A DNA stretch of 64,000 nucleotides from Akkermansiaceae bacterium (GTDB lineage Bacteria > Verrucomicrobiota > Verrucomicrobiia > Verrucomicrobiales > Akkermansiaceae), in NCBI GenBank assembly GCA_905182475.1, contig CAJJBR010000003.1, positions 1 to 64,000 on the forward strand, read 5' to 3'. Below the pieces are notes generated by a model, which was not told the origin of the DNA, did no database searches, and was given only the letters and a program-made list of their open reading frames with translations. Of this stretch, positions 1 through 64,000 are shown one piece after another. Every line of letters begins with the position of its first letter. The first letter of the stretch is position 1. Both the position numbers and the translations under genes were made by a program.

Positions 1-40
1 CTCCCTGCTCCCTGCTCCCTGCTCCCTGCTCCCTGCTCCC
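1..40. repeat. CTCCCTG tandem repeat
   Basis: The 7-bp unit CTCCCTG is repeated five full times plus a partial sixth unit, starting at the window edge, so its true length is unknown. It lies downstream of the rsuA stop. It is too short and uniform to be a CRISPR array, and I see no gene in it. Confidence 0.9.
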
Positions 41-112
41 TTGATGTGAAGATGGAGGGTGTTTCGCCGGGGTTGTTGCGATTTCTAGATTCGGGAGGCC
101 GGTTCCAGTGGG

Positions 113-817
113 TCATTTCCCGAACAGCTCATCCTTCTCATCTTCGGAAACGATGCGCCACTCGCCTTCATCCAGTTCTGGGGGCAGTTTGAGGCCGCCG
201 GTGGAGATGCGTTTGAGCTGGAGGACGTGGTTCCCGGTGGCGGCGAACATGCGGCGCACTTGGTGGTAGCGGCCTTCGTGGAGGGTCACGAGGGCTTCCT
301 TTTCACTGAGCGCCTCGAAGCCAGCAGCGAGGAGTGGCTTGGGATCATTTTCTAGGAGAAATTCACCGGAGCCGAAGAGCTCGCCCTCGTTGCCTTGGAG
401 AGGGCGGTCGAGTTGGACGTGATAGACTTTCAGGCAGTTGGACTTCGGGTGGATCACTTTGTGGAGGAATTTTCCGTCATCGGTCATGAGGAGCATGCCG
501 CTGGTTTCCTTATCGAGGCGGCCGACGGAGTTGAGTCCCGGGTTCCTTTTTGAAAAACGCGGTGGCAGGAGGTCATATACGGTTTCGCCCGGATCAGCGG
601 TGCTGCACGTGTATCCTTCTGGCTTGTTCATCACGATGACTAGGGGCGAGAGCGGATCGAGCTCCACACCGAGCACCCGGACGTTCTCCACGCCGGGAAA
701 ATCCTTTACCCCGAGGACTTTCCCCTCCGCATCCGTCACCGCACCACTGCGGATCAGCTTGTCCGCCTCTTTCCTCGATCCGTAGCCGAGGTTTGCCAAA
801 AGTTTCAAAAGTTTCAT
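113..817 (-). CDS. rsuA: RsuA-family 16S rRNA pseudouridine synthase
   Basis: This 234-residue protein fits the RsuA/RluB/E/F family, which converts a uridine in rRNA to pseudouridine. An S4 RNA-binding domain occupies about residues 1-55, followed by the catalytic domain with the family signature GRLDKETSG, in which Asp102 is the expected nucleophile. A later stretch, EGRYHQVRRMF, is the second conserved motif. The length is normal for the family. The start is an ATG at 817. RsuA (U516 of 16S rRNA) fits best by size, but RluE or RluF specificity cannot be excluded from sequence alone. It stands alone on the minus strand, divergent from the next gene. Confidence 0.88.
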   Translation of the reverse strand: MKLLKLLANLGYGSRKEADKLIRSGAVTDAEGKVLGVKDFPGVENVRVLGVELDPLSPLVIVMNKPEGYTCSTADPGETVYDLLPPRFSKRNPGLNSVGRLDKETSGMLLMTDDGKFLHKVIHPKSNCLKVYHVQLDRPLQGNEGELFGSGEFLLENDPKPLLAAGFEALSEKEALVTLHEGRYHQVRRMFAATGNHVLQLKRISTGGLKLPPELDEGEWRIVSEDEKDELFGK

Positions 818-907
818 CCGCGCGGAGGCTATCAGGCTTTTCCGGTTTTCTGCGAACTTTCTTAGAGCCTTGATTTTTTTTAAAAATAATCTCTAGCCTC
901 GGAAGTC

Positions 908-2434
908 GTGCCTCAAACCGCCCCCATTTTTCGGTTGAGTCGGCGGATCCTTATGGTTTCCGCCTTGTTTCTGGTATCCTCGTGTGATTCACCGGAGAGA
1001 CACGCGCTACGCCAGCTTTCCCGAGAAGGGATACAACCGAGCGGCCGGGCATTGGTCGAGGCGATCACTCTGGATGAGGTGCAGCACGTCGAGTGGTTGC
1101 TGGATGTGAAAGTCCACACGGAACAGCGCGATGCGAACGGCCATACGCCCCTCCGGATCGCCATCGAGCAAGACCATCCCTCCACTGCGCTGATACTGCT
1201 GGAGTCAGAGGCGAATCCAAATGCGAAGAGCCCGGACGAGATCGACATCCTCGGGATCTCCCTCGAAAAGAATTTTCCGGAGGTGGTAGAAAAGCTCATC
1301 GCTAACGGAGCCAAGGCGGACGGTTCCATGCCGACTGGGGAAATGATGCTGCCCTGGGCAATCCGCAACGGCCGTCTCGTCTCCGTACGCTCCATGTTCA
1401 AGCACGGTGCCGATCCACACATCACAGACCGGGACGGCAATCCCTTGCTGCACATCGCGATCGAAGCCGGGCACAAGGATTTGGTGAAAGCCCTCATCGA
1501 GCACGGCGCCGATCCCGGAGCTACCGATCCAAATGGCAACAGCACCATCGCGCTCTCCCTAAAGAACAAATGGATAGGCATCCTACCGACCCTCGCCGCC
1601 GCCGGAGCCGATACCAACCTTCCCTCTCCTTCCGGAAAAACCCTTCTAGAGCAGGCCATCGAGGATCGCGATACGGAAACCATCCCACTCCTCATGCGCA
1701 TAGGCGCAGATCCCGTGCGGCTTCCCACCACGCCCGGCGGGGTTACCCCGCTTGAGGCAGCAATCGCCAGCGGCCACCCGGAGACCGTCCGCCAGCTTCT
1801 CGCCGCCGGAGCCGATGCCAACAAAGCCATCGTCCGCCCGGTGAGCAAGGACTTCCTCAAACACGTCTCTTCCAAGGATATGAGGTGGTATCTTGCGAAG
1901 AACCGCAACATCACGCCACTGATGCTCGCGGCAAACACCGGCAATCTTGCTACCGCACGATACCTTCTCGATGCCGGGGCGAAAATAAACACCTACACCC
2001 GCCCTAATTACACCTGGCCGCTCAACTTCGCATCCCGCCGCAGCGATGTCCCGATGATGCGCCTCCTCCTCGGCCAAGATCCCGCAGCGAAGAAGGAGCG
2101 CCACATCGTCCTCTCCCTCAGCGAGCAACGCGCACGTGTTTACGACGCGAACGGCGATCAGATTTTCTCCACCAAAGTCTCCTCCGGAAAGCGCGGCTAC
2201 CGCACCCGCCAAGGCGAGTTCGTCATCACGGACAAGCACCGCCACCACAACTCCTCCATCTACGGCTCCTCCATGCCCTACTTCCAGCGCTTGAGTTGCA
2301 GTGACTTCGGTTTCCACTATGGCTACGTGCCAAACTATGCGGCCTCCCACGGCTGCATACGGCTGCCCATGTCGTCCGCGAAGAAGCTGTTCGCCATGAC
2401 TTCGGTAGGCGACACGGTAACGTTCAAGCCGTAA
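908..2434 (+). CDS. Ankyrin-repeat lipoprotein with L,D-transpeptidase (YkuD) domain
   Basis: The product has 508 residues. The N-terminus has a lipoprotein signal with lipobox LVSSC (Cys26), so the protein is probably anchored in a membrane facing the periplasm. Residues from about 60 to 390 are ankyrin repeats, for example GHTPLRIAIE and GVTPLEAAIA. The C-terminal 110 residues are a YkuD domain with the catalytic signature SHGCIRL (His481, Cys483). YkuD enzymes make 3-3 peptidoglycan cross-links or attach proteins to peptidoglycan. The ankyrin part probably binds a protein partner, which is an inference. The start is a GTG at 908, directly ahead of a good signal sequence. It has no operon partners. 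Confidence 0.88.
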   Translation: MPQTAPIFRLSRRILMVSALFLVSSCDSPERHALRQLSREGIQPSGRALVEAITLDEVQHVEWLLDVKVHTEQRDANGHTPLRIAIEQDHPSTALILLESEANPNAKSPDEIDILGISLEKNFPEVVEKLIANGAKADGSMPTGEMMLPWAIRNGRLVSVRSMFKHGADPHITDRDGNPLLHIAIEAGHKDLVKALIEHGADPGATDPNGNSTIALSLKNKWIGILPTLAAAGADTNLPSPSGKTLLEQAIEDRDTETIPLLMRIGADPVRLPTTPGGVTPLEAAIASGHPETVRQLLAAGADANKAIVRPVSKDFLKHVSSKDMRWYLAKNRNITPLMLAANTGNLATARYLLDAGAKINTYTRPNYTWPLNFASRRSDVPMMRLLLGQDPAAKKERHIVLSLSEQRARVYDANGDQIFSTKVSSGKRGYRTRQGEFVITDKHRHHNSSIYGSSMPYFQRLSCSDFGFHYGYVPNYAASHGCIRLPMSSAKKLFAMTSVGDTVTFKP

Positions 2435-2436
2435 GG

Positions 2437-2597
2437 CCGGTGAGTGCCGGCTGCCTGCTGCCTGCTGCCGCTTTCCGTGAAGCAGCCTGCTGCCACGGCG
2501 GAGGATAGGGAGATGGCAAGCCGAGCCTGTTCCAATACCGTCGGCTCGCAGCAGGCTGCATTGCCAAAAGCGTCAGCAGGCAGACGGCACTCACCGG
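2437..2597. repeat. Long nested inverted repeat between genes
   Basis: The arms 2437-2460 and 2574-2597 are 24 bp long and complementary with one mismatch. Inside them a second perfect 12-bp pair, GCAGCCTGCTGC, lies at 2482-2493 and 2548-2559. The element fills the gap between the YkuD gene and the exporter and could fold into a large cruciform or hairpin. Its CTGCTG-rich sequence resembles the GGCTGCATTCTGCTGCC hairpins elsewhere in the window, so it may be a diverged relative. Confidence 0.85.
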
Positions 2598-2646
2598 TCT
2601 TTTCAGACTTCTATACGCGCCCTCCGCCGTGCAGTGTCCGTGGCGA

Positions 2647-3387
2647 ATGCTCGACGACCCGCAAATGCTCATCATCGCCCTCGTTGCGGCCGTGTGTATC
2701 GGCTTGTCGAAGGCTGGGTTCAGCGGGATTTCGATGGTCTCGGTTGTTATCTTTGCGGAAATTTACGGCGCAAAACCATCCGTCGGTCTCGCGCTGCCCC
2801 TGCTGATCGCGGCGGATCTGATGGCCTATCCCGCGTTCTTAAAACACGGCTCTTGGAAGCCCGTGTGGAAACTCCTTCCCGCCACTCTCGTCGGACTTTT
2901 TCTCGGCTGGTGGCTGCTTTCGAAAATCGACGGGGTGACCCTGAAACGGCTGATCGGAGCCTGCGTGCTCTTCATGGTCTTTCTCCAGGCATTCCGCAAG
3001 ATCAGCCCGATACGCTTCTCGACCATGGCGGACTCAACAGGATTCGGATTCGCCGCCGGTGGCTTCGGCGGATTTTCAACAATGGTAGCAAATGCAGCCG
3101 GCCCGGTGATCCAGCTCTATTTCCTCACCCGCCGCATCCCGAAGATGGAAATGATAGGGATCGGCGCGCGGTTTTTCCTACTGGTGAACATCATCAAAGT
3201 GCCGATGAACGCCAGCCTCTCCATCATCACGAAAGAAACTCTCTGGGAAAATGCCAAGCTCCTGCCAGGCGTCTTTTTCGGGATCGTCGTGGGTCGCTGG
3301 CTGATCGGGCGTGTGCCGCAGGCTGTCTTCGAGTGGATGATCGTCGGCTTCTCATTTGTAGCCTCGCTCAGGCTGCTTTGGGGCTAG
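2647..3387 (+). CDS. TauE/SafE-family sulfite/anion exporter
   Basis: This integral membrane protein has about 246 residues and the pattern of the TauE/SafE (TSUP) family: a first helix followed by GLSKAGFSG, and a second-half counterpart FGFAAGGFGGFSTMVANAAGP. Family members export sulfite, sulfoacetate or related organic anions; the substrate here is unknown. I prefer the ATG at 2647 because MLDDPQML resembles typical family N-termini, but a GTG at 2629 in the same frame is possible. It converges with the M50 protease gene, and the two stop codons share the palindrome CTAG at 3384-3387. Confidence 0.85.
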   Translation: MLDDPQMLIIALVAAVCIGLSKAGFSGISMVSVVIFAEIYGAKPSVGLALPLLIAADLMAYPAFLKHGSWKPVWKLLPATLVGLFLGWWLLSKIDGVTLKRLIGACVLFMVFLQAFRKISPIRFSTMADSTGFGFAAGGFGGFSTMVANAAGPVIQLYFLTRRIPKMEMIGIGARFFLLVNIIKVPMNASLSIITKETLWENAKLLPGVFFGIVVGRWLIGRVPQAVFEWMIVGFSFVASLRLLWG

Positions 3388-4022
3388 CGCCAGGACGGCT
3401 GCTTGAGTGCCTTTAAGGATTGGTAGGCGAACATACCCACGAAAATCCCTAGGATGGGCTGATTGAGAATCGTAAATGAAATGATGCAAATCACGACTCC
3501 GGTAATGAAGGAAATGAGAAGTGCCGTCTTCCTGTGCGCAGGACCAAGAGCCGTTTCAACAAGCCGCCCGCCGTCCATTGGCAGGATGGGAAGCAGGTTC
3601 AGAATCGCCCAGATGAGACTGATTCCAGCCAGCACCGTGGTGAAATATTTTAAGTTCGTATCCATAGCTGGATACGATCGCACAACAGCTAGTGCCAATA
3701 CCCCGAGGACGATTTGGATCGCAGGGCCCGCGGCAGTGATCAGGAAGGTCTGCTTGCGGCTAATCGGCACCGCACCGCTGTAGGCAGCATACCCACCAAA
3801 GGCTTGGAGCACGATCTCCACCCGTTTCCCGAAATGCTTCGCCGTCAGCGCATGCCCCAACTCGTGGACAAGGATGGATATAAACCCGGCAACGACAAAC
3901 AGCAGCAGGAAAACGATATCCTGTGTACTGTCCGCGAATAGCCGCCCACTGATGAATGCCAGTGTTAGCCAGAACCACGGCTGAACGCTAACCGGGATAT
4001 TGAAAATCATGAATCGGAACAT
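3384..4022 (-). CDS. Site-2-type M50 zinc metalloprotease
   Basis: A 212-residue multi-pass membrane protein. The zinc-binding HELGH motif (His53, Glu54, His57) lies in one helix and the third ligand motif, LPILPMDGG with Asp150, lies in a later helix, both as expected for M50 intramembrane proteases. It has no PDZ or CBS domain, so it is the minimal rhomboid-sized type seen as orphan peptidases in many bacteria. The substrate is unknown. The start ATG is at 4022. It converges with the exporter gene and shares its CTAG stop palindrome. Confidence 0.88.
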   Translation of the reverse strand: MFRFMIFNIPVSVQPWFWLTLAFISGRLFADSTQDIVFLLLFVVAGFISILVHELGHALTAKHFGKRVEIVLQAFGGYAAYSGAVPISRKQTFLITAAGPAIQIVLGVLALAVVRSYPAMDTNLKYFTTVLAGISLIWAILNLLPILPMDGGRLVETALGPAHRKTALLISFITGVVICIISFTILNQPILGIFVGMFAYQSLKALKQPSWR

Positions 4023-4108
4023 CGCCCCGCAGTCCTAGTCCAGATACGGACAACTCTCCACCCCAATATCCTGCAATCGGAACTCGGACGCCTTTTGCCT
4101 GACAAACC

Positions 4109-4321
4109 ACTAGTGCCACGAATCCCTTAAAATGAGCGTTGGGTATTTTTTGAGGTTTTAAAAAATGCTCCCGTTAGTCGTAGCCAGGGAAGCTCGGAGC
4201 TTTTTCCCGGGAACCGCGTTGCGCCTCAGTCCTGATGCTCGCATCACTCCTTCGTTGCGCCTTGTTCCCGGAAAAAATCGCCTTCGCCCACCACTCATTT
4301 TAAGAAATTCGCAGCACTAGT
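4109..4321. mobile_element. MITE-like element, ACTAGT-ended family, copy 1
   Basis: The element is 213 bp, begins with ACTAGTGC and ends with GCACTAGT. The terminal inverted repeats are about 35 bp and include CTTAAAATGAG on both sides with a few mismatches. The inner right part carries GGAAAAAATCGCCTTCGCCC, which recurs in copy 2 at 23579. No coding frame is visible. This fits a non-autonomous element moved by a transposase encoded elsewhere. Confidence 0.8.
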
Positions 4322-4578
4322 TTTTGATTCCACTCTACCTCTGCTATTTTCCCGACCATCCAGGAACAACAAACAGCTCTGATCATACTGCGGGCACTTA
4401 GGCCGATTCCAACGTGTGAAACCACACACCGATTCAGCGCCTTTTCGTAAGTTTCGTGAAAAATGCCAGTTTTCGATAAGATCTAATATTCAATTTGTGG
4501 AAGTTGCGGCGAATTCATCGATTTTCGATTGCTTTTTTTAAAAAAGTCTATTACTTTTCGCCCTCGAACCACACTTTT
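4322..4578 (+). other. Leader region of ilvB, no clear regulatory element
   Basis: This AT-rich stretch precedes ilvB. I looked for a leucine, isoleucine or valine-rich leader peptide with an attenuator, and for a T-box, and found neither convincingly. A short run of T followed by A near 4535-4545 could form a weak hairpin. No Shine-Dalgarno sequence precedes the ilvB ATG. Confidence 0.4.
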
Positions 4579-6306
4579 ATGGCCAAGCAACAACTCGACG
4601 GCGCACAAGCGCTCATCAAAACGCTCGACGACCTCGGGATCGAATACATCTTCGGCTATTCCGGCGGTGCGGCGATTCCGATTTTCGACGCACTCGAAAC
4701 AGTGAAGACCAAGATGAAATTCATCCTCGTCCGCCACGAGCAGGGAGCCGTCCACATGGCGGATGGTTACGCACGAGCCACCGGCAGACCTGCCGCGGTT
4801 CTCGTGACCTCCGGTCCCGGTGCGGGCAATACCGTTACCGGGCTGATGACCGCGATGATGGACTCCGTCCCGATGATCGTGATCACCGGACAGACCGTGA
4901 CATGGATGCTCGGCAAGGACGCCTTTCAGGAAGCCGACATTTTCGGAATCACCATCCCCGTTGTGAAGCACAACTGGCTGGTAAAAGATAGTAACGAACT
5001 TCCACGGGTTGCCCGCGAGGCATACCACATCGCTACTACAGGCCGCCCCGGCCCGGTGTTGATCGATATCCCGAAAGACATTTCCCAAGGACCTTTCACC
5101 GGTGATCTGAACCCGGAGATCAGCCTTCCCGGATACAAACCGGAGAAGGACTTCGACATCTGCATGACTGCTGTGTCCGATGCGGCGACTCTTATCGCAG
5201 CCGCCAAGCGCCCGGTGATCCTCGCCGGCCAAGGCTGCATGATCGCCCGTGCAGACAAGGAGCTCATGCACCTTGCGGAAACGCTCGATTGCCCGGTCAC
5301 CTCCACCCTTCTCGGAAAAGGGGTTTTCCCGGAAAACCACGCACTCTCCCTCGGCATGCTCGGCATGCACGGCACCGCATACGCGAACAAGGCGATGGTT
5401 GAGTGTGACCTACTCATCAATATCGGATCCCGCTTTGACGACCGCATCATCGGCCAGCCTTCAAAATTCTGTAAGGACGCGAAAATCATCCATATCGATA
5501 TCGATCCGGCCGAGGCAGGGAAAATGATCCAACCCGACGTAATGATTGTCGGCGATGCGAAAGCAGCTCTCACAGAGATCAACGAAAAGATTGCCCCGCA
5601 GAAACATCCCGAGTGGAACGCGAAGCTGGACGGCTACCGGAAGAAATTTCCTCTCGGTTATAAGAAGCAAGGCGGCCTCCGCATGCAGCAGGTCATCGAC
5701 GAGCTCTACAACCTCACCAACGGCGAGGCCATCGTCTCCACCGACGTCGGCCAGCACCAGATGTGGGCGGCGCAGTTTTACAAGAACCACGAATCCTTCC
5801 ATTGGCTCTCCTCCGGTGGAGCGGGCACCATGGGCTTCGGCTTCCCGGCGGCCATCGGCGCGCAGTTTGCCTGCCCGAACAAAACGGTCATCTCGATCTC
5901 CGGCGACGGTGGTTTCCAAATGACACTCTTCGAACTCGCAACCGCAGCCATCCACAAGCTGCCGGTGAAAATTGTCGTTCTCAACAACCACTACCTCGGA
6001 ATGGTCCGCCAGTGGCAGGAGCTATTCTATGACGACCGCACCTCCGGTGTGGATCTCGTCGGCAACCCGGATTTCTGCAAACTCGCAGCCGCCTACGGCA
6101 TCCCTTCCGTTTACATCAAACGCCCGGCAGACGTCACCAAGCAGCTTGAGAAAGCCCTCGAATACAACGACGGCCCTATCCTCATCCACGCCGAGTGCGT
6201 GAAGACCGACAACGTTTTTCCAATGATCCCCGCCGGCGCCGCCCTAGAGGACATGATCACCGAAGCCCCGAAATCCAAGATGGCCAAACCAGTAGGTTCC
6301 ACCTGA
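4579..6306 (+). CDS. ilvB: Acetolactate synthase large subunit
   Basis: This 575-residue thiamine-diphosphate enzyme condenses two pyruvates, or pyruvate with 2-oxobutyrate, as the first common step of valine, leucine and isoleucine synthesis. The catalytic glutamate is in RHEQGA (Glu54). The thiamine/magnesium motif begins at GDGGFQM (about residue 442) and continues to NNHYLGMVRQW. I chose the ATG at 4579 because MAKQQLDGAQ matches family N-termini; the frame stays open 28 codons upstream but that part looks non-coding. It is followed after 42 bp by the regulatory subunit gene, so the two form an ilvBN operon. ilvC is not next to it. Confidence 0.96.
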   Translation: MAKQQLDGAQALIKTLDDLGIEYIFGYSGGAAIPIFDALETVKTKMKFILVRHEQGAVHMADGYARATGRPAAVLVTSGPGAGNTVTGLMTAMMDSVPMIVITGQTVTWMLGKDAFQEADIFGITIPVVKHNWLVKDSNELPRVAREAYHIATTGRPGPVLIDIPKDISQGPFTGDLNPEISLPGYKPEKDFDICMTAVSDAATLIAAAKRPVILAGQGCMIARADKELMHLAETLDCPVTSTLLGKGVFPENHALSLGMLGMHGTAYANKAMVECDLLINIGSRFDDRIIGQPSKFCKDAKIIHIDIDPAEAGKMIQPDVMIVGDAKAALTEINEKIAPQKHPEWNAKLDGYRKKFPLGYKKQGGLRMQQVIDELYNLTNGEAIVSTDVGQHQMWAAQFYKNHESFHWLSSGGAGTMGFGFPAAIGAQFACPNKTVISISGDGGFQMTLFELATAAIHKLPVKIVVLNNHYLGMVRQWQELFYDDRTSGVDLVGNPDFCKLAAAYGIPSVYIKRPADVTKQLEKALEYNDGPILIHAECVKTDNVFPMIPAGAALEDMITEAPKSKMAKPVGST

Positions 6307-6348
6307 TCTTGCTTGGGATTTAAAATTTAAAATTTAGAGTTTCAGAAA

Positions 6349-6879
6349 ATGATTACCACCACAGACACTCCCGTCGCGCCGAACCTCGGCGGCTCCGGCC
6401 ATACGCTCTCCGTCCTCGTGAACAACGATCCGGGCGTCCTCATGCGCATCTGCCAGGTCTTCTCCAGGCGCGGTTTCAACATCGACTCCCTCGTCGTCTC
6501 CCAAGGCCGCGACCCGCAGTTTTCCCGGATGACCATTGGTATCTCCGGAGATCCCTCGGGTCTCCACCAGATCATCATGCAGGTCAACAAGCTGATCGAT
6601 GTCATCCATTGTTTCGAACACACCAGCAACAACTCCGTCACCAAGGAGATGATCCTCATCAAGATCCTTTGCTCCACAGATGATCGCTCCGCCGCTCTTC
6701 AAATCACCGAGCATTTTAGCGGAAAAACCGTGGACCTCACCCCGAGCTCAATGGTCGTTATGATCACTGGCGACAGCCCCAAGCTCGATGCCGCCGTCAT
6801 CATGTTCTCCCAATACGAGATCATCGAGACCGTGCGCACCGGCAAGGTAGTCATGGCCCGCGGCGAGCAGCCGACGTAA
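6349..6879 (+). CDS. ilvN: Acetolactate synthase small (regulatory) subunit
   Basis: A 176-residue protein with an N-terminal ACT domain (HTLSVLVNNDPGVLMRI, about residues 18-34) and the ALS small-subunit C-terminal domain. It activates the IlvB catalytic subunit and usually confers feedback inhibition by valine. The length is typical of the full bacterial small subunit (IlvH type). The intergenic space from ilvB contains an AT-rich run of TTTAAA-type motifs, a pattern that recurs in several other spacers of this window. Confidence 0.95.
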   Translation: MITTTDTPVAPNLGGSGHTLSVLVNNDPGVLMRICQVFSRRGFNIDSLVVSQGRDPQFSRMTIGISGDPSGLHQIIMQVNKLIDVIHCFEHTSNNSVTKEMILIKILCSTDDRSAALQITEHFSGKTVDLTPSSMVVMITGDSPKLDAAVIMFSQYEIIETVRTGKVVMARGEQPT

Positions 6880-6880
6880 G

Positions 6881-6910
6881 CAAGGAGAGGCTGCATCCTG
6901 CTGCCCGGCA
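6881..6910. repeat. Half copy of the AGGAGGGGCTGCATTCTG hairpin family
   Basis: Just after the ilvN stop, CAAGGAGAGGCTGCATCCTG followed by CTGCCC matches the left arm of the hairpins at 32199 and 46970 with two changes. The complementary right arm is absent, so this copy looks truncated. It lies in the 341-bp gap before the sulfatase gene. Confidence 0.7.
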
Positions 6911-6957
6911 ACCCTGGCGCTTTCGGAAGCTCTCCAATTCTCCGTCCATTTTAACCC

Positions 6958-6988
6958 TACAATCGTGGAATACAGATCCACGATTGTA
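6958..6988. repeat. Perfect 12-bp inverted repeat
   Basis: TACAATCGTGGA and its exact complement TCCACGATTGTA are separated by 7 bp. It lies between ilvN and the sulfatase. No T-run follows on either strand, so a simple Rho-independent terminator is unlikely. It could be a regulator site or a small dispersed palindrome. Confidence 0.75.
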
Positions 6989-7220
6989 AGGATGTTTCCC
7001 GGATGGCTATCTTGCAGGATCGCGACCCGAAAACCATGAGATGGCGCGTGAACTGCGGCATCCGGCTTTGACCTATGACCCGATTACCTGCCTGGCGATT
7101 TTTGCGGCCTCCTCCGTTTGCTAACATCGGCTGATGTTGGATTGAATATGTTAGGATTTTTTTGACTAAAAACGAAGAATTTCACAAAATCTGCCGTATA
7201 AAGTCACAAATATTCAACCT

Positions 7221-8480
7221 ATGAAAAAACTCCTCTCCCTGCTGTTTGCAGTTTCCGCCCTGAGCCTCGGTGCCGCCGAGCCTTCCAAGCCCAACGTGAT
7301 CCTGATCATTTCCGATGACCAGGGTTTCGCCGACTACAGTTTCATGGGGCACGATAGGATCAAGACCCCGCATCTCGACAAGATGGCGGCGGAGAGCTTG
7401 CTCTATACGCGCGGCTACGTCATGCCCGTCTGCTCGCCGTCACTGGCGTGCCTGCTCACAGGCAAACTACCAAGCGAGCATGGCATCACCGGGAACGACC
7501 TTTCCGGCAAACGCTCGCAACCCGGCCATCGCGAGGCACTTGCCGAGCAGCTTCTCGGAAACTCCCTGACGCTTCCCAAAGCCGTCACCGAGGCCGGCTA
7601 CCTGACTTTCCAAACCGGGAAAATCTGGAACGTCACCTACAAGGACGTCGGCTTCACCCATGGCATGACGGGCACCGCAGGGCGCCACGGGGATGCAGGA
7701 CTAGAGATCGGCCGTAAAGGCATGAAGCCGATCTACGATTTCATCGAAACCGCCAAGGCCGAGGATAAGCCATTCTTCATCTGGCACGCGCCATTCCTCC
7801 CTCACACCCCGCACAATCCGCCTAAGGAAATATTTGAGAAATACAAAGGCAAGGGACCGACCAAGGCCGCCGAGAAATATTACGCGATGTGCGAGTGGTT
7901 CGACAACACCTGCGCTGAGCTGGACGAGTATCTTGAGAAAAACGGATTGAAGGAAAACACTGTGATCCTCTACCTCGCCGACAACGGCTGGGATGCCGAA
8001 TACGCCCATGCACACGACCGCTCAAAGCTTTCCCCCTACGAGCTAGGCATCCGCACGCCGATGTTCGTCCGCTGGCCTGGAAAAGTGAAGCCACAGCGCG
8101 ATGACGAAACGCTGGCCCACATCCTCGACTTCCCGAAGACCATCCTCGACATCACCGGCGCAGAGAACCCCGGCGATCTTAAAGGACTGAACCTGATGGA
8201 TCAGAAAGCACTAAAGGCGCGCGACACCGTTTTTGTAGAAGCTTACACCCACGACATCGCAGACCTCAAAGACCCTTCGAAGAGCCTGATTGCCGACGTG
8301 GTCATCGAAGGCTGGTGGAAACTCATCGTCCCCGGCCCTGTGAAACCCGACCGTAAGTTTTCTGGAGTTCCCGCAACGACTGTCCTCTACGACCTGAAAA
8401 ACGACCCTCTTGAGAAAAACGACCTCGCGGCTAAAAATCCGGAAATCGTAGCGAAACTCAAAGCCAAACTGAAGAAATAG
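7221..8480 (+). CDS. Exported sulfatase with a non-standard active-site motif
   Basis: The protein has 419 residues. A Sec signal peptide ends near AAE (residue 20). The sulfatase N-terminal metal motif follows as ISDDQG, and later AHDRSKLSPYELGIRTP carries further active-site residues. Family sulfatases hydrolyse sulfate esters, often of polysaccharides in Verrucomicrobiota, after a cysteine is converted to formylglycine. Here the modification site reads CSPSLACLLTG (Cys71): the cysteine, Pro73 and the terminal Leu-Thr-Gly are present, but the normally conserved Arg is Leu75, from a CTG codon where CGN is expected. Activity is therefore uncertain. No sulfatase-specific neighbours are present; a PSC1 relic follows. 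Confidence 0.88.
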   Translation: MKKLLSLLFAVSALSLGAAEPSKPNVILIISDDQGFADYSFMGHDRIKTPHLDKMAAESLLYTRGYVMPVCSPSLACLLTGKLPSEHGITGNDLSGKRSQPGHREALAEQLLGNSLTLPKAVTEAGYLTFQTGKIWNVTYKDVGFTHGMTGTAGRHGDAGLEIGRKGMKPIYDFIETAKAEDKPFFIWHAPFLPHTPHNPPKEIFEKYKGKGPTKAAEKYYAMCEWFDNTCAELDEYLEKNGLKENTVILYLADNGWDAEYAHAHDRSKLSPYELGIRTPMFVRWPGKVKPQRDDETLAHILDFPKTILDITGAENPGDLKGLNLMDQKALKARDTVFVEAYTHDIADLKDPSKSLIADVVIEGWWKLIVPGPVKPDRKFSGVPATTVLYDLKNDPLEKNDLAAKNPEIVAKLKAKLKK

Positions 8481-8564
8481 CTATCGTCTGGGCAATGCGC
8501 GCGTATTGCTTTTTACCGGGATCCTGCGACTCAGGTAAACTGCTCGGACTAACTTACACTCGCC

Positions 8565-9084
8565 ATGTTTTTCCGAGATCACATTCGCCTGACTGTTCTG
8601 ACTGTTTGCGTGCTTCCTCTGCCACGGCACCGATCCCGAGCACCGCGGAGGGGAGCTACGCTTGGACATCAGCGAGGAAGCCCTCGCACCGCGCGACGAA
8701 GGCCCGGCCATCATCCCGGGAAAGCCGATGGAGAGCGCGATCATCAAGCGCATCCTAGATACCGATCCGGACAATACCATGCCGCCTCCGGAGGCTCAAC
8801 TCGTGCCGCTCAAATCGGAACAAATCGAAACCCTCAAAACATGGATCGCCAACGGTGCGGTCTATGAGGATCACTGGGCTTTCGAAACTCCGGTGAAAGC
8901 CCCGTTTACGGAAGAACTTACTACGAATCCAGTAGATAACTTTATACGTGCCCGTTTGGCAAAGGAAGGTCTCGCACCCAGCCCCGAAGCTCCGCTGGAA
9001 ATCCAGATTCGCCGCTTCCAAGGCCTCAACCAGAAGCCAACAGGAGTCACCCCCGCGAAGGTAGTCACCGGAATCCTTGGCTAA
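8565..9084 (+). pseudogene. Remnant of a PSC1/DUF1549 (planctomycete cytochrome c) gene
   Basis: A plausible signal peptide start lies at 8565 (MFFRDHIRLTVLTV). The frame then shifts: from about 8602 the reading CFLCHG shows the heme-binding CxxCH motif, followed by the family-typical LRLDISEEAL, MPPPEAQL and NPVDNFIRARL. The sequence stops at 9084 shortly after the DUF1549 domain should begin, where an intact gene runs for another 600 or more residues. Both a 5-prime deletion with frameshift and a large 3-prime deletion are evident. Intact relatives are exported proteins, often next to DUF1501 and sulfatase genes, as here. Confidence 0.85.
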
Positions 9085-9131
9085 ATCTTCTATACTGCCG
9101 CGCATCAGGTTTTGTGAAATCCGCAAGCTTG

Positions 9132-9230
9132 GGAAAGGAACCGCGATTTAGAAATCGCGACTGCAACGGCTGCGGAGTTTCAGGGTGATTCGCCGGGCAG
9201 GTCGCGATTTCTAAATCGCGGTTCCCTTCC
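9132..9230. repeat. GGAACCGCGATTT inverted repeat, copy 1
   Basis: The arms 9132-9161 and 9201-9230 read GGAAAGGAACCGCGATTTAG and, at the other end, the complement. Each arm also contains its own palindrome, CGCGATTT with AAATCGCG. A second copy lies at 27688-27801. It occupies the gap between the PSC1 relic and the end of the macroglobulin gene. Confidence 0.9.
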
Positions 9231-9372
9231 ACCTGATGCGTCGACATTTCACAAATCGTGGCTGAAAACCGTATCCCCGTTGGGGGATGAAGAACCTTCG
9301 CCACCCAGTTCAAAGAAAATCTGCACGAAAAATTCCTTAAAATTTCAGGTGATCTTGCAAACTTCATCCTGG

Positions 9373-12300
9373 CTACCTGTCGGAAATGGAAATCTTCATC
9401 TCATCACTGTTCGCCCGCAACTCCGGCGCATACATCGCCTCGGCACGCGTCGGCAGAGCGCTAAATTTCCCGGGTATCTCGGCACGCAGGCGGTAGCTAA
9501 GATTATGTCGTCCTCGCGGCAGATTCTGCACGAACAGGGAAACCTTCTCATCCCGCAACTCCATGTAGGCACCGAGGCCGTTCGGGTTGTAGCCGCTGCG
9601 CACATCTACAGCCTCCATTCCGGCGGCTTTCCAGTCCTCGAAAAGCAGGTATTCGTAGTCGTTCTTGCTGTCGATCCCGAGCTCGACTTCAATGAGATCG
9701 CCGCTCTTCACCTCGTCGCCCGACTTCAGCTCAACACGCTTGTAGCGCGAGCGCTTCTGGTCAATCGCCTGGCCTTGCGAATCGACCGCGTCGATGACCT
9801 TGTTGTCCGGGACGAGTTTGTAATACGTTCTCTCGACCTTGACCTCCAGACCGGCTTTCGTGATGAAATCCTCCAGTGTGAAATACTCGACGTAAGCGTT
9901 CGCGTAGAGCGGCCCCTTGCCTTTCTTGCGCAGCTCGATCGTGTGCTTGCCGGTGGTGAGGATGTCCCCGGCGACGATCACCGAGCTGTCGTAGGTGAAA
10001 AGGTTCTCCTTGGTGATCTCAACGGTTTTCAGCTTCTTACCATCGAGCATCACATCCACGGTGAGATCCGGATCACCCTCGCCGCTGGCCTTGAGGTAAT
10101 CGCCTATCGCCTCGATGCAATACGCGGTGTCTCGTGTGGAATTCCAGTAAGTCGCGTGGCTGCGATTGTTGATTAAGTATTTCACCAGCCCTCGTGTATC
10201 TGGGCTTTGCGGCTCGGCGGCAGCTAGCAATTTGAGAAACCAGGCCTGCGCCTCAAACTCGCTGCCATACCAGTTCCACCAATATCTCCTGTTGCCGAGC
10301 TCGAGATAAGCCGTTTGGTTCTCCTCGTCGCGCTTGAGAAACTGCCGGATGTTGCGGATCACCTCGTCGCGCTTCGCGATCTCCTTGGTGCGGTGCAGCT
10401 CCAGCCCGAGCAACGCCTTCGCATAGACCGGCAGGTCGTTCTTATCCCGGAAAAGGAAACTCTGCATCGGCTTGTGATCCTTGCCGCCTTCACCCAGCAC
10501 GCGGCGAACGAGTGCATCCATGGAGTCCGCTTTCTGCTTGGTATTCTTGTCGCGCTTGTTCCAGTTGGCGATCCTGTCCGCTTCTGTTTCCTCATGCTTC
10601 GCGAGCCATGCGAGGCCGCGCTCAATCATGTCCCCTGGGATCTTCGCACCGTTATCGCGGGCGAGCAATAGCCCGTGCATCACCACCGCCGTAGTGTGCG
10701 GATAGGAGTGATTTCCGTAGGCCGAGAACCATCCCCAGCCACCATCGGGATTCTGCTGATCGCGCAGCTTGGCGATACCCGCCCGCTCCATCTTCGCAAC
10801 CTCCGCCTCGTCCCACACGGGATTCCAATGCGGGTTCTTCGGCTGCCAATCCTTCGCACGTTCCTTTGGATCGCCGATCTTCTGCGGATTCAGATTGGAC
10901 CGCTTGTCCTTAATCGCCGCAAGGTCATGGCCGAGATCTTTAAGGATGTGGTGAACTACCGTGGTCGGAACGAAACGGTTCAATGTCTGCTCGGTGCAAC
11001 CGTAGGGATAGCTCGCGAGGTAGGGCAGCGCATCGATCATCGCGCTGGCAACGCTGGGCGAGTAGTTGAGCGTCAGCTTCGTTTCTGAAGGACGCCTTTC
11101 CTGCGGAAGGGTGAATTCGATCACCGCCTTCTTGCCCTCCGGCGCGATCGCACGGCTGTAGGATTCGGTCTTCACCATGCCATGCACATAGACCGGGAAT
11201 TTCATCTCCATCGCGTCCGAGTCATCGGCGGCGATGGCTTTCATACGGATGGTAATCTCGCCTTCGGAAACGGCTTTTGCTGTCCAGTCGATCCGCGTCT
11301 CGCCCTTGGAAGGGATTGCCACCCGGCGCTCCATGTCGCCGGTGGATTCCAGGTTTTTGCCGTCGAGTTCAAGGCTCACGGTCACGTCCTTCGCCTCTTT
11401 GTGGTAGTTATGGACCACCGCACTCAGCGTCACCTCGTCCTTCTCCACGAAGAAACGCGGAGCCTGCAGGCGGATAATGAGATCCTTGCTCGTCACGATC
11501 TCCGCCGAGCCCTCGCCGACCCGCGTGCCCTTGCCCATCGCCCAAGTCTTGATCTTCCAGGTTGTCAGGTTGTCGGGCATCTCGATCTCGATGGTCGCCT
11601 CGCCCTTCTCGTTCGTCTCCACCGACCCGACCCATTTCAGCAAGTCCGCGAATTCCGAACGCACCATCACCTCCGGGGCTGCCTCGCCTCCCAAATTATT
11701 GGCACCGAAGCTATCCTCAGAATCCATCGCCATCTCCGCCATAGAATCCACCTGAGGAGCCATCTTACCTGCCATGACCGCACCACCTCCCTTCATCATG
11801 CGCTCACCCCCAAAGCCACCGCGAGACCTTGGAGCAATCCCCCCGAACATTCCTAGCTGCTGCATAAAGGTCGTCTTCGGCATCTGCATGTGGTTACCCA
11901 TCAGCCTCTGGGAATTCTCCATGTTCACTCCGTAGTGGCGGCGCTTCCAGTCCCAGAAAAAGGGCACGATCTCGCCCACGTTCGAGCCTCCGGAAATATA
12001 TTCCAAGCTCTTGTCGTAGATGCTGATCGCCGCCGACCCTTTGTAGGGCTTTCCGTTGGAGTCGCTGATCTTGATCGTCAGCGAGGTCTTCTCGCGTGGC
12101 TTGAGCTTTGATTTCGCCGGGATCACCTCGACTCCAAGCTTGCGTTTCTCCGGAGGTAACACGATCTCACGGGTCACGCTGTGCACCTCGCCGTTTACCA
12201 CCGTCACGGCATCGATGAAAAAGTTCGGCATATCACCGAGCGCGACCGGGATTTTCACCACCTGCGACTTGCGCTTCATCCGGATGATCTTCGTCTCCTC

Positions 12301-15300
12301 CTGCTTGCCTTGGCCGGTGCGGACGAAAAGCCACACGCGCGATTTCCGCTTGTTCACATTCACCAGCAGTTTGACCGTATCGCCCGGGCGGTATTCCTTC
12401 TTGTCGGGGATCAGCTCGAGGTCGTTGTAGCGAAAATCGCCGCCCTCATCATCCTCCGCGCCGCGCACGGAGAACACCGTCGCGCCCTCCTGCTTGCGGC
12501 CTTTCTTGTCCGTAAATTTCACGGCAATGCGGTATTGCCCCGGCTCCGAAGCCTCGAAGACCCATTCGTTGCCCTTGGGCGTCCACTTCGCGATCTTCTT
12601 CTCAACGATCTTGCCGTCCTCATCGACGCTCGTCGAATACAGGATTGCCTTGGCTTTCCCCGCGACCACTTTCCCGTCCAGGGTTCGGGCGGAAAAGGTT
12701 CCCGTCACCTTGTCGCCGACATTTGCGTAGCCACGATCCAGCCACACGGTCACCGCATACGGCTCACGCGCCGCGAGCACAGCTCCGTTCCCCACAATCG
12801 TCCGCCGCGAGGCGTCCACCACCTCAGCACTGATCGTATACTTGTGATCCTGATCGCCGTGAACCAGCTTCGCGATCGAGCTATCGATCTTGACCTTCAC
12901 CTTACCGTCGGGGCCGATCAGGCCGGTTTGTTCAAGCACCAGCTCCGGCGCTCCCGCGCGACCGCGGTTACCCCACCATGGAGCAGGCGGACGAATGCAA
13001 CCCCACCTCGCCCAACCCGGATACCACGGGTATTCCCCGTAGCACCACCAGTAGCCCGGCCCGTAAAGCCAGTCCCACGGACCGGGGGGGAACCAGCGGT
13101 CGTTGAAAAAGTTTCTCTCCACCTTGATCTTCACCGTCGCCTCGGTCACCGGCGCACCGTGGTAGTAGTTTGCGGAAACCGTCGCCTCGAAGGACTCACC
13201 GAGAGCCACCGGTTCATCGGGTGCCTCCACCTTTACCTCGAACTCCGGCTTCTTGTATTCCTCTACGCGGAAGGAGAAATTCGTATTCGGCACCGCACCG
13301 GTGACGCGGACATTGTAGTTCCCAAGCGCAGCCTCCTCCTTGAGATCGAAGTCGAACTCAATCCCGCCATACCCATCGGCAACCAGACCGTCCTTTTCGA
13401 AGACAACCTCGTTGCGACCATCCCGCACCTCGATCTTCGCCGTCTTCCCGGCGAAAGGCGATTCATCGCCGAGATCATAGCGCGCCTCTCCTGCCCAGAG
13501 TTTCACATGAACCGTCTGCCCCGGGCGGTAAACGGGTCGATCCGTGATACCAATCGTCTTATTGTTGAGATACCAGCCGCGATTGGAAGCGCTGCGCCAG
13601 TTGAGGTTGCTGTCTCCGAAATAAGTCGTTCGCTTGCCGGATCTGGCGATGATCTGCCAGATTGCCCTGTTCCAATCCTTCTCTTGCTTCAGCACCAGCA
13701 TGCCTTTCTTATCCGTCTTCCTGCGGAAATGGTGGGTGATAATGTTGAAGCGCCGCTTGTCCTTGGGCTTCTGGATGTAGTCAGCGCGGTAGCCGAAGAA
13801 TTCCAACTCACCCGCCACCGGCGCACCCCCAGCCGCATCGACGAGATGGAACACCATCCCCTCCGGACCGCTCCGTTTCAGCAGCACGAGATCCCGCACC
13901 CACACGACCACCCATGCGGTATTGCCGTCCTTCACCGAGGATTGCAGTAGGTAGCAGCCCGGCGCGAGCTTGCCGAGTCCGAGCTTCGCCTCCGTGTTCA
14001 CATGGCCCGCCTCTGGCTGCAGTTCCTGCGTCCATGAGCGAAGTTCCTTGCCGAGATACTTCTTCCCTTTCTCCTCAAGTAGCTTCCTACCGAGCTGGGA
14101 AAATGAGATGTTCCGGCGGTCGAGCTGCTCCGGGTTTCCCTTCAAATACTTGATTGCGTCCTGCATCACCTGCCCTTCCTTCACCTGCGTCAGGGAAAGT
14201 TTAACCGACTTCGCGTTGCGGAAAGTAATCGGCACATCCACTGGCGCGGCGGCGAAATATGTCGGAGTCACCCCGAATTTGCTCCAGTTCCCACGCATCT
14301 GCTTGAGCAATTTTGTCCGGCTGTCGTTGTTGCCGGTACCGTGCAGGCGAATCACCTCTTCCAGCGTCTCCGCAGCTTTCACCAGCTGACTGCGATTCAT
14401 GAAAACCTGCACCAGAGTATCCCCCGCCTGCGACGAAGGAGAGTTCTTTCCGCCACGCATCAGCTCGCGCAGCCCTGGGATGTATTGGTAGTCCTCGCGC
14501 AGTGTGAAACGCTTCACCCCGCTCGCCAGATTCGCGATCGTTTCCCCCTCCTTCAGCGTCGATGCCTGGAGAATACCGTCGCGTTTCTTGACATCCGGCT
14601 GCGACCACCAACCGTAGGAGGCAAGCGTGTTGACCCCGTAGTTTTGCTGGCAGAAGCGCAGCCACCCCAGCGCCTCCTGCGAGCCATCTGCCGGTGAAAT
14701 CCGGGCGATTTCCGCCATCAGCCAGCGCCAGCGCTCGCCGTCAGAGGCCGCCGTTCCCCACGATTCCGGCATGTTGATATAGTCCGGCTCCCCATCCTTG
14801 CCAACGGGCGCCCCGCTGCTGGTGATTACATCATCCTGCTCCGTGTAGTCCGGCGTGGCCGCAAGGTCGGCCTTCAAATATAGCCGCCATAAGTATCCGC
14901 CGTTGCGGTTCCAGTTGAGCGCGCCCGCCAGCGCCCTGAGCACCTGCACTTCTTCCTTTCCGCCCTTCTTCACCTTATCCCACGCCTGGATGTAGCACTG
15001 CAGCGCCCTCAACCTGTCCTGCTCCTGCACCTGCTTCCATTCACCGCTCCCGCTCACGTGGCTGCCGCGCTGGAACTCATTGTCCAGCAGCTGCCCGTAG
15101 TGCTGCGCGCTGAGATACGCCTGCCCCGCCGCCAGCATGAAATCCGGATTGTCCTTCCGGAAAATCGTCAGCTCATCCAGCAGCGCATCGAAGTTTTTCT
15201 GCTCCCGCAGCCGATTCTGGGAGTTCAGTGCCAGTTGCAGGTCTTTCCCTGATTCCTTGTCGCTGATCTTGCGCAGCAGTTTCACCCGCAGCTCGTAGGC

Positions 15301-15417
15301 CTCGCGCCAGTTGCCACCTTTCTCAAGTTTCTCCGCCTGCTTGCGCGTCGGTGCCGGTTCGGCGGCGAAAAGTGGAATTATCAAGGCTAGGAACAGGAAA
15401 AAGAAGAGAGATTTCAT
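9373..15417 (-). CDS. Bacterial alpha-2-macroglobulin, very large exported protein
   Basis: A 2014-residue protein with an N-terminal Sec signal peptide. It has macroglobulin-type beta domains (for example PVYRPGQTVHVKLWAG), a Gly/Met-rich low-complexity bait-like stretch around residues 1180-1235, the MG7-like segment LLKWVGSVETN, and the thioester motif GCTEQ with Cys1474 in an alpha-helical TED domain. Bacterial macroglobulins trap proteases: cleavage of the bait exposes the thioester, which bonds covalently to the attacker. The C-terminal part is the receptor-like domain seen in the bacterial family. No pbpC gene, the frequent partner in proteobacteria, is adjacent. The start ATG is at 15417. 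Confidence 0.93.
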   Translation of the reverse strand: MKSLFFFLFLALIIPLFAAEPAPTRKQAEKLEKGGNWREAYELRVKLLRKISDKESGKDLQLALNSQNRLREQKNFDALLDELTIFRKDNPDFMLAAGQAYLSAQHYGQLLDNEFQRGSHVSGSGEWKQVQEQDRLRALQCYIQAWDKVKKGGKEEVQVLRALAGALNWNRNGGYLWRLYLKADLAATPDYTEQDDVITSSGAPVGKDGEPDYINMPESWGTAASDGERWRWLMAEIARISPADGSQEALGWLRFCQQNYGVNTLASYGWWSQPDVKKRDGILQASTLKEGETIANLASGVKRFTLREDYQYIPGLRELMRGGKNSPSSQAGDTLVQVFMNRSQLVKAAETLEEVIRLHGTGNNDSRTKLLKQMRGNWSKFGVTPTYFAAAPVDVPITFRNAKSVKLSLTQVKEGQVMQDAIKYLKGNPEQLDRRNISFSQLGRKLLEEKGKKYLGKELRSWTQELQPEAGHVNTEAKLGLGKLAPGCYLLQSSVKDGNTAWVVVWVRDLVLLKRSGPEGMVFHLVDAAGGAPVAGELEFFGYRADYIQKPKDKRRFNIITHHFRRKTDKKGMLVLKQEKDWNRAIWQIIARSGKRTTYFGDSNLNWRSASNRGWYLNNKTIGITDRPVYRPGQTVHVKLWAGEARYDLGDESPFAGKTAKIEVRDGRNEVVFEKDGLVADGYGGIEFDFDLKEEAALGNYNVRVTGAVPNTNFSFRVEEYKKPEFEVKVEAPDEPVALGESFEATVSANYYHGAPVTEATVKIKVERNFFNDRWFPPGPWDWLYGPGYWWCYGEYPWYPGWARWGCIRPPAPWWGNRGRAGAPELVLEQTGLIGPDGKVKVKIDSSIAKLVHGDQDHKYTISAEVVDASRRTIVGNGAVLAAREPYAVTVWLDRGYANVGDKVTGTFSARTLDGKVVAGKAKAILYSTSVDEDGKIVEKKIAKWTPKGNEWVFEASEPGQYRIAVKFTDKKGRKQEGATVFSVRGAEDDEGGDFRYNDLELIPDKKEYRPGDTVKLLVNVNKRKSRVWLFVRTGQGKQEETKIIRMKRKSQVVKIPVALGDMPNFFIDAVTVVNGEVHSVTREIVLPPEKRKLGVEVIPAKSKLKPREKTSLTIKISDSNGKPYKGSAAISIYDKSLEYISGGSNVGEIVPFFWDWKRRHYGVNMENSQRLMGNHMQMPKTTFMQQLGMFGGIAPRSRGGFGGERMMKGGGAVMAGKMAPQVDSMAEMAMDSEDSFGANNLGGEAAPEVMVRSEFADLLKWVGSVETNEKGEATIEIEMPDNLTTWKIKTWAMGKGTRVGEGSAEIVTSKDLIIRLQAPRFFVEKDEVTLSAVVHNYHKEAKDVTVSLELDGKNLESTGDMERRVAIPSKGETRIDWTAKAVSEGEITIRMKAIAADDSDAMEMKFPVYVHGMVKTESYSRAIAPEGKKAVIEFTLPQERRPSETKLTLNYSPSVASAMIDALPYLASYPYGCTEQTLNRFVPTTVVHHILKDLGHDLAAIKDKRSNLNPQKIGDPKERAKDWQPKNPHWNPVWDEAEVAKMERAGIAKLRDQQNPDGGWGWFSAYGNHSYPHTTAVVMHGLLLARDNGAKIPGDMIERGLAWLAKHEETEADRIANWNKRDKNTKQKADSMDALVRRVLGEGGKDHKPMQSFLFRDKNDLPVYAKALLGLELHRTKEIAKRDEVIRNIRQFLKRDEENQTAYLELGNRRYWWNWYGSEFEAQAWFLKLLAAAEPQSPDTRGLVKYLINNRSHATYWNSTRDTAYCIEAIGDYLKASGEGDPDLTVDVMLDGKKLKTVEITKENLFTYDSSVIVAGDILTTGKHTIELRKKGKGPLYANAYVEYFTLEDFITKAGLEVKVERTYYKLVPDNKVIDAVDSQGQAIDQKRSRYKRVELKSGDEVKSGDLIEVELGIDSKNDYEYLLFEDWKAAGMEAVDVRSGYNPNGLGAYMELRDEKVSLFVQNLPRGRHNLSYRLRAEIPGKFSALPTRAEAMYAPELRANSDEMKISISDR

Positions 15418-15526
15418 ATGTTTGTATTATAGAGACACACAGGCAGAAGGAAGCTTAGTTTTTTTATGAAAAACATCCTGCCAATTTTCTTGAGGGCATG
15501 CGGAGGGTCGGTGATGCTGCGCTCTG

Positions 15527-16018
15527 ATGAGAGCGATCACGGATGCACCTGCCGGGAGGGCGCGCCTGCTGTCTTTTGACGGCGGTGGGATTCGCGGGCT
15601 TTTCGCTCTTCAGTATGCGAAGCGCATCGAGACCCTGCTCCGCGAGAAATCTGGGAATCCGGATCTCGTGCTGGCCGACCATTTCCTCGACGTCCTTTCT
15701 CAGGCGAAACTTCTGCCGTCCTCGCTGATCGACTCATTCCTCCAATATCAGGATCTCCTCTGCCGGGTGCATGGCGAATGCCGTTACGGACCGTCGGTCG
15801 ATGGAGAAGTGGGCGATCTCGCACGGCCTTCGGGAGACTCCGAATTCCTCTACGCAGGCTACGACAAAATCTTCACCGAGGAAGATCTGAACGCCGCCGC
15901 CCTCGTCACCAAAGGCGGCTTCACCTTGGACAACCTTGAGTTGATGGATTTCCTATGTGAGGCGGGCACTGCGCATGCGGAACAGGTGGTAAAACTATCG
16001 CACTTCGAGGATGAGTGA
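15527..16018 (+). CDS. Patatin-like phospholipase lacking its catalytic centre
   Basis: This 163-residue frame starts with a clear patatin N-terminus: LSFDGGGIRG, the oxyanion-hole motif, then LADHF. In intact relatives the GxSxG nucleophile elbow follows at once. Here the sequence jumps in frame to LLPSSLIDSFLQYQDLLCR and a C-terminal region typical of the same proteins (IDGEVGDL-like, then FTLDNLELM). Roughly half of a normal 300-plus residue patatin is missing, including the serine nucleophile and probably the catalytic aspartate. The last 8 bases overlap the start of the SLOG-like gene, so the two were an operon. It is probably inactive as a lipase. Confidence 0.7.
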   Translation: MRAITDAPAGRARLLSFDGGGIRGLFALQYAKRIETLLREKSGNPDLVLADHFLDVLSQAKLLPSSLIDSFLQYQDLLCRVHGECRYGPSVDGEVGDLARPSGDSEFLYAGYDKIFTEEDLNAAALVTKGGFTLDNLELMDFLCEAGTAHAEQVVKLSHFEDE

Positions 16019-16619
16019 TCCCACACGCCAGCCAAAAATCCTAGGCTTCGCCGGGCACCGGAACGTCCCGGACCCCGAGGGACTCCGCAATATCATCCGG
16101 GAAGAGCTATCGGAAATGAAGGATAAGCTCGGCGGGCGTGTGATCGGGATCTCCAGCGCTGCCGCCGGGGCGGATCTGATTTTCCTGCGCTCCTGTATCG
16201 ATCTTCGGATTCCTACAATCGTCGTGCTTCCATTTTCCGAGGCAAGGTTTGCGGAAGATTTCGAAGACTCGGCGGAATGGGAGCTGGCGGAAAAACTTTT
16301 CGGAGTCGCCCTCGCGAAATATATCACGCCCGGTGGAAGGGAAGCACCGGAAGCCTACCAGGCAGTATCCCGCAACCTGATCGAGTGGGCGGATGTATTT
16401 CTCTTCGCATGGGGCGGAAAACCCGCACGGGGAATCGGCGGCACAGGGGAAACGGTGGAAGAGGCGCGGGAAATCGGCCTCCCGACCCGGATCATCGATG
16501 CGGGCACGCTGGAAGCGGAATGGACGATACCCATGGATTCCGGACGGAAAGCCAGGCACGGTTTTAAGACAAGAAAAGACCTCTTGGATTTTCTCGATCT
16601 CAGGTTTGTGGCGGACTGA
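16011..16619 (+). CDS. SLOG-like nucleotide-binding protein
   Basis: The product has 202 residues. Its pattern fits a Rossmann-like SLOG fold: GFAGHRNVPD near the N-terminus, then SSAAAGADLIF, a central VVLPF strand, ADVFLFAWGG and RGIGGTGETVEEA. SLOG domains are proposed to bind or sense nucleotide-derived ligands and often sit beside effectors such as TIR, patatin or membrane-pore proteins in bacterial conflict systems. The start ATG overlaps the patatin stop in the run ATGAGTGA, which supports translational coupling. The specific function is inferred from family and context only. Confidence 0.6.
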   Translation: MSDPTRQPKILGFAGHRNVPDPEGLRNIIREELSEMKDKLGGRVIGISSAAAGADLIFLRSCIDLRIPTIVVLPFSEARFAEDFEDSAEWELAEKLFGVALAKYITPGGREAPEAYQAVSRNLIEWADVFLFAWGGKPARGIGGTGETVEEAREIGLPTRIIDAGTLEAEWTIPMDSGRKARHGFKTRKDLLDFLDLRFVAD

Positions 16620-16750
16620 AATAGTTCCACAAAGAATCCGATCCGCGTCTGCTATGCCCTTGGGTGCATCCGTGCTTCCTCTTTCCTCTTCATAGTGCGG
16701 GAATACGATTGAACGGACTGACCCAAGATGAGCCTTGGAGTTTCTCGGCG

Positions 16751-16769
16751 GCGGCAATAAGATTGCCGC
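16751..16769 (+). promoter_or_regulatory. Short hairpin just upstream of the kinase-like gene
   Basis: GCGGCAAT, a 3-base loop and ATTGCCGC form a perfect 8-bp stem two bases before an in-frame ATG at 16771. If that ATG is used, the stem would hide the initiation region. If the ATG at 16792 is used, the stem lies in a short leader. Confidence 0.45.
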
Positions 16770-16791
16770 GATGATTCCGGAGCGAAAGATC

Positions 16792-17793
16792 ATGTACGGG
16801 ATTTCCCCCCCGCTGAGGCAGTATCTTTACCGGTTCGACCGGCTCCGGGAGATCCCGAATATCTATAAGGAACTGACCCGTTTCACAGGTGCCGTCCCTT
16901 ACGAAGATCCGCGTGGACGGGAGACACTATGGCTCACCGTGATGTACCAACCGGAAGTCATCGACGACCTCCGCAAGGGTCTCATCCGGATCTACAGTGA
17001 GCTGAAAATCGGCCGCGACGCCGCAGCCCTGGAGCACGAACATCTTCTTGTGGATCGCATCGACTTCGGGGATTTTGGAAACTCGAAGCCTTTCCGCATC
17101 CGCGTGACCAACCTTTTTAACGACAACTCCGACTACTTCTACGTGAAGCAAGTGGACGCCTCCCGTATCTACGGACTGGAGCTGGAGCACATCCTTTCGC
17201 CAAACCGAATCAATTACTTCATCAAGGGCGAAACCCTGATCGAAGAGCATATCGCGGGCGTTCCGGGAGATGCATTCCTTCGCGATTATCTGCCAGACCC
17301 GAAGCTGAACAAGGTACGGATCGCGAAGGAGTTTACGAAATTCACGGAGCGCTCCTTCATCCGTCTGCTCGGCGATATGCGGAGTGTGAACTACGTGGTC
17401 GATATCACGCCGGATTTTGAAGAAGTGCAGTACCGCGTGCGCGCCATCGACTTCGACCAGCAGTCCTACGAGGGCAACGGAAACATCTACCTCGCCTTCC
17501 GTTTCAACTCGAACCGGCCGATCACGCGTATCGCATTCGGAGTGCTGAACCGGAAATCCATCGACCAGTATGTAAACGAGGAGCATTCCCAGATGGCACG
17601 GCGCGCGAAGGTGGAAACAACCCGTCTCCGCGCACTCCTCGGCATCATGCGCCGCGAGCAGATCGCACCGGAGGCACACGTGCGCAGACTCGCCCTCGAG
17701 CTGGATCGCATGCACGGCACCAAGGATTTCACCGACTGCACTTCCATGGGAGAGCTGACTGCGGAGCACGTTTCGCTGATGCTGGGAGTGTGA
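16792..17793 (+). CDS. Unrecognised protein with protein-kinase/APH-like motifs
   Basis: I do not recognise the family. From the ATG at 16792, which has GGAG nine bases ahead, it has 333 residues; a TTG at 16735 and an ATG at 16771 are alternatives. Several segments look like a divergent kinase fold of the aminoglycoside-phosphotransferase kind. YVKQVD carries a possible ATP-binding Lys119, LIEEHIAGVPG (about 149-159) resembles a hinge, GDMRSVN matches the catalytic-loop pattern DxxxxN (Asp195, Asn200), and AIDFDQ (Asp220) resembles the metal-binding DFG position. The C-terminal 70 residues are helical and charged. There is no signal peptide. It lies 172 bp after the SLOG gene on the same strand. 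Confidence 0.6.
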   Translation: MYGISPPLRQYLYRFDRLREIPNIYKELTRFTGAVPYEDPRGRETLWLTVMYQPEVIDDLRKGLIRIYSELKIGRDAAALEHEHLLVDRIDFGDFGNSKPFRIRVTNLFNDNSDYFYVKQVDASRIYGLELEHILSPNRINYFIKGETLIEEHIAGVPGDAFLRDYLPDPKLNKVRIAKEFTKFTERSFIRLLGDMRSVNYVVDITPDFEEVQYRVRAIDFDQQSYEGNGNIYLAFRFNSNRPITRIAFGVLNRKSIDQYVNEEHSQMARRAKVETTRLRALLGIMRREQIAPEAHVRRLALELDRMHGTKDFTDCTSMGELTAEHVSLMLGV

Positions 17794-17854
17794 ATGCCAA
17801 CTTTGTAAGATCGTCTTACTCGATGAATTTGCAGATACCGCCCATTTTTCAACT

Positions 17855-18193
17855 ATGACAATGACAACGCTTTCCAGTAAAGGGCAGGTGGTCATGCCAA
17901 GGCTGGTTCGCAGCAAACTCCACTTGGCTCCGGGAACAAAGCTGCTCTGCGAAATCCAGGGGGATTCAGTAATTCTTACTCTCGAGCATCCAGTCCGACC
18001 GATTCGTGAACACGTGATCGATGCTCTCACGGGCTTACGCGTTCGTATCCAGGCGGGCTTTGAAAGGGACGCGCCCTCCGCGATGGAAACCAGCTTGCAA
18101 AATCTTGGCCTAGGATGCTTGTTCATGCGTGCAGCAGGAGCCGCCTCGCAAGATCATTCATATCGATATGGATTGCTTCTACGCGGCCATTGA
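17855..18193 (+). CDS. AbrB/MazE-type swapped-hairpin protein, possible orphan antitoxin
   Basis: A 112-residue frame whose first 50 residues (MTTLSSKGQVVMPRLVR and PGTKLLCEIQGDSVIL) match the AbrB/SpoVT/MazE DNA-binding fold of VapB- or MazE-like antitoxins. A VapC or MazF toxin would normally follow; instead the frame runs 65 bp into dinB. The last 25 residues, which overlap dinB, look non-native, so the antitoxin tail and its toxin were probably replaced by the dinB junction. It may still act as a transcription regulator. Confidence 0.65.
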   Translation: MTMTTLSSKGQVVMPRLVRSKLHLAPGTKLLCEIQGDSVILTLEHPVRPIREHVIDALTGLRVRIQAGFERDAPSAMETSLQNLGLGCLFMRAAGAASQDHSYRYGLLLRGH

Positions 18194-19181
18194 GGAGCGG
18201 GACAATCCGGAGCTACGGGGCAAGCCGGTGGGAGTTGGCGGAAGTAGTCGGCGCGGGGTGCTGACCACGGCGAACTACGAGGCACGGAAGTTCGGCTGCC
18301 ACTCTGCGATGCCGGTTTTCATGGCTTTGGAAAAATGTCCGGAGCTGTTGATCGTGCCGACACGTTTCGATGTTTACAAACGCGACAGCGCACGCATACG
18401 GGAGGTTTTCTCACGTTTCGCCAGTCTCATCGAACCGCTCTCACTCGACGAGGCATTCCTCGATGTGACCCACAACCCGGAGCCCGGGACGATCATCGCC
18501 TCGCGTATCCGCCAGCAGATCCGGGAGGATACGGGGCTGACAGCCTCGGCGGGAATCGCGCCGAACAAGCTGATTGCCAAGATCGCCAGTGATTGGAAAA
18601 AGCCGGACGGGCAGTTCTGTGTTTCCCCGGCGGATACGGCGGCATTCATGAAAGAACTTCCCCTCCGAAAAATTCCAGGCGTGGGTGGAAAAATGGCCGA
18701 GAAACTTTCCGCGATGGGGATGGAAACCTGCGGCCAATACCGGGCACTCGACCGCTTCGAGTGGGTGCGCCGACTCGGCGGCTACGGGGCGGAACTGCAC
18801 GACCGCTGCTGGGGGCGCGACGAACGCCCAGTGAATCCCGACAGCCCTAGAAAATCCCTCAGCATCGAAAATACTTTTTCAGAAAACCTCCACGGCATCC
18901 CGATGCTGGAGCGGGAAATGAAGGTGATGCTCGATGAGTTGGAAGAGAAGCTCACCTCCCGCCACACCGACCGACAGGTGCGCTCCTTGGTGGTGAAACT
19001 GAAATTCTCCGACTTCCGCCGCACCACTGCTGAGCGCGCGAACCCGGAGCTAAACCGTGAGATTTTCAGCGAACTCCTAACAGAAGTAGAGTCCAGATCC
19101 GAGGGGAAGCCCGCGCGACTGCTGGGAGTCGGCGTCCGTTTCCACGATGTTCCGGACGAGGAACAGATGGAACTTTTCTAG
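18129..19181 (+). CDS. dinB: DNA polymerase IV (Y-family)
   Basis: This 350-residue translesion polymerase has the palm motifs DMDCFYAAIEE near the N-terminus and SLDEAFLDVT, which hold the catalytic acidic residues, followed by a helix-hairpin-helix region (RKIPGVGGKMAEKL) and a C-terminal little-finger domain. It extends primers past damaged bases and lacks proofreading. The start is taken as the GTG at 18129, because residues ahead of IIHIDMD are normal for the family; this overlaps the AbrB-like gene. I see no beta-clamp binding consensus beyond the terminal EEQMELF, which fits the QxxLF type. Its TAG stop shares CTAG with the convergent gene. Confidence 0.94.
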   Translation: MQQEPPRKIIHIDMDCFYAAIEERDNPELRGKPVGVGGSSRRGVLTTANYEARKFGCHSAMPVFMALEKCPELLIVPTRFDVYKRDSARIREVFSRFASLIEPLSLDEAFLDVTHNPEPGTIIASRIRQQIREDTGLTASAGIAPNKLIAKIASDWKKPDGQFCVSPADTAAFMKELPLRKIPGVGGKMAEKLSAMGMETCGQYRALDRFEWVRRLGGYGAELHDRCWGRDERPVNPDSPRKSLSIENTFSENLHGIPMLEREMKVMLDELEEKLTSRHTDRQVRSLVVKLKFSDFRRTTAERANPELNREIFSELLTEVESRSEGKPARLLGVGVRFHDVPDEEQMELF

Positions 19182-20752
19182 ACTTCCACAGTAGCATCCG
19201 CGCATCTGAGACCGTCGAGGGCGGCGGAGACGATGCCACCTGCATATCCTGCACCCTCGCCACAAGGGAAGAAGCCTAAGACTTCTGGATGCTGCAAGGT
19301 CGCCGGATCGCGGGGAATTCTGAGAGGAGATGAGGTGCGAGTCTCGAAGCCTAACAGGAGTGCCTCGGAGGAGGCGTAGTTCTTGATCTGGCGGTTGAAG
19401 AGATTCAATCCTTTGCGAATGCGGTAGGTGACCTGCTTTGGAAGTAACTCGTGAAGGGGGGCGGAATTGAGGCCCGGGAAGTATGAGGTATCTGGTAGGT
19501 CGGATGAAATCTTTCCGGATAGGTAATCCGCCGCTCGCTGTGCCGGAGCCACCTGGCCCAGCGTCTGGTTACCGCCCGCAGTTTTCGCGGATCGCTCGAT
19601 ACCCTCTTGGAAGGCGATGCCCGCCATGATTCCGTGCTCTGGAATGAGCTTCGCGATGTCCTCCGGCTCGATGGAGGTGACGAGCCCGGAATTCGCGAAG
19701 GGCGAATCGCGGCGTGAAAGCGACATACCGTTCACCACCACCTGCGCGTCTTCCGTCGCTGCCGGGACGATCCAACCACCTGGGCACATGCAGAAGGAAT
19801 GCACACCGCGGTCGTCGATTTTCGTAGCGAGGCGATAGCGGGCGGCGGGCAGAAGATCCGGTCGGGGACGTCCTTCCGGAATGTTGTATTGCTGCCGGTC
19901 GATGAAGGGCTGGGTGTGCTCGATGCGAAAGCCTATGGCGAAAGGCTTGTGTTCCATCAGGATTTTTTTCTCCGCGAGGAGACTGTAGATGTCCCGTGCA
20001 GAGTGGCCGGTGGCGAGGATTGTAGCTTCTCCGAGAAACTCCCGGCCGTCCGTGGTGGAAACTCCTTTGATGCCACCATCTGAGATCAGAAGGTCGTTCA
20101 CCTTCGCTTGGAAATGGACTTCGCCACCATGATCAATAATAGATTTCCGTATCGCTTTGACTACGTTGGGCAAGAGGTTCGAGCCGATGTGTGGGTGTGC
20201 ATCCGTGAGGATTTTTTCGGGAGCTCCGTGAGCAACAAGAATACGGTAGATCTCCGCGACGGGGCCACGTTTTTTCGCGCGGGTGTAGAGTTTACCGTCG
20301 GAGAAAGTCCCCGCCCCGCCCTCGCCGAAGCAGTAGTTGGAATCTTCAATGACCCGGCCCTCACGAAGGATGGGCGCAAGATCGAAGCGCCGCGCGGATG
20401 CATCCTTCCCGCGCTCCAACACAATCGGCTTCTGCCCAAGCTCTAGACACCGCAACGCGGCAAACAAGCCCGCCGGCCCCGCACCAATAATGACCACCCG
20501 CTTCGCATTTTCAGAAAGCACGGGAGCCGACCAAACCGGCTTCACCTCCTCAGGTAAATCCTCATCCACCGCCACTTCCAGCCGGAGCTGCACCTTCACC
20601 TCCCGCTGCCGCGCATCGATGGAATGCTTCCGAAGCCTCAGGCCGGTAATACGTTCCGGATCGACATTCAGCATCTTTGCAACAGTGGCTTTCCGCGCCT
20701 CGTCGCTTTCCGAGCGCGCGAGGGGTAGGACGATGTCGAGAGTGTGAATCAT
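19178..20752 (-). CDS. FAD-dependent dehydrogenase, COG2509 type
   Basis: The product has 524 residues. The first 85 residues form the small N-terminal domain typical of this family, followed by the dinucleotide-binding motif VIIGAGPAGLFAALR and ERGKD. Other family marks are GEGGAGTFSDGKLYTR and the C-terminal GEGAGYAGGIVSAA. Close relatives are widespread but their substrate is unknown. The start ATG is at 20752. It lies 12 bp after the thioesterase gene in the same direction and probably shares its transcript. The stop overlaps that of dinB. Confidence 0.88.
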   Translation of the reverse strand: MIHTLDIVLPLARSESDEARKATVAKMLNVDPERITGLRLRKHSIDARQREVKVQLRLEVAVDEDLPEEVKPVWSAPVLSENAKRVVIIGAGPAGLFAALRCLELGQKPIVLERGKDASARRFDLAPILREGRVIEDSNYCFGEGGAGTFSDGKLYTRAKKRGPVAEIYRILVAHGAPEKILTDAHPHIGSNLLPNVVKAIRKSIIDHGGEVHFQAKVNDLLISDGGIKGVSTTDGREFLGEATILATGHSARDIYSLLAEKKILMEHKPFAIGFRIEHTQPFIDRQQYNIPEGRPRPDLLPAARYRLATKIDDRGVHSFCMCPGGWIVPAATEDAQVVVNGMSLSRRDSPFANSGLVTSIEPEDIAKLIPEHGIMAGIAFQEGIERSAKTAGGNQTLGQVAPAQRAADYLSGKISSDLPDTSYFPGLNSAPLHELLPKQVTYRIRKGLNLFNRQIKNYASSEALLLGFETRTSSPLRIPRDPATLQHPEVLGFFPCGEGAGYAGGIVSAALDGLRCADATVEV

Positions 20753-20764
20753 TCCCGGAAGTTC

Positions 20765-21109
20765 CTAGATTGCCCTTTTTTCTCCCTTGTCGTTCACGGA
20801 AACGAACGTGACGTGGGTAGTGAAAATCGGTGGGGTGTGGGTATTTTTTTCGTCGGTGACTTCGACCAGATAAGTGACCGAACTACTACCTTTCTTGGAT
20901 TGTGTGCAGTGAATGCCGAGGATGGTGCCGTCTCGGACGCCGTGGCGGAACTCGACCTTGTCCATGGCTATGGTGACGAACTGGCAGTGGGGGAAATCCA
21001 GTGAAGCGGCAATCCACGATGCCTCGTCAATCCATGCCAACAAACGACCGCCGAAAAGAAAACCGTAATGGTTCAGATCGCTGGGGAGAACGAGGCGGTG
21101 AGTTTGCAA
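20765..21109 (-). CDS. Hotdog-fold acyl-CoA thioesterase, YciA-like
   Basis: The product has 114 residues. The N-terminal HRLVLPSDLNHYGFLFGG and DEASWIAA follow the YciA/acyl-CoA thioesterase pattern, in which the Asn-His and Asp positions line the active site at the dimer interface. These enzymes hydrolyse acyl-CoA to free acid and CoA. The start appears to be a TTG at 21109, since the family motif begins three residues later and no ATG lies upstream. The 5-prime side has an ACTTTAAA AT-rich motif. It is probably cotranscribed with the FAD enzyme. Confidence 0.82.
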   Translation of the reverse strand: MQTHRLVLPSDLNHYGFLFGGRLLAWIDEASWIAASLDFPHCQFVTIAMDKVEFRHGVRDGTILGIHCTQSKKGSSSVTYLVEVTDEKNTHTPPIFTTHVTFVSVNDKGEKRAI

Positions 21110-21223
21110 AACTTTAAATTGCCTATGGGCTATGAAGGGTGATCTTTGCCGGGTAGTGAACTGATCGCTAAGGCTCTCTCAAGTCATTCTAAACTTTAAA
21201 CCCGAAGGAAGAGGTCACTTTGT

Positions 21224-21694
21224 TCACCATTTGCTGCGGCGGCGACCTTCCTTATGGATTGACGCATCGAGCGAGTAACTGCCGGCTCCGGAGAGGAGGA
21301 TGGCGATGGCGGGTATCAGATAGAGCACGCCGGCTTCCTTCGACCCGATGCCTCCCGGTGCGAACCAGGCTTCGCCAGCGTTGATATTGAAAGCCGCCAC
21401 AATCATTGTGAAAGCGAATGCGAATGCCGCTGGCCTAGTCGCGAGACCGAGGATCAGAAGTGCTGCGCAGCCGACTTCCACACCTATGGTTGCCATCAGA
21501 CTGATGGGTGGCGACATGTATTTCAGGGGAAAAAAATCGGGAACCGGGAATTTGTCTTTCGCTACAGCGAAATTCTGGAACTTTCCGAGACCGTGGCCGA
21601 ACAGCATCAGCAGCCCGGTACCTACGCGGAGGACTAAGAGCCCGATCGAGGCGGTGGAATCGCGGGTGCCGCAATCAAAGAAGAATTTTTTCAT
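21224..21694 (-). CDS. DoxX-family membrane protein
   Basis: The protein has 156 residues and about four transmembrane helices, with the DoxX pattern LLVLRVGTGLLMLFGHGLGK in the first helix and GVEVGCAALLILGL in the second. DoxX proteins are small membrane proteins linked to oxidoreductase or redox roles; the role here is unknown. I use the ATG at 21694 (MKKFFFDCG). The frame is open further upstream, but that part overlaps the Jag-like gene and has no family similarity. Confidence 0.85.
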   Translation of the reverse strand: MKKFFFDCGTRDSTASIGLLVLRVGTGLLMLFGHGLGKFQNFAVAKDKFPVPDFFPLKYMSPPISLMATIGVEVGCAALLILGLATRPAAFAFAFTMIVAAFNINAGEAWFAPGGIGSKEAGVLYLIPAIAILLSGAGSYSLDASIHKEGRRRSKW

Positions 21695-21728
21695 ATGGAT
21701 GGATGGGTGCCGAGCACACTGAATCTTA

Positions 21729-22178
21729 CTATTTCGGGGAAATGCTAATGCGCTTGAGGCGGTCGTCGCCGGAGGGGGATATTGCGGTAATGCCGTCATC
21801 CTTTGCCAGCTCGTTGTAGGCAAGACGACGGTAGTAAGCATTGAGCGGGCGCATACGGTAGGCCTTCCCTTGGGTTTTCACTAGCTCAATCATCTCACGA
21901 ACTTCTTCTCCGAGCTGGTCTTCCTGCATTGCGCGGAAGTGCTCGCAATCCACCTTCACCCGCCCGGCATCTGGCATCTGGCGGCGGAGGATTCGGTTTA
22001 CGAGGTATTGAATGTCGTCGAGGCGGTCGCCGTTGTTGCCGATGATGGCTTCCTTTTCTGCAGAAAAAATCTGCAGGCTTGGGCCGTCTGCTGTTTCCTG
22101 GATTTCGATTTCGGCGGCCAAACCAAGATGCCCGAGCATGGAGTCGAGGATTTTTCCGGCTAATTCAGCTGCGTTCAT
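21729..22178 (-). CDS. Jag/SpoIIIJ-associated KH-R3H RNA-binding protein
   Basis: The product has 149 residues. An N-terminal KH-like segment carries IIGNNGDRLDDIQYLVN, where the GxxG loop is GNNG, and a C-terminal R3H-like segment carries RPLNAYYRRLAYNE. These features match the Jag family, RNA-binding proteins usually encoded beside yidC and rnpA and linked to cell envelope and division control. Here yidC is not adjacent. The start ATG at 22178 gives the expected MNAAELAGKIL N-terminus; upstream open codons look non-coding. The Jag-specific N-terminal domain is absent, as in many short homologues. Confidence 0.8.
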   Translation of the reverse strand: MNAAELAGKILDSMLGHLGLAAEIEIQETADGPSLQIFSAEKEAIIGNNGDRLDDIQYLVNRILRRQMPDAGRVKVDCEHFRAMQEDQLGEEVREMIELVKTQGKAYRMRPLNAYYRRLAYNELAKDDGITAISPSGDDRLKRISISPK

Positions 22179-22266
22179 AAGGGAGACGTTAGCGAAAAGT
22201 GGGGTGGGGTCAACTTTCCCGCATTTATTATTGAAGAGTGGGGCGGACGACGGGAAAATTCCCAGC

Positions 22267-22662
22267 ATGTCCACGATCCCCTGGAGCAAGATTTTCTCAT
22301 TCACCCCGCAGGATATTACCAAGGTTCTGCTCACTGCGGTTATCATTCTGATCGTCAACAAGGTGCAGATTTTCAGCGACAAGCTCTCTGCCCTTCTGAT
22401 CGCCCTGCCGCTCACTTCTCTACTAGCGATGGTCTGGATGTATCAAGCCAAGCAGACTCCTGAGAGAATCGCAGGGCATGCGGAAGGCACTTTCTGGTTC
22501 GTTTTGCCCACCCTACCGATGTTCCTAGTTTTCCCGTGGATGCTGCGGAACGGCTGGTCGTTCTGGTCTGCACTCGGCGCGAACTGCGTCCTAACTACCA
22601 TTCTATTCTGGATTACCGTAGTCGTGCTGAGAAAGTTCGGGATCGACCTGATGCCGAAGTAG
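22267..22662 (+). CDS. DUF3147-family membrane protein
   Basis: A 131-residue protein with four predicted transmembrane helices and the charged loop YQAKQTPERIAGHAEGTFWF, which is typical of the DUF3147 family. The function is not known for any member I can recall. The start ATG is at 22267. It is divergent from the Jag-like gene and stands upstream of rpoZ on the same strand. Confidence 0.75.
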   Translation: MSTIPWSKIFSFTPQDITKVLLTAVIILIVNKVQIFSDKLSALLIALPLTSLLAMVWMYQAKQTPERIAGHAEGTFWFVLPTLPMFLVFPWMLRNGWSFWSALGANCVLTTILFWITVVVLRKFGIDLMPK

Positions 22663-22775
22663 GCAAGTTTTCCAAAAAAATCATCCAAAAACCATGCAAC
22701 AAGCGATTTTGGGCTTGCACAAGACCGTGATCTCTGGTTTCACAACCAGCCCGCGTCCTATACACCGAATTTGTT

Positions 22776-23069
22776 TTGAGCGAAAAAGCCCAGCCCCAGC
22801 CCCCGGAGAATGTAGTCTCCTTTGAGCAGGCGAAGCCCAATCCGCTCCTTCCCGGCTCTACCATGAAAAGTGATCTTGTTGAACAGGCTTCTGAAATCGT
22901 CTCCGACCCTCTCGTCCTCATTAACCTCGTTTCCCAACGGGTTCGTCAGCTAAACAGCGGTCGCTCCCCGCTCATTCCGACTCGCCCTTCCATGGGTGCT
23001 GCGGATATCGCGCTTACTGAGATCATTGAAGGGAAAATCAAGTACGTCGAGAAACCGATGTCGATCTGA
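22776..23069 (+). CDS. rpoZ: RNA polymerase omega subunit
   Basis: The C-terminal 69 residues (from MKSDLVEQASEIV at 22863) contain the omega-like core: LVLINLVSQRVRQLNSG, then ADIALTEIIEGKI. Omega helps assemble and stabilise the RNA polymerase beta-prime subunit. The frame also starts at a TTG at 22776, which would add a 29-residue proline-rich N-terminus. The ATG at 22863 is the safer start by family length, and I list the longer frame because nothing excludes it. smpB follows in the same direction. Confidence 0.82.
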   Translation: MSEKAQPQPPENVVSFEQAKPNPLLPGSTMKSDLVEQASEIVSDPLVLINLVSQRVRQLNSGRSPLIPTRPSMGAADIALTEIIEGKIKYVEKPMSI

Positions 23070-23117
23070 CCAGGCTCCCCGGGTGCCAGAAAGGGTAGCG
23101 ACCCGCCCGCCCAACCA

Positions 23118-23576
23118 ATGAGTGCTGAAATCGCTACCAACCGCAAGGCCAGTCGGGATTTCCACATCCTCGACAAATACGAGGCTGGTCTTGAGCTGAA
23201 AGGCACCGAGGTCAAATCGATCCGTGCCGGCAAGATCAACGTCTCCGACGCCTTTGCCCGCGTCGAAGGCAACCAGATATTTCTCTACGGCTGTGACATC
23301 CAGCCCTGGCAGACCGCCGGCGAGTGGTTCAACCACATGTCGAAACGCCCGCGCCGTCTGCTGCTCCACAAAAAAGAAATCCTCAAGCTTTCCGCAGAAA
23401 CCGCCATCAAAGGCTGCACCCTGCCGCTCTTGCGGATGTACTGGAAAGACCGGCGGGTGAAAGTAGAAATTGGCGTCGGAAAAGGCAAAACCCATTCCGA
23501 CCAGCGCCACGACCTGAAGAAAAAGGTAGAGATGCGCGAGGCTCAACGGGAAATGGCACGCTTCAATCGCCGGTAG
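23118..23576 (+). CDS. smpB: SsrA-binding protein
   Basis: The product has 152 residues and matches SmpB throughout: NRKASRDFHILDKYEAGLEL at the start, GTEVKSIRAGKIN, and a basic C-terminal tail (KGKTHSDQRHDLKKK). SmpB binds tmRNA and brings it to stalled ribosomes for trans-translation; the C-terminal tail sits in the empty mRNA channel. The length is normal. I find no ssrA gene in the window. A MITE-like element starts three bases after its stop codon. Confidence 0.96.
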   Translation: MSAEIATNRKASRDFHILDKYEAGLELKGTEVKSIRAGKINVSDAFARVEGNQIFLYGCDIQPWQTAGEWFNHMSKRPRRLLLHKKEILKLSAETAIKGCTLPLLRMYWKDRRVKVEIGVGKGKTHSDQRHDLKKKVEMREAQREMARFNRR

Positions 23577-23578
23577 GC

Positions 23579-23862
23579 ACTAGTGCCCAGAAAATCTTCA
23601 TCTGACGGATGGGGATTTTTAAGGTCTTGAGAAAAAGGCTTCCGATGGTCGCGGAGGGTCAGAAAGCTCGACGCTTTTTCCCAATAGCTGGGTTGCGCGT
23701 CGAGTCGTGAATCTCGATTGCCTACGCTCCTCTCCGGCCAAGCGGTGTGTGCCCTCCTTCTCAGTAGGGCATGGTATGCTGGCTTTTACTCCCTCCTTGC
23801 GCCTTGCTTTTGGAAAAAATCGCCTTCGCCCATCCGTCAGATTAAGGTTTTCAGAACACTAG
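23579..23862. mobile_element. MITE-like element, ACTAGT-ended family, copy 2
   Basis: The element is 284 bp and runs from ACTAGTGCCC to ACACTAG. Its terminal inverted repeats extend about 34 bp and include ATCTGACGGATGGG on the left against the complement on the right. The interior right part shares TGCGCCTTG and GGAAAAAATCGCCTTCGCCC with copy 1. It fills most of the 348-bp gap between smpB and the symporter gene. No coding frame is apparent. Confidence 0.82.
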
Positions 23863-23924
23863 CAAAAGCGAAATCATCTCAACCCGAAGTCATACAGCCG
23901 ACTGCCCATTTGATCAGCCTCAAA

Positions 23925-25499
23925 TTATTCACGCTTGAAAAAACCTCCGCCCAATCCACAGGCCAATGTGATCAGCGCATTTATAGGGAAGAACCACTCC
24001 GAGGCCAGCTTAGGTCGACTCTCGATCAGAGCCTTTGCCAAATCCTTCTGCCCGATCATCTCCAGAATACTCATTAGTTCTGGACGAAAATAAGCCACCA
24101 GCAACACCGAAAGAGTAGTTCCCACGACCAAACCTCTTCCACTCACCCTCCACGGAATCAACGCCGCCAGCAAAACCCCCAACAGCGGGCCGTAGGTGTA
24201 TGCCACCATCCCGAAAGCCAGACCAATCAAATCACTATCATCGTTCCGGCGATAGATCTCCCACAACAGTAAACCGGCAAGTGTCAGAATCACCCCCCAA
24301 ATCAACACAGCGATTCGCGAAATCTTCACCATCCGCGCCCCTTGCCCCTCCTCTTCCATTCGCTCTTGTCCGTAGATCACTGACAAACTCGTCTGGCTAA
24401 GCGCTGCCAAAATTGAATCCAAACTGGATATGGCTGCCGCGAAAGCTCCGGCCAATATCAATCCGCTCAAGCCCACCGGCACCTCACGCACGATCCAAGC
24501 CGGAAAAACATTGTTGGGGCTCTCAGCGAACTTGGCTGCCAAAGCTGCCTCCGGCGGATATTGCTGATACCAAGCAAAAAGACCCGACCCCACCGCCAAC
24601 ATCAACAGTGTAATCAGAAGAGAAACACTGCTCCAGCACATCGCCTTGCGCGCATCACTCACACTTCCGCAGCAGAACATGCGTTGCGTATTAAGCTGGT
24701 CTACCCCAAAGGCCGTAAAGTTCTGGAAGGGCATCGCCAACAAGCCCACCCATAACGTGTAGCGCAACTCCGGCTTTTCAAAAGGTGCTGTCAGATCAAG
24801 GAAACGCATCTTATCGATCGCGACACCATCCACCACCACTTGGTTCAGCGCCACAACCTCGCTCCAGCCCAGCCCTTTTAACAACAGAAACAAGGCCAAC
24901 AGCCCTCCAAAAACAAACAAGCAGAACTGCATTACATCCGTCCAGATCACCGTTTGCATCCCTCCCATCAAAGTCCAGATCACCGCAACTAATCCGATCA
25001 CAACGATACAAAACTCCACTGACAACCCCGTCACCTCTCGCAAAATAATCGCCGTCACCAGCACGCGAACACTTTGTCCAAGAATCGAACCCAAGGAAAA
25101 CAATCCCGTCACCAAGGTCTTCACTTTCGCACCGAGGCGATTTCCCATGAAATCGTATGGGCTGTAAATCTCCTTCTCGTAGTAAAGAGGAATCAACCAA
25201 TAAGCCACAGCGAAGCGAGCCACCATCGAGCCTACTCCCCACTGTAAATATGTCCAATCGCCCATGAGTCCGAAAACAATTCCGGGCACCCCAATGAAGG
25301 TAAGCGCACTAATCTCCGTGGCGATCATCGATCCGCTCACAGCCCACCACGGCAACGTCCTTCCACCTAAAAAGAAATCCTTAATACTTGCCTGCTGCCC
25401 ACTCATTTTATGCCCCACCCACGTGGTCAGCAGCAGGTAACCGACTAATACGGCCCAATCCCAGCCCGTGAAATGCGCTTCAATCGCTCCGGTAAACAT
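23925..25499 (-). CDS. Sodium:solute symporter (SSS family)
   Basis: A 524-residue protein with 13-14 predicted membrane helices. The second helix region has the family signature SGSMIATEISALTFIGVPG, and a later segment GLILAGAFAAAISSLDSILAALS matches the conserved helix that lines the sodium site. SSS carriers couple sodium entry to uptake of sugars, amino acids, vitamins or sialic acids; the substrate here is not deducible. The start ATG is at 25499. The divergent glgB gene begins 105 bp away, so the two could share an upstream control region. Confidence 0.9.
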   Translation of the reverse strand: MFTGAIEAHFTGWDWAVLVGYLLLTTWVGHKMSGQQASIKDFFLGGRTLPWWAVSGSMIATEISALTFIGVPGIVFGLMGDWTYLQWGVGSMVARFAVAYWLIPLYYEKEIYSPYDFMGNRLGAKVKTLVTGLFSLGSILGQSVRVLVTAIILREVTGLSVEFCIVVIGLVAVIWTLMGGMQTVIWTDVMQFCLFVFGGLLALFLLLKGLGWSEVVALNQVVVDGVAIDKMRFLDLTAPFEKPELRYTLWVGLLAMPFQNFTAFGVDQLNTQRMFCCGSVSDARKAMCWSSVSLLITLLMLAVGSGLFAWYQQYPPEAALAAKFAESPNNVFPAWIVREVPVGLSGLILAGAFAAAISSLDSILAALSQTSLSVIYGQERMEEEGQGARMVKISRIAVLIWGVILTLAGLLLWEIYRRNDDSDLIGLAFGMVAYTYGPLLGVLLAALIPWRVSGRGLVVGTTLSVLLVAYFRPELMSILEMIGQKDLAKALIESRPKLASEWFFPINALITLACGLGGGFFKRE

Positions 25500-25604
25500 G
25501 AGCAGAGGCTAGTGATTCGAGCCTGGTAACCAAGATTCAAATTGAAGGATCCGCCCAACCCTTTTCTGTTTCCAAGCACACACCTCCCACCTTTACTCAA
25601 CGGT

Positions 25605-27596
25605 ATGGAAGAAAAGTCCGAACTCCCAAAACTGGTGCAAGACGATCCTTGGCTGGAGCCGCAGACCGATGCCATCCGCCGCCGCTCCGCACGCTTTAAA
25701 GATGCCCTTCGCGAAATCCGGGAAAACAACGGCTCTCTCGCCGCCTACTCACGCGGGCACAAATACAGTGGCATCCATTTTAACAGCGCTTCCAACGAAT
25801 GGGTCGTCCGCGAATGGCTACCCGAAGCGAAAGCCGTTTCCTTAATCGGCGATTTCAACAATTGGAACCGCGACACCAATCCTCTCGAAAAAAAGAACGG
25901 CGGTGTCTGGGAACTCAAGCTAGCCTCAGGGGAACTTTCCCACGGGGAAAAAATCAAACTCCACATCCACGGCGCAGACGATGCCCGCCTCGACCGCCTC
26001 CCCGCCACCATCACCCGCGCCGTGCAAGATTCCGTCTCGCACGATTACACCGGCCAAATCTGGAATCCGGATGACCAATACATCTGGAAGCATGAGTTCG
26101 ACCCCTCGGAAATCACCGCCCCTCTCATTTACGAATCCCACACCGGCATGGCGGGCGAGGAACCGCGCGTCCATTCCTATCGCGAGTTCGCCGACCACGT
26201 CCTGCCCCGCATTCAAAGGGCCGGTTACAACACCGTCCAACTCATGGCCGTCCAAGAGCATCCCTATTACGGCTCCTTCGGCTACCACGTCTCCTCGTTT
26301 TTCGCTGCCTGCTCCCGCTTCGGCACACCCGAGGATTTGAAATACCTGATCGATACAGCTCACGGTATGAACATCGCCGTTCTGTTAGACATCGTCCATT
26401 CCCACGCCGTTAAAAACATCTCGGAAGGCCTCAACAACCTCGACGGATCCGGCCACCAGTATTTCCACGGCGGAGAAAAGGGTGACCACCCGCAGTGGGA
26501 TTCCAAATGCTTCGACTACGGCCGCCCGGAGGTGAAACAATTCCTCCTCTCCAACGTCCGCTACTGGCTTGAAGAATTTCGCTTCGACGGCTTCCGCTTC
26601 GACGGTATCACCTCCATGCTCTATCACTCCCACGGCACCCGCGCCTTCAGTGCCTACGAAGATTACTTCGGAGATGACGCTGACGAGGAAGCCATCCTTT
26701 ATCTAAAACTCGCCAACGAACTCATCTCGGAAATCAAACCCGGCGCCATCGTCGTCGCCGAGGACATGTCCGGCATGCCAGGCCTCTGTCGGCCGAATTC
26801 CGAAGGTGGAGTCGGTTTCACCCACCGCCTCGCCATGGGAATCCCCGACCACTGGATCAAACTTCTCAAGCACCAGCGCGACGAGGACTGGGATCTCGAC
26901 GAGCTCTGGGGCGTCATCACCAACCGCCGTTTCCACGAGGCCACCATCTCCTACGCCGAAAGCCACGACCAGGCACTCGTCGGTGACAAGACTCTCGCCT
27001 TCCGCCTCATGGACAAGGAGATGTATTGGCACATGGATGTGGAAAACCAGCATCCCGTCATTGAGCGCGGCATCGCCCTCCACAAGATCATCCGCCTCAT
27101 GACGGCTGCCTTCGGCGGTGAGGGATACCTGAACTTCATGGGCAACGAATTCGGCCACCCCGAATGGCTCGACTTCCCACGCGAGGGCAACGGCTGGTCC
27201 TACCACTACTGCCGCCGCCAATGGTCGCTCGTCGATAACGAAGAACTTAAATACAAGTGGCTAGCCGAGTGGGATCGCGATCTCGTCAACCTCCTCAAGG
27301 AGCGCAAAGTCCTCCAATCCGCCCCCGCCCAGCTCCTCCACCTAGATCACGAAAACAAGATACTCATCGCCGAACGCGCCAACCTCATTTTCGTCATCAA
27401 CCTCTCCGCCGACAAATCCATCCCCGACTACGGAATCGCCCCGCACAACAACACTACCCACAGACTCCTCCTCGATTCTGACGAAGGAAAATACGGCGGC
27501 CACTCCCGCATCGACCACTCCGTCGATTACCCGGCCCACAAGGATGGTGAGTTGAAATTCTACGCCACCTCGCGGACGGCACTCGTCCTCGGCTAA
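25605..27596 (+). CDS. glgB: 1,4-alpha-glucan branching enzyme (GH13)
   Basis: The protein has 663 residues from the ATG at 25605; a TTG at 25542 would add 21 residues with no family similarity. It has an N-terminal CBM48-type domain (VREWLPEAKAVSLIGDFNNW), then the GH13 barrel with the nucleophile in RFDGFRFDGI (about residue 330), the acid in VAEDMSG (about residue 385) and YAESHDQAL near the third site. The pattern resembles the eukaryote-like branching enzymes found in some bacteria. It makes alpha-1,6 branches in glycogen. Other glycogen genes are not adjacent. Confidence 0.92.
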   Translation: MEEKSELPKLVQDDPWLEPQTDAIRRRSARFKDALREIRENNGSLAAYSRGHKYSGIHFNSASNEWVVREWLPEAKAVSLIGDFNNWNRDTNPLEKKNGGVWELKLASGELSHGEKIKLHIHGADDARLDRLPATITRAVQDSVSHDYTGQIWNPDDQYIWKHEFDPSEITAPLIYESHTGMAGEEPRVHSYREFADHVLPRIQRAGYNTVQLMAVQEHPYYGSFGYHVSSFFAACSRFGTPEDLKYLIDTAHGMNIAVLLDIVHSHAVKNISEGLNNLDGSGHQYFHGGEKGDHPQWDSKCFDYGRPEVKQFLLSNVRYWLEEFRFDGFRFDGITSMLYHSHGTRAFSAYEDYFGDDADEEAILYLKLANELISEIKPGAIVVAEDMSGMPGLCRPNSEGGVGFTHRLAMGIPDHWIKLLKHQRDEDWDLDELWGVITNRRFHEATISYAESHDQALVGDKTLAFRLMDKEMYWHMDVENQHPVIERGIALHKIIRLMTAAFGGEGYLNFMGNEFGHPEWLDFPREGNGWSYHYCRRQWSLVDNEELKYKWLAEWDRDLVNLLKERKVLQSAPAQLLHLDHENKILIAERANLIFVINLSADKSIPDYGIAPHNNTTHRLLLDSDEGKYGGHSRIDHSVDYPAHKDGELKFYATSRTALVLG

Positions 27597-27687
27597 GGAT
27601 TCGGGACATTCCTGTTCCGACAAAATCCCAATCCGCCCTCATAGACAGTGAACAAAATCCTTCCACTGATTTTCGCTAGAAGAGCAC

Positions 27688-27801
27688 GGAAAGGAACCGT
27701 GGTTTAGAAACCGCGACAACCCAAGCCGAAAGCCGTGTCTTCTTTCCCACCCGGAAATGCCAGCCAATGCCGTCGCGATTTCTAAATCGCGGTTCCTTTC
27801 C
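27688..27801. repeat. GGAACCGCGATTT inverted repeat, copy 2
   Basis: The arms 27688-27717 and 27772-27801 pair with a few mismatches. The right arm reads GTCGCGATTTCTAAATCGCG and continues GTTCC, identical to copy 1 at 9201. The central spacer differs from copy 1, so the two copies share ends but not the middle. It lies in the 308-bp space between glgB and nfeD. Confidence 0.9.
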
Positions 27802-27831
27802 TCTCAGAAAACCAGCGACCGGGTTCCTCGC

Positions 27832-27858
27832 ATTCCCTCATTCCCTCATTCCCTCCTT
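27832..27858. repeat. ATTCCCTC tandem repeat
   Basis: The 8-bp unit ATTCCCTC is repeated three times, followed by CTTTC. It lies about 50 bp before the nfeD start, next to the inverted repeat above. It is similar in style to the CTCCCTG run at the window edge. Confidence 0.7.
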
Positions 27859-27904
27859 TCATTCGTCGCGTTTCTGGTCTCTTGTTAGTGGAGTCCTAAA
27901 AGAA

Positions 27905-29302
27905 ATGAAAATCATCCTCTTCGCCCTCCTTTTCCTAATCCCTTCCCTCGCACCCGCACAGGAAGCGGAAATTGCGCAGCAACCCACAGGGAAACAAAAG
28001 GTCATCATCATCCCCGTCCGTGACCAAATCGCGCCGCCGGCGCTTTACATCCTCCGCCGTGGTCTCAAAACCGCCATCGAGGAAGGGGCGGATACTGTCA
28101 TCCTCGACATGGAAACTCCCGGCGGGAGGCTCGACGTCACCTTCGACATGCTCAAAGCCATCGAGAAGTTTCCGGGAAAAGTCGTTACCTACATTAATAC
28201 CGAGGCCATTTCCGCAGGCGCCCTGATCTCCGCAGGCACCTCGGAAATCTACTTCGCCCCCACCGCAATCATAGGCGCGGCGGCTCCCGTTTCCGGCGGA
28301 GGGCAGGACATCGACGAGACGATGAAACAAAAAATCGTCTCCTACCTTAAAGCACGCGTCCGCGCCATGTCCGGAGAAGAGGTCAACCGCGCCCAAGCTA
28401 TTTCCGCCATGATCGATGCGGACTACGAACTAAAAATAGGCGACGAAGTCCTAAAACCAAAGGGAGAGCTCCTGACCCTAACCGCGAGCGAAGCGATGAA
28501 GGAATACGGGGATCCTGCACGCCCACTTCTCGGAGCTGGAATCGAGCCAACCATCGAAGCCTTGATGGATACAATGTTTGGAAAAGGCAACTACACAGCC
28601 ACCACTTTGGAAGTCAGCTGGTCGGAAAAAATAGCTCAGTATCTCACCACACTCGCGCCCATACTTCTTGCCATCGGCCTCGTCCTCATTTTCATCGAAT
28701 TCAAAACACCCGGTTTCGGCTTCTTCGGGATAGGCGGGGGTATCATGCTTGCCATCGTTTTCTTCGGCCATTCCGCCGCCGGACTCTCCGGGCATGAGCC
28801 CGCGATCTTCTTCTTCATTGGCTTCGCGTTGGTGATGATCGATCTCTTCATCATACCCGGGTTTTTCGTCCTCGCTCTACCCGGAGCGCTGCTGATGCTC
28901 GGTTCCTTGCTCTGGGGAATGTCAGACATCTGGCCTGACCAGCCGATCAAGTTGGACTCCGAATTCCTCTTCCGACCCCTCCTCAACCTCATCACCGGCC
29001 TCGGCGGAGCTATCCTCATCTTCGCGCTTCTACTCCGCTATCTTCCAAGCGGCGGCCTGTGGGGAAAAATGGTTCTCGATTCCGCAATCGCCGGGGAAAG
29101 CACCCTTTCCTCCACTGCCCGATCCGAGCCATCACTCATCGGCGCCCAAGGCCATGCCGTCACCGCTTTATTCCCCTCCGGCCAGATCGAGATCAAAGGC
29201 AAGCGCTACGACGCCCGCCTCGCACTTGGCGACGTCCAGCCGGGAACCGTCGTTAGAGTGGTCTCAGTCGGCGAGTTCGATCTGAAAGTGGAGGCCATCT
29301 AA
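27905..29302 (+). CDS. Long-form NfeD membrane serine protease
   Basis: A 465-residue protein with a signal peptide (MKIILFALLFLIPSLA). Its first half is a ClpP-like serine protease domain with GGRLDVTFDML and INTEAISAGALISAG, where the serine of EAISAG is the expected nucleophile. Four to five membrane helices follow, then a C-terminal OB-fold NfeD domain (GAQGHAVTALFPSGQIEIKGKRY). Long NfeD proteins cleave stomatin/flotillin-type partners or regulate membrane protein quality. The start at 27905 is chosen because the open frame upstream lies inside a repeat. A toxin-antitoxin pair separates it from the short nfeD and floA. Confidence 0.9.
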   Translation: MKIILFALLFLIPSLAPAQEAEIAQQPTGKQKVIIIPVRDQIAPPALYILRRGLKTAIEEGADTVILDMETPGGRLDVTFDMLKAIEKFPGKVVTYINTEAISAGALISAGTSEIYFAPTAIIGAAAPVSGGGQDIDETMKQKIVSYLKARVRAMSGEEVNRAQAISAMIDADYELKIGDEVLKPKGELLTLTASEAMKEYGDPARPLLGAGIEPTIEALMDTMFGKGNYTATTLEVSWSEKIAQYLTTLAPILLAIGLVLIFIEFKTPGFGFFGIGGGIMLAIVFFGHSAAGLSGHEPAIFFFIGFALVMIDLFIIPGFFVLALPGALLMLGSLLWGMSDIWPDQPIKLDSEFLFRPLLNLITGLGGAILIFALLLRYLPSGGLWGKMVLDSAIAGESTLSSTARSEPSLIGAQGHAVTALFPSGQIEIKGKRYDARLALGDVQPGTVVRVVSVGEFDLKVEAI

Positions 29303-29340
29303 GTTCTCGTAAAATCCCGCCCATCCATTACATTTCAATC

Positions 29341-29550
29341 ATGAGCATCACGGAAATCAGAAAGCTCCCCTTGCACGAAAAATTCCAGATCATGGAGGCG
29401 TTGTGGGAAGATCTTCGTCCGGAGATTGAAAAAACCGATATTCCGGAACACCACAAGAAGCTTCTCGATGAACGTCGGGCGCGGGTCAAATCCGGGGAAG
29501 AACGGTTGCTGGACTGGGACGCGGTTAAGAACAGTTATGGCCATAAATGA
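29341..29550 (+). CDS. Addiction-module antitoxin
   Basis: The product has 69 residues and matches small antitoxins of the putative addiction module component family: short N-terminal ITEIRKLPLHEKFQIMEALW, then a charged linker ending in LLDWDAVKNSYGHK. It overlaps the downstream RelE/ParE-type toxin gene by four bases (ATGA), the usual coupling for such pairs. It would bind and neutralise the toxin and repress its own operon. Confidence 0.85.
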   Translation: MSITEIRKLPLHEKFQIMEALWEDLRPEIEKTDIPEHHKKLLDERRARVKSGEERLLDWDAVKNSYGHK

Positions 29551-29846
29551 TTACAATTCGCTTCTCGGTCGGCGCATATGAAGATCTTGACGAGGCTTTT
29601 CATTTTTATGAACGCAGGGAATCCGGACTTGGCGAATATTTCAGATCCTGTCTGAACAACGACATTGAAGAACTCAAAATTTCAGCAGGAATTCACCCGA
29701 AAACATTTAAAGACTACCACAGACTTCTTAGCCGCGTTTTCCCATACTCCATACACTACACCTTCGCCGATAACGAAGTCGCCGTCTGGGCGGTGGTCGA
29801 TTGTAGACGGCACCCCGATTGGATCACAAACCGTCTCGAAAGATAA
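29547..29846 (+). CDS. RelE/ParE-family toxin
   Basis: The product has 99 residues. The pattern TIRFSVGAYEDLDEAFHFYE at the start and HYTFADNEVAVWAVVDCRR near the end match the ParE/RelE toxin fold. Members either cut ribosome-bound mRNA or poison gyrase; which one applies here cannot be told. It overlaps the antitoxin by four bases. The pair sits inside the nfeD-floA operon and ends 27 bp before the short nfeD gene, with the same orientation. Confidence 0.88.
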   Translation: MITIRFSVGAYEDLDEAFHFYERRESGLGEYFRSCLNNDIEELKISAGIHPKTFKDYHRLLSRVFPYSIHYTFADNEVAVWAVVDCRRHPDWITNRLER

Positions 29847-29873
29847 TTCTTCTTCCTTGAAATTTAAAAAATC

Positions 29874-30344
29874 ATGTCCCTCATCATCCTCCTTTTCACC
29901 ATCGGCATCCTGCTCCTTGCCGTGGAGGTCATGATCCCCGGCGGCATCCTCGGCATCGCCGGAGGGGTGCTGCTTTTCACGGGTTGTATCCTGTCTTTCG
30001 TTCAGCTAGGCACGAATGAGGGCATACTGGCAATCGGTGTCACGCTTGCCGCTGCGATCATCGTTTTTTACATCCAGTTCAAGATCCTTCCGAAAACTGC
30101 TTTCGGAAAACGCTTCTTCCTGAATGAGGCTGTTTCCGGGACTTCCACCGCAATCGGCGATGAGGCGCGGGATTTGATTGGCAAAGCCGCCGAATCAGTT
30201 ACCGTTCTCTCACCCAGTGGATATGTCATGGTTGAGGGGAAACGCTACGAAGCCTTTTCCCGCTCCGGCCACATCTCCGTCGGCACCGTCCTCGAAGTCG
30301 TTGACGCAAACCATTTCCAAATCGTCGTAGCAACCAAACTGTAA
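29874..30344 (+). CDS. Short-form NfeD-like protein
   Basis: A 156-residue protein with two to three membrane helices (LIILLFTIGILLLAVEVMIP and a GG-rich second helix), then a soluble OB-fold domain with DLIGKAAESVTVLSPSG and KRYEAFSRSG. This is the short NfeD type, without the protease domain, that is usually encoded just ahead of a flotillin gene. It is thought to work with FloA in membrane microdomain organisation. The next gene, floA, begins 12 bp downstream. Confidence 0.88.
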   Translation: MSLIILLFTIGILLLAVEVMIPGGILGIAGGVLLFTGCILSFVQLGTNEGILAIGVTLAAAIIVFYIQFKILPKTAFGKRFFLNEAVSGTSTAIGDEARDLIGKAAESVTVLSPSGYVMVEGKRYEAFSRSGHISVGTVLEVVDANHFQIVVATKL

Positions 30345-30356
30345 ACCACACCTCTC

Positions 30357-31349
30357 ATGGATCTTCCCACTATTTTACTCATCATCCTCGGCATCTTCGG
30401 ACTTGTCGTCGCCTTCATCATTCTCTCGTTCTTCAGTGTCTGGCTCCGCGCATGGCTCGCTGGCGCTTATGTCGGATTCTCGGATCTCATCGCCATGCGT
30501 CTCCGCCAAGTGCCTTACGGCGCTATCGTTGACAGCCGCATCACCGCGAAGAAGGCCGGTATCGAGATCGAGATCGATGAAATCGAAGCCCACTTCCTCG
30601 CCGGAGGCAACGTCCTTCCCACCATCCAAGCCCTCATCGCTGCCCGCAAGGCCGGCATCGAGCTTGATTGGGACCGCGCCTGTGCCATCGACCTCGCCAC
30701 CAAAGGCTCGGAAAAATCCGTGGTCGAAGCCGTCCGCACCTCCGTTGACCCGAAAGTCATCGACTGCCCGGCCGCAAGCTCCGGCCGCTCCACCATCGAT
30801 GGCGTTTCCAAGGACGGCATCCAAGTGAAAGTTCGCGCCCGCGTCACCGTCCGCTCCAACCTCGACCGCTTCGTCGGCGGCGCAAAAGAAGAAACCATCA
30901 TCGCCCGTGTCGGCGAGGGCATCGTCACCACCATCGGCTCTGCGGAAACCTATAAAGTCGTGCTCGAAAGCCCCGACTCCATCTCGAAAGTCGTGCTCGC
31001 ACGCGGCCTCGACGTAGGAACCGCCTTCGAAATCCTTTCCATCGACATTGCCGACGTGGATGTCGGCGAAAACGTCGGTGCCCAACTCCAGGAGGCACAG
31101 GCCGAGGCGAACAAGAACATGGCTCAGGCCGAGGCGGAAATCCGTCGCGCCGCCGCCGTCGCCCTCGAACAGGAAATGATTGCCCGCGTTGCGGAAATGA
31201 AAGCCAAGGTCGTCGAGGCCGAAGCCCAGGTTCCACTCGCCCTCGCCGAAGCCTTCCGCTCCGGAAACCTCGGCGTCATGGACTACTACAAAATGGAGAA
31301 CATCAAGTCCGATACCGACATGCGCGACTCGATTTCGAAACCCGATTAA
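30357..31349 (+). CDS. floA: Flotillin-like protein FloA
   Basis: The product has 330 residues. It has an N-terminal membrane hairpin (residues 5-30), an SPFH-type domain ([19 protein letters not shown]), and an Ala/Glu-rich coiled coil ([20 protein letters not shown], about residues 245-300). FloA scaffolds membrane microdomains in Bacillus. The start at 30357 is an ATG 12 bp after the short nfeD gene. The gene ends at a Rho-independent terminator about 105 bp downstream. Confidence 0.95.
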
Positions 31350-31360
31350 CCCGCGAAGCG

Positions 31361-31453
31361 GCAACGTAGCTGCCCCCGTCCGGGGGCAGGCCGTGGAAAC
31401 TCCGTCTCGGGGTGTGCCGGCAACCGTAGCTGGGGAGTCCCGCCCCAGGCCGT
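31361..31453. repeat. Two tandem copies of a small stem-loop motif
   Basis: Segments 31361-31394 and 31420-31453 both read GCAAC(C)GTAGCTG, a GC-rich stem-loop, then CAGGCCGT. The middles are different hairpins (CCCCCG/CGGGGG in one, GGGG/CCCC in the other). They precede the floA terminator. This could be a duplicated RNA structure or a small dispersed repeat. Confidence 0.7.
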
Positions 31454-31454
31454 T

Positions 31455-31481
31455 CCATCAGGCATCCTGCCTGATGGTTTT
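31455..31481 (+). terminator. Rho-independent terminator of the nfeD-floA operon
   Basis: A perfect 10-bp stem, CCATCAGGCA and TGCCTGATGG, with a 3-base loop is followed by TTTT on the plus strand. It lies after floA and before the convergent modB stop. The opposite strand lacks a T-run directly after the stem. Confidence 0.85.
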
Positions 31482-31500
31482 CAGCGTTCGTCGCATGCCC

Positions 31501-32166
31501 TCACCGCCTTTTCGGCATCAGTAGCGTGGAAACAAACACCGCTCCGAAAGCGATCACTGCCGAGACTCCTACCAGCAGCATCGCACGCGGGTCATCACCG
31601 TTCTGCACGCTGCGGTAGATGGAGAGAGAAAGCGTTTCCGTGAGGCCGGGGATAAAACCCGCCACCATCACCGTCGCCCCGAACTCCCCGAGCGCTCGGG
31701 CGAAGGAAAGCACAATCCCAGCCACCATTCCTCGCCGGGCAAGCGGCAAGCTGATCTTCCAAAAAATCCGCCAGTCGCTCCCGCCAAGGCTTTTCCCCGC
31801 CGCTTCCATTTGCTCCGGAACCTCTTCGAAGGCAGTGCGCAAGGAACGGACGAGCAAGGGAAACACCATTACCGCAAGAGCGATGACCACCGCCTTCCAA
31901 GTGAAGATAATCTCGATTCCGAAGTTTTCGTGAAGCCACCCACCGACCGCTCCATGCTTCCCGAAAAGCTTCAGCAGGATGAGTCCGGTCGCCACGGGGG
32001 GCATCACAAGCGGCATCATCGCCACCGTTTCAACCAGCGTTTTCCCCGGCCAACTCTTGCGTGCCAATAACCATGCGAGCCACGTCGCAAGTGGAAGCGC
32101 CAAGACGATTGCCAAGGCAGCCAGTCCAAAGGTCAGTCCCAGCATTTGCCAATCCGCAGTGGTCAC
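31501..32166 (-). CDS. modB: Molybdate ABC transporter permease
   Basis: A 221-residue permease with five to six membrane helices. The cytoplasmic EAA-type loop, AAGKSLGGSDWRIFWKISLPLA, and the following SFARALGEFGATVMVAG match ModB. It forms the membrane channel for molybdate uptake and works with ModA and an ATPase ModC. ModA is encoded upstream on the same strand, but a rhomboid gene and a hairpin repeat lie between them, and no modC is present in this window. The length is normal. Confidence 0.92.
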   Translation of the reverse strand: MTTADWQMLGLTFGLAALAIVLALPLATWLAWLLARKSWPGKTLVETVAMMPLVMPPVATGLILLKLFGKHGAVGGWLHENFGIEIIFTWKAVVIALAVMVFPLLVRSLRTAFEEVPEQMEAAGKSLGGSDWRIFWKISLPLARRGMVAGIVLSFARALGEFGATVMVAGFIPGLTETLSLSIYRSVQNGDDPRAMLLVGVSAVIAFGAVFVSTLLMPKRR

Positions 32167-32198
32167 GGATGGTTTCTATCCCGTGTGGTGAAAAGAAA

Positions 32199-32277
32199 CA
32201 AGGAGGGGCTGCATTCTGCTGCCCAACACCCGAGCTATTCCCCAACGCACCGTGCAGTAGAATGCAACCCCTCCTTG
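32199..32277. repeat. AGGAGGGGCTGCATTCTG hairpin, full copy
   Basis: The arms 32199-32222 (CAAGGAGGGGCTGCATTCTG and following) and 32254-32277 are complementary over 24 bp with two mismatches that would be G-U pairs in RNA. The loop includes CACCCGAGCTATTCCCCAAC. The copy at 46970 has the same stem, and its loop is the reverse complement of this one. It sits between the rhomboid stop and the modB start. Confidence 0.92.
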
Positions 32278-32283
32278 TCCCGC

Positions 32284-32997
32284 TCACCTCGGCAGGGCCA
32301 CCCTGGGCATTGGGACAACGAAACTTCCGAGAAAAATCCCGCCGATGAAGCCGCCTAGGTGTGCCCCGTAGGCGACCCCTTCCACGCCACTGAGATGGCC
32401 AAAAAAATCAAACCCCAGCCCAAGGATAGCAAGAAGAGCCAGTCTCGAAGGTGCTATGGGACGGGAGATAGGCCAGACATGCGGATCGGGAAGATGCCAG
32501 CGCACCGCCATTGCGAGATAAAGCCCCTCAAAACCCATCACCGCGCCGGATGCACCCAGCATAGGGATGTATTGATCGTGATTGAGCGCAGTGTGGCAGA
32601 TGCTTCCGCAAATCCCGGTGAAGAGGAAAACGAAGAGCATCCATCGGTAGCCTAACAATTCTGCAGCTACAGCTCCGAAAATCCAGAGCGGAAGCATGTT
32701 TCCCGTGAGGTGACTGGAGTCCCCGTGGAGAAAGACATTACTCACCAGGGAAAACATCTGTGCGAAGTTCTTTTGGGAAAAATCCCCTCCCCGCAACCCG
32801 TTCCAAGCATCGCTGACCGCACCAGGCACGGCCATATATTTGAAATACCACCCCTCACCGAGAAACATCTGGAGGATGTAGATGAAGCTGATGAACAGAA
32901 TCAGCCCGAGAAGAGATCCTTGTGTTCTGAGCAAATTCCGCAGGTTCACAAATTGGTGCACGCGGTAGATATTGAACGGATTCAACAGATGGCTCAA
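32284..32997 (-). CDS. Rhomboid-family intramembrane serine protease
   Basis: A 237-residue protein with six predicted membrane helices. The catalytic serine motif GASGA (Ser150) and the helix-6 histidine in GAHLGGFIGG (His213) are present, as is the HLTGNM motif (about residues 96-101) of the family. It cleaves membrane helices of unknown substrates. It lies between modA and modB on the same strand, with a 19-bp gap to modA. This is not a usual place for it. Confidence 0.93.
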   Translation of the reverse strand: MSHLLNPFNIYRVHQFVNLRNLLRTQGSLLGLILFISFIYILQMFLGEGWYFKYMAVPGAVSDAWNGLRGGDFSQKNFAQMFSLVSNVFLHGDSSHLTGNMLPLWIFGAVAAELLGYRWMLFVFLFTGICGSICHTALNHDQYIPMLGASGAVMGFEGLYLAMAVRWHLPDPHVWPISRPIAPSRLALLAILGLGFDFFGHLSGVEGVAYGAHLGGFIGGIFLGSFVVPMPRVALPR

Positions 32998-33015
32998 GCT
33001 GGATTCCCAGCCCGA

Positions 33016-33804
33016 TCAAGGCTTTCCGAAACCGTGCTTCGCAAAAATCCCGGCAGCAGATTCGCCCGTTAGGGATTCGAGGAAACGTTTGGCCTCGGCC
33101 TGTCGTGCGGATGCCGCGAGAACCGCCGCAGGGTATTCGATGGCTCCGGTTTTTTCTATGGGCACGGAGAAAGCAGATTTTACTTTTTCACTGGAGAGTG
33201 CATCGGTACGGTAAACGATCGCTACATCAGCGTTGCCGGTTTCCGCAGCAAGAAGAGCCGCGCGGACGTTTTGGAGAGGGATGGTCTTTGCTTTTACATC
33301 CGCCCAAAGTCCCTCCGCCTCCAACCAGGTTTTTGCGTAGATCCCGGCAGGAACCGATGCTGGTTCGGCCATGGCGATACGTCTTGCGGAAAGAAAATCG
33401 GAAGCAGCCTTAAACTCAAGGCTGCTTCCATTTGGCACAACAACCACGAGTTCATTGCTTGCGACAGCTCGGACACTGGATTGCACAATCAGTTTCTTTT
33501 TCCGAAGTGCGTCCATCGTCGTGGTATCGGCAGAAATAAACACATCGATCGGCGCCCCGGCCTCGATCTGGCGGGCGAGCACATTCGTTCCTGCGAAGGT
33601 GTGCCGAACTTTTTGACCCGTCGCAGCGGTGTATGATTTGGAAATTTCCTCGATCGCGTCGGCCATCGAAATGGCAGATGCGACGCTGAGGTCGGCGCGG
33701 GCGAGGCTCCCCAGAATCCAGAAACCAAAGACCAGAAGCCAGACACCACAGGCCGGAGGCAGAATCTTTCGTATCGCTCTGGATTCTGGCCTCTGGTTTC
33801 TCAA
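33016..33804 (-). CDS. modA: Molybdate-binding periplasmic protein
   Basis: The protein has 262 residues. The mature part follows the ModA family: LSVASAISMADAIEEIS, FAGTNVLARQIEAGAPIDVFISAD, and near the end ADVAIVYRTDAL. It binds molybdate or tungstate outside the inner membrane for the ModB/ModC pump. I place the start at the TTG at 33804, seven bases after sdhA; it gives a signal peptide with KILPPACGVWLLVFGFWILG as core. That core is encoded by an imperfect repeat of TCTGG-type units. No ATG gives a complete protein, since the first in-frame ATG lies inside the mature part. Confidence 0.85.
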   Translation of the reverse strand: MRNQRPESRAIRKILPPACGVWLLVFGFWILGSLARADLSVASAISMADAIEEISKSYTAATGQKVRHTFAGTNVLARQIEAGAPIDVFISADTTTMDALRKKKLIVQSSVRAVASNELVVVVPNGSSLEFKAASDFLSARRIAMAEPASVPAGIYAKTWLEAEGLWADVKAKTIPLQNVRAALLAAETGNADVAIVYRTDALSSEKVKSAFSVPIEKTGAIEYPAAVLAASARQAEAKRFLESLTGESAAGIFAKHGFGKP

Positions 33805-33811
33805 AATCTTC

Positions 33812-35782
<1,971 letters not shown>

Positions 35783-35801
35783 GACAGTGGTGAGGAAAAA
35801 A

Positions 35802-36494
35802 TTATTTTACAAAGCCGAGGAAGATGGAGATGGGAACGGAGATAAAGCCGGCCCAGATGACGACCGCGTAGCCGCAGGAGATCTTTTGGATCAGTCCGCT
35901 GGCTTTTTTCGAGCGCAGCCCAAGGGTCTGGAACATCGAGGCAACACCGTGGCTGAGGTGGGAGCAGAGCAGGGTCACCGCGATAATGTAGAAAAGGACG
36001 ACGAGAGCATTGAGCCACCCGAGCCGGAAACCGGCTATGACCATATCGTAGGGGCTTTTTTCACCAATCTCGGCGAGACCGGAATGCACACGGACGGTGA
36101 AATGCAGTAAGTGAAAAATGATAAAGGCGAGAATGGTGGAGCCAGACCAGATCATGATAAGCGAGGATTTCGATGCCTGAATCGTTGCCTTGTACTCGTA
36201 TTCTTGCTTCCTCGCAGCCTTGTTTTCCCGGGTTAGTAGAATGGTCGCCCACACGTGCAGAACCACAACCACCAGGAGCCCGATGCGCGCCACCCAGATG
36301 AGCGCGCCATGCCCGGCGCTGTGAAGTAATTCCGCGTATTCGTCAAAAGCCTCACGCCCCGCGAAAATGAGCATGTTTCCGGTCAGGTGTCCGGCTAGGA
36401 AAAGCACCATCGCGAGACCTGTGACGGCGACGATCAGTTTTTTTCCGATGGAAGATTGCCAGTAGGCGAGTGCGCTGCGGGTAAGGGCGTTCAT
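35802..36494 (-). CDS. sdhC: Succinate dehydrogenase cytochrome b subunit
   Basis: A 230-residue protein with five membrane helices of the cytochrome b558 type found in di-heme succinate:menaquinone reductases. Candidate heme-ligand histidines lie in [32 protein letters not shown] and [10 protein letters not shown]. It anchors SdhA/B to the membrane and passes electrons to quinone. The start ATG is at 36494. sdhA follows after 19 bp on the same strand. Confidence 0.92.
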
Positions 36495-36795
36495 GGATAC
36501 AGAATGAATACGCCCTTTTTTGTAGCCGACCTATTGAAAAACTCAAATTTTTAAACGTAATGGGCAGTATTAGCCTAAAAAAAACGCCCAATCCGAAGAG
36601 GAATCGATTTAAAAACGAGAACCAAATACCGGAAGCGGATTCTCAGGAATATACCGGAAGCGGATGAAGCCACGGGCTTGGCACCATGCGGCAGGCGGGA
36701 TTCGATGATCTCAATGCCATTTTCCGATGAGATGATCCGTTGCTTGAACTCCGCGGAATCCCCGTCGCTCATCGCCCAGTCGGCTTCACGGCGGA

Positions 36796-37093
36796 TCAAA
36801 CGCCGGATGCCTGGCTGAATTGTAGCCGCTCCGTGAAACGCCCGTGGATCTCCGCCACCCGCTCCGGATTCCCGCCCTCCAAACCGCCCTCCGTCCGAGC
36901 CGCAAGCAGCTCATCCCCCAACGGATTTTACAAAATTTCCCCCGTAGAACACCTCCAGCCGCCGCAGCAATTCCCCATCCGATATCCCACCCTTAGCCAT
37001 AGCCGGAACCTCCAGAAGAACATGGAAATGGTTAGACATTACGCAAAACCACCAAAGGCGTGTAGGTGGTTTGGACAGGAGCGAACGCGACAT
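36796..37093 (-). pseudogene. Remnant of a REP-associated tyrosine (Y1/RAYT) transposase
   Basis: On the minus strand, FCVMSNHFHVLLEVP carries the HUH histidine pair (HFH) and the sequence around it that is typical of RAYT/IS200-like transposases. The frame stops at 36911. Another frame continues as LGDELLAARTEGGLEGG and IHGRFTERLQFSQ, which fits the downstream part of the same protein. The N-terminus and the catalytic tyrosine region are missing. The surrounding 36495-37378 has no other recognisable gene. RAYTs mobilise short hairpin (REP) sequences. Confidence 0.75.
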
Positions 37094-37378
37094 GCCCCGA
37101 AGGGGTGAGGTAGCCAGGCCGGGGCGACCGAATCAATATGAGAGCACCCGGCAGCCACTAAAGTTTTAAAGCGGGCGTGAATTATTTCCGCTAATCATGG
37201 TTCAAATAGACTACACCCTATTTGAGCCCTTTTTGGCGAGCGAGGGAGGATGAGAGGCAACCTTTGATCAAAGACATTATCAATGGTTCCCAATGATTGG
37301 TGGGCATTGATGGAGATGATATTAGACTTAGGACGTATTTTCTTTTGCTTAAAACCCTGAAATCCGCATTCTTCAGCT

Positions 37379-37771
37379 ATGAAAGCAGTCCTTCTCAAGC
37401 GTCTCTTCTCTGCCATTCGGCAGGGATCAGATCCTGATGTCGTGGCTGTTTGTGATCAGATCGTTAAGGACGAGAAGTCACTGGGCCACAATCGGCTGGC
37501 GGCAGATTTAGAGAAATCTCTCCAGCTTGCCAAGGAAAGGCAAAGCAAGCTGGGGGCCGCTTCCCCAGCGCCAAAGACCAGTTCTGCCATTCTGAGCTCA
37601 CTTCCTGCGAGCAAACGGGACTCCGCTCCCCTTGTTCAGGTCATTGCTCACAATGAGCTGCGCCATCACATGGTCCTCCCGGTCGAGATCGAGGAAAAGT
37701 TCCTCCGGATTGAACAAGAATTTGCCGCTCGCTCGCGTCTCGCTGCGCATGGACTCAAGCCAAGAAAGTCG
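37379..37771 (+). pseudogene. N-terminal fragment of an AAA-type ATPase
   Basis: About 130 residues from the ATG at 37379 look like the N-terminal part of a defence-linked AAA ATPase: VIAHNELRHHMVLPVEIEEK, then FAARSRLAAHGLKPRK. In relatives this is followed by the Walker A loop (GPPGTGKT type). Here the frame turns into SLAGRCCRCHP and ends at 37834, so the whole AAA core is gone. From 37749 another frame continues as an S8 peptidase. Confidence 0.7.
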
Positions 37772-39371
37772 CTGGCTGGACGGTGCTGTCGATGTCACCC
37801 GGTCACGATGCTTCATTCCGGGCAAACCTTCTGATGAAGTAGCTGACTATGTTCCCGGAGGTGGCCACGGAACCCGGGTCGGTGGCGTTTGTCTCTACCA
37901 CGATGAGGTTCCGAAAGCTGATTTGCACCAAGCTCCATTCTGGCTTCAAAATGCCCGAATTCTCGATGAAAACAATCACCTGCCCGAGGGCCTCTTCCCA
38001 GCGAAGGTGCTAGAGCAGATTGTCAGCTTTTATCTGGGCGAGACCGGCACCCGCCTTTACCAACATTCGATCGCGGCAACCCGTGCCTGCCGAACGTCAC
38101 GCATGTCCATCTGGGCCTGCACGATTGATCGTATCAGTCATCGCCGGGGAGTTCTCTTCATCCAGAGCGCCGGGAATCTGGTTGGTCGGAGTGCCGTAAA
38201 TGCTCCAGGAATTGCGGATCACCTTGAGAACGGAACGATCTATCCAAACTATCTCTATGAGTCCTCCAGCAGAATCGCCAACCCAGCCCAGAGTCTCCAG
38301 GCACTAACCGTCGGATCAGTCTCAGCCGATTATTTCGAAAATGGATCGGTGCAATCCATTTCGCCCAGCGGAAGACCATCCGCTTTTAGCCGTTCAGGAT
38401 TTGGTCTCTGGAAAAGTATCAAGCCCGAGGTTGTGGAGATCGGAGGAGATTATGCAAAAGACGCAAGTAGTCCCCCCTCGTTGACCTTCCCTCCGGAAGT
38501 CTGCCCGGAGATGCTCCGCTCCACCCTCGGCGGTGGACCAGCCCATGCGCGGGATGCGGTGGGCACTTCCTTTTCCGCGCCAAAAATTTCTCATATTGCC
38601 GGTCATCTGGCGGCACTTTTACCAGATGAAAGCCCCTTGCTTTACCGAGCCCTTATCGTCAATTCGGCACGCTGGCCTCAGTGGGCGGAAGAAGCCAATG
38701 TAAGTGAACGTCCAGAAATTACCCGCTCAATCGGCTACGGAATTCCAAATCTGGCACGTGCCAGCGAGAACTCTGAAGATCGTATCACCTTAATTACCGA
38801 AGGCGTTTGCGAAGCCCATGCCGGTGAGGGCTGCATCTTTGGTATACCAATTCCCGCGAATTTAAGAAGACCGGGCGAGGACCACGAAGTCCGGATCGAT
38901 GTCACTCTCTCATATTCCGCAGAGCCGCGAAGGACACGGAAATCAAGGAGAGGGTATCTCGGCGTTTGGCTCGATTGGGTTGCCAGCAAAAAGGAGGAAA
39001 CCTTCGAATCCTTCCGTGCCCGCGCCTTAAAGGACTTTGATCGTGAGGATACTGGTGGAGGTAATTTTGAATGGACTCTTGGAAAGAAAAGAACGGGAGA
39101 CGGTCAGACCCCGGGAGTCACCCGACAGAATGGCACCGTCCAAAAAGATTGGGTCTATGCGAGAAGCTTTGAGCTACCCGAAGTCCTTGGGATCGCTGTT
39201 CATGCCCATAAGGGTTGGTGCCTCGACGGATCAGAAACTGCGAAATTTACCGTCGTCGCATCCATTGAGATTCTCGGTGCGGGAGTTAAAGTCTATCAGG
39301 AGATTAAAAATGCCGTCGAAGTAGAGGCTGGACGAGTGCAGACTCAAAATGTTCTCGGCTCACTGTTCTAG
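37749..39371 (+). CDS. S8 (subtilisin-like) peptidase, N-terminally truncated
   Basis: The frame gives 540 residues from an ATG at 37749. The histidine motif GGGHGTRVGG (His40) and the serine motif GTSFSAPK (Ser about 273) of subtilases are present, with the oxyanion Asn in QSAGNL. The Asp motif is doubtful: the N-terminus MDSSQES resembles the DSG-type motif, but everything before it is lost. Similar S8 peptidases are encoded next to AAA ATPases in defence-type gene pairs (I recall the names IteA/IteS, unverified). The ATPase relic upstream fits this pairing. A functional product is uncertain. Confidence 0.75.
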   Translation: MDSSQESRWLDGAVDVTRSRCFIPGKPSDEVADYVPGGGHGTRVGGVCLYHDEVPKADLHQAPFWLQNARILDENNHLPEGLFPAKVLEQIVSFYLGETGTRLYQHSIAATRACRTSRMSIWACTIDRISHRRGVLFIQSAGNLVGRSAVNAPGIADHLENGTIYPNYLYESSSRIANPAQSLQALTVGSVSADYFENGSVQSISPSGRPSAFSRSGFGLWKSIKPEVVEIGGDYAKDASSPPSLTFPPEVCPEMLRSTLGGGPAHARDAVGTSFSAPKISHIAGHLAALLPDESPLLYRALIVNSARWPQWAEEANVSERPEITRSIGYGIPNLARASENSEDRITLITEGVCEAHAGEGCIFGIPIPANLRRPGEDHEVRIDVTLSYSAEPRRTRKSRRGYLGVWLDWVASKKEETFESFRARALKDFDREDTGGGNFEWTLGKKRTGDGQTPGVTRQNGTVQKDWVYARSFELPEVLGIAVHAHKGWCLDGSETAKFTVVASIEILGAGVKVYQEIKNAVEVEAGRVQTQNVLGSLF

Positions 39372-39591
39372 GAGCTTTGGGAGTTCCCCAAATCGTAAAA
39401 ATTCGCCCCTTCACTCCCCTCTTCATACCTCAAAGCCACTTCTTCAGAAAAGAGCTTAGTCTACCACCACTCCCAAAAGCCCATTGAGCAACGGGCCGAG
39501 GTAGCTGTAATTCTCAAGTTTTCAAGGACAGGGCCCAAGCTGATTCTAGCCAGTGGCTTAACCTGTAAAACCGAAAGACGGAGGTGGCGTT

Positions 39592-39705
39592 GTGGAAAAG
39601 GAGGGTGAGGAGGTGGCGGCGCTTGCGGAAGATGCCGCGCAGGATCTTGGGGATGGTGAACACGAATTGCCGGTGGGGGACTTCGTGGCAGACGGCGGTG
39701 GCTGT
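39592..39705 (-). pseudogene. Fragment of an IS91-type transposase
   Basis: The minus-strand reading VCHEVPHRQFVFTIPKILRG, then IFRKRRHLLTLLF, matches the region after the zinc-binding domain in IS91/Y2 transposases. Only about 38 residues of the family remain, with different frames on both sides. Two imperfect direct repeats GACGACAATTA lie beside it at about 39709 and 39732. The stretch 39372-39942 otherwise shows no gene. Confidence 0.65.
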
Positions 39706-39942
39706 GCGACGACAATTAGAGTTACTCCCTGACGACAATTAAAACTACCCACTGATGGGAAGGTTTCTGGGGTGAAAGGGCATGCTGTTTGACACTGGTT
39801 GAAGTGGCGGGTGCGGCTTTGGGTTGTGGTCACAAGAACCCAACTCACCAAGTTCGTTAGCGAGCGCAACCAAGGAAGAACTATCAGCATGAGTGCAATG
39901 AAAGCGGACACACCCGCTACCGGAGGGAGATCTTGTGGATAC

Positions 39943-40401
39943 TCAGCATGCTTGGCTCGGGCAAGGGAGGCTGCCGGGGGCGGTCGCGGTTCGTATCCAG
40001 AGTTTACCATCGTCATCCAACGCCATGGTGATGTAGTTGTGTGAGTCCGACCCGATTTGGGAGGGCAGGATCTGGTATAGCCATTGATCCGAGCCTAGCT
40101 TTCGCGATGCCACGGTCATATTTCTATCCTTGTCGTAGTAGCCAACGAATTGATCGTTGCCAGCGGTCAGCAGGCAGAAACCCACGGGAAAATCGGAAGG
40201 AACCTCGCTAATCTCCAAGGACTCCACGATACGGGGTTTCGCCGCTTCCTCCGCATGAGAAATGCTGGCTCCCGTCAGTCCGACAAGTATTACAAGGAAA
40301 CTAAAGATCCGACCGACTGCGGGGATTTGCTTTTGAATATCCTTTGAGAAAACCAGAGCAGCGCGCGATTTCGATGAGGTTGGCTTTCCAGTTGTGCTCA
40401 T
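39943..40401 (-). pseudogene. N-terminal fragment of a BNR-repeat exported protein
   Basis: Residues around FPVGFCLLTAGNDQFVGYYD and SDSHNYITMALDDDGKLWI match the start of BNR-4-type proteins, which are exported, sialidase-like or polysaccharide-acting. The sequence then diverges and stops at 39943, where intact relatives continue for another 300 or more residues. A membrane segment (FSFLVILVGLTGASISHA) acts as the signal peptide. Its 5-prime end overlaps the isomerase gene, so the start codon is uncertain. Confidence 0.65.
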
Positions 40402-41176
40402 ACTCGATAGAAACGTTACCCGCGAAGCCGTTCTTTCGGACTACGTCGAGGATGGCGACGAGATCGATCACTCCGGTGCCGAAGGGGCGATCGTGCGACC
40501 ACTCGCCCGTTTTTTCCCTGTCTTTCATGTGGAAGGAGTGGATGCGCGGCGCGATTTTTTTCACAACCTCCAATGGATCGAGGCCAGAGGAGGCCCAGTG
40601 GCCAAGATCCGCGCAAAAACCGAGGTTCTGGTGGCGGCCTTCGACGGCTTTTAGAATGGTGTCAGGATTCCAGAGCTTCGTGGGGCGCGGGTGGTTGTGG
40701 AAACAAACTTTGATCCCGGTCTCGGCGGAGATTTTTTCAAGGCTATCGATGGCATCGAGAGACTCCGTGGTGATCGCGTAGAGGCCGAAGCGCTTTGCAA
40801 ATTCGAACACCTTGCGGGCGTCCTTCTCCGCCTTAGGGACGGGGCAGATCCCGAAGTTCCATGCTTTCAGTCCGCATTCCGTGAGTTTTCCCAAAACGGC
40901 ATCAAAAAGGCCATCATCCATCCCGAAACCAAATTTTGCATTGCCGTGCCCGCCGCCGATTTTCTGGCCAGGGTAAAACTCGACCCCTCCTGCCCCCGCG
41001 TGCGCCGCCATTTCCAGCGCTTCGAACAAAGTGAACTTTCGGAAGCTCCAGCACTGGATCGCGATACCAAAGCCTGCCGACGTCACCGGCTCAACCCGAA
41101 CCGGAGCGCCTTTGGAGCGCAGGGCAAACAGGACTGAAGTAGCGGGAACCATCTTAGTGAGGTGTTTCCATTTCAT
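40301..41176 (-). CDS. Sugar phosphate isomerase/epimerase-type TIM-barrel protein
   Basis: The product has 291 residues. It follows the xylose-isomerase-like TIM-barrel pattern common in Verrucomicrobiota: WSFRKFTLFEALEMAAHAG, VEFYPG, KVCFHNHPRPTKLW, LGFCADLGHWASSG and IHSFHMKD, in which the Glu, His and Asp residues bind a metal. Substrates are sugars or inositols; none can be named here. The start ATG at 41176 gives MKWKHLTK. A hydrophobic N-terminal stretch (VPATSVLFALRS) may be a weak signal peptide. It stands divergent from the metalloprotease gene. Confidence 0.85.
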   Translation of the reverse strand: MKWKHLTKMVPATSVLFALRSKGAPVRVEPVTSAGFGIAIQCWSFRKFTLFEALEMAAHAGAGGVEFYPGQKIGGGHGNAKFGFGMDDGLFDAVLGKLTECGLKAWNFGICPVPKAEKDARKVFEFAKRFGLYAITTESLDAIDSLEKISAETGIKVCFHNHPRPTKLWNPDTILKAVEGRHQNLGFCADLGHWASSGLDPLEVVKKIAPRIHSFHMKDREKTGEWSHDRPFGTGVIDLVAILDVVRKNGFAGNVSIEYEHNWKANLIEIARCSGFLKGYSKANPRSRSDL

Positions 41177-41283
41177 GATCGTCCATACATCCTGAAGCCG
41201 ACTGATACGGCTGCAATGCGTTTTCGCTGGCAAATCCGTATTCGACTTTGCATCGGGAACATATCACCTTTCCACTCGGAACT

Positions 41284-42465
41284 ATGAAAACTCTTGTCCT
41301 TCTCCTCACCATTGCCACCGCTACCACAGCGATGGCTCACCACCTTGAACGCGTTTGGACTGACGAAAAAGGCCGCAAAACAAAGGCGGAACTACTGAAG
41401 ATCGAAAACAACTGCGCGGTTCTCCTTCTTCCCGACGGACGCGAGGCTCCGTTTCCCATCGAGAAGCTTTCCAAGATCGATCAGGCCTTCATCGAGAAAT
41501 TCGAACTCGATGAAAGCCATGATGAGGAGGCGAAAGAGGAAGCGCCCGATCTCAATTTCGACGACCCGTGGCCGGATCGTGTGAAATTCAAAGGCGATCC
41601 GGAAATCGAAACGGTCGAAGAGGATGCCGATAAAAAGAGCTTCATCTATGAATCCGCCAACTACCGCTACAACTGCGACGTCCGGCTTTCTAAATCCGTC
41701 GTCAAAGGTTTCGCGGTGATGTTTGAGGCGACCCACCAGTTCGTCCGCGAGCTACCACTTGCAGTGAACGGCGGAAAGAAAAAGGAAGGAAAATACCAGA
41801 TCTTCCTTTTCGAAAATAAGAGCGACTATACCAAAGCAGGCGGCCCTCCCGGAAGCGCGGGAGTGTTCATTGGAGGGAAAAATATCGTGATGGTTCCGCT
41901 CACCAGCCTAGGTGTCCGCCCGGTAGGCAGCGGCTACATGCTGGACCGCAACAAATCATCGAAAACCCTCCCGCACGAGCTAGTCCACCAGCTCACGCCA
42001 AACCGCTACTACGCGGTCGGTTCCATGGGATGGTTCACAGAAGGACTGGCCGAATACGTTGCAACTACTCCTTACCGCTCTGGCTCCTACAACGTGAAGA
42101 CGAATTTCAAACCCATCGTCGAATACGTCACCGCCTACGGAAAAAAAGGCAACGGCGGCCGGGCACTCGGTGAGAAAATCGACCTTGGCAGCCTGAAGAG
42201 ATTCATGCTCCAGCCTTACGCTTCGTTCACCTCGAACGCGCAAGTCAACTACGGCTGCGGCCTACTCATCACCAACTACTTCTTCCACATGGATCGCAAA
42301 GAGGACGGAGCACGGATCAAAGGCTTCCTGAAAGCGCTCAACGACGGCAAGCAAGGCGAAGAGGCTCTTGAGGTCCTCCTCGACGGCCAGACCTTTGAGG
42401 AAATGGAAGAGGAAATCGCCAAGGCATACTCTCGCAAGGGAGTGGATTTCACTTTCTCCAACTAA
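41284..42465 (+). CDS. Exported SHD1-domain zinc metalloprotease-like protein
   Basis: The product has 393 residues. A signal peptide (MKTLVLLLTIATATTAMA) is followed by an SHD1 domain (RVWTDEKGRKTKAELLKIE, about residues 23-75). The C-terminal half is a gluzincin-type peptidase with HELVHQL (His231, Glu232, His235) and a downstream Glu in WFTEGLAEYVA. SHD1 domains are common in planctomycete and verrucomicrobial exported proteins. The substrate is unknown. The start at 41284 follows a short leader after the divergent isomerase. rlmN follows 27 bp downstream. Confidence 0.82.
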   Translation: MKTLVLLLTIATATTAMAHHLERVWTDEKGRKTKAELLKIENNCAVLLLPDGREAPFPIEKLSKIDQAFIEKFELDESHDEEAKEEAPDLNFDDPWPDRVKFKGDPEIETVEEDADKKSFIYESANYRYNCDVRLSKSVVKGFAVMFEATHQFVRELPLAVNGGKKKEGKYQIFLFENKSDYTKAGGPPGSAGVFIGGKNIVMVPLTSLGVRPVGSGYMLDRNKSSKTLPHELVHQLTPNRYYAVGSMGWFTEGLAEYVATTPYRSGSYNVKTNFKPIVEYVTAYGKKGNGGRALGEKIDLGSLKRFMLQPYASFTSNAQVNYGCGLLITNYFFHMDRKEDGARIKGFLKALNDGKQGEEALEVLLDGQTFEEMEEEIAKAYSRKGVDFTFSN

Positions 42466-42492
42466 CCGGTTTTACTGGAAACCTAGTAAATA

Positions 42493-43569
42493 ATGACGCT
42501 TCCCGCCCTCCCCGGACAATCCCCCGAAGCCCTTTCCGAATGGCTCAAAGAACAGGGCGAACCTCCATTCCGCGCGAAGCAGATCCTCGACTGGGTCTGG
42601 AAGAAGAAGGTCACTTCCATCGATGATATGACCAACCTCCCGGCCGTTCTCCGGGAAAAACTCGCCGCCTCCTTCCGGTTGACGGCGCTCACCCATTCGC
42701 AGACTCAGGGCAGCGAGGACACCACACGCAAATTCCTCTTCAAGCTTCACGACGGACGCTACGTGGAATCCGTCCTCATCCCCGCGAACCCCGCGCTCTA
42801 CGGAGAAAAATCCGACCGCCGCACGCTCTGTGTTTCCTCTCAGGTCGGCTGCGCATACGGTTGTAAATTCTGCGCGTCCGGCCTAGCGGGATTCACCCGG
42901 AATCTCGATGCTGCGGAAATCGCCGGACAGGTACTCACCGCAGAGCAGATTTCCGGCGAGCGTGTGGATAGCCTCGTCTTCATGGGCATGGGAGAGCCAA
43001 TGGCAAATTTCAAAAGCCTGATGGAGTCCATCGCCCTGATCACCGGCCCGGAAACCCTCCACCTCGGCGCACGCCACCTCACCATCTCCACCTCGGGGCT
43101 CGCCCCGCAGATCCGCCAGCTCGCAGATCACCCGCAGCAGATCCGGCTCGCCATTTCCTTCCACGGCGCCACCGACGAAGTCCGCTCGCAAATCATGCCG
43201 GTAAACAAAAAGTATCCGGTAGCCGAGCTGATGGACGCGCTGGAGCATTGGAACGCCACGAAAAAGCAAAAACTCACCCTCGAATACATCCTCATCCAGG
43301 GTGTGAACGACGGTCTAGACCAAGCCAAGATCCTCGCCAGCCACGCCCGCCGCATCCGCGCGAAGGTGAACCTGATTCCCTACAATACGGTCGATGGACT
43401 GGAGTGGAACCGCCCCGCCTTATCCCATTGCCGTGCCTTCCAGGACGTCTTGAAAAACGCAGGCGTCACCGCCACCCTCCGCATCGAGAAAGGCCACGAT
43501 ATCGACGCCGCCTGCGGCCAGCTCCGCCTGAAGCAGGAGACTGCCGAAGGATTGATAGAAACTGCCTGA
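42493..43569 (+). CDS. rlmN: 23S rRNA (adenine2503-C2)-methyltransferase
   Basis: A 358-residue radical-SAM enzyme. The CxxxCxxC iron-sulfur motif is GCAYGCKFC (Cys120, Cys124, Cys127). Other RlmN marks are the preceding RTLCVSSQVG, MGMGEPMANF and the C-terminal GHDIDAACGQL with the second catalytic cysteine. It methylates A2503 of 23S rRNA and also tRNA A37. The Cys pair and the length exclude Cfr-like shortening. The start is the ATG at 42493. Confidence 0.95.
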   Translation: MTLPALPGQSPEALSEWLKEQGEPPFRAKQILDWVWKKKVTSIDDMTNLPAVLREKLAASFRLTALTHSQTQGSEDTTRKFLFKLHDGRYVESVLIPANPALYGEKSDRRTLCVSSQVGCAYGCKFCASGLAGFTRNLDAAEIAGQVLTAEQISGERVDSLVFMGMGEPMANFKSLMESIALITGPETLHLGARHLTISTSGLAPQIRQLADHPQQIRLAISFHGATDEVRSQIMPVNKKYPVAELMDALEHWNATKKQKLTLEYILIQGVNDGLDQAKILASHARRIRAKVNLIPYNTVDGLEWNRPALSHCRAFQDVLKNAGVTATLRIEKGHDIDAACGQLRLKQETAEGLIETA

Positions 43570-43662
43570 CTCCCCCCAAAGTAGTGGCGACCTTAGATCG
43601 CCTCCGCGTTGCTGAGAAAAAAACCGGTAATATCCGCCCGTTTTCTGGTAATGTTTTTCAGA

Positions 43663-43897
43663 ATGTCCGCAAAACCCGAAACGCCCGAGGAAAACATCAT
43701 CGGCCTGATCACCAAGAATCAGGGGTCACTGCGCGCTTACATCTACACCCTTCTGCCGGATCCTGCGCTGGACAGACGACATCCTTCAGGAAACGAATCT
43801 CGTCATCTGGAGGAAAGCCACTGAATACGATGCCGCCCTCCGCGATTACCTCGCGGAACTGCCGGAACAGAAACGCCAGCTCATATTTTCCCACTGA
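43663..43897 (+). pseudogene. Remnant of a PVC-type sigma-70 factor
   Basis: The first frame reads ENIIGLITKNQGSLRAYIYT, typical of the N-terminus of the small sigma factors found with PSC1 gene clusters in Planctomycetes and Verrucomicrobia. After a frameshift near 43765, a second frame reads DDILQETNLVIWRKATEYD, the classical sigma region 2, then jumps to LAELPEQKRQLI and a stop at 43895. Region 4 is gone. The ATG of a following PSC1 gene comes six bases after the stop. Confidence 0.8.
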
Positions 43898-45512
43898 AAC
43901 CCATGTCCCGCCCGTCCTCACCTTCGCCGCCATCTGCCTAACCGCATCGGTAGCAGGAATCACATTCCTCGCCCTAAAGCAGAGTCCATCCCCCCCTCCC
44001 TCCATCACTCATTCCCTCCCTCCTCTCCAGTCATCTCCCCCACAGACGGTTTCCTTCAACGCCCACATCCGCCCCATCCTCTCGGATAAATGCTTCGCCT
44101 GCCACGGATTTGACTCCACCAAGCGGGAGGAAAACCTCCGACTCGATACCGAGGAAGGTGCTTACGCAGCTCTTGAAAGCGATTCGAGCCAGCACGCCAT
44201 CGTCCCGGGCGAGACGAAGAAGAGTGCGGTCTGGCAGCGCATCATGACCCCCGACGCGGAGGACGTCATGCCGCCGCCAGATTTCCACAAGCCACTCACG
44301 CAAACCGAGAAAGAACTCATCACCCGCTGGATAGCCCAGGGCGCAGAATACCAACAGCACTGGGCTTTCGCATCCATCAAGAAGCCCGCCGTTCCGGAAA
44401 CGAATGCAAAGAATCCCATCGACGCTTTTGTCCGCAAAAACCCCGAATCCTTCACCAAAGGCCAGCAGCTCGCCCTTGCCGGAGCAATCTGCGCCTTCGC
44501 GGCGAACGTCGACAACCTCGAAGTGCTCGGAGCCGCCGTCGAACGCATCGCCCAGAAACACGCCGGGCTGCGCATCCTGCCGGAGCATTATCCTATCGTC
44601 GGATCCAACTTACTCGCTTCGATCTGCGAGGTTCTTTCCCTCCCGGAGGATCACGAAATTATCACCGCGTGGGGCGAGGCCTACGGCTTCCTCGCCGACA
44701 TCCTCATCGGCAGGGAAAATCAGATCTACACTGGGCAGGAGACTGTAGAAAACGGCTGGAGCGGATTCAAGAACTTCAAAATCGCCCGCAAGGTTGCGGA
44801 AAGCGATGTCATCGATTCCTTCTATCTCGCTCCGGAAGACGGTTCAAAAGTTCCCTCCTACAAACCCGGCCAGTATCTCACCGTGCGCGTACCAGATGCG
44901 AACAGCGGCACCACGATGCGGAACTACAGCCTATCCTCCGCGCCGAACTCGGATCATTTCCGTATCAGCGTCAAAGCCGAGCCAGGCGGCGCGGTTTCGA
45001 ACCTTCTCCACGGGAAATCCGAGGGCGACACGCTCGAAGTCGGCCCGCCTTGCGGCGAGTTTTTTCTCGATCTCACCGAACACCACGAGCGACCACTGGT
45101 TCTGCTCTCGGCAGGTGTTGGCATCACCCCGCTTCTCGCGATCCTGGAAAGCGTCATTGCGGAGCAACCGCAGCGAAAAGTCATTTTCATCCACGGTTCC
45201 CTGTATGGTAAAACCCACGCCTTCGCCGACCACGTCCGAGAAATCGCCGCGAAGAATTCGAACGTCACCGCTCACATGCGCTACAGCGAACCGAACGAGG
45301 AGGACATCGCGGCAAAGCGTTTCGACAGCACCGGATTCATCGATGCAGAACTCATCGAGAGTCTCGTCCCCGGTCGCGACTGCGATTATTTCTTCTGCGG
45401 TCCGAAGCCTTTCATGACTGCCATTTACCGTCAGCTCCTGGCATGGGGAATTCCCGGCGGCCAGGTACATTTCGAGTTCTTCGGTCCACGAGAGGAGCTG
45501 GAGGCTGGCTGA
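43830..45512 (+). CDS. Chimeric PSC1 cytochrome c and flavohemoglobin frame
   Basis: An open frame of about 560 residues joins two unrelated families. Residues 32-203 (from the ATG at 43830) form a membrane anchor and a PSC1 domain with heme motif CFACH (88-92), MPPPDFHKPLT and NPIDAFV. At about residue 204 it switches to flavohemoglobin: the globin lacks its first 45 residues but keeps the proximal His244 in RIAQKHAG, followed by an intact FAD domain (RNYSLSS) and NAD domain (SAGVGITPLL, GPKPFM). The start is uncertain: the natural PSC1 start at 43903 is out of frame by one base. Intact flavohemoglobins oxidise nitric oxide to nitrate. This is probably a deletion product, but the frame is uninterrupted. 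Confidence 0.7.
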   Translation: MPPSAITSRNCRNRNASSYFPTETHVPPVLTFAAICLTASVAGITFLALKQSPSPPPSITHSLPPLQSSPPQTVSFNAHIRPILSDKCFACHGFDSTKREENLRLDTEEGAYAALESDSSQHAIVPGETKKSAVWQRIMTPDAEDVMPPPDFHKPLTQTEKELITRWIAQGAEYQQHWAFASIKKPAVPETNAKNPIDAFVRKNPESFTKGQQLALAGAICAFAANVDNLEVLGAAVERIAQKHAGLRILPEHYPIVGSNLLASICEVLSLPEDHEIITAWGEAYGFLADILIGRENQIYTGQETVENGWSGFKNFKIARKVAESDVIDSFYLAPEDGSKVPSYKPGQYLTVRVPDANSGTTMRNYSLSSAPNSDHFRISVKAEPGGAVSNLLHGKSEGDTLEVGPPCGEFFLDLTEHHERPLVLLSAGVGITPLLAILESVIAEQPQRKVIFIHGSLYGKTHAFADHVREIAAKNSNVTAHMRYSEPNEEDIAAKRFDSTGFIDAELIESLVPGRDCDYFFCGPKPFMTAIYRQLLAWGIPGGQVHFEFFGPREELEAG

Positions 45513-45621
45513 CCATTCCCGACTACCAGATTTTTCGTAGTTCGTTCATGCGACCTTCCGGAAACGGCGAAAACCAAAACCGCAGTGGTGCCCATTGAGG
45601 CGATGAGCGCGGAGGCGTCGC

Positions 45622-45756
45622 TCAGAATGATTGGGCGATACCTGAGCGCTCGCCCGTAGAATAGAGCCAGACAACGGCGAGGATGTAGTTGCCGGCGCCA
45701 GGTAGTGGGCCGTTGAACCAGATGATTCCAAAACTCCAAAACTCCAAAACTCCAAA
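45622..45756 (-). other. Gene-poor stretch with a degraded exported-protein tail and an 8-bp repeat
   Basis: The minus strand reads WFNGPLPGAGNYILAVVWLY and GERSGIAQSF, then a stop, while a second frame nearby contains a PEP-CTERM-like hydrophobic run (SALIASMGTTAVLVFAV). This looks like the broken C-terminus of an exported protein, but the family is not clear. At 45727-45756 the unit TCCAAAAC is repeated nearly four times. Nothing else is recognised between 45513 and 45830. Confidence 0.4.
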
Positions 45757-45830
45757 TGGCAAATCCGACTGTTAAGAGGAAATTAAGAGTCAGTCCGACT
45801 TTTCTCAGAATACTCCGGGTCTTGCCTGAG

Positions 45831-46904
45831 CTACTTTTTGAGGGGGTTCAGGAGGGCATCGACTGTGAGCTCCACGAAGGAGCCGGGGAGGCCAGTGAAT
45901 TGGATTTTTCCTTGCGCATCGATCACGAAGACGGCCGGACGGTTGTTGATCCGGTATTCTTTTGTGAGTTTTTCCGTTGGGTCTGAAATGTTGTTCCAGA
46001 GGATGGAGCCATCGCCCTGGAGGGTGCGGATACGTTCGGCGGATTCCGGAGTGACGCCGAGGACAGTGACCGGCTGGTCGCGGTATTTTGTGGCGAGTTG
46101 ATTGGTCAGTTGGATGATTTGGTCGGTCGCTTCCGTTTTCGCATCCCAGAAAAGCAGGATAACCATCCGGCCTTTGAAATCGGAGAGTTTGACCGGGCGG
46201 GCGGCGACATCTGTTCCGGAAAGCGGGGGAGCCTCACGGCCTTTGGTGAGGTAGCGGATCACGTAGAGCTCGTCCGATGCGATATCGGCAACGCTGGTTC
46301 CGGCGATGATCTGATCGGCGCTTTTGATGATGGCCTCGCGGAGGAAGTTGAGGCGTTTCGCCATTAGCTCGGGTTCGTCGCCAAGGCTTTTCAGAAGCAT
46401 TGCTGCACCGAGGGCGGCGATTCCCTGGGTGGCTTCGTCTGGGTTTTCGGTGGCGATTTTTTCAAGAAGGGACAATGCTTGCGGTTCCCCGCTATCGATC
46501 AGCGCAATGGTGAAGGGCGTGATGTCGGGTTTCTTCAGATGGGTTTCCGAAAAAGTCTTGAGGAGGCGCTGTCGCTCGCTGACGAAGGCGGCCTTGGTGA
46601 TACCGCTGTCGTCGGTGATTGTGGTGTTTTTTGAGATGCCTAGGAAAAGCGCGGCGTAGGGGATGATCCAGTCCTCGGCAAGATCCGGGGCGATGATCCG
46701 CCATAGCTCGGCGGCGGCGGCGTTCGGGTCGGGACGTTTCGCGATCACCTCCTGCCGGGCTTCCGGGGTGGTGGCGAGTTTCATCTCGAGTATCCATTTT
46801 TCCGAGGAAAGCTCGAAGCCGCGCTTGATCCGCTCCGCCTCGGCGGGGTTCGCACGGGCACCGGTGGAAAGCAGCAGACAGAGGATGGTGAGTTTTTTGA
46901 GCAT
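45831..46904 (-). CDS. Exported thioredoxin-fold protein without the CxxC motif
   Basis: The product has 357 residues. It has a signal peptide (MLKKLTILCLLLSTGARA), then a helical region of about 200 residues, then a TlpA/ResA-like redoxin domain (about residues 225-355): VKLSDFKGRMVILLFWDAK, VTVLGVTPES and RPAVFVIDAQGKI. At the position where the redox-active CxxC is expected after FW, the sequence reads DAKTEATD, so it has no catalytic cysteines. It may be a binding or scaffold version of the fold. The start ATG is at 46904. It stands downstream of a hairpin repeat. Confidence 0.75.
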   Translation of the reverse strand: MLKKLTILCLLLSTGARANPAEAERIKRGFELSSEKWILEMKLATTPEARQEVIAKRPDPNAAAAELWRIIAPDLAEDWIIPYAALFLGISKNTTITDDSGITKAAFVSERQRLLKTFSETHLKKPDITPFTIALIDSGEPQALSLLEKIATENPDEATQGIAALGAAMLLKSLGDEPELMAKRLNFLREAIIKSADQIIAGTSVADIASDELYVIRYLTKGREAPPLSGTDVAARPVKLSDFKGRMVILLFWDAKTEATDQIIQLTNQLATKYRDQPVTVLGVTPESAERIRTLQGDGSILWNNISDPTEKLTKEYRINNRPAVFVIDAQGKIQFTGLPGSFVELTVDALLNPLKK

Positions 46905-46969
46905 TGGAAAAAGGCGTGAACGCAGAGCAAGTATTACCGCTCTGGTGGGGAATTCAATGGTGCATGTGA

Positions 46970-47051
46970 CCAAGGAGGGGCTGCATTCTGCTGCCCGGTG
47001 CGTTGGGAAATAGCTGGGGTAGTTGGGCCGCAAAATCCAGCCCCTCCTTGG
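46970..47051. repeat. AGGAGGGGCTGCATTCTG hairpin, full copy in the opposite orientation
   Basis: The arms begin CCAAGGAGGGGCTGCATT and are complemented near 47025-47051 with three mismatches. The loop (GGTGCGTTGGGAAATAGCTG) is the reverse complement of the loop of the copy at 32199. It lies between the redoxin-like gene and the OsmC gene. Confidence 0.92.
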
Positions 47052-47060
47052 CGAAAGATT

Positions 47061-47468
47061 TCATTGCCACATCCAGTTCATCACTACCTCGATCTCCGGG
47101 TGGAGGGAGTGGTGGACGGGGCAGCCGAGGGCGGCGCCTTCGAGGAGTTTGCGCTCTGGGTGGTCTGCGGGGAGAGGCATGTTGAGGTCGACCTCAAGGC
47201 GGCTGATGCGGCGGGGAGTATCGGTGGACATGTGTTTGCGGACTTTTACGTCCATGCCTTCGAGGGAGAGCTCTTTCCTATCCGCGACGATTCCCATGAC
47301 CGTGGCCATGCAGCAGCCGAGGCCGGTGGCGACAAGGTCGGTTGGGGAAAAGGCTTCGCCGCGCCCGTTGTTGTCCACGGGAGCATCTGTCTGGATGGTG
47401 TTGCCGGAGGGCTGGTGGGTGGCGGCGCAGCGGAGGCCGCCCTGGTATTTAATAACTATGGAGACCAT
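47061..47468 (-). CDS. OsmC-family peroxide-detoxifying protein
   Basis: A 135-residue protein of the OsmC/Ohr superfamily. The two conserved cysteine sites are ATGLGCCMATV (Cys52 or Cys53) and ALGCPVHHSL (Cys116), which in Ohr/OsmC form the thiol pair that reduces organic hydroperoxides. It is of the short YhfA-like kind. The start ATG at 47468 gives MVSIVIKYQGG; upstream open codons belong to the kinase gene end. It lies 7 bp after the kinase stop on the same strand. Confidence 0.85.
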   Translation of the reverse strand: MVSIVIKYQGGLRCAATHQPSGNTIQTDAPVDNNGRGEAFSPTDLVATGLGCCMATVMGIVADRKELSLEGMDVKVRKHMSTDTPRRISRLEVDLNMPLPADHPERKLLEGAALGCPVHHSLHPEIEVVMNWMWQ

Positions 47469-47475
47469 GGGGATG

Positions 47476-50046
47476 TTATTCGGTGGGTGGTTCTTCGGAT
47501 GACTCGGTTTCGGTGGCGGGATCGATTTTCGCAAGAACGACGCGGAAGCCGTAATATGCGCCGTGGAAGCTGGAGGGGACGGGGTTGCGCCAACCGGTGA
47601 GTAGGTTTTCTTTCAGGAATGTATTCCAGCCGCCGCCGCGCAGGATGCCGAGCGAGTTCGTGCCGATGGTGGACATGTCGTCGGAGACCCACTCGTGGAC
47701 GTTTCCGCTGAGATCCTTGATACCGAGTTCGCTGGGCGGGAAGGAACCGACGGGAGCCGTGCGCGGGAAGTCGTCGTTGTAGTCCACGATCACGCGGTCT
47801 GCGGAAATGCCGGGAAGCTCGGATGCGGATGTGTCGGCGTAGTTTGCGTGGGCGTTGGGCGGCGGCCATTTCGTTCCCCAGGAATAGAGGGTGGGCTTGT
47901 TCGCATCGCGCTGGCCGGGGGCGTCTCCGAGCTCGAAATCGAGACCGGCCATGCGGCTCCATTCGATATCCGTGGGAAGCCGGTAGTGGTGGGATGTTGC
48001 GATACGCTCTTCTTTCCGTTCCTTTTCCGTGAGCCAGTTGCAGAAGGCCTCTGCATCATTCCGTGAAACGTAGATCATAGGATGATCGGGTCCTTGTTCG
48101 AAATCCGGGCGGCGCGGGCGTTCGTAATTCGAACGGTTTACAAACATCTTGTAATCCCGGACGCGGGTTTCCCAAACCGATGCCATGAGGTCGGAGCCGA
48201 GCGGCACGAACTGCATTTCGATTCCGTTCTTCCACGGCTTTCCGAACACGACACCCTGGTTCTGCTCCAAGACGGCGGTGAGGGGGAGGTTTCCTCCCGC
48301 GTTGACCCGGGCGTTTATGGTGAGGGGCTTGTAACCTTCAAGGATAATGAGCAGCCGCACCGGCCCCGGCTTTACTTTCGGGATGAGCAGGGTGCCCGCT
48401 GTCGAGCCGACGGAGACCCCGTTCATATAGATATCCGCGCCGGGTGGATTGCTAACCAGTTGCACGCTTCCGTAGGTATATTCCCGGACGACGATGCGAA
48501 AGGGCTTCAGGCTCTCGCGGCGGGCGCGCTTGCTGAGTGCGGGATCGTTGAACGATTGCTCCACCCTGCCAAGAATCTCGTTGTCTCTAGTGAGGAATCC
48601 CTCGCGGATGCCCCCCGCGCGGATCCAGTCGGAAAAGGCGATAATTTCCGGTTTGGAGGCGAGGACGACTTCAGATTTCTTGCCGTTTTCGGAAATCTTT
48701 ATGAACTCGACGGATTTCGGCGAGCGCTTGGATGATTTCATGAAATCCTGCCACGTGAGTTTCGAAACGAAGCTCGAGGAGACGTGCTCCCCGCCCTCTG
48801 GCAGGTAGACAAGGTCGAGATGGTCTTCCCATTTCTCACCGGCGACGGGTGGGGAAAAATTCAGAAGCTCTCCGTAAAGCAGCATTGGATCCTTGACGGC
48901 CTCCTCGGTAAGGGTGGCGGTGACTACGAGTGAGCGGTAACCCTTTTTCCTGACGGTGTAGCTAAGCTCGGTGCCCACCTTCGCACGCATGATAGCGGTA
49001 GGTGTAATGCCAATCAAATTCCCTTCTTCTGAGAAAACCTCTGCGCCCTCAGGGATAGTCACGACCCGGAGCATACCTTCCGCTACGATGGCTCTCGGTG
49101 GTAGCGGTGCGTTCCATGGTAGCCAGTCGCCGTCCTTGATGCCCTCCCATGATGCCCATCCGGCGAAGCCGAGAAGGATGAGGGTCGTCGCCCAGATGGA
49201 CAGGCCGCTACGGCGGCGGCGTTTGCCGTGCTGGAGATTGTGGAGGGCGGCGGCAAGTTCACCTGCGGTGGAGATTTTGCGCTTGCTGATGCGTGGCTCG
49301 CACACCTCGCAGATAATGCGGTTCAGCTCTAGCCAGCGTTTCCGCTCAAGGCCAGTGGGCAGCTCGTCGGGCAGCTCTGGGAAATCGAGGCGGTCTTTCC
49401 CGGTGGCGATTTCGTAGAGGACTTTCCCCAAGGAATACACGTCCGCCTGCGCAGAGCCGGGGCCTTCCGGAGGAACGAAGCCCTCGGTGCCTACGAATGT
49501 CCGCTGGTCACGTGTGGCGACTAGGCCGATGTCCGCGAGCTTGGCCTTACCGTTTACGAAAATAACGTTCGATGGCTTCACATCGCGATGGGCGAGATCG
49601 CGCTCGTGGAGGTGGTTGAGCGCCTCGGAAAGCCGCACGCCCACATCGATACAAAGTCCGATTTCCAGGCGGACTCCTGCCTTGCCATCGGCGCGCAGGG
49701 TTTTTGCCTCGTACTCGATCGGGTTGATGTCCTGTCCGGCGTGGACGTCATCGCCCAGCTCCATCACGTAGTAGTAGAAAGACACGCCGTCTGGGCTGCG
49801 ACCGACATGGAGGATGTTCACCAGCCCCGGATGATCCCGGGAGATTGGCTCGAATTTTAGGATGCCCTCAAACTCGCGCTCGAAAGTCCGCTCGTCATCG
49901 AAGTCCTCGCGCCAGACCACTTTCACGGCTCGCATCGCGCCGGTGACCCCACGCGCCATCCATACTTCTCCGTACGAACCGCCGCCGATTTTTCGGAGGA
50001 CGTCGTGATCCGGGATATTCGGGTGGGTGCGGATTTTTTCGGCCAT
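47476..50046 (-). CDS. Ser/Thr protein kinase with PEGA and FGE-sulfatase-like domains
   Basis: An 856-residue membrane protein. Residues 13-270 form a Hanks-type kinase with the glycine loop GGGSYGEVW, Lys42, HRDVKPSN (Asp155) and a DIG instead of DFG at 172-174. One membrane helix follows near residues 285-300. PEGA-type beta domains follow (SEEGNLIGITPTAI; SNPPGADIYMNGVSVGST). The C-terminal 250 residues resemble the formylglycine-generating-enzyme fold (AEAFCNWLTEKE, LSGNVHEWVSDD, GFRVVL). Such kinases sense the cell exterior; the FGE-like domain is mostly a ligand-binding module in these proteins. An ECF-type sigma factor gene lies upstream. Confidence 0.92.
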   Translation of the reverse strand: MAEKIRTHPNIPDHDVLRKIGGGSYGEVWMARGVTGAMRAVKVVWREDFDDERTFEREFEGILKFEPISRDHPGLVNILHVGRSPDGVSFYYYVMELGDDVHAGQDINPIEYEAKTLRADGKAGVRLEIGLCIDVGVRLSEALNHLHERDLAHRDVKPSNVIFVNGKAKLADIGLVATRDQRTFVGTEGFVPPEGPGSAQADVYSLGKVLYEIATGKDRLDFPELPDELPTGLERKRWLELNRIICEVCEPRISKRKISTAGELAAALHNLQHGKRRRRSGLSIWATTLILLGFAGWASWEGIKDGDWLPWNAPLPPRAIVAEGMLRVVTIPEGAEVFSEEGNLIGITPTAIMRAKVGTELSYTVRKKGYRSLVVTATLTEEAVKDPMLLYGELLNFSPPVAGEKWEDHLDLVYLPEGGEHVSSSFVSKLTWQDFMKSSKRSPKSVEFIKISENGKKSEVVLASKPEIIAFSDWIRAGGIREGFLTRDNEILGRVEQSFNDPALSKRARRESLKPFRIVVREYTYGSVQLVSNPPGADIYMNGVSVGSTAGTLLIPKVKPGPVRLLIILEGYKPLTINARVNAGGNLPLTAVLEQNQGVVFGKPWKNGIEMQFVPLGSDLMASVWETRVRDYKMFVNRSNYERPRRPDFEQGPDHPMIYVSRNDAEAFCNWLTEKERKEERIATSHHYRLPTDIEWSRMAGLDFELGDAPGQRDANKPTLYSWGTKWPPPNAHANYADTSASELPGISADRVIVDYNDDFPRTAPVGSFPPSELGIKDLSGNVHEWVSDDMSTIGTNSLGILRGGGWNTFLKENLLTGWRNPVPSSFHGAYYGFRVVLAKIDPATETESSEEPPTE

Positions 50047-50158
50047 TACGGGGAAGAAACTTTAAACTTTAAATTTTAAACTCCAAGGAAGAGAAGATTT
50101 GGAGGTGTGGGCAGGACTGGTTTCAGCGAGTCTTTTTTGAGATTAGAAATTTAAAGTT

Positions 50159-50824
50159 TCACTCCGTCTCGTCTTCGAGTTTCGCTAGTTCCTTTTTCAA
50201 AACGGAACCCACGCGATGTTTTGCGAGATAGACTTGCGCCATGCTGACGTTGAGTTTGTCCTGTACCTTCTTCGCATCCCATTGCCGGACTACGTAGTAG
50301 TCGAAAATTTGGTATTGCTTCGGGGAAACTTGCGACTTCACCCGGGCAAGCGCCGCATCGGCGATGCCCTTTTTCCACTCCAAGTTCCACAAGCGTTCGA
50401 GCACGTCGCCATTGGGATCCTCGATGCGGTCGATCACGGCGGTCTTACGTTCGTCGCCCCAGTCGCCAGTGTTCATCGCGGTGTCCTTCTTGCGCTTGCG
50501 GAATTGGTCGTTGATGCGCCAGCGGGTCATGTTCATCAGCCAGGTTTTGAAGGAGCCTTGGTCGGGATCGTAGAGCTTCTTTTTACTCTGTTTTGCGATG
50601 GAAAGGATGGTTTCCTGGACGCAATCAAAAGCTTCCTCGGGGCGCAGCCCGGCGCGGATGGCCACGGAATAGATCAGCCGCCAGTAGGTTTGGTAGAACT
50701 CGTCCCAGGTCTTCTGGTCTTCCCAATTGTCTAGTCTGGCGATCAGGCTTTTCCGCGTTTTGGCGTAGGCCTGGGCAATTACCGCGTCCTTTTGCTTGGG
50801 TTTTTCATCTTCTTCATCGGACAT
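50159..50824 (-). CDS. ECF-type sigma-70 factor linked to the kinase
   Basis: The product has 221 residues. Region 2 is visible as WDEFYQTYWRLIYSVA and the EAFDCVQETILSI core motif, and region 4 as KQYQIFDYYVVRQWDAKKVQDKL with SMAQVYLAKHRVG. This is the kinase-associated kind of ECF sigma factor found in Planctomycetes and Verrucomicrobia (ECF43-like), in which phosphorylation by the neighbouring kinase is thought to control the factor. The kinase gene follows after 112 bp on the same strand. That space contains ACTTTAAA AT-rich motifs. Confidence 0.88.
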   Translation of the reverse strand: MSDEEDEKPKQKDAVIAQAYAKTRKSLIARLDNWEDQKTWDEFYQTYWRLIYSVAIRAGLRPEEAFDCVQETILSIAKQSKKKLYDPDQGSFKTWLMNMTRWRINDQFRKRKKDTAMNTGDWGDERKTAVIDRIEDPNGDVLERLWNLEWKKGIADAALARVKSQVSPKQYQIFDYYVVRQWDAKKVQDKLNVSMAQVYLAKHRVGSVLKKELAKLEDETE

Positions 50825-50884
50825 TGGCTTATGACTACCAGCTTAGGGGGGGCTTGTCTTTCCAGAAACTGTAAAATTTGACAG

Positions 50885-52243
50885 CTATGCGCCACTTCGC
50901 GGCGTCGAAATCCGACCCGAAACAGGCTCACGAAGCGCCTTGTCCCAGAAATACCTGCGGAAAATGACTTTTACTGCCGCCGTGAGGGGCACCGCCAGCA
51001 GCGCCCCGACAAATCCACCGAGGATCAGCGACCAGAACAGCATTGAGAAAATCACCGTCAGCGGATGCAGCCCCACGGAGTCGCCGACGATCTTGGGGGC
51101 GGTGACCAAGGAGTTGATCTGCTGGACTCCAGCGAAAATCAGCACCACGAAGCCGACATACGGCCAGGGCTCCAGATGGAAAGGAGCGTTACCTGTTTCG
51201 GCATGAAGATAAGCGATGATGCAGGCGGGGATCAGGCAGAGGATGTTTCCAATGTAGGGGATCACCCCGAGAATGGCCATGAACACGCCGATCAGAAGGG
51301 CGTAAGGAAGGTCGAAGAAAAACAGGGCAATACCGACCAGCACGCCGTCGATCGCGCCAACAAGCACCTGCCCGCGGAAGAAGGAAACGAGGTAGCCGTT
51401 GATTTCCTGCAGGGTACCGACGAGTTCCGTCTTGAAGCGGGAAGCTTTGAGCGGGACGTATTCGTGCCAGTGTTCGCGGATGGAAACGGAGTCTTTGAGG
51501 AAGAAAAATAGGTAAATCGGCACCATGATCATCCCCAGCACTAGGCCGAGGAAGCCTAACACTTTCGAGGAACCAGCACTAAGCCATTCAAGGATCTCGG
51601 TCTTGTATTTCACCAGCGCTTTCCCAATCCGGGTGCGCCAGAAAAACTCAAGCGACTCTGGCGCGGGAGCTCCGTTTGCGTAGGCAATTGCTTCTCCCGA
51701 CTCGGTGATCTCGGTAAGCAGCCAGCCTATGGGACCTTCACTGTATTCCTCCCTCAGATTGTGCAGGGAGCGGGCGAGGGCGGGTGAGAGGTCGCGTTTG
51801 GTTTCATCTTCCTTGCTCTCCTCGGATGTTTTTTCCGGAGTTGTCAGGTCGGCGGCTGTTTCTACCGTTTCCGCAGCGATGTCCTCCACGGATTCAATTA
51901 TCGGCTTCTCCGTAAAAATTTCGCGAAAAAACGTCCTTCCTCCCTGGATGGCAGGAAGCACCGCAGCCACCAGCAGAGTAATTGCCACCAGTGAGGCAAG
52001 AAACACCGTGATTACCGACCACAGCCGGCTCATCCCACGCTTTTCAAGAATGCGAACCACCGGATCCAGTAGGTATGCCACGATCCCCGCCACGATCAGT
52101 GGCACCAACACCGGCTGCAAGAAACCGAAAATTTGCCCCACCAGCCAAACTAGCCCGACAAGGAGGGAACCGAGTATCAGCATCGCAAGGCCGGTCGCCG
52201 CACTCCACAGGGTTTTTTGCTGGAATCTTGTCGGATACTTCAT
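50885..52243 (-). CDS. AI-2E (PerM/YdiK) family transporter
   Basis: A 452-residue membrane protein with about eight helices, including the conserved PYALLIGVFMAILGVIPYIGNI and GVQQINSLVTAPKIVGDSVGLHPL. Between helices 3 and 4 it has a long soluble Glu-rich loop (about residues 120-175). Members have been described as exporters of autoinducer-2 and as sodium/proton antiporters; the substrate here is unknown. The start ATG is at 52243. The 357 bp upstream hold no gene. Confidence 0.88.
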   Translation of the reverse strand: MKYPTRFQQKTLWSAATGLAMLILGSLLVGLVWLVGQIFGFLQPVLVPLIVAGIVAYLLDPVVRILEKRGMSRLWSVITVFLASLVAITLLVAAVLPAIQGGRTFFREIFTEKPIIESVEDIAAETVETAADLTTPEKTSEESKEDETKRDLSPALARSLHNLREEYSEGPIGWLLTEITESGEAIAYANGAPAPESLEFFWRTRIGKALVKYKTEILEWLSAGSSKVLGFLGLVLGMIMVPIYLFFFLKDSVSIREHWHEYVPLKASRFKTELVGTLQEINGYLVSFFRGQVLVGAIDGVLVGIALFFFDLPYALLIGVFMAILGVIPYIGNILCLIPACIIAYLHAETGNAPFHLEPWPYVGFVVLIFAGVQQINSLVTAPKIVGDSVGLHPLTVIFSMLFWSLILGGFVGALLAVPLTAAVKVIFRRYFWDKALREPVSGRISTPRSGA

Positions 52244-52519
52244 TCGCGTAAATTCCTAGCGAGAGAAAGGCTGGGGGACAATCTTTCTTATTTTGGGGAG
52301 GGAGGAACAGGGCGATCAACCTATGGCGAAAATTAGCTCAATTAAGGATTATTTAACCGCGAATGCACCCAAGGGGCATACCAAACGCCAATGGACGCGA
52401 ATCCCTTGTTTCAGGGGATAGGGATGGGTTGAATGAAGGATTCTCGTCATGCGTATCTGACGGAGCGTCTAAAAACGTAGGGTAGCCCCCCTCGATCATT
52501 CCTGCGGAAGGAAAAAGGT

Positions 52520-52584
52520 GTTTCCTAACCCTTTACGGAGAACTGGCACAGAAGACTCGGCTTGTGAAGAAGGGGTTGGGAAAC
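52520..52584 (-). terminator. Possible terminator hairpin for ppk1
   Basis: GTTTCCTAACCCTT at 52520-52533 pairs with AAGGGGTTGGGAAAC at 52570-52584 with one mismatch and one bulge. It lies just downstream of the ppk1 stop. The T-run is weak, so it may instead be an inverted repeat of another kind. The rest of the gap 52244-52600 shows nothing recognisable. Confidence 0.4.
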
Positions 52585-52600
52585 GCGCTTCTCCTTATTT

Positions 52601-54691
52601 CTACTCCTGCGGGACGTGTGGCTCGAAGGTCATGGCGCGCTCGTGCTCGCGGGCTTTGGCGGTGCGTTTGGCCTGTTGGTAGAAGTAGTCTTGGGCGCGG
52701 AAGGGCTTTTCGCCTTTCTTTGGGAGGTTTTTCCGTGAGGTGCCGTCCGGAAGGATGTGGTAGGCGTTCTGGTTGTCTTTGAAGAACGTTTCCAGGATGC
52801 GGATGAGGCGGCGCTTGATGGCTTTTTGCTCGATGGGAACCAATAGCTCCACGCGTTTTTCTAGGTTGCGAGTCATCCAGTCTGCGGAGGAGATGTAGAC
52901 TTGTGGGTCGCCGCCTTGGTGGAAGTAGAAGAGGCGGGCGTGCTCTAGGAATCGATCGATGACGGAGACGACTTCGATGTTCTTGGAGAATTTCTCACCG
53001 GGGATGAGACAGCAGATTCCGCGGACGTTGAGCAGGACTTCTACTCCGGCTTCCGAGGCGGTGTAGAGGGCGGCGATGATTTCAGGATCTTGGAGGGAGT
53101 TGGTTTTTGCTGTAATTTTTGCAGGGAGGCCTTGTTTGGCGCGTTCCGTCTCGCCGGCGATGAGGTCGAGAAGGCGGGGCTTCATCGCGGAGGGAGCGGG
53201 AATGAGGCGCTGGAAGCGGAGGAGCTTGGAGCGGCCAGTGACGGCGTTGAAGAGGAGGGAGGCGTCGTTTCCATACTCCGCCTTGCAGGTGAGGTAGGAG
53301 AGGTCGGTGTAGAGACGGGAAGTGGTCTCGTTGTAATTTCCCGTGCCGAGGTGGACGTAGCGGCGGATGTGGCCGGACTCGCGGCGGAGGATAAGGCAGA
53401 TCTTGGCGTGGGTTTTGAGGTTTTTTACCCCGTAAACGATCTGTGCGCCGGCGCGCTGGAGTTCGTCGGCCCGGGTGAGGTTGCGGGCTTCGTCGAAGCG
53501 GGCTTTTAGCTCTACCAAGGCGGTGACGTGTTTGCCGTTTTCCGCAGCCTTGATAAGTGCATCGATGATGCGGGACCGGCTGGCGGTGCGGTAAAGGATC
53601 TGCTTGATGGCGATGACATCTGGATCCACGGCGGCCTCCTCGATCAGGCGGATAACGGGATCGAAGGATTCGTAGGGGTGGAAGAGGAGGACGTCGCGCG
53701 AGGCGATGGTCTCGAACATCGATTCGCCTGGGGTGATGGCGGGGCTGCTCTGGGCGGGCCAGTCTTCGTCGCGGAGGTGGTCGAAGTCCTGGAGGAAGGC
53801 GAGCTCCATGAAGGAGGAAAGGCCGAGTGGGCCGTCGTGGCGGTAGATTTCCTGGGAGGTGGAGGAGGTGACCGCCTTGATCATGCTGGAAAGGTCGCGG
53901 CGGGCGTCCGAGCGGATTTCGAGCCGGACGGTATCGGCGAAACGCCGGGCGGTAAGGACGTCTTCCATTTCGTCTGCGAGGTCGGTGGCGTCATCTTCTT
54001 CGACGGCGATGTCACCGTTTCGCGTGACGCGGAAGGCGGTGGTGGCGGTGATGTCTTCACCTGGGAAAAGGCGATCCGCGTAGTCTGCGACAAGATCCTC
54101 GATGAGGATGAAGGCGTGCGTTCCATCTTCCGTGGTGACTGCGATGCGGCGGGGCAGGTTCTCGTGGATGGGGATGAGGACGTGCCGGTTGGTTTTGTCG
54201 GCGGGATCGAATAGGCGGCAGGCGAGGACGATGTGGAGCGCGGGGACTGAGGGAGGTGTCGAGTTTGGATCGACGGCCAATGGTGTCAGAAGCGGGGAGA
54301 TGCTATCCTCGAAAACGGCGGAGGCCTGTGCACGCTGCTGGTCGGTAAGCTGATGGGCGGCAAGGAGTACGATGCCCTTCTGTGCGAGCGCTGGGATGAG
54401 TGTGTGATTGAGGAGCTCGTATTGATCGGCGTTCATCTGCAAGACCCGCTCGCGGATGGCGGCGAGGTTACGGACGGGTGTGAAGCCGGAATTGTCTCGG
54501 GTCTTCCTGCCGCTGCGGCGCTGCAACATGAGAGAGCCGACTCGAACTTGGAAAAACTCGTCCATGTTGGATGCGGAAATGGCGAGGAATTTGACTCGTT
54601 CGAGCAAGGGCAGTTTTTCACCAAGGGCTTGGTCAAGGACGCGCTGGTTGAATTCGAGCCAGGAGAGTTCGCGGTTGTGGTATTTGGGCAT
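52601..54691 (-). CDS. ppk1: Polyphosphate kinase 1
   Basis: This 696-residue enzyme follows PPK1 throughout: N-terminal NRELSWLEFNQRVLDQA, the central LFHPYESFDPVIRLIEEAA, and the PLD-like domains with RRYVHLGTGNYNETTSRLYTD, where the histidine is autophosphorylated, and HQGGDPQVYISSADWMTRNL. It makes polyphosphate from ATP reversibly. The length is normal. It forms a cluster with an exopolyphosphatase and a PPK2, separated by a toxin-antitoxin pair. Confidence 0.96.
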   Translation of the reverse strand: MPKYHNRELSWLEFNQRVLDQALGEKLPLLERVKFLAISASNMDEFFQVRVGSLMLQRRSGRKTRDNSGFTPVRNLAAIRERVLQMNADQYELLNHTLIPALAQKGIVLLAAHQLTDQQRAQASAVFEDSISPLLTPLAVDPNSTPPSVPALHIVLACRLFDPADKTNRHVLIPIHENLPRRIAVTTEDGTHAFILIEDLVADYADRLFPGEDITATTAFRVTRNGDIAVEEDDATDLADEMEDVLTARRFADTVRLEIRSDARRDLSSMIKAVTSSTSQEIYRHDGPLGLSSFMELAFLQDFDHLRDEDWPAQSSPAITPGESMFETIASRDVLLFHPYESFDPVIRLIEEAAVDPDVIAIKQILYRTASRSRIIDALIKAAENGKHVTALVELKARFDEARNLTRADELQRAGAQIVYGVKNLKTHAKICLILRRESGHIRRYVHLGTGNYNETTSRLYTDLSYLTCKAEYGNDASLLFNAVTGRSKLLRFQRLIPAPSAMKPRLLDLIAGETERAKQGLPAKITAKTNSLQDPEIIAALYTASEAGVEVLLNVRGICCLIPGEKFSKNIEVVSVIDRFLEHARLFYFHQGGDPQVYISSADWMTRNLEKRVELLVPIEQKAIKRRLIRILETFFKDNQNAYHILPDGTSRKNLPKKGEKPFRAQDYFYQQAKRTAKAREHERAMTFEPHVPQE

Positions 54692-54730
54692 GGGGAAGAA
54701 GTGGCTAGTGCCGAGTGATCAGTGGAAGAT

Positions 54731-55024
54731 TTAGATACGGGATTTCCAGTATCCGGGGCGGCGGGAGGTGTGGGCGACGGCGAGGATCGTGACGCGATCT
54801 GAGTTCGGCGCGTGATTGTTAAAAATTTGGTATGGGAAGCGGCTTAGGCGGAAGCCATGAAGATTTTCCCCGGATTTTTTATAGCGTAGCGGGTCTGAGG
54901 GAATTTCGGAAAGGGAGCGCTCTATTGCCTGGACAAATTTCTCGCCGAGGCCGAAGACGTTCTCCGAATAGACAGCGGAAGCATGATATTCCACCAAGGC
55001 TTCGTCATGAAACTCGGTGTTCAT
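54731..55024 (-). CDS. RelE/ParE-family toxin
   Basis: The product has 97 residues and a typical ParE/RelE sequence: EFHDEALVEYHASAVYSENV at the start, then LRYKKSGENLHGFRLSRFPY and ILAVAHTSRRPGYW at the end. The start ATG at 55024 overlaps the antitoxin stop by one base (TGATG). The target, mRNA or gyrase, cannot be told from sequence. It sits between ppk1 and the exopolyphosphatase gene on the same strand. Confidence 0.88.
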   Translation of the reverse strand: MNTEFHDEALVEYHASAVYSENVFGLGEKFVQAIERSLSEIPSDPLRYKKSGENLHGFRLSRFPYQIFNNHAPNSDRVTILAVAHTSRRPGYWKSRI

Positions 55025-55254
55025 CAAATTTCCGAGAGAGCCTGGCGAATCCGGCGGTGTGCTTCTTCCGCAGGGATGAGCTTGGATTTTCCCGAACGCA
55101 CGTCTTCCATGCGCCGTTCGCATTCGGCGACCCATGAGTCAGTCCATTCCTGATCGGGTTCACTCTGTTCGAGAATGCTCTCCACTAGTTCGTCGCGTTC
55201 CTCCGGAGCGAGACGCAGGGCTGCTTCCACAAGTTGTTTCACGGCGGCGGTCAT
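55024..55254 (-). CDS. Addiction-module antitoxin
   Basis: The product has 76 residues of the putative addiction module component type: AALRLAPEERDELVESIL at the start, then an acidic middle and IPAEEAHRRIRQAL at the end. It precedes the toxin gene with a one-base overlap of stop and start. It is not closely similar to the antitoxin at 29341, so the window has two separate toxin-antitoxin pairs. Confidence 0.85.
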   Translation of the reverse strand: MTAAVKQLVEAALRLAPEERDELVESILEQSEPDQEWTDSWVAECERRMEDVRSGKSKLIPAEEAHRRIRQALSEI

Positions 55255-55290
55255 GCTTTACTTATAGGGGATACGGGATTTATTTCAAGA

Positions 55291-56874
55291 TCAGTTATCC
55301 TCTTCAATGGTGACGGTGAGGCCGAAGACTTGCTCGAAAAGATCTGCTTTGGAGTTCATGGCGAGGCGTTCGATGGCGGTGTCTTCGAGGCCGGGAAGGC
55401 GGATTTTGAGGCGGCTTGCGGTGCGGGTGATTTCGATTTTCGAAACGCGCTGGGCGTGGGTGCGCTCGAGGGCGTCCGCCACGCGGAGGATGGCGGCGAG
55501 TTTGCAGACGCGGATACGATCCTCGGTGCTAAGCGCAGCGTAAGAGGCGTGATCGAGGCGTGGGCCGGAGTGCCGGTGGTAGCGCGAAACGAGGGCGACG
55601 ATGGTGACGTCCACCCGGTCGAGTCCGAAAATTTCTGAGTTGAGGATGATGTATTCCGAGTGCTTGTGGTGGGCGCGCGGGCTGACGTAGGTGCCGACCT
55701 CGTGGAGGATGGCGGCGACCTGGAGGAGCAGCGCGTCGTGCTCGGTGAGATGGTGGAGATCCTGGAGGTTTTTGAGGAAATGCTCGCAGAGTTTCCCGAC
55801 ATGCTCGCCATGGCCGGAGTCCGATTGGTAGCGCTCTGCGAGGATACGGGAGGAGCGGAGGACTTCCGCCGCGAAGGTATCGGTGAGTTCGCGGGAGGCG
55901 AGGAGGTCGTGGAGGAGTCCCTGCTCGTATTCGCTGACCGGGATGTGCACTTCCTTGAGCTGGAGGATCTCGGCGATGGCCAGGTTGATTTCCAAAGAAG
56001 GGATCAGCGCCTCTGCCGTCTGGTAGTCGAGCTGGAAACGTTTGACGGCTTCGAGATCGGTGAGGCTGGCGGTTTCCGAGGTGAAATTCTGAAGTTTTTT
56101 CAGGGAGCAGGCCTCGTTGTTTTTCGTAACGAAGCTGGCGACCGATTGAATTTCGTATCCGATGAGAACCAGTCCCTCAATGGAGACATCCGAATAGTCG
56201 AAACGGAGCTGTGAAAGGTTTCCGGAGGCGTGCTCACGGATCACGCGGAGCAGGGACGGGCCTTCCGCCAGCGATGCCTCCACGGCCTCCCGAGTGCGGT
56301 GGGTGCCCATGCGGTAGCTGGTGTAGCGGGTGATGAGGCCCTCCTGGAAGAGGAGTGCGCGGGTGTTTCCCGGGCCGACGTGCACGACGAGGGCGGTGCG
56401 CTGGCTCATGGCCGGGAGATGCTGGATTCGGCGGCGCGTTTTCAGATAGATGAGGCGGGTCATTTCCCCGTCATCGATCATGGAAACAGGCAGGCCGCAG
56501 GCGATGCGGATCCGGTTGAGGACGGCCTCGTGGTTGGCCGCCTCGTGGAGGACGTTGGTGGCGACGGAGCGGGTGAAATTGTGGGGGTCGAGCCCCAGCT
56601 CAGAAAGCGTCTGCTGGTAGCCGCGAATGATGGAAACGATTCGCTCTGTGGTTGTGTTTGATACGACGTTTCCTCCAAATACGTCTTGCGCTAGCGGCGC
56701 GGGCTGCTCGAGGAAATCGATGGGGATGAGTGTTCCGTTTTCCCCCCGTTCTGCGATGACCATGGACACCGAGCTGGCACCGATATGAAGGGCTGTGACC
56801 AGCAACGAAGGGTCGGCAGTGGGAAAGGTCACGGGTTTCCGGGAAAGCACCATAGCCAGATGAGAAACCCGCAA
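55291..56874 (-). CDS. ppx: Ppx/GppA-type exopolyphosphatase
   Basis: The product has 527 residues. The N-terminal half is the actin-like Ppx/GppA domain (ALHIGASSVSMVIAE; RSVATNVLHEAANHEAVLNRI; VHVGPGNTRALLFQ). The C-terminal half is an HD-type domain (LLLQVAAILHEVGTYVSPRAHHKHSEYII) as in the full-length Ppx. It removes phosphate from the ends of polyphosphate or acts on pppGpp. The usual DLGSNS-type phosphate loop reads HIGASS, a mild change. The start ATG is at 56874; the true start may be at one of two later methionines. It is divergent from ppk2. Confidence 0.85.
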   Translation of the reverse strand: MRVSHLAMVLSRKPVTFPTADPSLLVTALHIGASSVSMVIAERGENGTLIPIDFLEQPAPLAQDVFGGNVVSNTTTERIVSIIRGYQQTLSELGLDPHNFTRSVATNVLHEAANHEAVLNRIRIACGLPVSMIDDGEMTRLIYLKTRRRIQHLPAMSQRTALVVHVGPGNTRALLFQEGLITRYTSYRMGTHRTREAVEASLAEGPSLLRVIREHASGNLSQLRFDYSDVSIEGLVLIGYEIQSVASFVTKNNEACSLKKLQNFTSETASLTDLEAVKRFQLDYQTAEALIPSLEINLAIAEILQLKEVHIPVSEYEQGLLHDLLASRELTDTFAAEVLRSSRILAERYQSDSGHGEHVGKLCEHFLKNLQDLHHLTEHDALLLQVAAILHEVGTYVSPRAHHKHSEYIILNSEIFGLDRVDVTIVALVSRYHRHSGPRLDHASYAALSTEDRIRVCKLAAILRVADALERTHAQRVSKIEITRTASRLKIRLPGLEDTAIERLAMNSKADLFEQVFGLTVTIEEDN

Positions 56875-56960
56875 TGCCCGATTTACAATGCGGAATGTGT
56901 GACGCTTGCCAATTGTTTGCAGACGGGCCTTGTCATGGCACGAATCGCGGGTGATAAGAA

Positions 56961-57791
56961 ATGATGCCTGTCAGAGGAGCTTTGGAGAAGTATTTGGTGA
57001 AGCCGGGATCGAAAGTCGACCTGAAGAAAATCGACCCCAACGACCGCGAGCTATACGACGACGGCGGGAAAGAGGATAGCATCGAAGCGTTTAACGTGCT
57101 TCAAAACGAGCTCCAATATTTACAGAAGCTACTCTACGCGCAAAACAAACACCGCGTTCTCGTAGTCATCCAAGCGATGGATACGGGTGGCAAAGATGGT
57201 TGCGTGAAACACGTTTTTTCCCGTATCGATCCGCAGGGTATCCTCGTCCGCCCGTTCAAGAAGCCGAACGAAGAGGAGTTGTCCCGGGATTTCCTCTGGC
57301 GTGTCCACGAGCAGGTGCCGCGTAACGGTCAGCTCGTTATTTTCAACCGCAGCCACTACGAGGATATCATCGCGGTGAAAGTGAAGAAAATTTTCCCCGA
57401 CAAGGTCTGGAAACAGCGCTTCCGCCATATTGTGGAATTCGAGCGCATGCTCGCCGAGGAGGGCACGACCATCGTGAAAATCTACCTCCACATCTCCAAG
57501 GACGAGCAGAAGGAGCGCCTCGAGTCCCGCCTGGTGAACCCAGACAAGCACTGGAAATTCAATCCCGACGACCTCAAGGATCGCGCCCTTTGGGACAATT
57601 TCATGGAGACATATGAGGATCTGCTGCCACGCACTTCCACGGAACACGCGCCGTGGTTTGTCGTCCCCGCGAACCGGAAATGGTACCGCAACCTTGTCGT
57701 CGCCCGGATCATGGTCGATACGCTGAAGAAGCTGGATATGAAATTTCCCGCGATTGATTGGGATCCCGAGGAGATGGTCGTAGAAGATTGA
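56961..57791 (+). CDS. Polyphosphate kinase 2 family protein
   Basis: The product has 276 residues. The PPK2 P-loop is MDTGGKDGCVKHVF (about residue 73-86), followed by VPRNGQLVIFNRSHYEDI and the lid region KRLESR-like (KDEQKERLESRLVNPDKHWKF). PPK2 enzymes phosphorylate nucleotides with polyphosphate as donor. The single-domain length fits the class I or III group. The start ATG is at 56961. Its promoter region is shared with the divergent ppx gene. Confidence 0.92.
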   Translation: MMPVRGALEKYLVKPGSKVDLKKIDPNDRELYDDGGKEDSIEAFNVLQNELQYLQKLLYAQNKHRVLVVIQAMDTGGKDGCVKHVFSRIDPQGILVRPFKKPNEEELSRDFLWRVHEQVPRNGQLVIFNRSHYEDIIAVKVKKIFPDKVWKQRFRHIVEFERMLAEEGTTIVKIYLHISKDEQKERLESRLVNPDKHWKFNPDDLKDRALWDNFMETYEDLLPRTSTEHAPWFVVPANRKWYRNLVVARIMVDTLKKLDMKFPAIDWDPEEMVVED

Positions 57792-57837
57792 GCCTATCAG
57801 TTCCGTTGTGGTGACCTTCGTATGAGTGGTATTAGGC

Positions 57838-58373
57838 GGATGGCTTCGCCGATGTCGCGAAGGCGAACCCCTTCCTGAAGCTCATCGGTTACTCCGACGG
57901 AAAAGACGCTCTCTCGGAAATTCCCCAAGCCGACGCCTACATCGGTGGACCTAATGCTCCGCGTCATTGACGCGGCCGGGAAACTGAAATGGGTTCACAT
58001 TTTCTCCGCCGGGATCGAGAAATACACGGATCTTCCGAAGCTCGAGAACGATTCCGTTGCTATCACCAACATTAAAATTTACCAAGGCTCCGAAATCGCG
58101 GATCACGCCTTTGCGCTTTTGCTCGGGCTTATGCGGAGTATGCCCGAATTCATGCGCGCGCAGGACGAATCCTCCTAGAAATAGCGTGGCGTAAAATCCC
58201 TCCCGCTTACAGAGCTTCTTTGGAAAATGAAGAATGTGTTCATCACGCCGCACATCGCTGGTGTCTCCGATGCCAGGAGTGATCGACAAAACTCACTGAA
58301 CGCGAGTAATTTGGATCGCTTTGAAAAAGGTCTGGAGCTGAAGAACCGGGTCTCGGCTAAGAGGGCATCCTAA
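57838..58373 (+). pseudogene. Broken D-2-hydroxyacid dehydrogenase
   Basis: Three frames carry pieces of one protein: FADVAKANPFLKLIGYSDG and IPQADAYIGG, then KLKWVHIFSAGIEKYTDL and GSEIADHAFALLLGLMRSMP, then WKMKNVFITPHIAGVSDARS to a stop at 58371. The frameshift lies near 57945, and the dinucleotide-binding core between the second and third piece is deleted. Intact relatives reduce 2-oxoacids with NADH. No start codon is obvious. Confidence 0.8.
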
Positions 58374-58462
58374 GAAGTCTTTGAAAGTTCACCTTTCGTA
58401 TGGTGTGATATTTAATTTTTTTTTACATACCTCCGCGATCGCGTGTATTCAAGAAGAGTCCC

Positions 58463-58678
58463 ATGAACTCTTACAAACAACCAGCCCCGATCCGTATCCT
58501 GCGGAGCCACCCATGCCTGCGATACCTGTCCGGCCCAGTCCGGTTGGTTACCGCGCAGTTCAACCACCGCAACGCCATCTTCATGACGGCACTCTGCGTG
58601 CCGGCCTTGCTCGTCACCGCGCTGCTCACGCTACCGGCCTTCCTTTTCAACACGCCCCAGCACAACGAGTATTTCTAA
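58463..58678 (+). CDS. Small membrane protein, possibly broken by a stop codon
   Basis: I do not recognise this 71-residue protein. It has one membrane segment (IFMTALCVPALLVTALLTLP). Past its TAA stop the same frame continues for 42 codons to 58807 with a second hydrophobic segment (WFALWLSACCSFLCFAIPAD). The two parts would make a two-helix protein of about 114 residues, so the stop may be a nonsense mutation. It lies between two pseudogenes and may not be a real gene. Confidence 0.35.
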   Translation: MNSYKQPAPIRILRSHPCLRYLSGPVRLVTAQFNHRNAIFMTALCVPALLVTALLTLPAFLFNTPQHNEYF

Positions 58679-58850
58679 TTTGCGAAACAGCTCAACACCG
58701 GAGGAGACCGTTGGTTCGCGCTCTGGCTTTCCGCTTGCTGCAGTTTTCTCTGCTTCGCAATTCCTGCCGATCAACCGGACGCCCCGGAAACCAAGCCGCA
58801 CGATTAAACAATCGCATTGTCCGGCAACGCAGGGCGGTTAACGTGGCTAG

Positions 58851-59558
58851 ATGCTGACTACGTTTCTCACTGATGCCGCTCTCGTTGCCGAGGTGAGCCA
58901 CTTGCTCAATACGGTGGAAGAGGCTCTCGAAAGCCTCAAGGCGGAGATGGATAGAAATGTGATCGATCCCTTCGCCGCCCTTTTTGAAATGGCGGGCTTC
59001 GGCCTCGACCATGAAGGTTGGGTCAGGAGCGAGTTGATGAGGCAGGCGTAGAAGACTTTGCAGAACCAAGTGGGGAATTTTCACTAGAACATCCTCGGAT
59101 CCATAGCGGGCTGGGAAAATTTGGAGACCGGATCCGTGGTGGATCTCGCTTCCCATCCGAAGAAAATCATCGCGGAGGTGAAGAGTAAGCACAACACCCT
59201 CAGCGGCGGGAAACGTTCCGACCTCTATCACAATCTCGAAAAACTCGTAATGCAGAAGGCTAGTCGCTTCCGCGGTTACACCGCCTATCTGGTCACCATC
59301 GTCTCGAAAGGTCCCGAGGATTTCGACGAGCCTTTCACCCCGTCCGATAAGGAAACCGGCTCCCGTTGTCCGGAGAATCCGCTCATCCGCGAGATCGATG
59401 GTGCGAGTTTCTACCGCCTCGCCAGCGGGGAAAAAGATGCCCTTTCCCAGCTCTTTCAAGTCCTACCCGAAGTGACCAAAAAGATTTCCGGAAAAGGAAT
59501 TACCAATACCTCGAAAGTCGCGCTTGGAGCGTATTTTAGGACGGCGTTCCAGCCCTGA
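58851..59558 (+). pseudogene. Eco47II-type restriction endonuclease with two amber codons
   Basis: The frame encodes 235 residues if two TAG codons are read through. Sequence fits the Eco47II family: LLNTVEEALESLKAEMDRN at the start, GWENLETGSVVDLASHPKK, EVKSKHNTLSGGKRSDLYHN (the likely catalytic region) and DKETGSRCPENPLI. The stops lie at 59049 and 59085, both TAG where CAG (Gln) is expected, which is one C-to-T change each. The rest of the gene is intact to its natural end. Members cut GGWCC-like sites. No cytosine methyltransferase gene is nearby, so the partner is lost or elsewhere. Confidence 0.85.
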
Positions 59559-59567
59559 GACGAGGGA

Positions 59568-60635
59568 TCAGAAATCGCTGTTCGGATACAGTTCGTGGCG
59601 CTTGATCGCCTCGACTGCGACGGCGGCGGCGGTGCCGAAAATGGTTTCTACGCTGGCCGTACGGGGCACTTGCGCGGCAGGCCGGGCGAGGCCGAGGATG
59701 AGTTGGCCATAGTTCTGCGCGCCACCGAGGTGCTGGAGTAGCTTCAGGGAAATATGGGCGGCATCAAGATTGGGGAAAACGAGGACGTCGGCCGGTTTGC
59801 GCACCGCTGCATCCGGGAGTTTTGTTTCCGCTGCTTTCGGGTCGATTGCTACATCCGCCTGGAGTTCTCCGTCCACCTGCATGTCGAGCAGTTCGGAAGT
59901 CACGCGCTCTTTTGCAAGAGCGGTGGCGGCGGCGATTTTCTGCGCCTCTCTGGTGGTGGAGGAGCCTTTGGTCGAGTGACTGAGAAGGGCTACGGTCGGC
60001 GGACGCCCGAGAAAGTGGTGGGCGAGTTTTCCTGTTTCGATCGCAATGGTGGAAAGGTGGGCTATATCTGGCTCGGGGGTCAGGCCGGTGTCCGCGAGGA
60101 AGATCAGCCCGTCTTCGCCAAGCAGTGGGAAATGAGGGGCGACAAGCATCGTCACTCCAAAGATACGGCTCACGTTTTTCTGCGGCTTGATATTGCGAAG
60201 GAGGGCGCGGAAAAAGGCGGCGGGGATCGCCTGGTTGCCTCCGACGATGGCATCGGCGTGGCCGTATTGCACCATCATGGATCCGAAGTAATGCGGGCGG
60301 ATGATCGTTTCCTCGGTATCAACCTGGTGGCTGTCGCGGTAGCGAGCCATATTTTTCGAACGCTCGACGAAGAGCGGGAGATCGGAAGAGGCCTTGGGAT
60401 CGATGATCCGGACAAACTTGAGGGAGATGTGGTTTTGCCCGGCGAGAGTCCGGATGCGCTCCGGTCTACCGAGCAGGATAGGGGTAACGGCCTCGGCCTC
60501 TACGAGTCCTGCGGCGGCCTTGATCACCCGCAAGTCCTCGCCCTCTGTGAAAACGACCCGCTTGGGATGGCGTTTGAGCTGGTCGATGAGTTGCCGCGTG
60601 ACGTTATTGCTGGCCGAAGGGATGGAATCTGGCAT
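59568..60635 (-). CDS. pta: Phosphate acetyltransferase
   Basis: A 355-residue protein of the phosphotransacetylase family. Conserved stretches include RVVFTEGEDLRVIKAAAGL near the start, YGHADAIVGGN, FLADTGLTPEPD, ALLSHSTKGSS and DVLVFPNLDAAH. It interconverts acetyl-CoA and acetyl phosphate. The short single-domain type lacks the N-terminal regulatory domain of the E. coli enzyme. No acetate kinase gene is adjacent. A phosphate butyryltransferase is less likely because the PTA motifs are complete. The start ATG is at 60635. Confidence 0.92.
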   Translation of the reverse strand: MPDSIPSASNNVTRQLIDQLKRHPKRVVFTEGEDLRVIKAAAGLVEAEAVTPILLGRPERIRTLAGQNHISLKFVRIIDPKASSDLPLFVERSKNMARYRDSHQVDTEETIIRPHYFGSMMVQYGHADAIVGGNQAIPAAFFRALLRNIKPQKNVSRIFGVTMLVAPHFPLLGEDGLIFLADTGLTPEPDIAHLSTIAIETGKLAHHFLGRPPTVALLSHSTKGSSTTREAQKIAAATALAKERVTSELLDMQVDGELQADVAIDPKAAETKLPDAAVRKPADVLVFPNLDAAHISLKLLQHLGGAQNYGQLILGLARPAAQVPRTASVETIFGTAAAVAVEAIKRHELYPNSDF

Positions 60636-60718
60636 GAGGAATCGGACGAACCGTGAGACCCATCCTGCCCACCGACCCAGCAGGAATCAACACCTGACTT
60701 TTGCGGAGTGGTGAAGGG

Positions 60719-60780
60719 ACTAGTGCTCTGAAAACCTTAAAAATCCCCATCCTTCAGATTAAGGTTTTCAGGGTACTAGT
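60719..60780. mobile_element. MITE-like element, ACTAGT-ended family, short copy
   Basis: The element is 62 bp, begins ACTAGTGCTC and ends TACTAGT. The arms TGAAAACCTTA and TAAGGTTTTCA pair perfectly, with CCCCATCCTTCAGAT in the middle. The right end resembles copy 2 (CCGTCAGATTAAGGTTTTCAG). It looks like an internal-deletion derivative of the larger elements. It lies downstream of the dnaA promoter region and upstream of pta. Confidence 0.8.
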
Positions 60781-60814
60781 GGCGTTCATTCGCACGGATA
60801 TCTGGGCACTTTAG

Positions 60815-60979
60815 ATCAAGGTCGATGGCTGGCAAAACTTCCGACTTGCCGGCCTCAATGAGGCGGCGACTGGAATCGAATCTGTGTATCACATTTCGTG
60901 GGCTTGGCCGGTCACGACGCTCATCACCTTTTGCTGCGGGTATTTCCTCGCATCTGGAAACTATCGGAAACCGATCTGA
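60815..60979 (+). other. Possible tail of a lost membrane transporter
   Basis: One frame reads FRLAGLNEAATGIESVYHIS followed by WAWPVTTLITFCCGYFLA, a membrane helix, then stops at 60977. The helix is reminiscent of the last helix of sodium:solute symporters, but the match is short and I am not sure. There is no start codon. The rest of 60636-61267, apart from the elements listed, shows nothing clear. Confidence 0.25.
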
Positions 60980-60992
60980 AGTTTTATACGAG

Positions 60993-61007
60993 GCAATGTT
61001 ACATTGC
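60993..61007. promoter_or_regulatory. Palindrome upstream of dnaA
   Basis: GCAATGT, one base, ACATTGC is a perfect 15-bp palindrome 261 bp ahead of the dnaA start. It could be an operator. A related TGTTACATTG occurs near 63088 after the HTH gene. Clear DnaA boxes (TTATCCACA) are not seen; the closest is TTGTGGAAT near 61122 at one or two mismatches. Confidence 0.35.
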
Positions 61008-61267
61008 TCCCCTTTGAATTCCAACGCTTTACGGAAATTTTAGAAGTTAGATGGTAGTGAAGCTTCGGCAAAGCTAATTAATTCCCTAGTCAAGTTTTTA
61101 AAATTTTCATCCCGTGGAACGCTTGTGGAATACGGCGAAAAAGTTGCCGTCTGTTAGGGCTTTTCAAAATGGATTTTCCCGCAGGGCGATCCTTGGTCAT
61201 CGTCACTGGACAGTTGCTTTCGCGATACCCATGGGGGGACTCGCTGAGCGCAGCTTTTCGAAAAACA

Positions 61268-62707
61268 ATGAAACAGCCAACAATGGACAGCGGGAAAGCA
61301 AACCCTGCGAAACAAGAGCCGAACACCGATGCAGACGGCTCGATCCATGATGGTGACAAGTGGTCCGTGATTTCAGGGAAGCTGGTGAAGCTGATCGGAG
61401 CCGATGCGTTCCAGCGCTGGTTTGGTGCAGCGGCGTGGGTCGGTGTTGAAAACGGTGAGGGTGCGATCACCGTTCCAGGAGAGATCCACCAAGTTTGGAT
61501 AGAAACGAATTATTTGCCGGAGCTGGTAATGGCCGTAGGCGAAGCATGTGTAGATGCCCGCCATGTGAAAATTTCCGTCGCCGTAGACGCGACTGCGGCA
61601 ACCGGCTCCGATTCTTCGCAAGCAGTTCCACAGATCGAGATCCGAAAAGAACTTCCTGACGAGATCCTTGAGAAGCGTGCCAAGGCCGCTGGTTTGAATC
61701 CGGGCTACACGTTCAAAAATTTCGTAGTCGGTAGCAACAGCCAGTTCGCACATGCGGCTTGCGAAGCGGTCGCGACGAAGAGCGGGGTCGGCTACAATCC
61801 ACTCTTTATTCACGGCAGCTCCGGCTTGGGTAAAACCCACCTGATGCACGCCATCGGCAAGGAGATCCTGCGTCGCCGTCCCGATACCCGCGTCATCTAT
61901 CTCACCTGCGAAAAATTCACTAACGAATTCATCGAGGCGATCCGTAAAGGCGACATCGAAAAATTCCGCCGCCGCTACCGCAGCTCCGATGTCCTCCTCA
62001 TCGATGACGTCCAGTTCCTCGCAGGAAAAGAGCGCTCGCAGGAAGAATTTTTCCACACCTTCAACACCCTCCTAGACGGTCGCAACCAAGTCGTCCTCAC
62101 CAGCGATCGCCCGGCGTGTGAGATCAAAAGCATCGAGCCGCGCCTGACCTCGCGCTTCGAGTGTGGCCTCGCCGTCGAGCTCCTCGCTCCTCAGCTTGAG
62201 ACCCGGACTGCTATTCTGAAAAAGAAGGCGATCGAATGGAAAGTTTCCGTGGATGAAAGCGTGATCAGTTTCCTCGCTGAAAAAATTCGCTCGAATGTCC
62301 GCCGCCTGGAAGGTGCGCTAGTCCGCGTGGCGACCTTCGCCTCCCTTGCGGGCGAGAGCGTATCCGTGGAGAAGGTCGAGTATTTGCTCCGTGACTTCAT
62401 CCAGGAGGAAGCAAGTCGGCAAGTAACCATCGACGGAATCCAGCGTGTCGTTGCGGAAACGTTCGACATACGGATGGCGGACATGATTTCACGCCGCCGC
62501 CCCGCCAGCATCGCTTTCCCGCGCCAGATCGCCATGTATCTGAGCCGCTCCATGACCCACAATTCGCTCATGGAAATCGGCGAGTCCTTCGGCGGCCGTG
62601 ATCACGGCACGGTCATTCACGCATGCAAGAAGGTGAAGCTGGAGCTAGGCAAGCAGCCCGGTCTCCGGGAGCGGATCGAGCGGATCGAGAGCCAGCTGAA
62701 ACGCTGA
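61268..62707 (+). CDS. dnaA: Chromosomal replication initiator
   Basis: A 479-residue protein from the ATG at 61268 (MKQPTMDSGK). It has an N-terminal domain I, an AAA+ domain with Walker A GSSGLGKTH (about residue 183; most DnaA read GGVGLGKT) and Walker B LLIDDVQF, and a C-terminal domain with IAMYLSRSMTHNSLMEIGES and GRDHGTVIHACKKV, the DnaA-box-binding signature. It opens the origin of replication. Upstream open codons (from 61169) are not conserved-looking. dnaN, gyrB and recF are not adjacent, and an origin is not evident upstream. Confidence 0.95.
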   Translation: MKQPTMDSGKANPAKQEPNTDADGSIHDGDKWSVISGKLVKLIGADAFQRWFGAAAWVGVENGEGAITVPGEIHQVWIETNYLPELVMAVGEACVDARHVKISVAVDATAATGSDSSQAVPQIEIRKELPDEILEKRAKAAGLNPGYTFKNFVVGSNSQFAHAACEAVATKSGVGYNPLFIHGSSGLGKTHLMHAIGKEILRRRPDTRVIYLTCEKFTNEFIEAIRKGDIEKFRRRYRSSDVLLIDDVQFLAGKERSQEEFFHTFNTLLDGRNQVVLTSDRPACEIKSIEPRLTSRFECGLAVELLAPQLETRTAILKKKAIEWKVSVDESVISFLAEKIRSNVRRLEGALVRVATFASLAGESVSVEKVEYLLRDFIQEEASRQVTIDGIQRVVAETFDIRMADMISRRRPASIAFPRQIAMYLSRSMTHNSLMEIGESFGGRDHGTVIHACKKVKLELGKQPGLRERIERIESQLKR

Positions 62708-62746
62708 TTTTCATTCTGTAATCCTAGTATAACAAATTCATCCATT

Positions 62747-62768
62747 CAGTCCGGTAGTTTCCGGACTG
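62747..62768 (+). promoter_or_regulatory. Stem-loop abutting the HTH gene start
   Basis: CAGTCCGG, a 6-base loop and CCGGACTG form a perfect 8-bp stem that ends at the base before the ATG at 62769. A TATAAC box lies at about 62727. There is no Shine-Dalgarno sequence, so the hairpin could be an operator for the HTH protein itself or a translational control element. Confidence 0.5.
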
Positions 62769-63080
62769 ATGAAAGCGCGTCCGAAACGGAATATTGTCGG
62801 ACCTATGGTTCGTGCATTGCGTAATCATCTTGGCTGGACGCAGGATCAGGCAGCGGCGCATTGCAATATCGAGGGCTTCGACATATCACGTGCAACCTAC
62901 GCGCAAATTGAATCACAGCTCCGAAACGTGACGGATATTGAGCTTGCCTTGCTGGCTAAGGCTTTCCGCGTGAAAGTTGAAAAACTTATTCCAGAGGAGC
63001 TTCCTGACTGGGAAGGAAAAGGCAGGAAAGATGTGTGGAAAGGTCGAGAAGATCGCGATCCTAGTGATTTGGAGAGTTAG
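62769..63080 (+). CDS. Small XRE-type helix-turn-helix protein
   Basis: The product has 103 residues. An HTH_XRE domain covers about residues 12-75: LRNHLGWTQDQAAAHCNIEG, then SRATYAQIESQLRNVTDIEL. The C-terminal 25 residues are charged and probably disordered. It is likely to bind DNA and regulate its own or neighbouring genes. It follows dnaA by 61 bp on the same strand and has a hairpin right at its start. No toxin gene is adjacent. Confidence 0.8.
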   Translation: MKARPKRNIVGPMVRALRNHLGWTQDQAAAHCNIEGFDISRATYAQIESQLRNVTDIELALLAKAFRVKVEKLIPEELPDWEGKGRKDVWKGREDRDPSDLES

Positions 63081-63126
63081 CTAAGTGTTACATTGACTTT
63101 TGGTTTTACCCAACCAAGAGTTACGC

Positions 63127-64000
63127 ATGCTTAATCAAAGGGGCAACAGTGGGTATGTAGGGGTTGGACACCTAGCGTTATGTTCCGCCGTGCTTTGCAT
63201 AATGCTTTTCCCGGAAGCAGTAGGCGAAAACGAAAAAGGCTCGAGCGCCAAGTCGGAAATCAGCCATCCCCTGCCGGACGGAACCGAACTACATATACAG
63301 GCGCCACAGCCAAAACTTCCGCGTTCCAATGACGATGTGCTTTCCACGCGGCGCATTCAGACCGCGAGCCGATCCATCACTTTCGAAAAAGTAAAACCAC
63401 TGTCGATTCCACCTTTTGAAAAACCGGAGACCAAGCGCATACGCGAGGACGAGAGTGTCCCCGCCAATCTGCCGGAGTCTGAATCCGCTTGGGAGGAAAC
63501 CCGCATCGTCTTCGTCGGGGCGCAGGTGTTCCGCGCCAAGAACGGCAAGGCGCTTTCCCTCATCCGCTATGCCTCGGGGAATAAGCGGGAGGAGATTTAC
63601 TTCTGGTCTTCTGCCGATTGGGAGAAACTTACCGGAATCGGATCGTTCACCGACAAGGAAAACCGCCACAACGCCCTTCTCATGGCTGTTTCCGTGACTG
63701 AGGTAGATGACTTTTCTGAGATACTCGAACTCGCCGAAGCACCAGCGCATCTCCTCCCCTTGCCACTCCATCGGAAGAACGGGGAAGCCTCCTTCTCCGC
63801 CCCCGAAGCCGATGCCGAAAAACTCGCTCCCATCCGCGCCCTCCACGAAATTTATAACCGCGACAAAGCTAAGCTCGAAGCCGCCGCGCGTGTGAGGAAA
63901 CTCGCCGCCGCCGTGCGCGAAGCCGAACTCCGCGCCAACCCGCCGGATGAAAAGCCCATGGTCTTACGCTACTGGCAGATCGAAAAACCGATTGCCACTA
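63127..64000 (+). CDS. Exported protein of unknown function, cut by the window edge
   Basis: From an ATG at 63127 a frame stays open to the end of the window (291 codons). It begins with a short leader and a hydrophobic core (HLALCSAVLCIMLFPEAVG) that fits a signal peptide. The rest has no family I recognise: a proline and charge-rich segment, then DWEKLTGIGSFTDKENRHN, and a helical Ala/Lys-rich part near the end (AKLEAAARVRKLAAAVREAE). Its length and C-terminus are unknown. Confidence 0.7.
   Translation, partial: MLNQRGNSGYVGVGHLALCSAVLCIMLFPEAVGENEKGSSAKSEISHPLPDGTELHIQAPQPKLPRSNDDVLSTRRIQTASRSITFEKVKPLSIPPFEKPETKRIREDESVPANLPESESAWEETRIVFVGAQVFRAKNGKALSLIRYASGNKREEIYFWSSADWEKLTGIGSFTDKENRHNALLMAVSVTEVDDFSEILELAEAPAHLLPLPLHRKNGEASFSAPEADAEKLAPIRALHEIYNRDKAKLEAAARVRKLAAAVREAELRANPPDEKPMVLRYWQIEKPIAT

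Follow-up and report, generated by a model that had tools for sequence, protein, structure and literature searches.

The window, the whole 64,000-nucleotide stretch of DNA that we analysed, comes from an assembly (G000) of 144 contigs and 3.38 Mb that is ~90% complete, and the locus described here lies within a 76-kb contig. On the forward strand, an open frame runs uninterrupted from an ATG at 43830 to a stop at 45512. Four Pfam domains were recognised in it: PSCyt1 (PF07635, residues 88-151, E 4.5e-15), a partial Globin (PF00042, matched only at 35-115 of its 117 positions), and complete FAD_binding_6 (PF00970) and NAD_binding_1 (PF00175) domains. The NCBIfam flavohemoprotein model NF009805 matches the frame over positions 51-398 of 399 with 447 bits (cutoff 432). 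The PSCyt1 domain is the 'PSC1' of the first-pass annotation, and we keep the shorter name for this half of the frame; the other half is referred to as Hmp. Over the two halves there are ~534 codons with zero stops and, since both halves are unmistakable homologues of their families, the joined frame exceeds chance.

The first-pass annotation had read the frame as a cytochrome c domain followed by a flavohemoglobin, and the Pfam domains, the NF009805 match and the open frame bear this out; the hydrophobic N-terminal stretch, the CFACHG motif and the missing first globin helices are likewise as it described them. Its gene span of 43830-45512 held only in part. The frame is open throughout the span, but the open stretch starts already at 42972, and ATG 43830 is just one among several in-frame start codons and sits within the remnant of a sigma-factor gene; by homology, the ATG native to PSC1 is the one at 43904. 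The features are collected in Table 1.

Table 1. Positions of the gene pieces, start and junction at the joined frame, and of the second PSC1 remnant, in the window
Feature	Positions	Strand	Basis
Sigma-70-family (ECF-size) remnant, N-terminal ~34 codons (MSAKPETPEENIIGLITKNQGSLRAYIYTLLPD), then frameshift	43663-43776	+	homology, shuffle test
Continuation of the sigma remnant in a second frame: DDILQETNLVIWRKATEYD, ~55-codon internal deletion, ~17 later codons (ALRDYLAELPEQKRQLI), stop	43775-43897	+	homology, shuffle test
Equivalent by position of the native PSC1 start (ATG 43904), not in the PSC1 frame; gives MSRPSSPSPPSA before a stop	43904-43942	+	spacing compared with relatives
PSC1 (PSCyt1) part of a PSCyt1-PSCyt2-PSD1 gene	43911-44435	+	homology to ~1030-aa proteins; PF07635
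Junction stretch KNPESFTKGQQ, single-codon origin uncertain	44433-44466	+	alignments
Flavohemoglobin lacking ~50 codons at its beginning, with complete FAD and NAD domains and a native-like stop	44463-45512	+	homology, NF009805
Second PSC1 remnant; lacks a start and continues in frame into the final ~22 codons of a DUF1501 gene	8602-9084	+	PF07635, tail homology

The two halves and their junction

The PSC1 half has a hydrophobic N-terminus and the heme c domain of a PSCyt1-PSCyt2-PSD1 protein, with the c-type heme motif CFACHG. Full-length PSCyt1-PSCyt2-PSD1 genes are carried by four congeneric genomes (G004, G005, G008 and G017); their products are ~1030 aa long, and the first ~200 aa of these share 61-65% identity with this half. 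In the G017 protein, PSCyt1 is followed by PSCyt2 from residue 174 and by PSD1 from residue 744. Although both of these domains are present in the relatives, neither was found by Pfam in the joined frame, tblastn recovered no further PSCyt2 or PSD1 piece in the 64-kb window, and no orthologous remainder was found elsewhere in G000 at its ~90% completeness, where other PSC1 proteins match at <=54%.

The beginning of the PSC1 gene is also damaged. From the ATG to the codon opening the hydrophobic stretch there are 21 nt in G004, G017 and G008 but 11 nt in the window, and this net 10-base loss leaves no in-frame start codon directly before the hydrophobic stretch; read from its own ATG, the window form terminates after 12 codons. 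The corresponding G004 sequence is CGCCC-N5-CGCCC, and slippage between the CGCCC copies would presumably yield the form seen in the window.

The Hmp half is 72.7% identical to residues 104-451 of the Co_bin.17 Hmp frame. Intact Hmp genes of ~400 aa are present in the same genus (G288, G138 and G281), in the same family (G135 and G191), and in G038 and others of the order; near relatives that bear names are verrucomicrobial assemblies. Our Hmp alignment comprised the window and 16 relatives (L046, in which the frame is broken, was left out). In the tree the Hmp half groups with seven verrucomicrobial Hmps (support 100/97) and, less surely, with those of G288 and G138 (86/95). In G138 (L161, 86-8911), the intact Hmp gene lies about 5 kb from relatives of window genes 47476-50046 (a kinase, 55%) and 50159-50824 (81%), so that Hmp is found in the vicinity of this gene pair in two genomes.

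The 3-over-3 globin domain is incomplete: NF009805 matches only from position 51 and PF00042 only from position 35. The HFY and FFN/LFN columns, present in 16 of 16 Hmp relatives in the alignment, are missing from the window. We take these to be the distal-pocket residues B10 Tyr and CD1 Phe (Tyr29 and Phe43 of E. coli Hmp), neither of which the window sequence has. The proximal His (F8; AQKH) and the FAD- and NAD-binding domains are all present. A globin survey names F8 His, E7 and CD1 as positions that its alignments required (PMC1457004). No other Hmp N-terminus was found in G000.

By sequence comparison the break point falls at about 44433-44466 and cannot be fixed to one base. The first-pass annotation placed it at an Asn-Pro common to both parents. 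This did not hold: the four PSC1 relatives have Asn-Leu (FVR-A/S-NL; FIRENL) and only Hmp has Asn-Pro-Glu. The PSC1 relatives continue after NPIDAFVR-A/S-NL (in G004 the form is NSIDNFIRENL), and NPESFTK in the window may be a small vestige of Hmp, in which case about 8 more codons were lost in frame.

The join itself was seen nowhere else. An 86-aa query across it matched 47 of the 288 genomes of the order at E <=1e-6, with the full 86 residues covered in the window's own genome alone. Four other rows of this search ran partly past the join; on reading, all four were ordinary PSC1 proteins. A 24-base pattern across the join was present at 5 of 183 loci, each of them from the same place as the window. 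Among 80 named loci there was no row with PSC1 and a reductase domain together, and the four rows read of those extending beyond the PSC1 part (L057, L078, L059 and L073) were PSC1 proteins without a globin. The same fusion, which the first-pass annotation proposed to look for in other genomes, is thus confined to the window's own among the 288 of the order. We also considered a new conserved architecture, and rejected it on the absence of the join from every other genome searched. In the portions accessible to us of the literature on flavohemoglobin/cytochrome c fusions, PSC1/PSD1 and DUF1501/DUF1553, including PMC5615132 and PMC1457004, the join is undescribed.

Probable remains of PSC1 operons in the window

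Between rlmN and PSC1 lie the pieces of the sigma-factor gene, in two frames. The MSAKPETPEENIIGLITKNQGSLRAYIYTLLPD piece, which on its own has no Pfam match, aligns over 33-36 aa, at 43-52% identity, with the sigma factors of G031, G002 and G009, giving scores of 84-92 against a maximum of 42 among 1000 shuffles. The DDILQETNLVIWRKATEYD segment (19 residues) is 77% identical over 22 aa to the G031 protein and scores 87-90 (shuffle maximum 42). The ALRDYLAELPEQKRQLI segment is weaker: it scores 43 with G031 (shuffle maximum 36) and 37 with G009 (shuffle maximum 37), and with G002 it is not above the shuffles. The sigma factors of G031 and G002, the two tested, carry Sigma70_r2.

In G031 the gene order is sigma, FecR-domain protein, PSC1 gene and DUF1501, a complete operon. 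G020 has the same order of sigma (a 192-aa frame), FecR-type gene and PSC1 gene up to the contig end. The sigma/FecR-type/PSC1 order is also found in G002 and G009, where the PSC1 gene is more distant. As in other operons of this kind, the FecR-domain protein is presumably the anti-sigma factor. No relative of it was found in G000, where no closer sigma factor was found elsewhere either; the identical query matched 4 of the 4 genomes expected to have the FecR-type gene. The sigma piece suggests that the PSC1 gene of the window was once part of a sigma/anti-sigma/PSC1 operon. This ancestral arrangement is something that we infer rather than observe, because other genes lie upstream of the closest PSC1 relatives (G004, G005, G008 and G017) and the operon-type sigma precedes PSC1 genes of the G031 and G020 type.

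The rlmN upstream neighbour (window 41248-42465) is retained at 4 of the 9 rlmN loci compared (G005, G008, G017 and G015), and an orthologous PSC1 gene or Hmp gene is near rlmN at none of the 9; in G004 and G008 the sequence about 2 kb upstream of rlmN resembles PSC1 only distantly (28-30%). A polyphosphate kinase gene (window 52601-54691) lies 8 kb from PSC1 on the opposite strand, and in G017, G005 and G008 it is close to PSC1 on the same strand. A rearrangement at the PSC1/polyphosphate kinase locus is likely. Past the Hmp stop, window 45513-45830 holds a short tandem of TCCAAAAC units. Further upstream, the frame at 37632-39371 (+) matches the model of the S8-family anti-phage peptidase IteS far below its cutoff (84.5 bits versus 900), and its product is probably a plain S8 peptidase.

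A second PSC1 remnant lies elsewhere in the window (Table 1). It has the PF07635 domain (E 3.7e-17), a stop directly before it in its frame and no start codon ahead of the heme motif. Its DUF1501 tail (FQGLNQKPTGVTPAKVVTGIL) scores 82 against the DUF1501 protein of G002, with a maximum of 41 in 1000 shuffles. From these comparisons, two PSC1 operons, within 36 kb of each other, appear to have been lost from the window by deletion, the second in-frame remnant indicating that such a collapse occurred twice. Two in-frame joins in one window are slightly above the expectation for random frames (1 in 9).

Origin of the joined frame

The joined frame is very probably a compound pseudogene, formed when several deletions collapsed a PSC1 operon and fused it in frame to the remnant of an Hmp gene. 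Both halves are truncated, and the PSC1 half also frameshifted, relative to intact homologues, and relatives have the intact genes. An operon of a sigma factor, a FecR-type anti-sigma factor and a PSCyt1-PSCyt2-PSD1 gene, usually then DUF1501, would have collapsed through several deletions. One large deletion would have begun near codon 180 of PSC1 and ended near codon 50 of the flavohemoglobin gene, with the frame kept by chance. The order of these events, slippage at the CGCCC repeat and the view that no useful protein is made are the parts that we infer. The first-pass annotation had also preferred an origin by deletion, which our data support; it had not taken account of the other lesions in the operon, the frameshift at the native start or the remnant at 8602-9084. 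It had further held that separate intact genes in relatives would tell against a meaningful fusion, and such genes are present for both parents: PSCyt1-PSCyt2-PSD1 in the four genomes named above, and Hmp in G288, G138, G281, G135, G191, G038 and others.

There is little sign of decay beyond the deletions. In the Hmp half, the window differs at 4 of the 120 sites that do not vary among the 16 other rows (0-11 for those rows), and in the PSC1 half at 1 of 56 (others 0-7); by these conserved-site counts, neither half has a clear excess of amino-acid decay. In a relative-rate test one pair had excess change in the window (31 versus 13 sites, against G135) and the other pairs had none. With no clear decay and no stop in the frame, either the lesions arose recently or the frame remains in use, and recent deletions are the simplest account.

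We consider it unlikely that the join is an assembly artefact, in which unrelated reads were joined or strain variants collapsed while the organism itself has intact genes. In its favour are an assembly in 144 contigs that is 90% complete and the absence of the join from every other genome searched. Against it, the locus lies inside a 76-kb contig, and misassembly would have to account for each of several separate lesions as well as for a second remnant at a distance of 35 kb. The rest of the assembly yielded no complementary piece of PSCyt2/PSD1, of the sigma or anti-sigma gene, or of the Hmp N-terminus. The 10-base loss fits repeat slippage.

A working chimera, in which a membrane-anchored heme c domain carries an attached flavin reductase, is very improbable. 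The heme c motif and the FAD and NAD domains are intact, without a clear excess of substitutions, and the reductase part of the structure model is predicted with confidence (residues 311-550, block pLDDT 73-94). The PSC1 and globin parts of the model, however, built on a thin alignment of 12 sequences, are of low confidence and too uncertain for use; the first helices of the globin are gone, and B10 Tyr and CD1 Phe with them, the sole in-frame ATG upstream of PSC1 is inside another broken gene, and the join is known from one genome only. As judged from sequence, any product could hardly work as an NO dioxygenase: B10 Tyr and CD1 Phe are lost, and a protein exported in the manner of PSC1 would carry its NAD(P)H reductase out of the cytoplasm, where this reductase would be without its substrate. 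Loss of the distal pocket, loss of the start and the wrong side of the membrane thus disfavour a kept function in general, and we give equally little credence to a young expressed chimera kept in frame for some use, with the second PSC1 remnant as a sister case of PSC1 re-use. No promoter-like site was found in 43500-45850, although this is a weak test. Least credible of all is that an internal start still yields the reductase half by itself, a cytoplasmic flavin reductase bearing a globin stub. The reductase domains are complete and an in-frame GTG at 44523 is a candidate start, but the 25 bases preceding that GTG hold no Shine-Dalgarno-like stretch, and no promoter-like site was found.

Read as a compound pseudogene, the locus is a small example of the loss of PSC1 operons by deletion in the genus. 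It is also a warning: decay can leave a clean frame of 560 codons in which four domains are recognisable, and an annotation pipeline would log this as a new domain architecture.

Comparison with known genes and operons

PSCyt1-PSCyt2-PSD1 proteins (DUF1549/DUF1553) of Planctomycetes and Verrucomicrobia share with the window gene a hydrophobic N-terminal stretch, the PSCyt1 domain and the boundary motif NPIDAFVR; unlike them, the window gene lacks everything past ~codon 180 (~830-850 codons) and has its native start frameshifted. Compared with the sigma/FecR-type anti-sigma/PSCyt1-PSCyt2-PSD1/DUF1501 operons of the genus, the sigma factor of the window is broken and the anti-sigma and DUF1501 genes are gone, whilst the order of a sigma piece and then PSC1 on one strand is alike. 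Measured against Hmp (NF009805), the window sequence is without the first ~50 residues, including B10 Tyr and CD1 Phe, and without its own start codon, but keeps the E-H region of the globin, which includes the proximal His, as well as the FAD and NAD domains and the C-terminus.
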